From assembly GCA_016176845.1 (NCBI GenBank), contig JACOWJ010000036.1, forward strand, positions 1 to 38,968: a stretch of 38,968 nt of DNA. Direction: 5' to 3'. Below, one piece after another: positions 1-38,968 of this stretch; the first letter of the stretch is position 1; each line of letters opens with the position of its first letter. The position numbers were made by a program, and so were the translations under genes. This stretch comes from Nitrospinota bacterium. GTDB taxonomy: Bacteria; 2-12-FULL-45-22; JACOWJ01. The notes beneath the pieces are model-generated. The model saw nothing but the letters and a program-made list of their open reading frames with translations. It searched no databases and was not told the origin of the DNA.

Positions 1-626
1 GCCGCCCAGAAGTGGGCCTGCCCGCCCATGGCCCCCAGGATGACCGACAGGATGATCCAGCCGATCAGGTCATTGAACATGCCCGCCGCCAGGATGATCA
101 GCCCCACATCGGTCTTGAGGAGGTTCAGGTCCATCAAGATCCTGGCGATGACGGGAATGGCGGAGATGGAGAGGGCGGTAGCCAGGAAGAGGGCGAAGAG
201 GTTGCGCGAGGCCGGGTTGGTCAGCAGACGGTCTGGAATGAAATAGCCCAACAGCAGACCCAGAAGAAAGGGCACGGCCACCCCGAAGATCCCCGTGCTG
301 ACCGCGGTTCGCCCGACCCGCCGCACGATCCGCAGGTCCACCTCCATCCCTGCCACCAACAGCAGCAGTAAGGCGCTCAGCCAGGTGATCCCATTGAGCA
401 GCTTCCACTGCATCTCCGCCGGCGGGAAGAGGGAGGAAAAGAGATCGGGGAAGAAGGCCCCCAGGACCGAAGGTCCCAGAAGCACCCCTCCCAGCAGCTC
501 CCCTACGATGGGGGGCTGGCGCAAGAGCTTGAAGCCCTCTCCCAGGGTGCGGGCGAAGATGATGAGCAGGCTGAGCTGAAGGACGAAGAGCAGCAGCTCG
601 TGCTCGCTCAAGGAATAATTGGGCAT
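1..626 (-). CDS. CPA2-type cation/proton antiporter, N-terminal part (runs off window)
   Basis: The gene reads leftward from ATG at 624-626 and stays open to the window edge (208 codons), so its C-terminal part is missing. The protein begins MPNYSLSEHELLLF and shows about six hydrophobic helices. It carries the family's RQPPIVGELLGG segment near residue 38, and a later RILMDLNLL...FNDLIGW segment. This matches monovalent cation:proton antiporter-2 (Kef/NapA-like) membrane domains, which exchange Na+ or K+ for H+ across the inner membrane. The ion-binding helix shows Asn-Asp (FNDLIGW) where NapA-type members have Asp-Asp; ND is usual in electroneutral CPA1 exchangers, so the coupling mode is uncertain. 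Whether a C-terminal TrkA domain follows cannot be seen. It is divergent from efp. Confidence 0.85.
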   Translation of the reverse strand, partial: MPNYSLSEHELLLFVLQLSLLIIFARTLGEGFKLLRQPPIVGELLGGVLLGPSVLGAFFPDLFSSLFPPAEMQWKLLNGITWLSALLLLLVAGMEVDLRIVRRVGRTAVSTGIFGVAVPFLLGLLLGYFIPDRLLTNPASRNLFALFLATALSISAIPVIARILMDLNLLKTDVGLIILAAGMFNDLIGWIILSVILGAMGGQAHFWA

Positions 627-685
627 GGCCTGTCCGTCCGATTCGGCTGAGGAACTAAACGACGTTAAGGAGTTTTCCCTTTCAA

Positions 686-742
686 TTAGCTCTTAGCTCG
701 TAGCTCAAAGCTCATAGCTGAAAAAGGAAATCCCTATACGAT
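686..742 (+). repeat. TAGCTC word-repeat hairpin with GGAAAT tail
   Basis: Imperfect repeats of the words TAGCTCT, TAGCTCG, TAGCTCA and AGCTCAT fill 686-720. They are followed at 721-742 by AAAAAGGAAATCCCTATACG and AT, the tail that ends several unrelated hairpins elsewhere in this window. A second copy of the word cluster, inverted, is at 2176-2209. No coding potential is evident. The 627-935 spacer otherwise holds only the efp promoter. Confidence 0.6.
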
Positions 743-794
743 TCTGAGAAAGATTTTACACTAAAAGGGATCTTTTTAAAAGAGCCCTCTTAGG

Positions 795-823
795 TTGACA
801 GCCCAAATCCTTTATGGTATTTA
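795..823 (+). promoter_or_regulatory. Candidate sigma-70 promoter of efp
   Basis: TTGACA at 795-800 is separated by 17 nt from TATTTA at 818-823, about 110 nt upstream of the efp start. The -35 is a perfect consensus match; the -10 matches only 3 of 6. No other promoter candidate was seen in this spacer. Confidence 0.45.
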
Positions 824-935
824 GTTAGACCGATTCGGTTCGGACAGGGCTTGAATCCAGGCTTCGGTATCCACAGGATGGAATTTCCAGCAAGGCGGGC
901 CTATTTCCCGGCAGGCAAGGAGGATTTTTTCAACG

Positions 936-1505
936 ATGGCGTACATCCAGGCGACACAATTGCGGGTAGGGATGATCGTTAACTTTAGGGGAGAGCTCTA
1001 TCAGGTGACTTATACCCATCACCTTACCCCGGGGAACAAGCGAGGTCAAATCCAGACCAAACTGAAGAACTTGAAGACAGGCACCCAGATCGACCATCGG
1101 TTCCGCTCGGAGGACGACGTGGAGAGGGCCACGTTGGAGCAGAGGGAGATGGAATATCTCTACAGCCACGATCCGGAGCACGTCTTCATGGATACCCAAT
1201 CCTACGAACAGCTCTCCCTCAATGCGGAGATGCTGGGAGACCTGATTCCCTACCTGGCTCCCAACACCCGCCTGCAGCTGCAGTTCTATGAGGGGAAGGC
1301 CGTGGGGGTCGAGATGCCTGCGGCGGTCGAGCTAAAGGTGGTATCCACGGACCCCGGAATGAAGAAGGCCACCGCCACTGCCAGCATGAAGCCGGCCACG
1401 CTGGAGACGGGTGCGGTAGTCCAGGTGCCCCAGTTCATCGAGGCGGGAGAGGTCGTTCGGGTGGATCCCTCGACGGGAAAGTACATGGAAAGGGCCAAAT
1501 CATGA
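936..1505 (+). CDS. efp: Translation elongation factor P
   Basis: A protein of 189 residues, the normal EF-P length. EF-P binds between the ribosomal P and E sites and relieves stalling at polyproline stretches. Three domains are recognisable: KOW-like N-terminal (1-65), central OB (66-130) and C-terminal OB (131-189). The C-terminal domain has the EF-P signature MKPATLETGAVVQVPQFI and ends GEVVRVDPSTGKYMERAKS. The domain I tip loop reads TPGNKRGQ instead of the PGKGQ of E. coli, so it is two residues longer and places Lys-Arg at the tip. No modification enzymes (EpmA/EpmB, EarP) are nearby. ATG at 936 follows AAGGAGGA (917-924). Confidence 0.95.
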   Translation: MAYIQATQLRVGMIVNFRGELYQVTYTHHLTPGNKRGQIQTKLKNLKTGTQIDHRFRSEDDVERATLEQREMEYLYSHDPEHVFMDTQSYEQLSLNAEMLGDLIPYLAPNTRLQLQFYEGKAVGVEMPAAVELKVVSTDPGMKKATATASMKPATLETGAVVQVPQFIEAGEVVRVDPSTGKYMERAKS

Positions 1506-1531
1506 AGATTTGCTCGCTCCTCAGGCTTTGC

Positions 1532-1545
1532 AGGGCTAAAGCCCT
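1532..1545. repeat. Small AGGGC/GCCCT palindrome
   Basis: AGGGC-TAAA-GCCCT forms a short hairpin in the 107-nt gap between efp and the stress protein gene. There is no T-run, so it is not a convincing terminator. It looks like one of the short palindromes common in spacers of this genome. Confidence 0.35.
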
Positions 1546-1612
1546 TCGCACTGGATGCCGCTGAATCTGAAGGTGAAGGTGAAGTGGAAAGCCCGGAAGG
1601 TGGAGGTGGCCC

Positions 1613-2173
1613 GTGAGCCCTGAAGTCCAGTTATCTCCGCTGGGGATTTTACTGGCCGTGGTCTTTGCCTTTTCGATGAGCGGCCTGATCTGGTGGATGC
1701 TGAAGGTCCCAGCCCCAGTCTCTGCCGAGGTGGCCAAGGCCCGGAGCTCGGTCAGCTACTTCAAGCGGATCCTGGTCCCCACCATTGGCATGCCCTATTC
1801 GGAGAAGGGCATTGAGCTGGCCTGTCGGCTGGGCCATGAGCAGAAGGCGGAGTTGGTCCTGATCTATGTCGTAGAGGTGCCGCGTACCTTGCCGTTGAAT
1901 GCCGCCCTCCCCGAGGCAGAAAGCAAGGCGGCTGAGGCCTTGGACAGGGCCAAGGAGATTGTCTCCCTGCACGGTCTGGAGGCGGTCGCTCACATCGAGC
2001 GGGCCCGAGAGGCGGGGGAAGGGATCTTGCGGGCTGCCAAGGATAATCACGCCGATGCCATTGTAATGGGGATCCGTCCTCGTCTGACCCGGGCCCAGGA
2101 TCTTCTGGGGCGAACTACCGATATTCTGTTGCGACGGGCCCCCTGTGAGGTCATTGTGGACAAACCGGCCTGA
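1613..2173 (+). CDS. Universal stress protein (UspA family) with N-terminal membrane helix
   Basis: Of 186 residues, about 53-184 form one Usp domain: KRILVPTIGMPYSEKGIELA for the first strand and helix, and a nucleotide-binding motif AIVMGIRPRL...LLGRTTDILLRRAPCEVIV near the end. Usp proteins are small stress-response proteins, many of which bind ATP; the G-x2-G/G-x9-G(S/T) signature is only partly conserved. A hydrophobic stretch at residues 10-30 (LGILLAVVFAFSMSGLIWWM) implies tethering to the inner membrane, unlike cytosolic UspA. The start is GTG at 1613, preceded by GGAGGT. The gene lies downstream of efp and upstream of two TrkA genes, so a role in ion or osmotic stress is possible but inferred. 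Confidence 0.8.
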   Translation: MSPEVQLSPLGILLAVVFAFSMSGLIWWMLKVPAPVSAEVAKARSSVSYFKRILVPTIGMPYSEKGIELACRLGHEQKAELVLIYVVEVPRTLPLNAALPEAESKAAEALDRAKEIVSLHGLEAVAHIERAREAGEGILRAAKDNHADAIVMGIRPRLTRAQDLLGRTTDILLRRAPCEVIVDKPA

Positions 2174-2175
2174 AG

Positions 2176-2209
2176 AAGCTCATAGCTGCTTTGAGCTACG
2201 AGCTAAACT
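2176..2209 (-). repeat. Inverted copy of the TAGCTC word repeat
   Basis: Read on the minus strand, this carries TAGCTCGTAGCTCAAAGC, the same 18-nt string as at about 694-711. It starts just after the stress protein stop codon. Confidence 0.55.
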
Positions 2210-2223
2210 AAGGACTGGCGACC

Positions 2224-2347
2224 AAATAACTTTCCCATGGTCGAATAGAATAATAGGTTTTAAGTTTTAGGTTTTAGGTTTTAGGGCTTAAAACTTAAAA
2301 CCTAAAACCTAAAACTTTCTGCAGGGAACCAAATGGGAAAGTTATTT
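2224..2347. repeat. 124-bp element with 15-bp perfect terminal inverted repeats around a TTTTAGG hairpin
   Basis: AAATAACTTTCCCAT at 2224-2238 is the exact reverse complement of 2333-2347. Between them, 2255-2317 is a long hairpin of GGTTTTAAG/TTTTAGG words on the left arm and AAAACCT/CTTAAAAC on the right arm. It has no ORF. The nested structure resembles a MITE or large REP-type element upstream of the first trkA gene. Confidence 0.65.
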
Positions 2348-2380
2348 AGTCCACGATCCTAAGGAGGCTAAAGAACCTAT

Positions 2381-2785
2381 ATGAAGGTAATCATCTTTGG
2401 CTGTGGGAGGCTGGGAGCCTTTTTGGCCCAGGCCCTTTCCCAGAAGGGGGAAGAGGTGGCAGTCATCGACAGAGATCCCAGGGCATTCAGGCTCCTGGGG
2501 AGCCATTTTCAAGGAAAGACCGTTGTGGGCACGGGGGTCGATGAGGATGTCCTGCGGGAGGCGGGAATCGAGCAGAGCGATGCCTTCGCTGCGGTGACCA
2601 ATGGGGATAAGATCAACATCATGTCCTCCCTGATCGCCCAGGAGATCTACCGGGTCCCTAATGTGATCGCTCGCATAGCGGATCCCAAGATGGAGGAGAT
2701 TTACCGAGAGTTGGGCCTCAAAACCCTTTGCCCGACTCGACTGTCCTCGGAGATGATCCTGCATCTCTTGAACAACGGCCAGTAA
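2381..2785 (+). CDS. TrkA-N (RCK_N) domain protein, short
   Basis: At 134 residues this is essentially one RCK N-terminal domain. It has a Rossmann fold beginning MKVIIFGCGRLGAFLA (GxGxxG), an acidic end of strand 2 (VAVIDRD), and the GTGVDEDVLREAGIEQSDAF segment typical of Trk/Ktr gating subunits. Such proteins bind NAD(H) or ATP on the cytoplasmic face of K+ transporters. The C-terminal RCK_C domain is absent, although the next gene has both domains, so the two products may form a mixed ring. No TrkH/KtrB membrane subunit lies in the window. ATG at 2381 follows AAGGAGG at rather long spacing. Confidence 0.85.
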   Translation: MKVIIFGCGRLGAFLAQALSQKGEEVAVIDRDPRAFRLLGSHFQGKTVVGTGVDEDVLREAGIEQSDAFAAVTNGDKINIMSSLIAQEIYRVPNVIARIADPKMEEIYRELGLKTLCPTRLSSEMILHLLNNGQ

Positions 2786-2845
2786 GCATCATAACCAATC
2801 CTCAATTTCCAATTTGCAATTCCCCGCAGGGGCCATGGGGGTTTC

Positions 2846-3502
2846 ATGTACGCCATTATCATCGGGGGTGGAAAGGTCGGCTATTACCTGGCCAAGGTCT
2901 TGATCCAGAAGGGTTACGAGGTGGCCCTGATCGAGCGGGACAAGGACAAAGAAGCTCAATTCTCCGCAGAGTTCGAGGATAGCTTCCTCCTGGGGGATGG
3001 CTGTGACCCTGAGATCCTGGAGGAGGCTGGGGTCAACCGTGCGGATATCCTGATTGCGGTGACCGGAGATGATCAGGACAACCTGGTAGCCTGCGAGATG
3101 GCCTTGAGGCACTTCAAAGTTCCCCGGGTGATCGCCCGCGTGATGGACCCCAGGAACCAGAAGATTTACCAGAAAATGGGCATCGAGCTGACCGTGAACG
3201 CTACGCAGACCATCGCCAATCTCATCGAGCAGGAGGTCTTAGCCCAGGAGATCATCCCTTTGCTGGCCCTGCGTCGGGGAGAGATAGAGATCGTGGAGAT
3301 TACCGTCCCCAATACCTCCCCGGTCATTGGTCAACCCGTGCGAGAACTGGCGCTGCCTCCCCATTGCGTCCTGGCTGCCCTGCTCCGAGGAGAGCTTATC
3401 ATCCTGCCCCGGGGGGATACGATCTTTTTCCCCAACGATCACATCCTGATCCTGACCTCCATGGACAACGTGGAGGAGCTAAAAAAGCTCTTCTATGAGT
3501 AA
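2846..3502 (+). CDS. trkA: TrkA family potassium uptake regulator (RCK_N + RCK_C)
   Basis: Of 218 residues, 1-120 are an RCK_N Rossmann domain (MYAIIIGGGKVGYYLA, then ALIERD and LLGDGCDPEILEEAGV). Residues 135-218 are an RCK_C domain ending in a beta-rich tail. It is a KtrA/TrkA-size cytoplasmic regulator that binds nucleotide and gates a K+ channel-like partner not present here. It lies 60 nt after the shorter RCK_N gene and is probably co-transcribed with it. The spacer between them contains AATTTCCAATTTGCAATT words. Its last 24 nt overlap the convergent MoaD-like gene, so the two transcripts overlap at their 3' ends. Confidence 0.9.
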   Translation: MYAIIIGGGKVGYYLAKVLIQKGYEVALIERDKDKEAQFSAEFEDSFLLGDGCDPEILEEAGVNRADILIAVTGDDQDNLVACEMALRHFKVPRVIARVMDPRNQKIYQKMGIELTVNATQTIANLIEQEVLAQEIIPLLALRRGEIEIVEITVPNTSPVIGQPVRELALPPHCVLAALLRGELIILPRGDTIFFPNDHILILTSMDNVEELKKLFYE

Positions 3503-3826
3503 GCTGGCGCTGGGGCCAGGAAGGGGTCCATCCTCGGGCTTCGTCCTGAAGGCCCCACCGGCGATCGAGGTGAGGAAGGAGACCTCCTCCCCTCCCTGAA
3601 ACTCGGTGTCCAGCTCTAACCGGCGGCCGCCCGCCACCAAGAGTGTAGAGCGCTTTTCTTCGCCCGTGTGGGGGTCGATCAAGAGGTCCCGGAACCGGCC
3701 GCCATAGCAGCCGGCCAGCTGTTCGATCAGGTCCCGCGCCCGGGATCGCTCCAGACGGACCCGCTCTTCCCTCTTGCGGGTGATGTCCAGAAAAGGTCCG
3801 TGATAGCTTACCTTGACCTCGATCAT
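3479..3826 (-). CDS. MoaD/ThiS-family beta-grasp sulfur carrier, C-terminally extended
   Basis: 115 residues with a beta-grasp pattern: MIEVKVSYHGPFLDITRKR at the start and GGEEVSFLTSIAGGA near residue 90, the MoaD signature where a terminal Gly-Gly is adenylated and thiocarboxylated. Here the Gly-Gly is followed by about 23 more residues ending SASLLIEELF, so it could function as a sulfur carrier only after cleavage, or it has another role. MoaD-like proteins supply sulfur to molybdopterin and tungstopterin; they often sit beside aldehyde:ferredoxin oxidoreductase genes, which is consistent with the ferredoxin upstream. ATG at 3826 follows GGGAGGGG. It is last in a three-gene minus-strand cluster. 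Confidence 0.75.
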   Translation of the reverse strand: MIEVKVSYHGPFLDITRKREERVRLERSRARDLIEQLAGCYGGRFRDLLIDPHTGEEKRSTLLVAGGRRLELDTEFQGGEEVSFLTSIAGGAFRTKPEDGPLPGPSASLLIEELF

Positions 3827-3872
3827 GGTGCCCCTCCCAGCTGGTTATCGTTCAGCCATCAGTCCCCTTCCC

Positions 3873-4370
3873 CTATCGAAATTGGGCCATCCTTTTCGAT
3901 AGCGTGACCAGGTGAGGCGGGACATACTTCAGGGCGGTGGCCCCTTCGGGGTTGGGCCGCAGGGGACTCGTGTTCTCAGGCCGTTTGGAGCAGAACTGGA
4001 CGCAGGTGGGCTCCCCGCCGCAGAGGTCACACTTGAGGATCTCTCCCTGGGGGCCGATCTGGATTGCTCCAAAGGGACAGGCCGCCGCGCAAGCATGGCA
4101 GCCGATGCACTTGGCTTCGTTCAGCACCACCGCCCCCGTCCGGATCTCCCGCTCTAAAGCCCCCTCAGGGCAGGCCATCTGGCATTTGGCCTTCTGGCAA
4201 TGGCGGCAAATAATCGGGAGGTTCAACCCCTTCTCCGGCCGCTTGGTCACCTTAATTCGGGCCAGGTAGGGATTAAAGCTCCCTGTCTTCTGCAGGGAGC
4301 ACATCAGTTCACACATCTGACAGCCCACGCAAAGCTCGGGGTCCACCCACAGGACCTTGTTGGCTCCCAT
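3873..4370 (-). CDS. 4Fe-4S dicluster-type ferredoxin, electron-transfer subunit
   Basis: 165 residues rich in CxxCxxC motifs: CVGCQMCELMC near residue 15, CRHCQKAKCQMAC near 56, CIGCHACAAACP near 87, and CDLCGGEPTCVQFC near 114. These could hold about four [4Fe-4S] clusters, as in HycB/DmsB/AorA-type electron-transfer subunits that pair with a molybdenum or tungsten oxidoreductase. No signal peptide is seen, so it is probably cytoplasmic. The catalytic partner is not in the window. The ferredoxin lies 46 nt upstream of the MoaD-like gene and 20 nt downstream of the B12-domain gene, which suggests one transcript. ATG at 4370 follows AGGAGAGA. Confidence 0.85.
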   Translation of the reverse strand: MGANKVLWVDPELCVGCQMCELMCSLQKTGSFNPYLARIKVTKRPEKGLNLPIICRHCQKAKCQMACPEGALEREIRTGAVVLNEAKCIGCHACAAACPFGAIQIGPQGEILKCDLCGGEPTCVQFCSKRPENTSPLRPNPEGATALKYVPPHLVTLSKRMAQFR

Positions 4371-4390
4371 CTCTCTCTCCTACCCTTTTT

Positions 4391-4801
4391 TTAAGTGACA
4401 GGCGATTCGTGTAACCGCTTCACATTTCCCCGGATGAAGCTGGCGACACGATCCAATGGGGTGCCGGGAGGAAAGACCTCGGCCACCCCCGATCCCTTCA
4501 GGGTGGGAATATCTCCGGCCGGAATGACTCCACCCGCGATCACCAGGATATCCATCATCCCCCTCTCCCTTAAAGCATCCATCAGCTTGGGCATCAGGAG
4601 GTGGTCGTAAGCCAGGCTGCTGACGCCGATGACGTCCACGTCCTCCTGCAGGGAAGCCTCCACCACCTCTTCGATGGACTGCCAGGGGCCGGTATAAATC
4701 ACCTCCATGCCTCCTTCTTTTAAGGCTGAGGCCACCACCCGCACGCCACGGTCATGGGCATCGAATCCGATCTTGGTTAGCAAGACGCGAATCTTTCTCA
4801 T
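4391..4801 (-). CDS. Cobalamin-binding small subunit of a methylmalonyl-CoA mutase-type enzyme
   Basis: 136 residues forming one B12-binding Rossmann-like domain. It has the DxHxxG motif (FDAHDRG) that supplies the cobalt-ligating histidine, a GVSSLAYDH segment and a GGVIPAGD loop, as in the C-terminal part of methylmalonyl-CoA mutase. Stand-alone versions pair with a separate catalytic chain to isomerise acyl-CoAs (methylmalonyl-, isobutyryl- or ethylmalonyl-CoA mutase). That chain and the MeaB chaperone are not in the window, so the substrate is unknown. ATG at 4801 follows GGAGGAA. It is the first gene of the cluster with the ferredoxin and MoaD-like protein. Confidence 0.85.
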   Translation of the reverse strand: MRKIRVLLTKIGFDAHDRGVRVVASALKEGGMEVIYTGPWQSIEEVVEASLQEDVDVIGVSSLAYDHLLMPKLMDALRERGMMDILVIAGGVIPAGDIPTLKGSGVAEVFPPGTPLDRVASFIRGNVKRLHESPVT

Positions 4802-4863
4802 GATTTTTGCTTATTCCTCCGTAGATTTTAGATAGGCAAACCTCTTTTCGGCAAAGGGCGTTT

Positions 4864-5079
4864 ATTCGTGCCAACTTATGGACTCAAAAATAATTCAACA
4901 TCCCAGATAACGGTGGTAGGGCGACCCGCCGGGTCGCCCCTACGCTGGCCTGTAAGGGGCTGTCTGGAATAGTTTATTTTTACAGGGTCCCTTAAGGGTT
5001 AGTCCTGGGAGCGTGGCCCTCCTGGCCGCTTCTTGCCGGCGGGGACGCCGGCGTTCCCAGAGGTTGGATTGACACGAAT
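4864..5079. repeat. Candidate element with ATTCGTGYCAA termini and internal GC palindromes
   Basis: ATTCGTGCCAA (4864-4874) and the complement of TTGACACGAAT (5069-5079) match at 10 of 11 positions in inverted orientation. Inside lie the palindrome at 4919-4939 and a GCCGGCGGGGACGCCGGC hairpin near 5036-5053. A similar element is at 21155-21279. The 4802-5456 spacer holds no convincing gene; a 63-codon minus-strand ORF at 4999-5190 has no recognisable features. Confidence 0.4.
4919..4939. repeat. GGGCGACCC palindrome
   Basis: GGGCGACCC-GCC-GGGTCGCCC is a perfect 9-bp inverted repeat with a 3-nt loop, flanked by GTA and CTAC. It resembles a widely distributed short palindromic intergenic repeat. 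There is no T-tract, so it is not a typical terminator. Confidence 0.5.
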
Positions 5080-5312
5080 GAAGGGCGTTCCCCTTGCCCG
5101 CAGAGTACCTCGAGGGCCCGGGGAAGTCAAGGGGTTTTTCTGAGATGGGTGGTTGACGAGGGCATCAAAAAACCGTATCATACCTGACAATCATTCCGCC
5201 CCAGGGGAAGAACGTTCTGGAGGTCGCCCCGTTGTTTTTGCCATAAAGTTTTCAAGAGCCGATCCGATAAAGCCATTTAAAAGACCAACGGGATGACGGG
5301 ATCCATAACTTG

Positions 5313-5418
5313 ATCGTATCGAAATTTCCTTTTTTGAGGTGCTAGAGGCTAGGAGCTTGGGGTTAGCAAAAGTTCTTCTTCACTAGCCCCTAGTCCCTAA
5401 TCCCTAATCCCTAATTTA
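5313..5418 (-). repeat. TTAGGGACTAGGGGCTAG hairpin with conserved loop and GGAAAT tail (copy 1)
   Basis: Read on the minus strand: TTAGGGATTAGGGACTAGGG words, then the loop GAAGAAGAACTTTTGCTA, then a complementary arm, and finally AAGGAAATTTCGATACGAT (5313-5333). The same loop recurs at about 10736, 22240 and 34908. It lies directly upstream of the c-di-GMP protein gene. Confidence 0.65.
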
Positions 5419-5456
5419 AGGCTCTGGGTCCAGAGCGATCGAGGAGAGAGGGGACT

Positions 5457-7427
5457 GTGGTCAAGACTGCCATTATCGGGAATGGGCAGGAGAGGATCTG
5501 GCTGAAAGCATTATCCAGGATCAGGACGGTCAAAGTGATCGGGGTTGCCAGTCTGAACAGATGTCCGGAGGACTTCCAATCCTCGGAGGGGATATCGGAG
5601 GGGATAAAGATCTTTACTGCGATCGATTACCTGGACCTATTGGGGCTAGAGGGGTTGGAATTGGTGATCGATCTTACCGGCAACGAATCCGTGAGCCTGC
5701 AACTGCATCAACGCAAACCCCCGGAGGTCGTTCTGATCGACGGGGTCTGCACCCAGGTGCTGGGGGATCTGTTGGAAGAAAAGAGCCGGGAATGGGAGGA
5801 AGCCCGGGGGCTCCTGGATCAATACCGGATCATTTACGACCTCAGCTTGAGTCTCTCCTCGAAAGAGAATATCGGAGAGGTGATGGAGGCGATCGTTGAC
5901 CATGCGCTCACGGTAACCCATAGTCCTGCCGGGAGCCTGGCCATTTTCGACGAGGAGACCGGGGAGATGCGCTTCGGTGCAGTGGAGGGCTTCAGCCCTC
6001 GGTTCTCTCACGCCTATCGATGGCGGCTACGAGAGGGGGGGCTGACCTCCTTCATCCTGAAGAGCAAGGGGCCTCTGTCCATTCCCGATATCCGGAGCTA
6101 TCCGGGGTTCGACAACCCGGTGATGATCGAGGAGGGGATTCGGGCCTTAGCCGCTGTGCCGCTGTTGGTGGAGAAGGAGGTGGTAGGCGTCCTTTACGTG
6201 GATGACTTCGTTCCCCGGGAGTTCAGCCCGCAGGAGCTCTCTGTCCTCTCCCTTCTCTCGGTCCATGCGGCCGTGGCCCTCAAAAAGGCCAGGGTGATCG
6301 AGCAAAGCTGGCGGATGGCCACCACCGACGCCCTCACTGGCCTGTATAACTATTACTATTTCCAGGAGCGCTTGGAGGACGAACTGAAGAGGGCGTTTCA
6401 TGCGCAGAAGCCCCTCTCCTTGATCTTTTGCGACCTGGATTCCTTCAAGAAGTTCAACGACCGCTATGGGCATACGGCCGGCAATATGGCCCTGAAAGAG
6501 GTATCCAGGATCATCAAAGAGTGCAAGCGGCGGATCGACATCGCCGCTCGTTACGGGGGCGAGGAGCTGGTGCTCATCCTGCCGGATACCGATGACCAGA
6601 ACGCCCAAGTGGTTGCTGAAAGGATCCGGCGGGAGATCGCAGGCTTCTCTTTTGATACCGGCCGCCCCGGGGGGGCTCCCATCACGCTCAGTATAGGCAT
6701 CGCCTCCTATCCTCAGGACGCTCAGCATAAGCAACCCCTGATCGATAAGGCGGACTGGGCCATGTATTACGCCAAAAGGAAGGGAGGGAATCAGGTCCGC
6801 CGATTCAATGTCGAGAAGGAGAAGTTTGATGATTTCGCCCCCAAAAAGCTGCTGCACGAGGAGCTCTATCCGAATGCGGTCCTGGCCGTGATCGCCGCCG
6901 CAGATGCCAAGGATGCCTATACCCATGACCATTCAGAATCGGTGGCTCGTTATGCCTCTTCCATTGCCCGGGCCTTGGGATTGTCGGAGACCCAGGCCCG
7001 GATGGTGAGCATCGCCGGGCTCCTGCACGATGGGGGGAAGATTGGGATTCCCGATGCCATCCTGCATAAGAAGGAGAAATTGGAGGAGGAGGAGTGGAAG
7101 ATGATCCGGACCCATCCCACGATGGGAGAGGCGATCCTGAAGCATATCGATACCCTCGATAGGGTCCTTCCCATCATCCGCCACCATCACGAGGATTACG
7201 AGGGTGGGGGCTACCCGGATGGGATCTGCCAGGAGGAGATCCCATTAGAGGCGCGCATTCTCCGGGTAGCGGATGCCTATGACGCCATGATTTCTCCACG
7301 GCCCTACCGGCGGCTTTTGAGCCAGCAGGAGGCCATCGCCGAGCTCAGGGCCGGCGCTGGGAAACAGTTCGACCCACAGGTGGTTGACGCCTTTGTCCGG
7401 CTGCTGGAAGCAGCAGATAAGGGTTAG
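5457..7427 (+). CDS. Rossmann-GAF-GGDEF-HD-GYP bifunctional c-di-GMP protein
   Basis: 656 residues. Residues 1-100 resemble an NAD-binding Rossmann half-domain (TAIIGNGQERIWLKAL, then KVIGVASLNR), with a short helix at 105-125. A GAF sensor is at 126-278. A GGDEF diguanylate cyclase is at 285-450, with active site GGEEL (367-371) and an inhibitory site RRID (R358, D361) exactly five residues upstream. An HD-GYP phosphodiesterase is at 470-655, with HD at 524-525 (HDGGKIGIPD), HHHEDYEGGGYPDG (576-589) and DAYDAM (607-611). Synthesis and hydrolysis of c-di-GMP both look possible. The start is GTG at 5457 after GAGGAGAGAGG. No membrane segment is visible. It is a stand-alone gene, convergent with tldE at 6-nt spacing. 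Confidence 0.9.
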   Translation: MVKTAIIGNGQERIWLKALSRIRTVKVIGVASLNRCPEDFQSSEGISEGIKIFTAIDYLDLLGLEGLELVIDLTGNESVSLQLHQRKPPEVVLIDGVCTQVLGDLLEEKSREWEEARGLLDQYRIIYDLSLSLSSKENIGEVMEAIVDHALTVTHSPAGSLAIFDEETGEMRFGAVEGFSPRFSHAYRWRLREGGLTSFILKSKGPLSIPDIRSYPGFDNPVMIEEGIRALAAVPLLVEKEVVGVLYVDDFVPREFSPQELSVLSLLSVHAAVALKKARVIEQSWRMATTDALTGLYNYYYFQERLEDELKRAFHAQKPLSLIFCDLDSFKKFNDRYGHTAGNMALKEVSRIIKECKRRIDIAARYGGEELVLILPDTDDQNAQVVAERIRREIAGFSFDTGRPGGAPITLSIGIASYPQDAQHKQPLIDKADWAMYYAKRKGGNQVRRFNVEKEKFDDFAPKKLLHEELYPNAVLAVIAAADAKDAYTHDHSESVARYASSIARALGLSETQARMVSIAGLLHDGGKIGIPDAILHKKEKLEEEEWKMIRTHPTMGEAILKHIDTLDRVLPIIRHHHEDYEGGGYPDGICQEEIPLEARILRVADAYDAMISPRPYRRLLSQQEAIAELRAGAGKQFDPQVVDAFVRLLEAADKG

Positions 7428-7433
7428 GGGTTA

Positions 7434-8987
7434 TCAAATCTCTTCCATGAAAGAGGCGATCTCGTTCAGCCGCACCCCCTCAACGGCGACCTCGGGGGTG
7501 TAGACCACCTCGTCGGCCGCCCAGACCAACGTCCCCTTTTTCTCCCGGCCGATCCCGAGGATATGGTTGAGCACCCGATGGATATTGTCGTTGATCCGGA
7601 CGGTGTTGGGCTTCAGGGGAGCCATGATCTGTCCCCCTTTCACGATATAGGAATCCCCGACCACCGTGCAGGTGAAGTCTCCAGCCCTCAAGCCATTGAT
7701 GGGATAGGTGTACCAGATCCTCCCGATATAGATCCCATCTCCGATCCTCCGCAGCAGCTCCTCCAGCGGGCACTCCTCCATCCCCTCCACGATCACGTTG
7801 GTGGGAGCGATACCCGGCTGCGCATCGAAGCTGCGTCCGCCTCCCTGGGCAAACCGGAAGCCATTCCTGGGCGTCAGGGCCATCCGGTGCTCCGTCGGGT
7901 CCACCCCCAGCTTCTCCTTGGCCTGGGGGTCCCGGAGGATCCTCTGGGTCTCATAGTCATTGGATAGCAGGCCTACCAGGACTCCATGGTGGATCAGGTT
8001 CGTCCTGCCGGTGGGCAAGCCTTCACAGGTGATCCCCTTGCTCCCCATCAGGCCGGGTCGGGCGCCGTCGTCATAGATGGTCAACTTCTCCGAGGCCACC
8101 TGCCGGCCAAATTTTCCCAGGAAGGTGGAGCTGGTCGCGTAAAAGTGGTCCAGGCTGAGGCTGGGCAGCACCAGGTTGTTCAACAGGTCGGTCAGCGGCT
8201 GCGGGCCGAAGATCACCCGGTACTCGCCATCCTGGATGCGCCGGCCATCGATCGCCTGGATGGCGTTGCGGGCCGCCTCGCTGCCCGCCTCTCCGGTGAA
8301 GCCCTGGAGGTGCGTCCCCGTGCCCCAGCTGCTCCCCTTCGATTCTTTTGCCTCCGCCATCGAGGTGATGAAGGCCATGATGAGCGTGGACTCGTCTGTC
8401 TGAACGGGCAACTGGTAAGAACCGGTGGCGATCCTCTCCTGGAGAACGGTGACATCCCCCCCCACGATCAGGCCCAGGCGCCGGAGCTCTGCGGGCCCTC
8501 CGGCCAGGGAAAGCAGCTTCTCCGAACGGGAGAAGGTCTCCAGGGCTCCATGGATCACCTTCCAGCCGGCCCCGACCAGGTCAGGGTCCTGCAGCGCCAT
8601 CAACTGGGGGTCGTGATAGTCCCGGAGGGTCCTCTGCTCGATCGAAGGCGCCGGGAGGGAGACAAACTCCGGGTCCGCCACCGCCCCCTGGCGGGCCTTC
8701 TCCAGGGCACTCTGGATTCCTTCCAGGGAGAGATCGCTCGGTTCGCTGCCGACCCCGATCTTGATGCCCTCAGGGGTCTGGAAGACGGCCCGAATGCCGA
8801 TCCCATAAGATTCAGTGGATTTGGGCTCCTCGACCCCATTGCAGGGGATGTGGGAGGTGTAGTTGAGCCGGGTGAGCAGCATCCCATTGCTGGCCACGAA
8901 GACCTCGGCCTCCCGGATGTCGAGGATGGTCTTCAGGTACTCCAATCCTCGATGAACCGCTTCCGTTAATGATCTCAGGTCGATCAT
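7434..8987 (-). CDS. pmbA: TldE/PmbA-family subunit of the TldD/TldE protease
   Basis: 517 residues of the TldD/PmbA fold. The middle GEYRVIFGPQPLTDLLNNLV segment (near 245) matches the PmbA 'viFaPe' region, and no HExxxH motif is present, so this is the non-catalytic TldE partner. The C-terminal half has the conserved GLPTGRTNLIHHGVL...TPRNGFRFAQGG stretch. In E. coli the TldD/TldE heterodimer degrades unfolded peptides and trims peptide antibiotics and toxins such as microcin B17 and CcdA. ATG at 8987 follows GAGGAGGGG. It is downstream of tldD on the same strand, separated by the dispersed repeat at 9009-9127. The pair is slightly longer than the E. coli proteins (about 450-480 residues). 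Confidence 0.85.
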   Translation of the reverse strand: MIDLRSLTEAVHRGLEYLKTILDIREAEVFVASNGMLLTRLNYTSHIPCNGVEEPKSTESYGIGIRAVFQTPEGIKIGVGSEPSDLSLEGIQSALEKARQGAVADPEFVSLPAPSIEQRTLRDYHDPQLMALQDPDLVGAGWKVIHGALETFSRSEKLLSLAGGPAELRRLGLIVGGDVTVLQERIATGSYQLPVQTDESTLIMAFITSMAEAKESKGSSWGTGTHLQGFTGEAGSEAARNAIQAIDGRRIQDGEYRVIFGPQPLTDLLNNLVLPSLSLDHFYATSSTFLGKFGRQVASEKLTIYDDGARPGLMGSKGITCEGLPTGRTNLIHHGVLVGLLSNDYETQRILRDPQAKEKLGVDPTEHRMALTPRNGFRFAQGGGRSFDAQPGIAPTNVIVEGMEECPLEELLRRIGDGIYIGRIWYTYPINGLRAGDFTCTVVGDSYIVKGGQIMAPLKPNTVRINDNIHRVLNHILGIGREKKGTLVWAADEVVYTPEVAVEGVRLNEIASFMEEI

Positions 8988-9008
8988 CTTTGCCCCTCCT
9001 CCTCTCAG

Positions 9009-9127
9009 CTCGAATCGTATAAGAATTTCCTTTTTAGACAGGATTTACGGGAAAGTTTTAAGTTTCAGGTTTTAAGTGTTAAGCAAGAGACCTAAAACTT
9101 AACACCTAAAACTTAAAACTTAGCTTG
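9009..9127 (-). repeat. 119-bp dispersed repeat, copy A (TTTTAGG hairpin + GGAAAT tail)
   Basis: On the minus strand this starts CAAGCTAAGTTTTAAG, folds through TTTTAGG/CCTAAAA arms, continues CGTAAATCCTGTCTAAAAAG and ends GGAAATTCTTATACGATTCG. It is nearly identical, about 94% by eye, to 31259-31376 on the plus strand. It fills the whole tldD-tldE gap, and its first bases supply the last two tldD codons and the TAA stop. Confidence 0.8.
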
Positions 9128-10694
9128 TAATCCCGGTAAGCCGGGCCCGGCTGCGCATGGTGGGCCCCCCATTGCCGAGCCTTTTGGTCTGCATGGGCTG
9201 CCCTTTGCCACAGTTGGGGATGGGGAACAGCTGAAAATCGTTGCCCACCGCGTCCACCTTCATCAGGTAGTCCTTGGTATCGGCCATGATGCCGCCGTTG
9301 GAAAAGAGTTGGCCCAGTTGCCCATGACGAATCTCGTAAACCTTCATGGCGGTGATCCTGAAATTCTCCCGGGATTCGGCGATGGAGGGGATGCGATGTC
9401 CCACCAGGTAGTAGCCATGATCGACCTCTCGGAGGATTTCTTGGGGATCACGCTCTCCGGGGGCGAAGACGGTGTTGGACATCCGGATCAGCGGGACCAC
9501 GGAGGCATCGTTGGCCTTGTAAGAGCCATTGGGCAGTTCGCCAAGGATGGCCGCTGTCTGGCGGCTGTTCATGAATCCCTTGAAGATGCCCTTTTCGATG
9601 TGCATCACCTTCCGGGCCGGGGTTCCCTCGTCGTCATACCGATAATGGCCGTACCCCGGCAGGGAGGGATCGGAGAAGGCGTTGACGAGAGGCGAGGCGA
9701 TCGGTTTGCCGATCTGGTTTTCCTCCAGGCTCCTCAGGAGCCAGGTGCGGCCGGCATAGGACGTCTCCATCTTCAGGGCCCGGTCGAGCTCCGTGGGGTG
9801 TCCGAGGATCTCGTGGACCTTCAGGGCGTTGTAATGGGGATTGGTCACCACCACCACCTCGTGATCCGTGGCCCTGAGGGGCGGGGAGTTGGACAGCTCC
9901 ACGGCGTCCCGGGCCAGGCCCAGGCAAAAGTCCATGAGGTTGGGGAAGCGGATCGACTCTTCTTGGACCCCCTGGGCGATCACCTCCCAGCCCCGCTGGT
10001 GGCCGATGTAATCGTAGAGCTCCTGGGGCTCCCCCCGGTCGCCCTGGGCGACGACGTAGAGCATGCCCTCCGTCAAGGCGAAGCTCTGATCGATATTCGC
10101 CCCCTCGGAGCTGCAGAACAGCTGTCGAATGAGCATCGTCTGGGTGGAGACGGCATTGAACTTGACCTGCAGATCGAGCCCCTTGACCGATCGAGAGGCC
10201 TCGGTGGTGGTTCGGACCATTTCATCCAGGGGGACCGTGCGGGGGTCCACCCGGTAGGTCGCCGGGACTACATCCTGGCAGACCTCGATGGGAGCCAGGG
10301 AGGCGTTATAGAGGGCCTCGCCCAGGGGCCCGAACCTCTCCCGGGCCGTCGATTTGCCCTCGGCGTTGGCCAGGGCCCGGCGATAGGCATGTTCCAACCC
10401 CTCCTCCAGCCTGCCTTTGAGCTGATCCAGGTCGGCGCTTCCCAGCCTCTGCCCGAAGTAGCCCGGTGCAACGCATCCTTCGCCGGCCAAGACCCTTACC
10501 CCAAAGGAGAAGCCGTAATCCGATCCGCTGAGCTTTTCGGACCCGTTCTCCGCTACGGCCCATCGCCCCTCATCGGCTTCGATCCGGATGTCGGCATAGC
10601 ACAGATATCGTAACCCCTTCGCGTGCTCCGTCACCCGGCTGTAAATCATCTCTTTGATCTCATCAATGATCCCTATGGTGATCCTTTTGCCCAT
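9120..10694 (-). CDS. tldD: TldD-family metalloprotease, catalytic subunit
   Basis: 524 residues with the TldD catalytic motif HExxxH at 294-299 (VHEILGHPTEL), which coordinates the active-site metal. The N-terminal domain spans about 1-250 and the C-terminal barrel the rest, ending NCGKGQPMQTKRLGNGGPT, close to the TldD consensus around the third metal ligand. It should cleave unfolded or small peptides inside the TldD/TldE chamber. ATG at 10694 follows AAGGAG at 7 nt. Translation ends ITS-stop where a dispersed repeat begins, so the repeat forms the 3' end of the gene. It is first in a two-gene unit with pmbA. Confidence 0.88.
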   Translation of the reverse strand: MGKRITIGIIDEIKEMIYSRVTEHAKGLRYLCYADIRIEADEGRWAVAENGSEKLSGSDYGFSFGVRVLAGEGCVAPGYFGQRLGSADLDQLKGRLEEGLEHAYRRALANAEGKSTARERFGPLGEALYNASLAPIEVCQDVVPATYRVDPRTVPLDEMVRTTTEASRSVKGLDLQVKFNAVSTQTMLIRQLFCSSEGANIDQSFALTEGMLYVVAQGDRGEPQELYDYIGHQRGWEVIAQGVQEESIRFPNLMDFCLGLARDAVELSNSPPLRATDHEVVVVTNPHYNALKVHEILGHPTELDRALKMETSYAGRTWLLRSLEENQIGKPIASPLVNAFSDPSLPGYGHYRYDDEGTPARKVMHIEKGIFKGFMNSRQTAAILGELPNGSYKANDASVVPLIRMSNTVFAPGERDPQEILREVDHGYYLVGHRIPSIAESRENFRITAMKVYEIRHGQLGQLFSNGGIMADTKDYLMKVDAVGNDFQLFPIPNCGKGQPMQTKRLGNGGPTMRSRARLTGITS

Positions 10695-10707
10695 CTCTTG
10701 CTCCTTC

Positions 10708-10762
10708 TAATTAGGGATTAGGGGCCAGGGGCTAGTGAGGAAGAACTTTTGCCAACCCCTAC
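10708..10762 (+). repeat. TTAGGG/CCCCTA hairpin with conserved loop (copy 2, degenerate)
   Basis: TTAGGGATTAGGGGCCAGGG is followed by GAGGAAGAACTTTTGCCA and CCCCTACG. The loop is the family's GAAGAAGAACTTTTGCTA with two changes; the right arm is short and no GGAAAT tail follows. Confidence 0.55.
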
Positions 10763-10850
10763 GCATACCTATGCGTTTATTCAAATGATAAAACCGTTCT
10801 GGGGATCTGTCCAGTTGTCCAGTTGCAACCATTCTCCGAGTCCCTTCAGA

Positions 10851-10880
10851 TTGACAAAAGGATAGCGATCCCACTATATT
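10851..10880 (+). promoter_or_regulatory. Candidate sigma-70 promoter upstream of the PHP gene
   Basis: TTGACA (10851-10856) lies 18 nt from TATATT (10875-10880): 6/6 and 5/6 consensus matches. It is about 110-125 nt upstream of the likely start of the PHP-domain gene, the only plus-strand gene nearby. Confidence 0.6.
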
Positions 10881-11002
10881 TGGATCTAGGGTCTATCCCA
10901 AGACCTCGCTCGGCTTCCCTTCTGCCTGAAAGAGCCCGAGGGGAAGAGAGGTTTGGGAATAGACAATTAAGAGGAGGATAGGCCTTCAATCTGACCAAAG
11001 CG

Positions 11003-12256
11003 GTGAAGAGTTGCTCGACCCGGGGGGTATCCGGGCCTTTCCCCCGGAGACATTTCTACCCAGGCTTCCTTGGGGTCCTCCTGGTCACAGGGTTGGTCCT
11101 GGCGGGCCAGGCCTGCCGCAGCCGGTGGCCTGGGCTGTCGGCCATCCCGCCCGAAGAAGGTCCCTCCAGCCTGGCAGGGTGGGGGTACCGGGATTATACT
11201 GGGGTAATTCATGTCCATACCGCCTATTCCCCGGACAGCCCGGGGCTCCTTTCAGAGGTGGCGGAGGCGGCCAACGATCGAGAGCTGGACTACGTGCTCA
11301 TCACCGATCATAATACGCTCCGAGGTCTGAAGGAGGGAAACGAAGGATGGTATGGAAGGGCTTTGCTCTTGATCGGCAGCGAGGTCAGCACCACGGATGG
11401 CCACTGCCTGGCTTTTGGGCTGCAGGACTTCTGGGGTGAGGAGAGGCCCGGGGGGAAGATGCCTCCCGAGAGGCTCTTCGAGTTGGCTAAAAGGCAAGGG
11501 GCCCTGCTCTTTATCGCCCATCCCACTCGCCCCAGCAATCCATGGCGCAACTGGGAGGTCTCCAGGGCCAACGGGCTGGAGGTTTACAACCTGGGGACCG
11601 ACCTGAAGCGGATGGTTCCTCTGATCCACCTCCAGGACCTCTTCTTCAGCATCTTTTTGCTCCGATTGGATATCTCCGGGCTGATCCGAAAGCCCGCGGA
11701 CACCCTGGCCCTTTGGGACGACCTGCTGATCCGAGGGAGGAGGATGGTAGGCATCGGGGGCGTGGATGCCCATGCCCGGGTGCGTCTCCTGGGGTGGGGG
11801 GTGGACTCTTATGCCCGCCTCTTCGGTATTCTCCAGACCCATCTCCTCTCGCAGAAGCAGCTCACGGGAAAGCTCCAGCCAGACAAAGCCCTGATCTATG
11901 AGGCTCTGGCTAAAGGCCATGCCTATCTCTCCTTTGGCCTCTGGGGAGACGCCACCGGCTTTGGCTTCTGGGCCCAGGCCGGGGAGAAGCTGAGGGGGGT
12001 CCTGGGGGACGAGGTAGACTGGGAACCGAACCTCAGGCTGGTTGTGGCCGCCCCCGAGGAAAGCAGGATCGTGCTCCTCCGGGATGGCGAGGAGATCGGG
12101 GAAGGGGCTGGGCCCCGGCGGGAGGCAAAGGCGGATCGCCCGGGCATCTATCGCGTAGAGATTTACCAGAAGGTGGGCTTCCGGTACAGGCTCTGGATAC
12201 TTTCCAATCCCATTTTCCTGAAGGAATCGGCGCCGCTATTGGCCGGGTTTCACTAA
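11003..12256 (+). CDS. Membrane-linked PHP-domain phosphoesterase
   Basis: 417 residues. An N-terminal hydrophobic segment (21-36) after RR looks like a signal or anchor, although AGQAC lacks a proper lipobox. The PHP metal centre is intact: HVH at 70-72, TDHN at 101-104, Glu127 in GSEVST, His173 in IAHP, and GGVDAHA near 252. PHP enzymes hydrolyse phosphoesters with a trinuclear metal site; the substrate is unknown. The location suggests an envelope or periplasmic role. The C-terminal 100 residues look like a beta-sandwich. The start is uncertain: GTG at 11003 is 24 nt from GAGGAGGA (10971-10978), while an in-frame CTG at 10991 sits at better spacing. Confidence 0.75.
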   Translation: MKSCSTRGVSGPFPRRHFYPGFLGVLLVTGLVLAGQACRSRWPGLSAIPPEEGPSSLAGWGYRDYTGVIHVHTAYSPDSPGLLSEVAEAANDRELDYVLITDHNTLRGLKEGNEGWYGRALLLIGSEVSTTDGHCLAFGLQDFWGEERPGGKMPPERLFELAKRQGALLFIAHPTRPSNPWRNWEVSRANGLEVYNLGTDLKRMVPLIHLQDLFFSIFLLRLDISGLIRKPADTLALWDDLLIRGRRMVGIGGVDAHARVRLLGWGVDSYARLFGILQTHLLSQKQLTGKLQPDKALIYEALAKGHAYLSFGLWGDATGFGFWAQAGEKLRGVLGDEVDWEPNLRLVVAAPEESRIVLLRDGEEIGEGAGPRREAKADRPGIYRVEIYQKVGFRYRLWILSNPIFLKESAPLLAGFH

Positions 12257-12277
12257 TTCAAAGGAATTTCCATTTTG

Positions 12278-12345
12278 GGATTGCTTCGTCGCTGGCGCTC
12301 CTCGCAATGACACGATAAAGTCATTGCGAGCGAAGCGAGCAATCT
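12278..12345. repeat. Inverted pair of GATTGCTTCG...CGCAATGAC REP-like sequences
   Basis: GGATTGCTTCGTCG...CTCGCAATGAC and then GTCATTGCGAGCGAAGCGAGC form an imperfect long hairpin. This is the common 'TCATTGCGAGCGAAGCGAAGCAATC' type of bacterial intergenic palindrome, split here in two strings. Just upstream, at 12259-12276, an inverted degenerate GGAAATTCC tail is visible. Confidence 0.6.
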
Positions 12346-12420
12346 AAGTCCGGTCGGAGAGGATAAGAGATGCTGCCTGGGTTCATTTTCATACCCCCTA
12401 TCGGGATCAGAACATAGCGC

Positions 12421-13497
12421 ATGGTCAAAGCCAATACGAAAAAGGTCGTGAGGCTTTCCCTCATCCTGCTAGCCATCTCCCTCGCCTCACTGGCCTCCAT
12501 CCGCCATTATCTGGGCAAAGACCAGGCCGAGAGGATCGTCATCACCGGCGTGGTGGACGCGACGCAAGTGGCCGTCAGCTCCAAGATCCAGGGGCGGATC
12601 GAGCGGCTTTTGGTGGATGAGGGGTCGGAGGTCAAGGGAGGAGATCCGATCGCCTTGATCGAATACGAGGAGCTCCAGAGGGAGGTAGATCGGCTGGAGG
12701 CGGAGGTCAAAGAGGCCGAGGCCCGGGTAAAGGAGGCCGAGGAGAGCTTGGAACAGGAGATGGCGACCGTGCCTCAGGAGATCGAGCAGGCCCGAGCGGC
12801 CCTTAGGGCCGCTGAGGCAGGAAGAGACGAGGCCCTGGCTCGGCAGGAAAGGGTCCACAAGGACCATGAGCGCATCACCAGCCTGGTGAGCCAGGGGATC
12901 CTCGCCGTTCAAGAACGGGATCGAGTAGAGGCCGATCTGAGAGTGGCCGAGGCCGCCGATCGATCCGCTATGCAGCAGGTCGAGGAGAAGAAGGCGGCCC
13001 TGGAGCTGGCCCTGGCCAATTCCCGAGAGATCGAGGTGAAGCGAAGCCGCCTCCGGGTGAGCGTGGCTCAAATGGAAAGCGCGCGGGCGGCTCGAGATAT
13101 CGCGCGGGTTCGCCTCGGTTACTCTCGGGTGCTTTCTCCCCTTTCCGGCCTGGTCTCCACCCGGATCTCCCGGCAGGGGGAAGTGGTCGGGGCGGGCTCT
13201 CCGATCGTCACGGTGGTAGATATCGAGCATGCCTGGGTTCGTGCTGAAGTTGAGGAGTCCTATATCGATCGGGTCCAGATCGGTCAGGAGTTGGAAGTGC
13301 TCCTTCCCTCAGGGAGGAAGGTTCGAGGGAGGGTGTTCTACAAGGGGGCAGAGGCGGGCTTCGCCACCGCCCGGGATGTGAGCCGTACCAAGCGGGATGT
13401 CAAGACCTTTGCGATTAAGGTGGCGGTGGATAACCGGGATCGGATCTTCTTCCCAGGAATGACGGCGGAGGTGGTCCTTTGGGTGCCATCGAAGTAG
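12421..13497 (+). CDS. HlyD-family periplasmic adaptor of an ABC exporter
   Basis: 358 residues with an N-terminal membrane anchor (9-27). A split lipoyl/barrel-sandwich domain follows: first half near 40-82 (VSSKIQGRIERLLVDEGSEV), second half near 240-280 (VLSPLSGLVSTRISRQGEVV). Between the halves is a long charged alpha-helical hairpin (80-220), and the C-terminal part is a beta-barrel. It resembles YbhG/EmrA adaptors that link an inner-membrane pump to an outer-membrane TolC-like channel. Its stop overlaps the start of the ABC ATPase gene by 19 nt, so all three genes form one exporter operon. No TolC homologue is in the window. The start at 12421 has no strong ribosome-binding site. Confidence 0.88.
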   Translation: MVKANTKKVVRLSLILLAISLASLASIRHYLGKDQAERIVITGVVDATQVAVSSKIQGRIERLLVDEGSEVKGGDPIALIEYEELQREVDRLEAEVKEAEARVKEAEESLEQEMATVPQEIEQARAALRAAEAGRDEALARQERVHKDHERITSLVSQGILAVQERDRVEADLRVAEAADRSAMQQVEEKKAALELALANSREIEVKRSRLRVSVAQMESARAARDIARVRLGYSRVLSPLSGLVSTRISRQGEVVGAGSPIVTVVDIEHAWVRAEVEESYIDRVQIGQELEVLLPSGRKVRGRVFYKGAEAGFATARDVSRTKRDVKTFAIKVAVDNRDRIFFPGMTAEVVLWVPSK

Positions 13498-14468
13498 AAG
13501 GGGTCACCAAAAAGTTTGGGGAGTTTGTGGCGGTGGATGCGGTGAGCTTCAGCGTCCGGGAGGGAGAGGTCTTCGGATTGCTCGGGCCCAACGGGGCGGG
13601 CAAGTCCACCTTGATCCGGATGCTCACCACGCTCATCCCGATCACCTCCGGCCGGGCCCGGGTCAGCGGGCACGACGTGATCCGGGAGCCGGATCAGGTG
13701 AGAGGCTCGATCGGGGTGATCCCCCAGGCCATGACCTCCGACCCGGACCTGACCGCCGAGGAGAACCTCAATATTTATGCCAAGCTTTATCGGGTCAGCA
13801 GAAGAAAGCGGCGGAAGCTGATCGAGGGGCTCCTCGAGGCGGTCCAACTGATCGAGTGGCGCCACAAGCTGGTGAAGACCTTTTCCGGGGGCATGCGCCG
13901 CCGTCTGGAGATCGCCCGTGGGCTCATTCACAGCCCCTCCGTGATCTTCCTGGACGAGCCGACCACGGGCCTGGACCCGGCCTCGCGGGTGGCGGTCTGG
14001 GGGATGATCGAGAAGCTCAAATCGGAAAATTCCTTGACCATCCTCCTGACCACCCATTATATGGAAGAGGCGGACCAGCTCTGCGAACGGATCGCGATCA
14101 TCGATCAGGGCAGATTGGTGGCCCTGGATACCCCGGAGCAGCTCAAGGCCTCCATCTCTGGGGGTAGCAACCCCCTCGATGTGCGCTTCGTGGGGGAGCT
14201 TCCACCGCTTCTCCCTGACCGGCTGAAAGGGTTGGCACATGTGAGCTCGGTGATGCCGAAGGGAGATCTCTACCGAATCCTGACCGACGATGTCTCTCGG
14301 ACCATGATGGACGTCGTGGAGCTGGCGCGTGTTTTGGGCCTTTCCCTGATGGGGCTGAAGACCGAGGAGATCACCCTGGATGACGTCTTCCTCCATTATA
14401 CCGGCCGGGCTCTGAGGGATGCGGCCCTCACCTCCCCCAAGATGGATGTGAGCTACTTGTACAAATGA
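13479..14468 (+). CDS. ABC exporter ATP-binding protein (DrrA/YbhF-like)
   Basis: 329 residues with a complete nucleotide-binding domain: Walker A GPNGAGKST near 38-46, signature FSGGMRRRLEIARG near 133, Walker B VIFLDEPTTGLDP near 154, and the switch His in LLTTHYMEEA near 193. A C-terminal extension of about 90 residues is typical of the DrrA group. It powers the ABC-2 permease encoded next. The likely start is TTG at 13479, inside the end of the adaptor gene (19-nt overlap), implying translational coupling; the following GAIEVEGVTKKFG matches family N-termini. It overlaps the permease start by 4 nt (ATGA). The substrate is probably a drug or other hydrophobic compound, but this is not defined by sequence. 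Confidence 0.9.
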   Translation: MGAIEVEGVTKKFGEFVAVDAVSFSVREGEVFGLLGPNGAGKSTLIRMLTTLIPITSGRARVSGHDVIREPDQVRGSIGVIPQAMTSDPDLTAEENLNIYAKLYRVSRRKRRKLIEGLLEAVQLIEWRHKLVKTFSGGMRRRLEIARGLIHSPSVIFLDEPTTGLDPASRVAVWGMIEKLKSENSLTILLTTHYMEEADQLCERIAIIDQGRLVALDTPEQLKASISGGSNPLDVRFVGELPPLLPDRLKGLAHVSSVMPKGDLYRILTDDVSRTMMDVVELARVLGLSLMGLKTEEITLDDVFLHYTGRALRDAALTSPKMDVSYLYK

Positions 14469-15598
14469 TGGTCGAAATTTCCGCCTTCGTCGAGCGAGAT
14501 CTGCGCAAGTTTTTTCACAGCCCGGCCCTGATTGTGGCCTCGGTCATCTTCCCCTTGATCCAGTTGATTGTTTTGGGATATGCCTTTGGGGGAAAGGTGA
14601 AGAACACCCAGGTGGCTGTGGTCGATCAGGACCATGGGCCCGAGGCCTTGCGGGTAAAGGAGATGCTTTACGCGATAGAGGCCAACGCCCGGACCTTCCG
14701 CACCCGGTTCTTGACAGACGAGCGGGAAGCCCTTCGCCAGCTGAGGGCGGGGAAGTTCTCTGCGGTTCTTCAGATTCCCCCCGATTTTTCCCGTCGGCTC
14801 CATGCCGGCCTGGCGCCCCGGCTGGCCCTGATCATCGACAATACCGACCCCTTCGTAGCGGGCGAGCTGCAGGCGAGGTTGGGCGATATGGTCCGAGGAT
14901 TAGGGAGCTCCCAGTCCGTGGGTAGCCTCCTGGGGAAAAAAGAGGAGGAGTCCCGGCTCGATATCGTGGAGCTTTACGGCTACATCGAGTATATCGAATA
15001 CCTGCTGCCGGGCTCAGTGGTGCTGGCCATCTTTGTCTCGGCCATGATCGGCGGCGGGATCATCTTCATCGATGATAAGGCCCGGGGGTTGCACGAGGGG
15101 TACCTGGTCACGCCGGTCTCCAAACTCTCCCTGATTGCGGGCTTCATCCTGGCGGGAACGGTCAAGGGGATCATTTCGGGCCTGGCCCTGGCCCTGATGG
15201 GATCGGTGGTGGCGGGGGTGGACCTGGGAAGGATCTTCAGCCCATCCTCCCTGGGCCTTCTTCTGATCACCATTGCCCTTACCTCTTTGTCTCTGATCAG
15301 CATGATGTTCCTGATGATGGCCCGGGTTGAGGATCCATTGGTCCCCCGGGCCACCTTTGGCATCCTCAACACCCTGCTTTACTTTCCCAGCGGGGCCATT
15401 TACCCGATCGAGGGTTTCCCCTGGTGGCTCCGGGGGCTCTCGGTGATCAACCCGGAAACTTATGCCGTCCACGCTTTCAAGGGGGTGATGCTCAAGGGGG
15501 TGGGGCTGAGCCCGGTATTCGACGATTTACTCTTCCTGGGCCTCTTTTCCCTGGCGATGATGGTCGGTTCTGTTTGGGTATTCAAGAGGACCCTTTAG
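14465..15598 (+). CDS. ABC-2 type exporter permease
   Basis: 377 residues with the ABC-2 permease layout. There is one N-terminal helix (20-45, LIVASVIFPLIQLIVLGYAF) and a large extracytoplasmic domain to about 175. Five helices follow: around 178-198, 222-245, 255-282, 290-312 and 350-372. The YbhS/YbhR-type LPGSVVLAIFVSAMIGGGI and PAxxYPIEGFPWWLR-like segments are present. With the HlyD adaptor and the ATPase it makes an exporter. E. coli YbhFSR has two permeases, whereas only one is encoded here, so it probably homodimerises. It overlaps the ATPase stop by 4 nt. Confidence 0.88.
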   Translation: MMVEISAFVERDLRKFFHSPALIVASVIFPLIQLIVLGYAFGGKVKNTQVAVVDQDHGPEALRVKEMLYAIEANARTFRTRFLTDEREALRQLRAGKFSAVLQIPPDFSRRLHAGLAPRLALIIDNTDPFVAGELQARLGDMVRGLGSSQSVGSLLGKKEEESRLDIVELYGYIEYIEYLLPGSVVLAIFVSAMIGGGIIFIDDKARGLHEGYLVTPVSKLSLIAGFILAGTVKGIISGLALALMGSVVAGVDLGRIFSPSSLGLLLITIALTSLSLISMMFLMMARVEDPLVPRATFGILNTLLYFPSGAIYPIEGFPWWLRGLSVINPETYAVHAFKGVMLKGVGLSPVFDDLLFLGLFSLAMMVGSVWVFKRTL

Positions 15599-15658
15599 CG
15601 CCCTCATCCCCTCTGTCTTCTTCCTTCTTCTCTTCTTCTGGTGTCTTAATCATTTTAT

Positions 15659-15811
15659 AATTCGTGTCTGAACGAAAACCTATCTGGAGATTTGTTGGTT
15701 TGCCCTTTGACCCTTCGACAAGCTCAGGGTGACCGGTCATGGTGAGCCTGTCGAACCATAACTGATTTTTGTAGCTACCTAAAAATCGGGGTTTTCGTTC
15801 AGACACTAATT
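15659..15811. mobile_element. MITE-like element, 153 bp, 22-bp terminal inverted repeats
   Basis: AATTCGTGTCTGAACGAAAA plus CC (15659-15680) is mirrored at 15790-15811 with one mismatch; the inner 17 bp match perfectly. Internally there is another palindromic unit, CCCTTCGACAAGCTCAGGGT...GAGCCTGTCGAACC. It has no ORF. It sits between the exporter operon and the accessory methyltransferase gene. Possible TTATAATT-like flanks do not give a clear target duplication. Confidence 0.65.
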
Positions 15812-15831
15812 CTTGATCAGATACACGTGAT

Positions 15832-17184
15832 TCACGGCTTCGTCCCTACCGCACAGTGGTGCGGCCACGTCATAAAGAAGGTGCCTTCTGCTTCGGCCTG
15901 GGCGCGTGCCCCCTGCCACTCCTGCGCTTCTTCCCGACTCAGTTTCGGGAAGAGGGCATCCTGCAGGTATTGCAGCACGGTTGTGTCTGCCCGGCTGAAG
16001 GTGGTTAACTGGGGCAACATCTTCACCCGGGTGAGCCCAGCCTGGTGCACGCGTTGGTAGAGGCTGGCATCGGCACACCCCCGCTCCGCGACATTGCCGA
16101 TCGCTCCAGGCGCTTCCACCTTAGCTCTCAATTCAGCGCGGAGCCGAAAATTCATCAGGAACGGCATATCCATGGCCCTCGCAACCACCCCCACCCGTCC
16201 TCCAGGTTTGGTCACGCGGACCATTTCGGCCAGCATCTGGTTGGCATCGACCTCTTCGATGACCGTCACCGACATGGTGACGTCAAAGCTGTGATCAGGG
16301 AAGGGGAGGGCTTCCGCGCTTCCTTCAGCGAACTCTATCGCGCCCTCCAGCCCCTCTTTCCGGACCAAGGCCAAGGCTTCTTGCAACAGATATCGATTGA
16401 TATCCACGCCCATGATGCGGTTCGCTCCACCCGTGTGATGAGCCAGCCAGCGGCCGAGCACCCCGGTACCACAGCCGACTTCTAAGACCGTTTCTCCTGG
16501 TTGCAGCTGCATCGTATCGATCAGGGTCCGCACCATGGGTACATATCCCACGGCACGGCCCCGTGATTCCAGAATCGCGACCGCCCCCAACTCTATGCCG
16601 CCTAGCGTGATGGTGCAATACTGCTCGCTGAGCCTGGGAACAAGGGGTTCCCATTGGGACGGAGAAAGCCAGAGGGGCAGCAGTACCAGGGGCGGACCAG
16701 CACCGCGGATACGATACGAGATCCCGGCAATCTCCCCTTCCCCCGCAGCAGGAGGGACGCTCTTTGCACCTGCTGTGCGATTCATCCGTGCCAGGAACTG
16801 CAGCATGGCGGAGCCGATCTCGTCTCTATGGTCTGCGACCACGTCAGTCCACCCTAAGATGGCGTAGTCACGGAGCGTGACAAGACGAACGTCCGGCACA
16901 CGTTCCACGACACGTCGCACCCGCTCCGCAATGGGTCCCTGGTCTCCATTGACCATCAGCAGCTTCGCCGCAAGGCGATCAACCGTCTGCAGATCGACCG
17001 CCGTTGGGCCAATGATGGTCAGCGATGCGAACACCTCTGGGTAAGTGGTGACAAGTCCAGTCAAATCCCGTGGCAGGCGGCCGGCAAAATGGGCCTGGTC
17101 GATGCCCAGATGATCGAGAAGCTGACGGATACGTTCCTCGACAGGAAGGTCTGCTGCTGTGGTCATATCTTTACTTCCTGGCAC
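15832..17184 (-). CDS. Class I methyltransferase fused to rearranged alpha/beta-hydrolase remnants
   Basis: 450 residues. Residues 215-400 are a type-11 SAM methyltransferase: motif I LEVGCGTGVLG (234-244), acidic motif II GVDIN (259-263), then AEALPFPDHSFD (290-301). The N-terminal 210 residues look like an alpha/beta hydrolase in the wrong order. Residues 15-135 match the second half (QLLDHLGIDQAHFAG...LTIIGP...DVVADHRDEI), then 150-200 match the first half (ISYRIRGAGPPLVLLPLWLS). The nucleophile elbow GxSxG is GRLPRD and the usual C-terminal His region is DYAILGW, so hydrolase activity is unlikely. The substrate is unknown. The gene borders the integron relic but has no attC at its 3' end. 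Confidence 0.75.
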   Translation of the reverse strand: MPGSKDMTTAADLPVEERIRQLLDHLGIDQAHFAGRLPRDLTGLVTTYPEVFASLTIIGPTAVDLQTVDRLAAKLLMVNGDQGPIAERVRRVVERVPDVRLVTLRDYAILGWTDVVADHRDEIGSAMLQFLARMNRTAGAKSVPPAAGEGEIAGISYRIRGAGPPLVLLPLWLSPSQWEPLVPRLSEQYCTITLGGIELGAVAILESRGRAVGYVPMVRTLIDTMQLQPGETVLEVGCGTGVLGRWLAHHTGGANRIMGVDINRYLLQEALALVRKEGLEGAIEFAEGSAEALPFPDHSFDVTMSVTVIEEVDANQMLAEMVRVTKPGGRVGVVARAMDMPFLMNFRLRAELRAKVEAPGAIGNVAERGCADASLYQRVHQAGLTRVKMLPQLTTFSRADTTVLQYLQDALFPKLSREEAQEWQGARAQAEAEGTFFMTWPHHCAVGTKP

Positions 17185-17446
17185 CCTGTTAGGAGTGTTT
17201 TCTTTTCTCCTAAATTTTAATTTGATTTTGTTATCGCCATTCTCTTTTTATTTTGATTTCTTTTTGGTTCTTGAGTTCTTCTACTTTTATTTTACGTTTT
17301 ATTTAGGTTAAAGAAAGAGGAGGCAGTTTTCTTCTGCTCTTCTAATTCTAATTCCTTCTCGATTTCTTTCTCGATCTCCTCTAAAGGAATTCTGCGTGTG
17401 CACGCTGATCTCTCATCTAAGATTTCTTTTCGTCGGCATAGGTCGC
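17185..17446 (-). other. AT-rich spacer with possible gene remnant
   Basis: This stretch is much richer in A+T than its neighbours. On the minus strand a frame without a start codon is open from about 17450 to a TAA at 17292. It reads CDLCRRKEILDERS, then EEIEKEIEKELELEEQKK and SSFFNLNKT. The charged helix-like tail looks protein-coding, but the N-terminus is missing, so it is at best a remnant. No promoter was identified. Confidence 0.3.
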
Positions 17447-17551
17447 AGGGTTAGCCCGGTCATCCGCCTTGTGGCTTGCAGAAGCCAGTACATTGTCAGC
17501 AGGCCTCAAACCCCAAGGAGTGCCACTCCTTGACGCTTGCTGCTTAACCCT
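17447..17551. other. Structured segment of unknown nature
   Basis: Ends AGGGTTA (17447-17453) and TAACCCT (17545-17551) can pair. Inside are the hairpins TGGCTT/AAGCCA (17472-17487) and CAAGGAGTG-C-CACTCCTTG (17514-17532, perfect 9 bp). The termini contain GTTAGCC and GCTTAAC, which resemble integron core sites but in the wrong relative orientation for an attC. A small RNA or a decayed recombination site are possible; a tRNA is excluded by the lack of a T-arm. Confidence 0.3.
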
Positions 17552-17646
17552 TACGCCGCTGTCCAAGCGTAGCTCTCTCAAAAAGTAATCTCTTGCGCCG
17601 TTAAAGGGCGCACGACTTTATTTTTGTTATTCTTGCCGACACTGCC

Positions 17647-17747
17647 GCCTAACGTTGAAAATAACCGGCCGCCGGAGCGCGCAGCGTGGAGGAAACCCAA
17701 AAGCGCAGCTTTTGGGCGGTCCGGTTGATTGATGTGATGGGTTAGGG
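17647..17747 (-). repeat. attC-like integron recombination site 1
   Basis: On the minus strand it runs from CCCTAAC to GTTAGGC (core GTTRRRY, 17653-17647). The arms AACCGGACCGCC (17726-17715) and GGCGGCCGGTT (17673-17663) pair with a single unpaired A, the extrahelical base typical of attC bottom-strand folding. The inner hairpin is CCCAAAAGC-GCA-GCTTTTGGG (17696-17716). The stop codon of the upstream cassette gene lies inside the CCCTAAC end, as is usual for cassettes. Confidence 0.75.
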
Positions 17748-18059
17748 GGCAGCTTTGGCATTGGTTTTAAGCGCAGCATGTTCAGCCAACTCAGCTTCGA
17801 TGAAAGCGGAAATCATTGCTCGGTATACCTGTTCTGTCACCGAGAGATTTGCTCCCAACTCTTGTGACAAAGCCCTTACTTTCGAAATGACTTGTTCCAC
17901 CCGTTGAGATGCCTTCACATCGTCAATGGTTTTTTTGAACTGGGCAGCCTGTTTCACGTAACCGCCGCGCTCGGCCAGCAGCTTAACAATGAGGCGATCA
18001 ATCCGATCGATGTTTGCGCGGACTTCTTCAATCGAACTGCAGATTTCTACTGTGTTCAA
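17742..18059 (-). CDS. Chorismate mutase type II / isochorismate-pyruvate lyase-like cassette protein
   Basis: 105 residues, all-helical and of AroQ length. It begins CSSIEEVRANIDRIDRLIVK and continues ERGGYVKQAAQFKK, then RVEQVISKVRALSQELG and YRAMISAFIEAELAEH, the pattern of the CM_2 family and close to PchB-like proteins. These rearrange chorismate to prephenate, or split isochorismate to salicylate and pyruvate; the choice cannot be made here. The catalytic N-terminal Arg and the Lys of the helix-1/2 region appear present. The start is TTG at 18059 after AAAGGAG. The stop lies inside attC site 1, and attC site 2 is just upstream, so this is a gene cassette. The C-terminal KTNAKAAP is probably disordered. 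Confidence 0.8.
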   Translation of the reverse strand: MNTVEICSSIEEVRANIDRIDRLIVKLLAERGGYVKQAAQFKKTIDDVKASQRVEQVISKVRALSQELGANLSVTEQVYRAMISAFIEAELAEHAALKTNAKAAP

Positions 18060-18078
18060 AACATACTCCTTTGATGAC

Positions 18079-18140
18079 CCGCAACGGTGGCGTTCACGGG
18101 CGGCGCGCTTCGCGCCGTACCGTGCGACGCCTGGTTCGGA
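18079..18140 (-). repeat. attC-like integron recombination site 2
   Basis: On the minus strand: TCCGAAC (18140-18134), arm GGCGTCGCACGG (18131-18120), hairpin GGCGCG-CTT-CGCGCC (18102-18116), arm CCGTGAACGCC (18099-18089), GTTGCGG (18085-18079). The arms pair apart from a one-nucleotide length difference and a T/C change, again leaving an extrahelical base. The GTTRRRY core is degenerate. It follows the CcbP-like gene stop by 7 nt. Confidence 0.6.
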
Positions 18141-18147
18141 GTCCTCT

Positions 18148-18519
18148 TCAGTGATTTGCCGACCAGACGACGTACTCCCGGACTGGCCAGTAATTCGGGT
18201 TCGTCTTAGATGTGACCTCTACATCTGCAAGTGGAATGGCCCCCTTCTTCTTGCCGTCTGTGACACGGACTACCATTCCGTACTTCCAATGCTCCTCATC
18301 CAAGGACACCGCCTGCATGCGGCGACCGACAGAGAACGGGCCTCGGCCGGGATCGAATGGATTCTCCTCCATGTCTTCCTTCCGCTCGACCTCGAAAGGG
18401 AAACTCAGTTTCTCAGACAGCCATGTCATCCAGTCGCGGCGTCGCCATTCCTCGTACTTGCGGTCGAAGGCATCATCGTCATAATCGCCGTCCCACGCGC
18501 TGTCATAGTGCTCTGTCAC
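18148..18519 (-). CDS. CcbP-like calcium-binding family protein (integron cassette)
   Basis: 123 residues, acidic at the N-terminus (DGDYDDDAFDRKYEEW). Then follow WMTWLSEKLSFPFEVERKED, GMVVRVTDGKKKGAIPLADV and SKTNPNYWPVREYVVWSANH. This matches the small CcbP-type proteins first described as cyanobacterial calcium-binding proteins, which also occur in gene cassettes; function here is unproved. The longer reading frame begins at 18567, but GTG at 18519 has GAGGAG 5 nt upstream and removes 16 residues encoded by cassette leader sequence, so it is preferred. Flanked by a core site at 18588-18594 and attC site 2, it forms a complete cassette. Confidence 0.7.
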   Translation of the reverse strand: MTEHYDSAWDGDYDDDAFDRKYEEWRRRDWMTWLSEKLSFPFEVERKEDMEENPFDPGRGPFSVGRRMQAVSLDEEHWKYGMVVRVTDGKKKGAIPLADVEVTSKTNPNYWPVREYVVWSANH

Positions 18520-18587
18520 GTCTTCTCCTCTTCCGCCTCCGAACGCTTGTCTCACGAGCTGGCGCACAGAAGTTCAGAGCGCGAAGC

Positions 18588-18594
18588 GCCCAAC
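18588..18594 (-). repeat. Candidate integron core site at cassette boundary
   Basis: GTTGGGC on the minus strand fits GTTRRRY exactly. It is followed by a small GCGCTTCGCGC hairpin and then the CcbP cassette. Upstream, CAACCGC and GCGGGGTTG could pair. It may be the attI/cassette junction or the end of a decayed attC. Confidence 0.4.
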
Positions 18595-18836
18595 CCCGCT
18601 TATCGCCAGTCCCGTGGAGGCGGTTGTTCGAAGGTCATCTCTTTCTCGGTCTTGAATTCCCGTTCTCGTCTATCGTATCAAAGAAATCTGGCTTACTCGA
18701 CATACTGAGTCTGTCCCAAGTGGAAAAAACTGCGTTCCGGTTTTCGGCCAGGACCTTGTGGGAGACCTTGTATCGGGAGTCCAGGGGCCGGAACTGACTT
18801 TTTTCCTGAGCAATGGCCGTCGGAATGTTCCCTGAA
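18595..18836 (-). other. Spacer between intI relic and first cassette
   Basis: There is no complete gene. A short minus-strand frame ends EKEMTFEQPPPRDWR-stop near 18600, just before the GTTGGGC core, which looks like the tail of a decayed cassette gene. If an attI site and cassette promoter exist in this inverted layout they should lie here; none could be recognised with confidence. Confidence 0.3.
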
Positions 18837-19214
18837 CTACAACAAATCAGCCGGGCTCTGGACGCCCTTCCCTCCTCGATTCAGAACGTGTGTATAGATC
18901 ATCGTTGTGCTGACATCCTTGTGGCCCAGTAACTCCTGAACGGTACGGATATCATAGCACGCCTCAAGCAAATGCGTGGCAAAAGAATGGCGGAGGCACT
19001 CCATCAGCCGAAGCCGGGAACCGTACAGCAGATTTGCCATGATCCGGTTGGTGTCGGTTAAGCAGTTCAGTACGGCCAGGGAAGGGCTGCTCCGCTGGTA
19101 GCACCGGCCCCAAAAGCTTCCGTATACCTCAAAATAAAAAAGCCGACCCACCTTGATGTGATATTCAACGATCGCACATTCGGCAGCTCGGCTCTCTTGA
19201 TCCAGAGTCGGCAA
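18837..19214 (-). pseudogene. intI: Integron integrase intI, internally deleted relic
   Basis: The 125-codon frame carries the IntI box 1 region ([20 protein letters not shown]) joined directly to the box 2 region ([40 protein letters not shown], then [10 protein letters not shown]). About 130 residues that normally lie between them are gone, including the IntI-specific extra helix and the conserved His of HxxR. Both flanks read LR, suggesting a deletion at short homology (CTCCGC). The N-terminal ~45 residues do not match IntI, so the SAM-like domain is lost too. The box 2 His (LGHKD) and nucleophile Tyr (IYTH) survive. It is transcribed in the same direction as the cassettes, with its 3' end facing them. 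It cannot be active. Confidence 0.85.
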
Positions 19215-19311
19215 GAGACGGAGTCAGTTGTTCCAAAGCCCATGGCTTTCTGGCCTCCGATTACTCAGGGTCTGGCCTTGTCATAATTAAGTTGAGATTA
19301 CACTAGCGCCC

Positions 19312-20505
19312 TCAGCCCCTCAATTTGCCCAGGGCCTCCTCCATCCGGTCCATGGCCGCCGCCAGCTTTTCCATCGAGGTGGCATAAGAGAGGCGGATGA
19401 ACTCCTCCGCCTCAAAGGCGGCGCCAGGCACCACCGCCACCCAGGCCTCCTTCAGGAGATAGGCGGACAGGTCGGTGGAGCAGGAGATCGGCTGGCCGTT
19501 GAAGGTGAAGCCGTAAAAGCGGGAGACTCGGGGGAAGACGTAGAAGGCCCCCTGGGGATTGTAGCAGGAAATCCCCTCCATGGCGTTGAGGCGCTGGACG
19601 ACATAGTTTCGCCGCTTCTCGAACTCGACCACCATGGCCGAGACGGCCTCCTGGGGTCCCGTCAGGGCCTCGATGCTGGCCTTTTGGGAAATGGAGGTGG
19701 GGTTGGAGGTAGACTGGCCCTGGATTTTGCCCATCGCGGCGATGAGTGGGGCCGGCCCGGCAGCGTAACCGATCCTCCAGCCCGTCATCGAATAGGCCTT
19801 GGAGACCCCGTTCACCAGCAGGGTGATCGGTTTGAGCCGCTTGTCCAGCGAGGCGATACAGTGGTGGACTGCGCCTCCGTAAACGATCTTCTCGTAGATC
19901 TCGTCGGAGATGATATAGAAGCCCTTCTCCAGGGCGAGCTCGGCGATGGCTTCCAGCTCCTGCCTCCCATAAACCGCCCCGGTGGGATTACAGGGGGTGT
20001 TGAGGATCAGGGCCTTGGTGCGGGGGGTCACCAGCTGCCGCAAGAGGTCGGGCGTAAGTTTGAACCCATCGGCCTCGCCGGTCTCCACGATGATCGGTCG
20101 GGCCTCGGCCAGCTCCACCTGATCGGGGTAGGAGACCCAGCAAGGGGCCGGGATGATCACCTCGTCCCCCTTCTCGAACAGAACCTGGGAGATGTTGTAA
20201 AGAGAGTGTTTGGCCCCACAGGAGACCAGAATCTCTTTCCTCCCGTAATCGACGCCATTGTCCCTTTTCAGCTTGAGGCAGATGGCATCCTTCAGCTCAT
20301 CGGTGCCGCCCACATTGGTATACTTGGTGAAGCCCTCCGCCAGGGCCTGAATCGCGGCCTGTTTAATGTTCTCCGGGGTGTCGAAGTCCGGCTCCCCGGC
20401 GCTCAAGCTGATAACATCGATCCCTTGGGCCCTCATGTCGGCCGCAATCGCCGTGATCTCCATGGTAGCCGAAGGTTTGATCCTTTGAACCCTTTGCGTC
20501 AGCAT
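19312..20505 (-). CDS. Pyridoxal-phosphate aminotransferase, aspartate aminotransferase type (class I)
   Basis: 397 residues, full length for subgroup I-gamma aspartate aminotransferases. It begins LTQRVQRIKPSATMEITAIA. Key residues visible are SLSAGEPDFDTP near 33, Asn in LNTPCNPTGAVY near 170, the Asp and Tyr of ISDEIYEKIVY near 200, the Schiff-base Lys in NGVSKAYSMTGWRIGY near 235, and the carboxylate-binding Arg in FIRLSYATS near 375. It should transfer amino groups between aspartate (or another amino acid) and 2-oxoglutarate in the cytoplasm; exact specificity is not readable. ATG at 20505 follows AAGGG. It lies downstream of coaD on the same strand. Confidence 0.9.
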   Translation of the reverse strand: MLTQRVQRIKPSATMEITAIAADMRAQGIDVISLSAGEPDFDTPENIKQAAIQALAEGFTKYTNVGGTDELKDAICLKLKRDNGVDYGRKEILVSCGAKHSLYNISQVLFEKGDEVIIPAPCWVSYPDQVELAEARPIIVETGEADGFKLTPDLLRQLVTPRTKALILNTPCNPTGAVYGRQELEAIAELALEKGFYIISDEIYEKIVYGGAVHHCIASLDKRLKPITLLVNGVSKAYSMTGWRIGYAAGPAPLIAAMGKIQGQSTSNPTSISQKASIEALTGPQEAVSAMVVEFEKRRNYVVQRLNAMEGISCYNPQGAFYVFPRVSRFYGFTFNGQPISCSTDLSAYLLKEAWVAVVPGAAFEAEEFIRLSYATSMEKLAAAMDRMEEALGKLRG

Positions 20506-20557
20506 TGAAATCGCCCTTGTGTATAAAGCATCATCTTTTTAATAGCCTTCTGAGCTT

Positions 20558-21073
20558 TTAGCGGAGGGCCTTGGCCTCCCGTTCCTGGGACGGTTTCTTA
20601 AATTTTCCCCTCAGGGCCTCCTCAACGATGTCCGGGACCATTCCCTTGACGCATCCTCCGAAAGAGACCACCTCCTTGATGAGGCGGGAGCTGATGAAGG
20701 AATATTTCTCGCTGGGCATCATAAATACCGTCTCGATCGAAGAGTCGAGCTTGCGGTTCATCAGGGCCATCTGGTATTCGTACTCGAAATCGGAGACTGC
20801 TCGGAGGCCACGGATGATGACGTTCACCTTGATTTCCTTGGCATACTGGATCAGCAAGCTGTTAAAGGAATCTATCCGGATCTCCCCCAATCCCCGGGTT
20901 GCCTCCTGGATGAACCCTTTTCGTTCCTCCAGGGAAAACAAGGGCCTCTTGTCGGGATTGTTGGACACAGCCACGATGACCTCGTCAAAAATGCACAGCC
21001 CTCGTTGGATCAGGTCGATATGTCCGTTGGTGATCGGGTCAAAGGTCCCGGGGTACACAGCTGTCCGTCCCAT
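20558..21073 (-). CDS. coaD: Phosphopantetheine adenylyltransferase
   Basis: 171 residues, with the standard 160-residue fold plus a short basic tail (KKPSQEREAKALR). The nucleotidyltransferase motif is YPGTFDPITNGHIDLI (residues 7-22, TxGH-type). It also has RGLRAVSDFEYEYQMALMNR near 90 and the ISSRLIKEV motif near 128 that binds the ATP phosphates. It makes dephospho-CoA from 4'-phosphopantetheine and ATP, the penultimate step of CoA synthesis. ATG at 21073 follows AAGGGGG at 6 nt. The upstream 366-nt spacer contains a repeat element and a direct repeat. Confidence 0.95.
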   Translation of the reverse strand: MGRTAVYPGTFDPITNGHIDLIQRGLCIFDEVIVAVSNNPDKRPLFSLEERKGFIQEATRGLGEIRIDSFNSLLIQYAKEIKVNVIIRGLRAVSDFEYEYQMALMNRKLDSSIETVFMMPSEKYSFISSRLIKEVVSFGGCVKGMVPDIVEEALRGKFKKPSQEREAKALR

Positions 21074-21154
21074 TCAATTCCCCCTTATGCCGAGGCCGCT
21101 CAGCGATTTTGACGGATCTTCGCTTCCATAGCGGAATTAGAGCATTTCACTTCT

Positions 21155-21279
21155 CATTTGTTTCAACTTAAGGTTGGAACATGGGAACGAGGCCATCCCC
21201 GGATCAAGCCCGGGGCAAGCTTGGCCGCTCTTTGCGGGCGGAACGCCCGCACTCCCAAGGGGTTAAGTTGACACAAATG
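21155..21279. repeat. Element with 17-bp CATTTGTGTCAACTTAA terminal inverted repeats
   Basis: CATTTGTTTCAACTTAA (21155-21171) is mirrored by TTAAGTTGACACAAATG (21263-21279), 16 of 17 matching. Inside are CCCCGG...CCGGGG and TGCGGGCGGAACGCCCGCA palindromes. The second resembles the hairpin in the 4864-5079 element, and both are preceded by GGCCGCT and followed by TCCCA. It is MITE-like, with no ORF. Confidence 0.5.
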
Positions 21280-21340
21280 TTTCACTTTTCGTCCCAAGCA
21301 AATCCCGGTGATGTTGGGCGAAAGTTTAGCGGAAAAAGGA

Positions 21341-21425
21341 GGCGCCGGTCAAGTCTTTTTTTAGGAAAAACAAGTCTTAAGCAGCGCACAGAAGCTTCGC
21401 TTCTTAAGCGGGCACCGGTCAAGTC
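21341..21425. repeat. Direct repeat GGCRCCGGTCAAGTCT around a small hairpin
   Basis: GGCGCCGGTCAAGTCT (from 21341) recurs as GGCACCGGTCAAGTCT (from 21411), 70 bp apart and each followed by a T-run. Between them AGAAGC-TTC-GCTTCT (21390-21404) forms a hairpin. It lies just past the yjbQ stop codon; a tandem duplication is the simplest reading. Confidence 0.45.
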
Positions 21426-21439
21426 TCTTTTTTCAAGTC

Positions 21440-21862
21440 TCAAGGTTCCCCCATGATCTGAAGCACGACCTCCCGGGAGCGGGGCCGATTGTCGAAATCG
21501 ATCAGGACGACTTGCTGCCAGGTCCCCAAGAGCAGTTTCCTGTGGATAAAGGGGATGGAGAGGAAGGGGCCGAGCAGGGAAGCCCGGACATGAGCATAGC
21601 CATTGCCCTCCCCCTGATGGCGATCGTGATGATAGTCGATCCCCTTGGGGATCAACCTCTCCCAGGCCTCCCGCAGGTCCTGGATGAGCCCGGGCTCGTA
21701 TTCTACGGTGGTGATGCCCGCAGTGGAACCCGTAATGAAGAGGGTCACGACCCCCGAGGAGACCCCCGAAGCCTCTACCTCCCGAGCAATCTGAGGGGTA
21801 ATATTCAGGATATCGGTATCTCCCCGCGTGTTGAGGCGAAGCGCCCTTTTTTCGACGGCCAT
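21440..21862 (-). CDS. yjbQ: YjbQ family protein (UPF0047)
   Basis: 140 residues, the standard length. Signature segments are GSTAGITTVEYEPGLIQDL near 46 and GNGYAHVRASLLGPFLSIPF near 86, with candidate metal-binding His at HHDRH and AHVRAS, and a C-terminal QQVVLIDFDNRPRSREV. YjbQ proteins from E. coli have weak thiamine-phosphate synthase activity and form trimers; the physiological role remains unsettled. ATG at 21862 follows GAGGAGGG at 6 nt. No partner gene is obvious in the 474-nt spacer upstream, which is filled with repeats. Confidence 0.9.
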   Translation of the reverse strand: MAVEKRALRLNTRGDTDILNITPQIAREVEASGVSSGVVTLFITGSTAGITTVEYEPGLIQDLREAWERLIPKGIDYHHDRHQGEGNGYAHVRASLLGPFLSIPFIHRKLLLGTWQQVVLIDFDNRPRSREVVLQIMGEP

Positions 21863-21923
21863 CGCTTTCCCTCCTCGTCTAAGGGACTCTAGAAAAAATA
21901 AATAGCTCTATAGCCCGTTGTTT

Positions 21924-22022
21924 GTCATTCCTGCGAAAGCAGGAATCCAGATTTTGATTCTCAAGTTGCCTGGATTCCCGCTGGAGTTTACCCCGCACTT
22001 GATGCGGGGCGGGAATTCGAAA
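21924..22022. repeat. Composite ATTCCTGC/GCAGGAAT and GGATTCCCG palindromes
   Basis: ATTCCTGC-GAAA-GCAGGAAT (21927-21946) followed by CCAG; then CTGGATTCCCGCTGGAG and CCCCGCACTTGATGCGGGG (21991-22009) and CGGGAATTCG. This is the common 'GTCATTCCTGCGAAAGCAGG' intergenic repeat with its inverted partner. It has no ORF. Confidence 0.6.
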
Positions 22023-22198
22023 GTCCCTAAAACCGGTTTTAATCTTTCCCTCTCGATCTAAAAATAGGTTGCAATCCCCTTAAAGGGGATGATAAATTGG
22101 TAACGTTCGATGATAAACCCTTACCATTTCCCCTAAAGGCTTGTCAAGGTGAGAGGTTTTCGGATAGGCCCTTCGAGCGCGGAGGACCTCGCCCCTCA

Positions 22199-22304
22199 AG
22201 TTAGGGGTTAGGGATTAGGGACTAGGGGCTAGTCAGAAAGAAGAGCTTTTGCTAATCCCTAGCCCCTAGTCCCTAGCCCCTAAAAATGGAAATTCCTACG
22301 CATT
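22199..22304 (+). repeat. TTAGGGACTAGGGGCTAG hairpin with conserved loop and GGAAAT tail (copy 3)
   Basis: GTTAGGGGTTAGGGATTAGG and GACTAGGGGCTAG form the left arm. AAAGAAGAGCTTTTGCTA is the loop, and CCCTAGCCCCTAGTCCCTAG the right arm. The tail AAAAATGGAAATTCCTACGC (22282-22304) follows. It stands 33 nt before the HD-domain gene. Confidence 0.65.
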
Positions 22305-22336
22305 CAATTTAACCCCGAATTAAGAGTGTATCGAAG

Positions 22337-22891
22337 ATGGCCCTTACCCGAGAAGAGTGCCTGGCAATCATGTCCAGCTACCAGATGCCGGCGCATATCG
22401 TTCGACACAGCCTGCTGGTCTGCCAGGTAGCCCTATTCCTCTCCCAAAGGCTGAATGCCATCGGGGAGGGGTTGAACCTGTTGGAGGTGGAGGCAGCTTC
22501 CCTGCTTCACGACATCACCAAAAACGAGAGCTTTCGGACCGGCGAGGATCATGCCGCCTCCGGGGAGGGGCTGCTCCGAAAGTTGGGCTACCCCGAGATC
22601 GGGGAGATCGTCGGTCGGCACATTCACCTGAGGGGAGAGATGGATCCTCAAAGGGTTACCGCGGAGGAGATCGTCAATTATGCCGACAAGAGGGTACAAC
22701 ACGATCAAGTGGTGACACTGCGGGAGAGGTTCATCGATTTACAGAAGCGGTACGGGAAGCGGAACCCCTTGGCCGCTCAGAGAATCGGCAGCCTGGAGCA
22801 AAAGATGTTCCGGCTGGAGAAGAAGATCTTCTGCCGGTTGAATCTCAAGCCGGAGGATTTAGCCGACCTGCTCGCGATGACACTTCTATAG
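22337..22891 (+). CDS. HD-domain phosphohydrolase (HDIG type)
   Basis: 184 residues. The HD metal-binding set is visible: His23 in IVRHSLLVCQVALF, HD in LLHDITKNES near 58, His in GEDHAASGEGLL near 73, and GRHIHLRGEMDP near 95, with Asp in NYADKRVQHD near 118. HD hydrolases remove phosphates from nucleotides or cyclic nucleotides; the small size resembles YqeK-like and other stand-alone HDIG proteins. The substrate is unknown. It ends 16 nt from the convergent rluD-type gene with no obvious terminator between them. The Shine-Dalgarno sequence is weak. Confidence 0.8.
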   Translation: MALTREECLAIMSSYQMPAHIVRHSLLVCQVALFLSQRLNAIGEGLNLLEVEAASLLHDITKNESFRTGEDHAASGEGLLRKLGYPEIGEIVGRHIHLRGEMDPQRVTAEEIVNYADKRVQHDQVVTLRERFIDLQKRYGKRNPLAAQRIGSLEQKMFRLEKKIFCRLNLKPEDLADLLAMTLL

Positions 22892-22907
22892 TCTTATTTG
22901 CTAATGT

Positions 22908-23870
22908 CTAATGCTCGAGGTCTGATCTGCGCAACATCTGGAGAAGGTGGGCGAAGTCCGGGGGGAGCGCGGCCTCAAACTCCATGAGCTCCTCGCTTCG
23001 CGGATGGACGAAGCCCAGGGTGGCCGCGTGGAGGGCCATCCCCCTCAGGCCCTGCAAGGCCTCTTGAACCCAGGGAGGCCGGCCATGCTCCTCGGTTCGC
23101 CGTCCATAGGTATGATCCCCTACGACCGGGTGGCCTAGAGAGGCCATGTGGACGCGGATCTGGTGGGTGCGACCGGTCCGCAAGTGTAGCTCGAGGAAGG
23201 AGAAATCGCGAAATCTCTCCAACACCTGGTACTCGGTGATGGCCACCCTCCCCTTCTGCCGGACCACCGCCATCTTCTTGCGCTCCACAGGATGGCGGCC
23301 AACGAGGGTCTCGATTCTCCCTTTCTCCCGAGCAACCTGGCCCTTCACCAGAGCCAGGTATCGGCGCCGGATGCTCCTGCTCTCCCATTGACGCGCCAGG
23401 TTGCGGTGCGAGAGGTCATCCTTGGCCACCACCAGCAACCCCGAGGTTTCCTTGTCCAACCGATGGACGATTCCCGGCCGCTCCACCCCACCAATGCCGG
23501 AGAGGTCGGGACAATGATACAGCAGGGCGTTGACCAGGGTGCCGGCGGGATTCCCCGCGCCCGGGTGGACCACCAGGCCCGCAGGTTTGTCGATGACCAC
23601 CAGGAAGGCATCTTCGTAAACGATATTTAAAGGAATGGGCTCGGGATTGAGGACCGAGGGTTCCGGTTCAGGGATGATGACTTCTACCCGGTCTCCCGGC
23701 TTGGGGCGGTAATGAGCCTTGACCGGAGAGCCATTCACCCGGATCCGTCCCTCTTCGATCAGGCGCTGGATTTGGGAGCGAGAGAGGCCCAAATCCTCCC
23801 TGGCCAGGGAGGTGTCGAGGCGTTGTCCCCCTTCTTGAAGCGTGAGAACCAGCAAGTTACCGTTCCGCAA
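22908..23870 (-). CDS. rluD: RluA-family 23S rRNA pseudouridine synthase (RluD type)
   Basis: 320 residues. An S4 RNA-binding domain is at 13-75 (QRLDTSLAREDLGLSRSQIQ...GRIRVNGSPVKAHYRPKPGD). The catalytic domain follows, with the active-site Asp in HRLDKETSGLLVVAK near 135 and GRTHQIRVHMASLGHPVVGD near 232. This is the RluC/RluD architecture that converts uridines of 23S rRNA to pseudouridine; RluD is favoured by overall similarity, but site specificity is inferred. The start is TTG at 23870 with CAGGGGG just upstream. The initiation region is duplicated 75 nt further upstream. It is the last gene of the long minus-strand block. Confidence 0.88.
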   Translation of the reverse strand: MRNGNLLVLTLQEGGQRLDTSLAREDLGLSRSQIQRLIEEGRIRVNGSPVKAHYRPKPGDRVEVIIPEPEPSVLNPEPIPLNIVYEDAFLVVIDKPAGLVVHPGAGNPAGTLVNALLYHCPDLSGIGGVERPGIVHRLDKETSGLLVVAKDDLSHRNLARQWESRSIRRRYLALVKGQVAREKGRIETLVGRHPVERKKMAVVRQKGRVAITEYQVLERFRDFSFLELHLRTGRTHQIRVHMASLGHPVVGDHTYGRRTEEHGRPPWVQEALQGLRGMALHAATLGFVHPRSEELMEFEAALPPDFAHLLQMLRRSDLEH

Positions 23871-23974
23871 GACCCCCTGCAGATGAGGGTCGTAAGAACA
23901 CGGGCCAGGAGGATCAGGGTCCAGCGGTCCTGCTTAAACCCGCAAAACCCCCTGCAGATGACGGTCGTGAGAAC
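23865..23974. repeat. 35-bp direct repeat duplicating the rluD start region
   Basis: 23865-23899 and 23940-23974 match at 32 of 35 positions (core ACCCCCTGCAGATGA...GGTCGT...AGAAC). On the minus strand the copy nearer rluD contains its TTG start and GGGGG ribosome-binding sequence. The upstream copy has the same signal followed by TTG CGG GTT TAA, a four-codon dead-end frame. Confidence 0.65.
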
Positions 23975-23999
23975 CCTACAGCCCTTCCCCGTAGGAACG

Positions 24000-25760
24000 T
24001 TAGAGATCCCTGCGAGAGGGCTTTCTGAGGGTAAGACCCTTGCCCTTTCGGTTGGAAGCCTTTTTCTTCTTTTTTAGAGACCCCTTTCGGAGGCTACTGC
24101 CCTTCTCATCCCCATTGGCCCGGGCCTTTTTGATCCGATGGGATGTTCCCCTCGATTTCGAGGATCGAACTTTGGTTGCCTTCTGCCCGTTTCCCTTCTT
24201 TTCTGGTTGCGCAGCGATCCTCGCCTTTCCCCGGCCTTTCTTGTCTTGGGCCAGCACTCGTCCCTTTTTGCCTTTCGGCGAATTGGCCGAGGCGAGCTGC
24301 CCGTCTTCCTCTTCCTCTTCTTCCTCTACGTACTTGGCGCTGGCCGGAATCACCCAAAGGCCCTCGGCCTTAGCTCTCACGCCGGTTGGCAGGCGCAGGA
24401 GCTGGCCGGCCCGGATCGCGCCGGACTTCTTCAGCCCGTTCAGGAGCCGCAGGGTCTGGATATTCGTATCGAACTGAAGAGCGACGGCCCTGAGGGTATC
24501 GCCCCGCTTCACGCGATACCGGGAGGCCTTGCTGCGAACCTTCGCGATCTTCCCTTCGGAGGAAGAGCCGTCCGAGTTGACCTGAGCCAGGAAGGTGGAC
24601 AGCTGGTCGCTTTTTCCCTTGGGCAGCCGCAGCAAAAATCCTGCCGGCACAGGGCTGCGGGCCTCCAGGACGGGAGGCCTCAGTGCAGGGTTATACTCTT
24701 TCAGCTCCTCTCGGGATATCCCAAAATGGCGCAGGATCGTCTTGAGGCCGGCGGGCCGACTGATCTGCACCATCTCATGCTCCAGGGGCGGAAGCAGCTC
24801 CACCTCTCCGAAGTAGTGCCGATAGTTCTTGATCACATCCCGGGCGGCCAGGAACTCGGCGTAAAAGTTCTTCGAGGCAAACCCAAAGTTGGGCCCTTGG
24901 TAATGCTCGATGATCTCCACCAGGCTGTCAGAGCCCGTTTCCTTGACCGCGTTGGCCATCCCCTGCCGGCCATGGTTGTAAGCGGTGATGGCCAGAGGCC
25001 AGGAGCCCAGGACCTCATAGTTCCTCTTGAGGAGCCTGGCGGCTGCCTGGCCCGCGAAGAGGGGATCGAGCCGTTCGTCCACCTTCGAGTCGATCTTCAG
25101 GAACAGTTGACCCGTGGATCGAATGAACTGCCAGGCCCCGGCTGCGCCCTTCTTGGAGTAAGCCCGATAGTTAAAGTTGCTCTCGATATGAGGAATCGCA
25201 ATGAGCTCTTCTGGAAGGTCATGATTGCGGAAGATCTCCTTGAGGGCGTCGTTGTACCGTCCTGAGGTCAACAGCCCCTGTAAGAAACGATTCCGCTGGC
25301 CTGGTTGACTGCGGAGGTTTTCTGCTGCCCGGAGGAGGATGTTTTTGTCCTGAACGGCTTGAAAGAGCTGATGAACCCGATATTCCCGCTCGGAAAGAGC
25401 CGATGGATCGATCGAACCGGTGCTCATCCGACGCAGGATGTCGCGATAGGTGGCCTTGACCTGCTCGATCAGTCGATCTTTGGCTGCTTCGTTGGTCGTT
25501 CTATCTCCGAAGACTGTCCTGAAATCCACCACCTCATAGACGATGTCCAGGTTTTCCGCGTCGTGAATGACGACCTGATGGCCGTCGTACTCGGTGAAAA
25601 TCTTCGTCCAGAATGCAATCCTGCTTTCCAGCTCCTTGGAAAATGGGAAAAGTTCGACATCGGAGCCCTCCTCGGCATAAGAAATGCCGCTCGCTATGAG
25701 AACAAAAAATAGATGGATCAAGAAAAAAGAAAAAAGAACTCTCCCCCTCCGCCCTCTCAT
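24000..25760 (-). CDS. MltD-like membrane-bound lytic transglycosylase with LysM and Lys-rich tail
   Basis: 586 residues. A signal peptide spans 1-29 (hydrophobic 9-25, ending ISYAEE). The SLT domain is at about 180-290, with catalytic Glu193 in HIESNFNYRA, GAAGAWQFI (205-213) and AITAYNHG (257-264). A degenerate LysM-like segment is at 331-380 and a clear LysM at 414-458 (YRVKRGDTLRAV...RAGQLLRLP). It cleaves peptidoglycan to anhydromuropeptides in the periplasm. Unusually, the protein continues with an acidic run (EEEEEEED, 479-486) and about 100 residues dominated by Lys, Arg and Gly (for example LKKKKKASNRKGKG). ATG at 25760 follows AAGGAGG. It lies downstream of pcrA. Confidence 0.85.
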   Translation of the reverse strand: MRGRRGRVLFSFFLIHLFFVLIASGISYAEEGSDVELFPFSKELESRIAFWTKIFTEYDGHQVVIHDAENLDIVYEVVDFRTVFGDRTTNEAAKDRLIEQVKATYRDILRRMSTGSIDPSALSEREYRVHQLFQAVQDKNILLRAAENLRSQPGQRNRFLQGLLTSGRYNDALKEIFRNHDLPEELIAIPHIESNFNYRAYSKKGAAGAWQFIRSTGQLFLKIDSKVDERLDPLFAGQAAARLLKRNYEVLGSWPLAITAYNHGRQGMANAVKETGSDSLVEIIEHYQGPNFGFASKNFYAEFLAARDVIKNYRHYFGEVELLPPLEHEMVQISRPAGLKTILRHFGISREELKEYNPALRPPVLEARSPVPAGFLLRLPKGKSDQLSTFLAQVNSDGSSSEGKIAKVRSKASRYRVKRGDTLRAVALQFDTNIQTLRLLNGLKKSGAIRAGQLLRLPTGVRAKAEGLWVIPASAKYVEEEEEEEDGQLASANSPKGKKGRVLAQDKKGRGKARIAAQPEKKGNGQKATKVRSSKSRGTSHRIKKARANGDEKGSSLRKGSLKKKKKASNRKGKGLTLRKPSRRDL

Positions 25761-25944
25761 GAATCCCCCCTCCTTATTTTCACGGTAAAGTATTGAGGAA
25801 AAACGAAAAAAACAACTCCCCCCTCAGACACAAAAATTTGGGATTAACCGAGAGCCCGGCAAATAAAACCAAAAACCCAGAAGAATTAACTTTGGAGCTT
25901 TATGCCTACATATAATATCGGAAAAGAATGGAAAAACGCAACCC

Positions 25945-28107
25945 CTAAATTAACCGCAACGGAGCAAATTTTGCGGCCAGCTTTTTTTTCTCCCCCTGTT
26001 GGAAGGCTACCGTCACCTTCAAGCTGCTCCCTTCCCCTTCGACCTCCACAACCACTCCGGTACCCCACTTGGGATGATGGACCCGGGTCCCCCGGCAGAA
26101 GGCCTTGGCTCCTGAGTTGGCAGGAAGGTCCGGCCGCGAAGGGGTGGGCCCGGCCAGGGCGGGCCTCTGGGCAGTCAGCCCATCGATCCTCTGGAGATAA
26201 TGGTCGGGGATCGACTTTAAGAACAAAGAGGGCGGGTTGTACATCTCCGTGCCGTAGAGGCGCCGTTTGGCGGCGTTGGTCAGGAAAAGCAGCTCCTTGG
26301 CCCGGGTCATGCCGACATAACATAGCCTCCTCTCCTCCTCCAACAAGGGGGGGCTTTCCATAGACCGGGCATGGGGGAAAAGCTGGTTCTCCATCCCGCC
26401 GATGAAGACCACCCGAAACTCCAATCCTTTGGAGGAATGCAGCGTCATCAGGTTGACCCGGCCGGTCGGGTCGTCCTTGACATCCTCCGAAGAGGCCAGG
26501 GCGGCCCCATCGAGAAAGTCTTTGAGCAGCCCCTCAGGAGCCTCCAACTCGAATTGCCGGGCCGCCGTGACCAGTTCCTGAACATTCTGGCGACGGCTCT
26601 CGCCCTCCGGGCCTCCCTCTTTGGCCAGGTAGCGGTCGTAGCCGGTGGCGCGGATGGTCTCCTCGATGGCCCGGGAGGCCGAGAGGGATTGGGCTGACCG
26701 GACCAGCTCTTCCAGCAGCTGCCTGAAGGCCCGGAGCCTCTCTCGCATGGCGCCGGGCAGCCCTTCCCCTTCCAGCAGCTCCTGGAAAAGTTCCGGCCAG
26801 CCTCCGGTGGATGCCTGGGCCTGCTGGGTGATTCGGTCCAGGGCTGCCTTCCCCAGCCCACGGGGGGGGACACTGAGGATGCGCTTCAGGCTCAGGAAAT
26901 CGCACGGGTTGATGGCTACCCGGAGATAGGCCAGCACATCCTTGATCTCCTTGCGATCGTAAAATCGCAACCCCCCCACGACCCGGTAAGGGATGCGGGC
27001 CTTTTGCAGGGCCTCTTCGATCGAGCGGGATTGGGCATTGGTGCGGTAAAGGACGGCGATCTCCTGGCCGCTGTAGCCGCCCTGGGCCAGCAGCTGGGCG
27101 ATCGTCCGGCAGACGTACTCCGCCTCCTCCAGCTCGTCGGCGGCTTGAAAATAGGTGACCTTGCTGCCGGGACCCCGGCGGGTCCAGAGCTGCTTCCCCT
27201 TCCTTTCCCGGTTGACGGCCACCACCGCCCCGGCCGCCTCCAGGATGGTCTGCGTGGAACGGTAGTTCTCTTCCAGCTTGATCACCCTGGCTGCCGGGAA
27301 ATCCCGCTCGAAGTCCAGGATATTGCGGATGTCGGCCCCGCGCCATTTGTAGATCGATTGATCGTCGTCCCCCACCACGCAGAGGTTCTGGCGAGTCTGG
27401 GTCAGGAGTTTCAAGAGCCGGTACTGGGTGGGGTTGGTGTCCTGGTACTCATCGACCAGGAGGTAGCGAAAGCGCTCCTGATAACGGGCCAACACTTCCG
27501 GGCATCCTTCGAAGAGACGCAGGGTGAGGAGCAGGAGGTCATCGAAGTCGAGGGCGTTATTGGCCTTGAGCTTCTTCTGTAAGAGAGCATAGACCTGCAC
27601 GGCCTTGCCATCCAGGCTGAAGAGGAGGACCTCTTCCGGCAGGGAGGACGGATCGCGTCCCTGGTTCTTAAAGGAGCGGATCTTTTCGGCGATGCTGGCC
27701 GCCGGATACAGCTCGGCGTTGAGGTCGAGCTGGACCAGGCACTCTTTGATCAGCGAGAGCTGATCGTCGGCATCGTAAATGGCAAAGTCCCGCGAGTAGC
27801 CCAGCTTGTCGATCTCTCTGCGCAGGATGCGGACGCAGGCGGAGTGAAAGGTGCTGATCCAGACCTTGTCCCCGAGGGAGCCCAGCAACGCCTTGACTCG
27901 CTCCTTCATCTCGCCGGCGGCCTTGTTGGTGAAGGTCAAGGCCAGAATCGACTGAGGATCCACCCCCACGTGCCGGATCAGGTAAGCGATGCGGCAGGTG
28001 ATGACCCGGGTCTTGCCGGAGCCGGCTCCGGCCAGGATCAACAGAGGCCCCTCCACATGTTCGACGGCTTTTCTTTGGCTGGGATTGAGATGCTCGAAAA
28101 GGTCCAT
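25945..28107 (-). CDS. pcrA: UvrD/PcrA-type superfamily 1 DNA helicase
   Basis: 720 residues with all SF1A motifs. Motif I is AGAGSGKTRVI (28-38), II VDEYQDTNP near 222, III GDDDQSIYKWRG near 250, IV ENYRSTQTIL near 285, V LMTLHSSKGLEF near 560 and VI RRLCYVGMTRAKELL near 595. The C-terminus (RGTRVHHPKWGTGVVVEVEG) is the PcrA/UvrD tudor-like domain. It is a 3'-5' helicase for nucleotide excision repair, mismatch repair and clearing RecA or transcription conflicts. The start codon overlaps the argB stop (TAATG), so the two are translationally coupled. It is followed by the mltD-like gene after a 184-nt spacer with no recognised feature. Confidence 0.93.
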   Translation of the reverse strand: MDLFEHLNPSQRKAVEHVEGPLLILAGAGSGKTRVITCRIAYLIRHVGVDPQSILALTFTNKAAGEMKERVKALLGSLGDKVWISTFHSACVRILRREIDKLGYSRDFAIYDADDQLSLIKECLVQLDLNAELYPAASIAEKIRSFKNQGRDPSSLPEEVLLFSLDGKAVQVYALLQKKLKANNALDFDDLLLLTLRLFEGCPEVLARYQERFRYLLVDEYQDTNPTQYRLLKLLTQTRQNLCVVGDDDQSIYKWRGADIRNILDFERDFPAARVIKLEENYRSTQTILEAAGAVVAVNRERKGKQLWTRRGPGSKVTYFQAADELEEAEYVCRTIAQLLAQGGYSGQEIAVLYRTNAQSRSIEEALQKARIPYRVVGGLRFYDRKEIKDVLAYLRVAINPCDFLSLKRILSVPPRGLGKAALDRITQQAQASTGGWPELFQELLEGEGLPGAMRERLRAFRQLLEELVRSAQSLSASRAIEETIRATGYDRYLAKEGGPEGESRRQNVQELVTAARQFELEAPEGLLKDFLDGAALASSEDVKDDPTGRVNLMTLHSSKGLEFRVVFIGGMENQLFPHARSMESPPLLEEERRLCYVGMTRAKELLFLTNAAKRRLYGTEMYNPPSLFLKSIPDHYLQRIDGLTAQRPALAGPTPSRPDLPANSGAKAFCRGTRVHHPKWGTGVVVEVEGEGSSLKVTVAFQQGEKKKLAAKFAPLRLI

Positions 28108-28991
28108 TAGACCCTGACTCCCTGGAGGATCTGCGTTCCCACCCCCTCCTCGGTAAAGACCTCCAGGAGGAGGACGTGATCGACTCGGCCATCCAAGATG
28201 TGGGCCTTGGAGACTCCGCCCTCGAGGGCCCGCAGGCAGGCCCTGACCTTGGGGATCATCCCCGAGGTGACCACCTCATTCATTACCAGCTTCTCGGCCT
28301 CCTCCACCGTCAGGGTGGAAACCAGGGCGCCGTGGCCATCCAGGATGCCGGGGACGTCCGTCAATAGGATGAGCTTCTCGGCGCGCAGGGCTGCCGCCAC
28401 CTCGCCGGCCGCGTCGTCGGCGTTGATGTTGTAACACTCCCCCTCGGCTCCCTCCCCGATGGGGGCGATGACGGGGATAAAGCCGTTATGCTCCAGGGTC
28501 TTCAGGATTTCCGTATTCACCTCTCGAACCTCTCCCACAAACCCCAAATCCACCGCCTGACAGGTCTGTGGGTCGAACAGGTCGGGCATCTTGGAGGCGC
28601 GAAGCAGCTGCCCATCCCGGCCGCTGATCCCCACGGCCTTCCCCCCGTAGTGCTGGATGAGGCCCACGATCTCCTTGTTGATGCTCCCCCCCAGGACCAT
28701 CTCCACCACCGCCAGGGCCTCCGCGTCGGTGACCCGCAGGCCCTGGACGAAACGGCTCTCCTTGCCCAGCCGCTTGAGGAGCTGGCCGATCTGGGGACCT
28801 CCGCCGTGGACGATCACCGGCCGGATCCCCACCAGATGGAGCAGGATCACGTCCCGGGCGAAGGAGCGCTTCAGCTCCTCCTGGAGCATGGCCGCTCCTC
28901 CATACTTGATCACCATGGTCTTGTGACGGAACCGCTGGATATAGGGCAGTGCCTCCAGCAGGATCTGGGCCTTCTCTACCAGTTTTCGCAT
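28107..28991 (-). CDS. argB: Acetylglutamate kinase
   Basis: 294 residues, a normal length. The ATP- and substrate-binding signatures of the amino acid kinase family are visible: VIKYGGAAM near 29, VHGGGPQIG near 63, GLRVTD near 87, GGSINKEIV near 102, and [15 protein letters not shown] near 195. It phosphorylates N-acetylglutamate, the second step of arginine synthesis. ATG at 28991 follows GAGGGA at 8 nt; a GTG immediately upstream (28994) is an alternative. It sits between hslU and pcrA, an order also common in Desulfobacterota, and is coupled to pcrA by a one-base overlap. Confidence 0.94.
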
Positions 28992-29075
28992 CACCTGATT
29001 CCCTCATCATAGCGGAAATTGCGGATGTGATCCAGAAGTTTTTCGCCCTGGTTGTCAGGTAGTTACTTTCATAGC

Positions 29076-30446
29076 CTATAAAATATACCGGCTCAGATCC
29101 TCGTCCTTCACCACATCTTCCAGCTTCTCGCGCACGTAACGGGCGTCGATGACGATCTGCAAATTGGTCCGATCCGGCGCGTCGAAGGAGATCTCATCCA
29201 GCAGCTTCTCCATGATGGTGTGAAGCCTGCGGGCGCCGATGTTCTCCATGCGCTGGTTCACCCTCTCGGCCATCTCGGCGATTTCCGCGATGGCATCGGA
29301 GGCGAATTCGACCGCTACCCCCTCGGTCCACAGCAGGGCCACGTACTGCTTGATCAGGGCGTTCTGCGGTTCGGTCAGGATCTGAATGAAGTCTTCCTTG
29401 CCCAGCGGCTCCAGTTCTACTCGGATGGGGAACCTCCCCTGCAGCTCGGGGATCAGGTCGGAGGGCTTGGCCTTGTGGAAGGCCCCGGCGGCGATGAAGA
29501 GGATGTGGTCGGTCCTCACCATCCCGTACCGGGTAGTGATCGTCGAGCCCTCGACGATCGGCAGCAGGTCCCGCTGCACCCCCTCCCGGGAGACGTCAGG
29601 TCCATGAAGGCTTTCCCGGCCGGCGATCTTGTCGATCTCGTCCAGAAAGATGATCCCCGACTCCTCGACCCGAGAGATCGCCTCCTGGACCACTTTGTCC
29701 ATGTCGACGAGCTTCTGGGACTCCTCCTCGGTCAAGATATGGAGGGCCTCTGGGACCCCCACCTTCCGTTTCTTCTTTTTCTGAGGGAAGAGGCTGCCTA
29801 GCATATCCTTGAAATTGATGTCCAACTCCTCCATCCCCTGGGGGGTGATCACCTCGATCATGGGAAAGCCCCGCTCGGGGAGCTCGAGCTCCACCATCCG
29901 CTCGTCCAGCCTTCCCTCCTTAAGGTACGCCCGGAACTTCTCGCGGGTCCGGCGATAATGTTGCTCGTTGAGCTCGTCGGAGGCCTCTTCGTCGTTCAGT
30001 TCTCTCTCCCTCTTCGAATGAGAACGGGAGGGTGGAGGGAGCAGCAAGTCCAGCAGTCTCTCTTCGGCCAGGGAGGCGGCCCTGGCCCTGACCTCCTTGA
30101 CCTTCTCATCGCGGATCATGTTCTTGGCCAGCTCCACCAGGTCTCGTACCATCGAGTCCACATCCCTTCCCACGTACCCCACCTCGGTAAACTTGGTCAC
30201 TTCGACCTTCAGAAAGGGAGAATTGGTCAGCCGGGCCAGGCGCCGCGCGATCTCAGTCTTCCCCACACCGGTGGGGCCGATCATAATGATGTTCTTCGGG
30301 GCAACCTCCTCCCGCAACTCGTCGGGCAACTGTTGCCGGCGCCAGCGGTTACGCAGGGCGATGGCGACCGATCGCTTCGCCTTTTTCTGCCCCACGATGT
30401 ATTTGTCCAACTCGGCAACGATCTGCTTGGGCGTTAACTGCTCCAT
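29076..30446 (-). CDS. hslU: HslUV protease ATPase subunit
   Basis: 456 residues, a typical length. Walker A is [16 protein letters not shown] (57-72) and Walker [11 protein letters not shown] near 265. The pore-loop region is GYVGRD near 94. The intermediate domain (about 110-240) contains a charged KKKKRK insertion. The sensor-2 region [13 protein letters not shown] is near 405 and the C-terminus is EDLSRYIL, the tail that inserts into HslV to activate it. It unfolds substrates with ATP and feeds them to HslV in the cytoplasm. It starts 55 nt after the hslV stop on the same strand. Confidence 0.96.
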
Positions 30447-30501
30447 GGAATTTCCCCACCTTGGTTAGCACACTACCCAGCCTTTTGCCGGGACAATATG
30501 G

Positions 30502-31086
30502 TTAGAGCTCTTCCAAAGTAATGTAATCGTTGGTATAGACGCAAAGAGAGGCCGCGATCCGCATGCCCTCCCGGACGATCTCCCCGGCCTCCAGCGAAGA
30601 ATGCGCTACCAGGGATCGGGCCGCGGCCACGGCAAACCCCCCCCCCGAGCCAATGCCGATGATGCCGTCGTCCGGCTCGATGATATCCCCCGTGCCGGAG
30701 ATGATCAGGGAATGTTCCTTGTCCACGGCCGCCAGGAGGGCCTCCAGGCGGCGCAGGGATCGGTCCATCCGCCAGTCCTTGGCCAACTCCACGGCCGCCC
30801 GGGGCAGGTTCCCCCGGTACTCCTGGAGCTTCTCCTCGAACCGGGCGAATAGGGCGAAGGCATCCGCGGCGGCCCCGGCAAAACCTACGACCACCATCCC
30901 GTTATACAACTTTCGGATCTTCGAGGCATGGTGTTTCATGACGGTTTCGCCGAAGCTGACTTGTCCGTCTCCTGCGATGGCTACCTTCCCCCGGTGTCTC
31001 ACGGAGAGGATCGTCGTCCCTCGCCAACGGGGGGAAGGATCCCGAGGGCCCCGACCGGTCGCACCTGGGTCATTTCTCCTCATCAA
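30502..31086 (-). CDS. hslV: HslUV protease peptidase subunit with N-terminal extension
   Basis: 194 residues. The proteasome-beta-like core [19 protein letters not shown] starts at residue 24, and Thr24 corresponds to the catalytic Thr1 of HslV; later, [20 protein letters not shown] is diagnostic. In most bacteria only the initiator Met precedes this Thr. Here the frame begins 23 residues earlier ([20 protein letters not shown], then WRG), and no in-frame start codon lies between, so the chain must be trimmed to be active. Two adjacent ATGs (31086, 31083) are possible starts. It forms a dodecamer with HslU and degrades misfolded and regulatory proteins. Confidence 0.93.
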
Positions 31087-31116
31087 TTTGCCGGCCTTTC
31101 TTGTGGAATCGAGTTA

Positions 31117-31258
31117 GGGAACAGGTTACAGGGGACAGGGAACAGGGGATCGTCAATCCTTGCCTTTGTCCTTTGCCTTTTGTCTCACGTTCATCTTCTC
31201 ATCCTGTCCATCCGGTAAATACTGTCCATCCTGTCAAAAAAGGAAATGCCTATACAAT
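31117..31258 (+). repeat. GGGAACAGG and ATCCTGTCC word repeats ending in GGAAAT tail
   Basis: 31117-31145 repeats GGGAACAGG, TTACAGGGGACAGG and GAACAGGGG. Then CCTTTGTCCTTTGCCTTTTG, then CATCCTGTCCATCCGG...CTGTCCATCCTGTC (31199-31235), then AAAAAAGGAAATGCCTATAC and AAT (31236-31258). This is yet another word family joined to the same tail, located in the xerC-hslV gap. Confidence 0.55.
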
Positions 31259-31376
31259 CAAGCTAAGTTTTAAGTTTTAGGTGTTAGGTTTTAGGTTCCT
31301 TGCTTAACACTTAAAACCTAAAACTTAAAACTTTCCTGTAAATCCTGTCTAAAAAGGAAATTTCTATACGATCGAG
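31259..31376 (+). repeat. 118-bp dispersed repeat, copy B (TTTTAGG hairpin + GGAAAT tail)
   Basis: It starts CAAGCTAAGTTTTAAG, folds as a TTTTAGG/CCTAAAA hairpin, continues TGTAAATCCTGTCTAAAAAG and ends GGAAATTTCTATACGATCG. It is nearly identical to 9009-9127 in reverse. It overlaps the 3' end of xerC: the last codons (SIV) and the TAG stop are inside the repeat. A partial tail copy lies immediately before it (31236-31258), so the hairpin is bracketed by direct repeats of the tail. Confidence 0.8.
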
Positions 31377-32473
31377 TTACGATCGGGTGTTTCCTTGGGG
31401 CCATCGATGGCTGACTGCGAATGGCCACCCGCCTCTTCCAGGGCTTCGGGCAGCGAGGTTTCCCTCATTTCCTTATCCTTACCCGCCTGCCGGGCTCGGG
31501 GATGGGCCCGGTCATACACCTCCATCAGCCGATCGGTGGTCAAGTGGGTATACTTTTGCGTCGTGGAGAGGCTGGTATGGCCCAACAGCTCCTGGATGAA
31601 GCGCAAGTCAGCCCCGGCGTCCAAAAGGTGGGTGGCGAAGGTGTGGCGCAGGGTATGGGGGCTGACGTGGCGCCTCAGCGCGCTCTTCTGCAGATACTTG
31701 ACCACCAGCAAGTGGACCCCCCGTTCCGTCAACCTCCCCCCACGCCAGTTCAGGAAGGCTGCATTCGGGTTGGCTCCGGCCTTTCCCCGGGCCAGCAACT
31801 CTCCGCGCCGTTTCAGGTAATCTCGGAGAGCCGCCGCGGCCTTTTCGCCCAAGAAAGCCAACCGCTCCTTGCCTCCCTTGCCTCGGACCTTCATGTTTTT
31901 GTTGGCCAGGTCGATCTCCTCCACGTCCAGAGAGACCAACTCCCCCACGCGGATCCCCGCGGCATAAAGCACCTCCAGGATGGCCTTGTCCCTCAAGTCC
32001 TCCGGGGTCGCCGCCTCGGGGGTCTCCAGCAGATGAAAAACCTCATCGATCGAGAGAAAGCCAGGGAGGTGCTTCTCTTGGCGGGGGGTGATCACCAGGG
32101 CGGCCTGGTTGTCATGGAGGTACCCCTCCCGCTGTAAAAACTTGAGGAACGAGCGGAGGGCCGCCAGCTTCCGTCCGATGGAGCTGTTCCGGTTTCCCCG
32201 TTGGTTTAAGGACCCCAAGAAGGCCCGGATAGCCAGCCGATTGACCCGCCGGATGTCCGCCGCCTCCCCATCCTCTTGCAGGCAGAGCTCCTTTTCGATC
32301 AGAAAAGAGCGGAATTGCTCCAGGTCGCTCAGGTAATTCCGGATCGTATGGGGCGAGCAACCCTTCTCGACCTCCAGGTGTCTCCGGAACTCCTCCAGGT
32401 AAGCGGCCCATCCCTCCGCCCGGCTGCTCCGACCCGTCGCGCTCGGGGATCCTCCTTCGTCTCTGTCCTTCAT
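31364..32473 (-). CDS. xerC: Tyrosine recombinase XerC/XerD
   Basis: 369 residues from ATG at 32473, which lies 10 nt after the topA stop. The frame is open much further upstream, but that part overlaps the topA zinc-ribbon repeats out of frame and is not coding. The N-terminal SAM-like DNA-binding domain is at about 22-125 (EFRRHLEVEKGCSPHTIRNY). The catalytic domain has Arg in AAGIRVGELVSLD, HTLRHTFATHLLDAG (HxxR), LGHTSLSTTQKYTH (His and nucleophile Tyr). It resolves chromosome dimers at dif with a partner. Both ends are longer than in E. coli XerC (about 298 residues), and the C-terminal tail ends inside a dispersed repeat. Confidence 0.9.
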   Translation of the reverse strand: MKDRDEGGSPSATGRSSRAEGWAAYLEEFRRHLEVEKGCSPHTIRNYLSDLEQFRSFLIEKELCLQEDGEAADIRRVNRLAIRAFLGSLNQRGNRNSSIGRKLAALRSFLKFLQREGYLHDNQAALVITPRQEKHLPGFLSIDEVFHLLETPEAATPEDLRDKAILEVLYAAGIRVGELVSLDVEEIDLANKNMKVRGKGGKERLAFLGEKAAAALRDYLKRRGELLARGKAGANPNAAFLNWRGGRLTERGVHLLVVKYLQKSALRRHVSPHTLRHTFATHLLDAGADLRFIQELLGHTSLSTTQKYTHLTTDRLMEVYDRAHPRARQAGKDKEMRETSLPEALEEAGGHSQSAIDGPKETPDRNSIV

Positions 32474-32483
32474 CAAACCCTGC

Positions 32484-34862
32484 CTACTTCTTGTAGATCT
32501 CCTCAGCAGCCTCCTCCTTCGCCTGGCCGTTCCCGGTGGCCGCGAGCTTGCGGGTGCTCTTGCAGCGGGGGTAGCCCGAGCAGGCCAGGAACTTTCCGTA
32601 ACGTCCCGGCTTGATGAGCATGGGGGAGCCGCACTTCTCGCAGACCTCCTCGGTGGCCTCCTCCTGCCCCTGGCTATTCCCTGCGGGAGCGAGCTTGCGG
32701 GTGCTCTTGCAGCGGGGGTAGCCCGAGCAGGCCAGGAACTTGCCATAGCGTCCCGGCTTGATGAGCATGGGGGAGCCGCAATTCTCGCAGACCTCCTCGG
32801 TGGCCTCTTCCTGGCCCTGGCTGTTTCCCGCGGGAGCGAGCTTGCGGGTGCTCTTGCAGCGGGGGTAGCCCGAGCAGGCCAGGAACTTGCCGTAACGCCC
32901 CTGCTTGATGAGCATGGGGGAGCCGCATTTCTCGCAGACCTCGTCGGTGGTCTCCTCGTTCTTGATGGCCCGAATGGTCCCCTCCTCATCCCGGGTGAAC
33001 TCGGCCGTGTTCTTGCACTCGGGATAGCCGGGACATCCCAGGAAATAGCCCTTGCGGCCCCACTTGATGACCATCTGGCGGCCGCACTTCTCGCAAGGGA
33101 TGTCGGTGGGGACCTCTTTTCCCTTCACCCGGGTCATCTCCTTTTGGGCCCGCTCGAGGGTCTGGACGAAGGAGCCGTAAAACTGCGCCAGCGTCTCTGC
33201 CCAGCGGGCCTTGCCCTCCTCGATCTCGTCCAGCTGGTTCTCCATGTTGGCGGTGAACTCCACGTTCAAGATCTCGGGGAAATGGCCGGTCAGCAGGTCG
33301 TTCACCAACAGGCCCAGCTCCGTGGGGGAGAGCTTGCGCTTCTCCTCTCGCACGTAGTCCCGCTCCTTGATGGTGCTGACGATGGAAGCGTAAGTGCTGG
33401 GCCGCCCGATCCCCTTCTCCTCCAGCTCCTTGACCAGCGTGGCCTCCGAATAGCGAGGAGGGGGCTGCGTGAAGTGCTGCCGCGGGACGATCTCCCGAAC
33501 CTTCAGGGCCTCCCCGACCTGTAAGGGCGGCAGGGGCTCCACCTTCTCCCGGTCCAGGAGGTTCTCCTCAGCAACCTCGTCGGCCGGCTCGTCCCGGGCC
33601 TCGACGTAAACCTGCATAAAACCCGAGAATTTGATGACCGCCCCGGTGGCCCGGAAGGTATAACGGCCCGCCGCGATATCGACGGTGGTCATGTCGTAGA
33701 CGGCTGGGGTCATCTGGCTGGCCAAAAACCTTTGCCAGATCAGCTGGTAGAGGGCGAGCTCCTCCTTGCCCAGATAGGGCCGGAGCCGTTCCGGTTCCCA
33801 ACGAACCGAGGTGGGGCGGATCGCCTCGTGGGCCTCCTGGGCCGCAGCTCGTCCTTTGTAGATCGGGGGTTTGGCCGGCAGGTAGTCGGGGCCAAACTTC
33901 TCCCGGATGTACTCCCGGGCCTGCTCCTGGGCCTGGGGAGCGATCCGTGGGGAGTCGGTCCGCATATAGGTAATGAGGCCGACCGGCCCCTCCTGCCCGA
34001 TATCGATCCCCTCGTAGAGCCGCTGGGCGATGAGCATGGTCCGCTTCGGGGAGAATTGGAAGCGGCGGGCGGCCTCCTGCTGGAGTTGGCTGGTGATGAA
34101 GGGGGCGGCGGTAGAACGTTTCCGCTCCTTCTTTTCCACCTTGGCCACCACAAAGGGCGCCCCTTTGGCCTCCTCGACGATCGAGAGGGCCGTCTGCTCG
34201 TCCTTCACCTCCTCCTTCTTCCCATTGATTTTGGCCAGCCGGGCACTGAAAAGCGGAGGGAGGCGCCCTTCCAGGCCCGCCGTGATCGACCAGTACTCCC
34301 GGGGGACGAAGGCCTGGACCTCCCGCTCCCGCTCGCAGATCAGCCGCAGGGCTACCGACTGCACCCGGCCGGCGCTCAGGCCGTAGTTGACCTTCTCCCA
34401 GAGGAGGGGGCTGATCTGGTAACCCACCAGCCGGTCCAGGATCCTGCGGGCCTGTTGAGCATCGACCTTGTTCCGGTCGATCTTGCCCGGGTGCTGCATC
34501 GCCTCTCGGATCCCCGGCTCGGTGATCTCGTTGAAGAGGACACGATAGATGTCCCTTTCCTGAACCCCTTTGAGCTCCTGCGAGATGTGCCAGGCGATCG
34601 CCTCCCCCTCCCGGTCCGGATCGGGGGCCAGGTAGATCCGGTCGGCCTTGCTGGCCGCTTCCCTGAGCTCTTGCAAGATCTTCCCCTTGCCGCGGATGGT
34701 GATATATTCGGGCTCGAAGCCATTCTCGATCTTGACTCCCAGTTTCTTTTTGGGGAGGTCCTTGACGTGCCCCACTGAAGCCTTGACCTCGTAATCCTTG
34801 CCGAGGTACTTCTTGATGGTCCTCGCCTTGGTTGGCGATTCGACGATTACCAGAGATTTCAC
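32484..34862 (-). CDS. topA: DNA topoisomerase I with four zinc ribbons
   Basis: 792 residues. The Toprim domain is at 1-115 (KSLVIVESPTKARTIKKYLG; DPDREGEAIAWHI). The type IA core carries the nucleophile Tyr in GLITYMRTDSPRI near 300. Four C4 zinc ribbons are at the C-terminus: CEKCGRQMVIKWGRKGYFLG first, then three almost identical CExCGSPMLIKxGRYGKFLA units. It relaxes negative supercoils. The start is taken as GTG at 34862, preceded by GAGAAGG at 8 nt; the TTG at 34880 is part of the ribosome-binding region. It follows dprA and precedes xerC by 10 nt, so it is probably co-transcribed with both. Confidence 0.95.
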   Translation of the reverse strand: MKSLVIVESPTKARTIKKYLGKDYEVKASVGHVKDLPKKKLGVKIENGFEPEYITIRGKGKILQELREAASKADRIYLAPDPDREGEAIAWHISQELKGVQERDIYRVLFNEITEPGIREAMQHPGKIDRNKVDAQQARRILDRLVGYQISPLLWEKVNYGLSAGRVQSVALRLICEREREVQAFVPREYWSITAGLEGRLPPLFSARLAKINGKKEEVKDEQTALSIVEEAKGAPFVVAKVEKKERKRSTAAPFITSQLQQEAARRFQFSPKRTMLIAQRLYEGIDIGQEGPVGLITYMRTDSPRIAPQAQEQAREYIREKFGPDYLPAKPPIYKGRAAAQEAHEAIRPTSVRWEPERLRPYLGKEELALYQLIWQRFLASQMTPAVYDMTTVDIAAGRYTFRATGAVIKFSGFMQVYVEARDEPADEVAEENLLDREKVEPLPPLQVGEALKVREIVPRQHFTQPPPRYSEATLVKELEEKGIGRPSTYASIVSTIKERDYVREEKRKLSPTELGLLVNDLLTGHFPEILNVEFTANMENQLDEIEEGKARWAETLAQFYGSFVQTLERAQKEMTRVKGKEVPTDIPCEKCGRQMVIKWGRKGYFLGCPGYPECKNTAEFTRDEEGTIRAIKNEETTDEVCEKCGSPMLIKQGRYGKFLACSGYPRCKSTRKLAPAGNSQGQEEATEEVCENCGSPMLIKPGRYGKFLACSGYPRCKSTRKLAPAGNSQGQEEATEEVCEKCGSPMLIKPGRYGKFLACSGYPRCKSTRKLAATGNGQAKEEAAEEIYKK
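32637..32930 (-). repeat. 147-bp tandem repeats encoding topA zinc ribbons 2-4
   Basis: CTCGCAGACCTC on the plus strand recurs at 32637, 32784 and 32931, exactly 147 bp apart. Each unit encodes a 49-residue zinc ribbon plus a GQEEATEEV-type linker (APAGNSQGQ). The high DNA identity, including third positions, indicates recent duplication or gene conversion. Confidence 0.8.
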
Positions 34863-34875
34863 CGTTGGATACCTT

Positions 34876-34948
34876 CTCAAGTTAGGGATTAGGGGTTAGG
34901 GACTAGCGAAGAAGAACTTTTGCTAGCCCCTAGCCCCTAGTCCCTCAA
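34876..34948 (+). repeat. TTAGGGATTAGGGG hairpin with conserved loop (copy 4)
   Basis: CTCAAGTTAGGGATTAGGGG and TTAGGGACTAG form the left arm. GAAGAAGAACTTTTGCTA is the loop, and CCCCTAGCCCCTAGTCCCT the right arm. It fills the dprA-topA gap, and its CTCAA end overlaps the topA ribosome-binding region. No GGAAAT tail follows. Confidence 0.65.
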
Positions 34949-34951
34949 AAA

Positions 34952-36088
34952 CTAAATATTCCGAACGAAGACTTTGCCCGTCAGCTGCCGAACCAGTCCC
35001 TTGAGCTCCAACATCACCAGGATCCCGGAGACCTGACTGGGCAGGAGCTGGCTATTCCGAATAATGATGTCAATATGGCCCCCCTCCTCGGGAATGGCCC
35101 TCCAAATGGACTCCTCTTCTGCCGATAGGTTCTGGAGTTGGCCCCCTTCTTCTCGCGTGACCGGCCGGCTCTTCAAGCCTCTCAAAACTTCCGGAGGCAG
35201 TTCCTCCAGGATGTCTTCCACCCCTTCCACCAGCTTGCCCCCCATCTTGATCAGCCGGTGGGCCCCTTTGCTCTTGGGGGAGTATGCGGGTCCGGGGACC
35301 GCAAAGACCTCTCGACCCTGCTCCAGGGCGAAATTTGCGGTGATCAGGGCGCCGCTCTGGGCGGCAGCTTCCACCACCAGAGTTCCCAAGGAGAGGCCAC
35401 TGATCAGACGATTGCGGACAGGAAAGTTCAGCCTCTCGGGCTTGGCGAACAGGGGAAATTCCGAGAGAACGGCCCCCGCCCGGGCAATCTCTTCCCTCAG
35501 AGGCCCGCTTTCCGGGGGATAGATGACCGCCAACCCGCAGCCCAGCACTGCGATCGTCCGTCCGCCCGCCGCCATGGCCCCTCGATGGGCACAGCTATCG
35601 ATCCCCCGGGCCAGGCCGCTGACCACGGTGAAACCCAGCTCCGCCAACTCCCGGCTTAGCCTCTCCGTCATCAGTCTTCCATAAGAGGTGGGGCTCCGAC
35701 TGCCCACCAGGGCGATCGAGCAGGCATCGCCCTCCTTCCATTCCCCCTGGGCATAGAGGAGGGGAGGAGGGTCCGGGATCGTCCGGAGGGGAGAAGGGTA
35801 AGTGGCGTCTGTCAAGGTGATCACGGAAAGACCCCGCTTCTCGATCTGCTCCAGTTCCCGCTTCAGGCCCTTTTCCCAATCGAAGGAAGCCATCTCACGG
35901 GCGGTCTTCTCCCCAATGCCTTCGACCTTACAGAGCTGACCCTGCGTGGCAGAGAGGGCTGCCTTGGGGCTGCCGAAATGGTCCACCAACCGCTTGAACA
36001 GGACCCTCCCCACCCCCGGGATCAAGCTTAAGGCTATCCAGTACGCCGGTTCATCCCCACACCGGTGGGGAACATGCTTCTCGATCAC
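34952..36088 (-). CDS. dprA: DNA-processing protein DprA
   Basis: 378 residues. An N-terminal helix-hairpin-helix-like domain (15-75; SLIPGVGRVLFKRLV, KVEGIGEKTAREM) precedes the Rossmann-like core with ALVGSRSPTSYGRLMTERLS near 128. SGLARGIDSCAHRGAMAAGG is near 158, then VLGCGLAVIYPPES and SEFPLFAKPERLNFPVRNRLI. A C-terminal winged-helix domain spans about 310-378. DprA loads RecA onto incoming single-stranded DNA during transformation. The start is GTG at 36088; no ATG lies in frame nearby. It is the first gene of the long minus-strand block and is divergent from the polyprenyl synthase gene. Confidence 0.93.
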   Translation of the reverse strand: MIEKHVPHRCGDEPAYWIALSLIPGVGRVLFKRLVDHFGSPKAALSATQGQLCKVEGIGEKTAREMASFDWEKGLKRELEQIEKRGLSVITLTDATYPSPLRTIPDPPPLLYAQGEWKEGDACSIALVGSRSPTSYGRLMTERLSRELAELGFTVVSGLARGIDSCAHRGAMAAGGRTIAVLGCGLAVIYPPESGPLREEIARAGAVLSEFPLFAKPERLNFPVRNRLISGLSLGTLVVEAAAQSGALITANFALEQGREVFAVPGPAYSPKSKGAHRLIKMGGKLVEGVEDILEELPPEVLRGLKSRPVTREEGGQLQNLSAEEESIWRAIPEEGGHIDIIIRNSQLLPSQVSGILVMLELKGLVRQLTGKVFVRNI

Positions 36089-36263
36089 CCTGGGTACTCC
36101 CGCTCACCGCTCATCACCACTCATCAATGAGCCCACCCCTTTCCTGCCCAGGATTCTTGAGACCTCCCGAGCTCCTTTAGAAATTATAGTTTTTCCCAGA
36201 GGGGAGTCAAGGTCTTTTTCCCTGCGGAAAGACCCTTTACAACCCCAAACCCCTTAAAAATGC

Positions 36264-36292
36264 TTGACAAAACGGTTCTCTTCCGTTATTAT
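36264..36292 (+). promoter_or_regulatory. Strong sigma-70 type promoter of the polyprenyl synthase gene
   Basis: TTGACA (36264-36269), 17-nt spacer, TATTAT (36287-36292): 6/6 and 5/6 consensus matches at ideal spacing, 64 nt before the ATG. Just upstream GGTCTTT/AAAGACC (36211-36234) can form a hairpin of unknown role. Confidence 0.75.
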
Positions 36293-36355
36293 CTAGCCCA
36301 TTTTTGAGATGAGCCTGCAGGGTTGGCCGATCAATCCCCTTCTTCAGGAGCTTTC

Positions 36356-37330
36356 ATGCAATTTCAAAAGGTCTTAGAGATCATCAGCGAGGATTTGCAA
36401 GACGTAGAGGCCGCCCTCAAAGACAATACCTGCTCTGATGTTGCCCTGATTCCTTTGATCAGCAACTATTTATCCGGTACGGGTGGAAAAAGGATCAGGC
36501 CGATCCTGGTACTGATCAGCTCAAAGCTCTGTAATTATCATGGAGAAAAAGGCATCGTCCATTCTTGCATTGTCGAATTTATTCATACCGCCACGCTGCT
36601 TCATGATGATGTCGTAGATGGATCGGATCTGCGTCGTGGACATCCTTCCGCCAACGCCAAATGGGGCAATGAAGCCAGCATCCTCGTTGGGGATTTCCTC
36701 TTCTCCAAGTCGTTCACTTTGATGGCCAACCACAGCGACATTAGGATCATGCGCTCCCTGTCCAGGGCCTGCCTCCGGATGGCTGAGGGAGAGGTGATGC
36801 AGTTGGCAAGCCATTGTAACCTCGCCTCTTCGGAGAGCCACTATCTGGAGGTGATCAAGCGGAAGACGGCCGCCCTTATCTCCTCTTGCTGTCAGATCGG
36901 CGCCATCTTGGGAGGAGCACCCCCCGAGCAGGAGGAAGCGCTGGCTGATTTTGGCCTGAGGCTGGGCGTGGCTTTTCAGTTGGTGGACGATGTCCTGGAT
37001 TACTCGGCCAAGGAAGTGAGGTTGGGCAAGCCGATCGGCAAAGATTTCAACGAAGGCAAGGTCACCCTCCCCCTGATTTACCTCTATAACCGGTGCCGGG
37101 AGGAGGAACGGGCCTGGATCGGTCAACACCTGGGGGCTGGGGACCTCGGCCTCAAGGAGCTGGACCAGCTCCTTGGCTGGATGAAGAGCTATTGTGCCCT
37201 GGAGAGGGCTATGGAGTTGGCCAGGGCCCAGATCGCCCAGGCCAAGGAGCGGCTGTCGATCTTCGAAGATTCCCTCTATTTGGAGGCGCTGCGATCGGTG
37301 GCCGACTACATCGGGGATAGAGACTACTAA
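36356..37330 (+). CDS. ispB: Trans-polyprenyl diphosphate synthase (octaprenyl-type)
   Basis: 324 residues from ATG at 36356, chosen because AGGAG (36346-36350) lies 5 nt upstream; the frame could extend to TTG at 36323. The two aspartate-rich motifs are intact: LLHDDVVDGSDLRRG (DDVVD at 84-88) and LVDDVLDY (DDVLD at 211-215), with GGKRIRP near 44 and KxTAALI near 170. It condenses isopentenyl units onto farnesyl diphosphate to make the side chain of quinones. Chain length is not readable from sequence, so the ispB symbol follows the closest general type. It is driven by the strong promoter at 36264-36292. Confidence 0.88.
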   Translation: MQFQKVLEIISEDLQDVEAALKDNTCSDVALIPLISNYLSGTGGKRIRPILVLISSKLCNYHGEKGIVHSCIVEFIHTATLLHDDVVDGSDLRRGHPSANAKWGNEASILVGDFLFSKSFTLMANHSDIRIMRSLSRACLRMAEGEVMQLASHCNLASSESHYLEVIKRKTAALISSCCQIGAILGGAPPEQEEALADFGLRLGVAFQLVDDVLDYSAKEVRLGKPIGKDFNEGKVTLPLIYLYNRCREEERAWIGQHLGAGDLGLKELDQLLGWMKSYCALERAMELARAQIAQAKERLSIFEDSLYLEALRSVADYIGDRDY

Positions 37331-37331
37331 G

Positions 37332-37356
37332 AAATGAAAAATGAAAAATGAAAAAT
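37332..37356 (+). repeat. ATGAAAA word repeat
   Basis: AAATGAAAAATGAAAAATGA followed by AAAAT: three ATGAAAA units directly after the polyprenyl synthase stop. It is another short-word repeat in a spacer, without coding potential. Confidence 0.4.
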
Positions 37357-37390
37357 TAGATTTGAGCGAACTTAAAAAAGGAGCGATCGA

Positions 37391-38401
37391 TTGGAGAGGA
37401 AAGCGGTAGCCCTTTTATCGGGAGGGTTAGATTCCACGCTGGCCGTGAAGATCATGCTGGAGTTGGGGGTGGAGGTGGTGGCCCTGAATTTCATCACCCC
37501 CTTCTGCTGCTGCACCCGAAGAGATGCGGGGTGCAAACATCAGGCCAGCCAGGTGGCCCAGGAGTTCAAGATCCCGATCAAGGTGTTGTTCAAGGGCCGC
37601 GAATACCTGGAGGTGGTCCGCCATCCTCGATACGGCTACGGAAAGAACCTCAATCCCTGTATCGACTGCCGCATCTTCATGCACCGGGCCGCCGGAGAGT
37701 ACATGGGGGAGGTCGGCGCCTCCTTCCTGGTGACCGGTGAGGTACTGGGACAGCGGCCCAAATCCCAACGGATGGATGCGCTCCACGTAATCGATCGGGA
37801 CAGCGGCCTGAAAGGGCGAGTTCTGCGGCCGCTCTCGGCCCAGCTGCTCCCTCCCACCCTGCCGGAGATCGAGGGCCTGGTCGATCGGGAAAAGCTTCTC
37901 GCCATGAGCGGCCGGTCCCGCAAACCCCAGATCGGCCTGGCAGATGCCTACGGGATCACCGATTACCCCTGTCCGGCCGGAGGATGTCTGCTGACGGACA
38001 AGGGATTTGCCCAGCGCTTGCGCGACCTTTTTGACCATTCGGTTGATCTTCCCGACCTGAGCGAAGTGCGGCTCCTGAAAGTAGGACGTCACTTCCGCCT
38101 CTCCCCTACGTCGAAGGTGGTCGTGGGAAGGAACCAGGAGGAAAACGAGAAGCTCTCTCGCATGGCCCGGGAGAACCATTATTCCTTCAAGGTCCTCGGT
38201 CACAGCGGCCCCCTCACCCTGGCCCTGGGCCCGCTCACGGAGGAGGACCTCATCCGGGTCGCCCGGATCACCGCCCGTTACAGCAGTGCCCCTTCTGATG
38301 AAGTGGTCTCGGTAGATTTCCGCCATTCCAGCTCCGGTCATGAAGGCCATCTCTGCGTCCGGGGGATCGAGGAGGGGGAGCTAGAAGCCCTGCGGTTGTA
38401 A
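37391..38401 (+). CDS. PP-loop ATPase, tRNA thiolation enzyme-like (ThiI/MnmA-related)
   Basis: 336 residues. The N-terminal PP-loop is LLSGGLDSTLAVK (SGGLDS at 10-15), which adenylates a base before sulfur insertion. Cysteines are conspicuous: C39-C41 and C48, CIDC at 90-93, and C194/C199 in CPAGGC, candidates for sulfur transfer or Fe-S binding. VTGEVLGQRPKSQR near 114 resembles the ThiI/TtuA-like region. A separate C-terminal domain (about 215-336) begins near LLKVGRHFRLSP, as in proteins annotated ThiI-like plus a DUF814/NFACT-R-like domain. A role in 2- or 4-thiouridine formation is likely but not certain. The start is TTG at 37391 after AAGGAG. Confidence 0.8.
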   Translation: MERKAVALLSGGLDSTLAVKIMLELGVEVVALNFITPFCCCTRRDAGCKHQASQVAQEFKIPIKVLFKGREYLEVVRHPRYGYGKNLNPCIDCRIFMHRAAGEYMGEVGASFLVTGEVLGQRPKSQRMDALHVIDRDSGLKGRVLRPLSAQLLPPTLPEIEGLVDREKLLAMSGRSRKPQIGLADAYGITDYPCPAGGCLLTDKGFAQRLRDLFDHSVDLPDLSEVRLLKVGRHFRLSPTSKVVVGRNQEENEKLSRMARENHYSFKVLGHSGPLTLALGPLTEEDLIRVARITARYSSAPSDEVVSVDFRHSSSGHEGHLCVRGIEEGELEALRL

Positions 38402-38403
38402 AA

Positions 38404-38475
38404 AGATTTAGACAGGATGAGCCAATTTCCTGTTTTTTTATCCGGTTTATCCGGTTTATCCTGTGCATCCTGTCC
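38404..38475 (+). repeat. ATCCGGTTT/ATCCTGT word repeats
   Basis: GACAGGATG (38412-38420) pairs with CATCCTGTC (38466-38474). Between them TATCCGGTTTATCCGGTTTA and TCCTGTG repeat. It resembles the 31199-31235 cluster. It lies between the PP-loop and OYE genes. Confidence 0.5.
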
Positions 38476-38504
38476 AATTCGTATTCCGATAGAAAGGGGA
38501 AAAG

Positions 38505-38968
38505 ATGCCCAAGATCAGCGATCCGATCCAAATCGGCAACCTCACGTTGAAGAACCGTTACGTCAAGGCCCCGACCGTCTGCGGTCACGCCTCCGAGGAT
38601 GGGTACGTGAGCGACCGGCTCCTGGACCTTTACCAGGCTGAGGCCCGGGGCGGGGTGGGCATGGTGATCTGCCACGCCACCTACATCCGCCCTGACGGCC
38701 AGGGCTTCCGCGCTCAAATGGGGATCTACGACGACAAGTGCATCAACGGCCTCAATCGGCTGGCCGAGACGATCCAGGCGGCCGGGGCCCGGGCGACCAT
38801 CCAGATCTTTCATGCGGGAGCCATTGCCCAGCCCAAGATCATTGGCGGCCGCACCCCCGTAAGCCCCTCCTCGATCCCGCTCTTCCTGGACCCCACGCAG
38901 AAGACCCGGGCCCTGGAGGACGAGGAGATCGAGGAGCTCGCTCGCCTTTTCGGGGTGGGCTGTGCCCG
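38505..38968 (+). CDS. Old yellow enzyme family NADH:flavin oxidoreductase, N-terminal part
   Basis: 154 codons are visible before the window ends. The protein starts MPKISDPIQIGNLTLKNRYV, the OYE/FadH N-terminal pattern, with RYVKAPTVCGHASEDGYVSD, GGVGMVICHATYI and IQIFHAGA (the family's QLxHxGR-like active-site segment with a changed end), then SPSSIP. These FMN enzymes reduce C=C bonds of enones or 2,4-dienoyl-CoA; anaerobic members often add a C-terminal Fe-S/FAD half, which cannot be seen here. ATG at 38505 follows AAGGGGA at 4 nt. It may be in a transcription unit with the PP-loop gene. Confidence 0.88.
   Translation, partial: MPKISDPIQIGNLTLKNRYVKAPTVCGHASEDGYVSDRLLDLYQAEARGGVGMVICHATYIRPDGQGFRAQMGIYDDKCINGLNRLAETIQAAGARATIQIFHAGAIAQPKIIGGRTPVSPSSIPLFLDPTQKTRALEDEEIEELARLFGVGCA

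Follow-up and report, generated by a model that had tools for sequence, protein, structure and literature searches.

Two near-identical intergenic spacers in a Nitrospinota genome as very probable miniature IS91-type rolling-circle transposons

A 38,968-nucleotide contig of a Nitrospinota bacterium (JACOWJ010000036.1), analysed whole and called the window here, contains two intergenic spacers that are almost the same and lie in opposite orientation. Their flanks are dissimilar, as the first-pass annotation had already noticed, and the question is what they are and how they came to be there twice. Alignment gave 94% identity over 114 nt between 9014–9127 (minus strand) and 31259–31372 (plus strand), with a spacing of 22,131 nt. 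The units had been described as about 118 bp long; the coordinates were right, but the element proper measures 114 bp, and the roughly 4 extra bases belong to the insertion target. In a whole-genome search with the unit, the second copy was recovered at E = 2.3e-45, so the likeness of the two is far beyond chance. Both consist of a long hairpin, a linker and a conserved tail, which is named the ori core below.

9014–9127, minus strand: copy A, complete miniature element (DNA fold z -5.6)
9014–9035, minus strand: shared ori core of copy A
31259–31372, plus strand: copy B, complete miniature element of the same cassette family as copy A (DNA fold z -4.6)
31351–31372, plus strand: shared ori core of copy B, AAAAAGGAAATTTCTATACG followed by AT, homologous to the ori end of autonomous IS91-family elements

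The exact limits run from 9127 to 9014 for copy A and from 31259 to 31372 for copy B. Copy A starts with the tetramer CAAG (9127–9124) and CTA, followed by the hairpin, the linker TTTCCCGTAAATCCTGTCT, the ori core AAAAAGGAAATTCTTATACG with AT, and the right flank TCGAGCTG. Copy B is followed by the target tetramer CGAG at 31373–31376 (C..G) and then TTA. The left end of copy A supplies the stop codon TAA (9122–9120) of the upstream tldD-like ORF, and the minus-strand xerC-like ORF stops at TAG (31366–31364) within the ori core of copy B; both gene names are our own reading of motifs, and ORFs were called mechanically.

Nearly all of the host assembly, a metagenome-assembled genome of 1,531,706 bases in 61 contigs (68% complete), was read. 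It holds 30 near-full copies of the 114-bp unit with 89–96% identity and many partial ones, and the pair is therefore not an isolated duplication restricted to two copies. A 20-base core (AAAAWGGAAATTCCTATACG) at one end of the unit was searched as AAAA[N]GGAAATTCCTATACG and gave 196 matches in the host genome at 4 or fewer mismatches (reversed-sequence control, 4). This core forms the right end of many unrelated bodies, a dozen or more distinct hairpin cassettes. When the 40 bases to its left were clustered greedily, 12 or 13 clusters had at least 4 copies each, some of them being variants of a single TTAGGG-type body, and roughly ten clusters were smaller. The bodies joined to it include AAGTTTTAAG (copies A and B), TTAGGGATTAGGG, GATTGCTTCG...CGAAGCAATC, GCTCATAGCTC, GGGGACAGGG and CCCCCCTT. 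Only 13 of the 196 elements lie inside an ORF, as compared with 71% of random 110-bp stretches; in another 29, as in copies A and B, a neighbouring ORF has its stop codon.

Two further kinds of arrangement were seen in the host genome (G000). Many AT-rich palindromes consist of seven-base repeats in degenerate form (AATTGAAAATTG...loop...CAATTTTCAATT; G000:C60:1581-1670, C47:7401-7494, C25:5846-5941). Some adjoin an ori core and others seemingly have none; they may be a further class of core-ended elements or a separate hairpin population. Pairs of cores also occur tail to tail, 0–12 bases apart (e.g. GGAAATTCCTCTACGGTGAATTTTGCGTATAGGAATTTCC; G000:C35:69878-69930 and C16 near 20337), an arrangement that a simple insertion model does not directly predict.

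The window itself contains several elements with other bodies:

31110–31258, plus strand: miniature element e171, different body (CGAGTTAGGGAACAGG... CCTGTC AAAAAAGGAAATGCCTATACAAT)
5313–5418, minus strand: miniature element e175, TTAGGG-type body; left TAAA-TTA, ori core, right flank CAAGTTA
22197–22303, plus strand: miniature element e170, TTAGGG-type body; left CAAG-TTA, ori core, right flank TCAATTTA (fold z -6.5)
682–742, plus strand: miniature element e169, GCTCATAG-type body; left TCAA-TTA, ori core
12255–12351, minus strand: miniature element e173, GATTGCTTCG-type body; left GGAC-TTA, ori core partly decayed
34878–34958, plus strand: degenerate TTAGGG-type element; left CAAG-TTA and hairpin kept, ori core lost (fold z -5.3)
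10707–10761, plus strand: degenerate TTAGGG-type hairpin, ori core lost
2257–2319, plus strand: degenerate TTTTAGG-type hairpin without recognisable ori core

The element at 31110–31258 directly abuts copy B, which follows it head to tail. The degenerate TTTTAGG hairpin is a palindrome within a palindrome, enclosed by a 31-base inverted repeat (2208–2238 / 2333–2363; whole structure 2208–2363). Elsewhere in the window (32488–33095), a 147-bp unit is repeated in tandem within a topA-like gene, three times almost unchanged and a fourth time with more divergence; the repeats encode zinc-finger-like C-terminal modules.

Element boundaries were read from the points at which similarity within families stops. 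On the left, it ends just before a tetranucleotide N-R-A-N' that is followed by TTA and then by the hairpin, so that the hairpin end starts in a target-like tetranucleotide. On the right, the order is core, A-T and directly thereafter N-R-A-N'-TTA, with C..G, G..C, T..A and A..T all occurring as outer bases, and insertions precede T|N-R-A-N'-TTA. Neither terminal inverted repeats nor target duplications had been seen at the two spacers, and this extends to the population, in which the ends are not inverted and a flank match of at least 5 nt was found in 0 of 133 elements.

The outer two bases of the target depend on each other. Watson-Crick pairing is possible between N and N' in 120 of the 146 flanks counted as independent (48.4 expected; reached in 0 of 2000 permutations), so that about 18% of target sites lack the pairing. 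It is the sole position pair with this behaviour (z 12.6, next best 3.0). At T-N-R-A-N-TTA sites in the host genome, the bases pair in 87% of cases beside the core and in 29% elsewhere. The same single position pair came out on top in each of three other genomes, with pairing in 36 of 40 flanks in G393, 21 of 23 in G392 and 18 of 20 in G001, a genome of the same order. Pairing is also found at the left end: among the 133 elements with both ends recognised, it is present at both ends in 97, at one in 36 and at neither in 0. The identity of N is roughly independent between left and right (53 equal, 42 expected). Where N differs between the two ends and each end still pairs, the tetranucleotide cannot contain the junction, which must be outside it. 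Within a family, the left tetranucleotide switches pair type, as in the GGGGACAG family (T..A in 20 and C..G in 14 of 37). When 84,980 species genomes were scanned with N and N' left free in the pattern, 22 stretches with the core were returned, 20 of which have the N/N' pair; they come from metagenome-assembled genomes labelled Syntrophobacteraceae, Deltaproteobacteria, Latescibacterota, Planctomycetota, Chloroflexi, Actinomycetota and others. Viral contigs gave zero matches to the strict pattern, and those to a looser pattern were mostly chance matches.

Which enzyme goes with the core was approached by a Pfam Y2_Tnp search of core-carrying genomes, which revealed full-length IS91-family HUH transposase genes. 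In L192 and L195 (both genome G265) and L196 (G393), the gene has the core immediately on its 5' side, facing outward and followed by CGAG, TCAA or TAAA; read inward, the other end is GAAC and a hairpin, like in the miniature cassettes. L192 and L195 represent the same element twice in G265; they agree at 89% over 1567 bp, and their identity stops at T|GAACTTAGCGCCCTTCGGGCGG at one end and at ATTCCTATACTAT|N at the other. Proteins of the core-bounded elements in these other genomes match Y2_Tnp (PF04986; E 1e-33 and 2e-30) and Zn_Tnp_IS91 (PF14319); the domains are thus carried by autonomous copies elsewhere and not by the miniature copies of the window. Plasmid relatives of these transposases are annotated as IS91 family transposases. 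In the more distant L191 and L216, an ori-like sequence is located 3' of the gene, in contrast to its 5' position in the core-carrying relatives. G393 combines its autonomous element with 87 core matches, and G393, G392 and G387 have 71–121 matches each, joined to wholly different bodies (e.g. GTTTATCCTGATAATCTGTGTACATCCGTGTCCA in G393). The core also appears to resemble the textbook IS91/ISCR origins, to judge by one annotated relative. The ISCR origin presumably ends in TTCCTATACGG, a sequence contained in no transposition paper of the literature searched.

From the core on Y2_Tnp/Zn_Tnp_IS91 elements elsewhere, together with the GAAC-hairpin at their other end as in the cassettes, we conclude that the 114-bp unit is very probably a miniature, non-autonomous IS91-type rolling-circle transposon, consisting of a ter hairpin and an ori and presumably served in trans by an IS91-family transposase. 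Its structure, boundaries and copy number, the core linkage and the N/N' rule were read from the sequences themselves. Such a nature explains the absence of terminal inverted repeats and target duplications. The 30 copies bear out the earlier suggestion of a mobile element spread by copying; its kind is IS91-type instead of the proposed MITE or REP type. Points against it are the target sites that lack pairing, the 3' position of the ori-like sequence in L191 and L216, and the lack of an intact transposase in the host assembly (68% complete), in which just decayed IS91 fragments were found (L144, G000:C24:122-253, and G000:C20:16644-16745; HPHLH motif and a C-terminal piece); these belong to a subgroup other than the one carrying the core. 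The source of transposase in this genome may have been lost or may be encoded in the missing third of the assembly.

By analogy with the IS91 family, the miniature elements would move by rolling-circle transposition as follows. The left end would be the tetranucleotide N-R-A-N' and TTA (or CTA), the long hairpin the termination signal (ter), and the right end the ori core AAAAWGGAAATTCCTATACGAT. An IS91-family HUH transposase acting in trans would nick the outer border of the core, between AT and the flanking N-R-A-N'-TTA. One strand would then be peeled off as far as the ter hairpin and the tetranucleotide, cut there, and joined into a new T|N-R-A-N'-TTA site with nothing duplicated. The target tetranucleotide would stay beside the ori, where more elements could enter, giving rise to head-to-tail arrays such as 31110–31372; the pair in the window is as expected from such reuse. 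In Helraiser, the terminal hairpin is the terminator, and loss of the hairpin leads to read-through (PMC4778049). The hairpins here may act likewise, with very different hairpins being accepted. It also counts against the interpretation that a search of the host genome for base-level empty sites turned up just trivial matches, owing to tandem arrays or hairpin repeats. No nested insertions that break another cassette were found there.

Many-copy intergenic palindromes without inverted ends or target duplications would also suit REP/BIME-type repeats moved by a RAYT (Y1 HUH) transposase. We consider this very unlikely: the common end is a non-palindromic core of about 20 bases instead of a tagged stem foot, the same core is borne by Y2_Tnp elements in other genomes, and Y1_Tnp (PF01797), the RAYT domain that the first-pass annotation had proposed to look for, is absent from the host genome (68%-complete assembly; the control was positive in 5 of 14 genomes). 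A classical MITE of a DDE transposon, to which short, multi-copy intergenic units could equally belong, is extremely unlikely, as the ends are not mutual inverted repeats, no target duplication accompanies any of the 133 elements, and many unrelated bodies have just one end in common.

The strong hairpins, the mostly intergenic position and the 29 of 196 elements that hold a neighbouring stop codon could instead point to functional cis elements, such as terminators or structured RNAs, that are selected and copied by recombination rather than transposition. Such an origin is highly improbable in view of the precise ends at a recurrent tetranucleotide, the unrelated flanks, the head-to-tail arrays, the autonomous relatives with a transposase and the target-site covariation in independent flanks; some copies may act secondarily as terminators. 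Integron-like or other tyrosine-recombinase cassettes, with the core as att site, would have modular bodies with one common end and would form arrays, both of which are present. This explanation has hardly any likelihood, however, for no linkage to an integrase came to light, the bodies are too small to hold genes, and the core is borne by a Y2_Tnp element.

For the miniature IS91-type elements, the target rule suggests that what counts is less the identity of the bases than their pairing within the strand. Published targets of IS801, an IS91-family element, are GAAC, GGAC, CAAG and CGAC (PMC3189936), and the IS91-type targets GAAC and CAAG obey the N/N' rule. Where the single strand is cleaved, N probably pairs with N' in Watson-Crick fashion. 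More generally, it is likely that IS91-family transposases recognise target and termini by structure, as any N-R-A-N' whose outer bases are able to pair in single-stranded DNA. We think that the N/N' rule for IS91-type insertions is new within the open literature searched, because the full text on viral Rep pairing (PMC9973303) does not mention IS91, and only two papers of that literature bring IS91, GAAC and CAAG together. If true, a structural pairing rule explains the use of both GAAC and CAAG, transposases come under the 'pair of any identity' rule known from viral Reps, and the old puzzle of IS91-type insertion becomes a testable base-pair rule common with viral rolling-circle enzymes. 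A considerable share of the hairpin 'junk' in environmental bacteria would then be a population of miniature IS91 elements, and intergenic hairpins of several bacterial phyla, a large class that lacks annotation, would be given a mobile mechanism. That very different hairpins can serve as terminator, as the miniature elements suggest, bears on the capture of neighbouring genes by IS91 and ISCR.

Among known systems, REP/REPIN-RAYT elements are likewise palindromic, intergenic, non-autonomous and HUH-related; they differ by their Y1 transposase, the tagged stem foot and the lack of a common ori core, and no RAYT was found here. Helitrons such as Helraiser have in common rolling-circle HUH transposition, a terminal hairpin terminator, and ends (CTAG/CTTG) whose outer bases are also pairable (PMC4778049). 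Unlike the present elements, they depend on a eukaryotic RepHel with helicase, insert between A and T, and have ends that are not homologous to those described here. HUH endonucleases of viral Reps (CRESS-DNA viruses) require a Watson-Crick pair of any identity at -4/+1 for cleavage in vitro (PMC9973303). The likeness lies in the single-strand pair of any identity, which is deduced from sequence here; the Rep pair spans the cut, whereas the pair proposed here would occupy positions -4/-1 of the strand that is cut (5'-TAA N' T Y N|A), and Reps are replication enzymes, not transposition enzymes. The IS91 family (IS91, IS801, ISCR) agrees in the HUH Y2 transposase, the ori and ter ends, and the absence of terminal inverted repeats and target duplications. 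It also inserts beside GAAC/CAAG-type tetranucleotides, has such a tetranucleotide at the left end, and forms short one-ended derivatives, which in IS801 keep an intact right end and have a tetranucleotide at the left (PMC3189936). The present population is distinguished from it by about 200 elements of roughly 60–150 bp with many hairpin bodies and one common ori, by a target of N-R-A-N' with N pairing N' plus TTA, and by a transposase gene that starts beside the ori in the core-carrying autonomous relatives.

Follow-up and report, generated by a model that had tools for sequence, protein, structure and literature searches.

A decayed chromosomal integron behind aspB in a Nitrospinota bacterium, with a c-di-GMP-I riboswitch-like leader before its integrase relic

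The locus immediately downstream of the aspartate aminotransferase gene aspB in this genome is a decayed chromosomal integron, that is, a CALIN with an intI pseudogene. We consider it quite probable that a small sedentary chromosomal integron was inserted here and has since died, leaving between aspB and the integrase relic a leader that joins a match to the c-di-GMP-I aptamer with a terminator. The window referred to below is the whole stretch of 38,968 nucleotides that was analysed; the host genome assembly comprises 1.53 Mb in 61 contigs and is 68% complete, such that other integron parts may be missing from it. While a dead integron with cassettes facing the 3' end of intI is an informative yet ordinary relic, the riboswitch-like leader matters more.

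The components of the locus all lie on the minus strand. The chromosomal flank is formed by aspB (20505-19312), and the order aspB-coaD is common to the host and to G001, a genome of the same order and the sole relative for comparison. No integron was found downstream of aspB in G001, and thus the insert is absent from that relative. GC content across the insert (0.42-0.59) is lower than in the flanking genes (0.58-0.63). Reading from aspB, the leader (19286-19136) is followed by the intI relic (19076-18837), a 22-aa ORF (18703-18635), attC 1 (18632-18538), the gene for a CcbP-like calcium-binding protein (18519-18148), attC 2 (18140-18080), a chorismate mutase/isochorismate lyase-like gene (18059-17742) and a near-canonical attC 3 (17747-17647). 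The 22-aa ORF, which ends 2 bp ahead of attC 1 and has no match in Pfam, is a probable eroded cassette. An AT-rich stretch separates attC 3 from a methyltransferase gene on the same strand (17184-15832), which may be a fourth cassette lacking an attC or a chromosomal gene; the covariance model search of the window found no attC behind it. After the methyltransferase gene lies a MITE-like element of ~120 bp with inverted ends (TGTCTGAACGAAAAC...GTTTTCGTTCAGACA; 15803-15680).

The identification of a relic integron with an IntI fragment, proposed in an earlier note, is borne out by profile and phylogeny. The C-terminus of an ORF at 19214-18837 (minus strand) matches TIGR02249 (E 9e-31, profile positions 264-314), and in the tree the relic groups (support 97) with an intact IntI encoded on contig C26 of the same genome, which itself reaches 506 bits against a TIGR02249 cut-off of 265 and keeps the residues conserved in six IntI. 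Profile match and grouping together rule out a XerC or phage origin. The relic consists of a 28-aa piece (19073-18990) fused to the C-terminal ~50 aa (18994-18837), and the two pieces are 94% identical in protein to the C26 IntI. By BLASTN the relic matches the C26 locus in three collinear blocks, namely the leader (19217-19075, 84.7% identity), 19073-18990 (92.9%) and 18994-18834 (90.1%). The gaps between these blocks relative to C26 (~384 and ~379 bp, together ~760 bp) represent two deletions, the second of which lies at the junction of two places sharing TCCGC. With the N-terminus and the IntI-specific region gone, as well as the centre, no working recombinase is possible, and the two deletions leave the locus short of a functional integron. 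Further IntI fragments of the host genome lie on contigs C19 and C23. A 175-bp segment upstream of the intact intI (L001 1093-1267) recurs in inverted orientation on C23 (L011 119-293), where it follows directly on the stop codon of a different IntI fragment, and its presence at both integrase loci may reflect past rearrangement between them.

A hand-written attC finder, based on the palindrome and boxes, failed to tell real sites from shuffled DNA; it served only to gather training sites in obvious arrays, and a covariance model (R1), built from 43 attC in arrays beside the IntI of other genomes, took over. On 80 foreign IntI loci this model gave 170 matches with the strand consistent within each locus, which indicates that it reads attC polarity correctly; its E-values are rough, owing to a shortened model calibration. 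Within the window the model places three attC in 1.1 kb, all on the minus strand, at 27.3 (attC 1), 21.8 (attC 2) and 49.1 bits (attC 3, matched over 17742-17647). The two attC-like sites of the earlier note, attC 2 and attC 3, are thus real and of the polarity it had given them, while a third, between the relic and the first gene, had been missed. In the whole genome (1.53 Mb) there are six matches at E<=10, three of them at this locus; C4 and C16 have one site each, and the last match is at noise level. That half of the genome-wide matches fall within 1.1 kb on one strand is more than chance. The two single sites elsewhere in the genome (L108 6004-6075 and L109 6214-6285) score 29.0 and 25.5 bits, and are the only ones above 25 bits outside this locus.

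The weakest of the three, attC 2, has a genome-wide E of 0.1 taken alone, and we accept it because it stands directly after a stop codon and between two better sites. The chorismate mutase gene ends within attC 3, its stop codon being contained in the R'' box. Compared with shuffles, the bottom-strand folds of attC 2 and attC 3 are more stable (z -2.2 and -2.15), and that of attC 1 is no better (z -0.7). An attC of one polarity follows each cassette gene, as in an integron. Between the relic and the first attC we found no GTTRRRY box with flanking repeats that would mark an attI, nor a cassette promoter; attI is poorly conserved. The TATACGGAA motif, which recurs in the attI-like regions of some relatives, also occurs within the leader (19126), though this position does not suit an attI.

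Both short genes recognized earlier have Pfam matches above the cut-offs, the first to CcbP (29.8 bits, cut-off 21.5) and the second to CM_2 (65.9 bits, cut-off 27). Their frames are intact and each has a ribosome-binding site, with a GTG start after GAGGAG in the CcbP-like gene and a TTG start after AGGAG in the chorismate mutase-like gene, in agreement with the initial impression of intact cassettes beside a dead integrase. The genes could be expressed from upstream transcription passing the leader. The cassettes would be frozen in cis, while excision in trans by the intact integrase of C26, by way of the good attC 3, could still occur. Searches for a plasmid relative of the CcbP-like gene found none; a plasmid homologue of the chorismate mutase gene (60% identity) proved not to be a cassette.

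At gathering scores Rfam returned nothing in the whole window. When the leader was scanned with relaxed thresholds, c-di-GMP-I (GEMM-I) riboswitches unexpectedly matched at 19286-19178 (minus strand), a match that begins 26 bp past the stop codon of aspB. For both RF01051 (32.0 bits, E 1.2e-4, cut-off 35) and RF03167 (33.9 bits, E 2.1e-6, cut-off 59) this is the single match in the whole genome. Because both scores are below the curated cut-offs, we scored the two halves of the aptamer separately against 127 kb of the same genome, using a profile of 20 other GEMM aptamers from which the window was excluded. It is possible that the match is a decayed or fortuitous likeness without regulatory meaning for integrons, and the scores below the Rfam cut-offs are in keeping with this. 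Against it, the 5' half reaches 25.7 bits exactly at the leader, where the next best of 253,180 positions on both strands scores 3.8 bits, and the three best positions for the 3' half are the three leaders of this genome (22.0, 20.9 and 20.2 bits; next 15.2). The aligned leader also keeps the ligand contacts G20, A47 and the CC holding C92 (Vc2 numbering as assigned in this analysis; the contacts are discussed in PMC9049102), and its G21-C46 pair has become C-G through a change of both bases, an exchange also seen in L131 and L141, two aptamers that score above the cut-off. The GUAA loop of P2, of GNRA type, is kept, and in P3 the two outer pairs are broken and there is a large insert.

The aptamer overlaps a terminator-like hairpin (19194-19136, minus strand; -23.3 kcal/mol, z -3.6) that leads into a stretch of six T. 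The hairpin's 5' arm, AGCCGA, belongs to the 3' strand of the aptamer, such that the two structures are mutually exclusive in the manner of an expression platform. For such an overlap the usual arrangement is that the folded aptamer prevents termination, and an ON switch is thus predicted. An overlapping hairpin of this kind in all three leader copies, including the homologues at C26 and C19, again argues against a fortuitous likeness. The host genome encodes four GGDEF proteins, making c-di-GMP plausible as a messenger.

The three riboswitch-plus-terminator leaders lie at 19286-19136 of the window (minus strand), at L001 1242-1385 and at L010 976-1103 (minus strand). Two are directly before IntI genes and one is beside an oppositely directed intI relic (C19). 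The full aptamer is kept only in the window copy, and the best-preserved aptamer thus precedes a dead integrase. The C26 leader, before the intact intI, retains the 3' half and the terminator and has lost the 5' half (13.9 bits), with G20 and the G21-C46 pair changed, while the C19 copy has parts of the aptamer only. The loss before the intact gene speaks for a likeness without regulatory meaning, as does the lack of any GEMM match near the 80 other intI genes. The 5' half of the C26 aptamer might be read instead as a promoter (TTGACA-17-TAATCT), which is possible but below the scan threshold.

An integrase under c-di-GMP control was probably ancestral, and this control would now be decaying in all three copies. 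Ancestrally, binding of c-di-GMP would have blocked terminator formation and turned the integrase on. More specifically, and tentatively, it is quite possible that the integrase of this lineage was or is under a c-di-GMP-I riboswitch with a terminator platform, linking cassette capture to the messenger of the sessile/motile transition instead of, or besides, SOS, and that here the better-preserved switch could govern the captured genes directly. Any present-day effect of the leader would fall on the cassettes, which the deletions have brought to within ~0.6 kb of it. DNA exchange is common in biofilms, and a c-di-GMP switch on intI would, if true, tie gene capture to biofilm life. Integrase expression is governed by LexA and a few global regulators (PMC3108266, PMC8876359); the leader would likewise control integrase expression, but as a predicted RNA switch responding to a second messenger, whereas LexA represses by binding DNA. 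We found no report of a riboswitch on intI in the searchable literature, and the earlier claims of integron riboswitches concerned aminoglycoside cassettes and have since been rebutted (PMC9410878, PMC8876359). The leader shares with the RF01051/RF03167 riboswitches the aptamer core, the type of P2 loop, the ligand-contact bases and the overlapping terminator, and differs from them in standing before an integron integrase, in its score below the Rfam cut-offs and in the size of its P3 insert.

The earlier note had also stated that the 3' end of intI faces the array, and had read this as an inverted integrase of the Treponema kind, a layout reported for few lineages. As local geometry the statement is true, since the 3' end of the relic does face co-oriented cassettes. 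The supposed rarity does not hold: the inverted layout was observed in seven of the 80 IntI loci, from Omnitrophota, Planctomycetota, Acidobacteria, Chlorobiaceae and Thermoanaerobaculia, and is thus not confined to few lineages. In L035, L044, L059, L067 and L082 the attC are found 3' of intI, while L037 and L052 are inverted by virtue of an attI-like region ending in GTTRRRY ~200 bp after intI. A 3'-side attI-like region with this ending is common to the inverted integrons L035, L044, L052 and L037, which come from several phyla; those of L035 and L044 contain TATACAG/CTGTATA repeats, and similar TATACGGAA repeats occur upstream of intI in the standard-layout cyanobacterial loci L061, L066 and L095.

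We regard it as unlikely that the locus is a native inverted integron, whose IntI lineage always had its attI and cassettes on the 3' side as in Treponema. The local geometry with its three co-oriented attC would fit such an origin, and a position of the C26 protein beside the inverted clade is acceptable in an AU test on the quick tree (p 0.54), but in the careful tree of 86 IntI that protein joins L028 from Calditrichia and L029 from Desulfobacteraceae with support 98/85, separate from the inverted clade of 12 rows (100/97). Both L028 and L029 have the standard divergent layout, their attC being located upstream of intI and on the other strand, with 5 kb between array and intI in L028. Careful tree and AU test taken together, the phylogeny is evidence against a native inverted origin but no proof. 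Further against it, neither this locus nor C26 shows a 3'-side attI as in L035, L044, L052 and L037, and no attC was found 3' of the intact C26 intI as far as the contig end, or on either side of it above 10 bits in the surrounding 3.6 kb. As neither an attI nor a cassette promoter was recognized at the locus, its original layout is not proven.

Evidence in the other direction comes from G001. Its IntI loci L020 and L021 are in standard layout, and it also contains an intI relic with a central deletion (aa ~140-284; L023 8131-13000, G001:C136) that has three attC and intact cassettes on its 3' side and a GTTAGAC boundary ~130 bp past the stop codon. Thus 3'-facing remnants recur, and 3'-facing layouts may be native in this order. 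Judged by sequence reading, the L023 cassettes include genes for a putative ParA-like ATPase and a putative restriction-endonuclease-like protein. The Treponema-type inverted or 'reverse' integrons (PMC3607928; L035, L044, L052, L059, L082) resemble our locus in that intI is transcribed toward the cassettes, but the careful tree does not include the IntI here in their clade, and their 3'-side attI has no recognized counterpart. With the sedentary chromosomal integron remnants or CALINs of Treponema phagedenis (PMC3607928) the locus shares attC and cassette genes that outlast the integrase, and differs in that part of intI and the leader still stand beside the array.

Under the preferred reading of a sedentary integron that died in place, IntI lost its N-terminal part and centre by the two deletions, while the two cassette genes and three attC persist in one orientation; since the nearest relatives keep their cassettes on the 5' side, we infer that a rearrangement or off-site insertion placed those of this locus secondarily 3' of intI. 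There is no support for the array having been inserted into a flank of the C26 type, since beyond the last attC the C26 flanking sequence is not resumed. A chance neighbourhood, in which an unrelated attC cluster (CALIN) came to lie beside an intI relic through rearrangement, is improbable: the DNA identity with C26 does end six bases past the intI stop codon, marking a breakpoint, and the first attC lies ~200 bp beyond it, but all elements are on one strand within 1.6 kb in a genome with so few other attC.

Two other features of the window were noted. A large tandem repeat at 32486-32957 has the look of an ordinary repeat and belongs to the 3' part of a topA-like gene (31364-34880); this gene has 147-bp tandem repeats toward its 3' end, is followed by a xerC-like integrase and looks ordinary as well. 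Near-palindromic repeats, 65-125 bp long and sharing up to 93% identity, occur at 2254-2319, 9009-9127 and 31257-31380 of the window and on contig C23.
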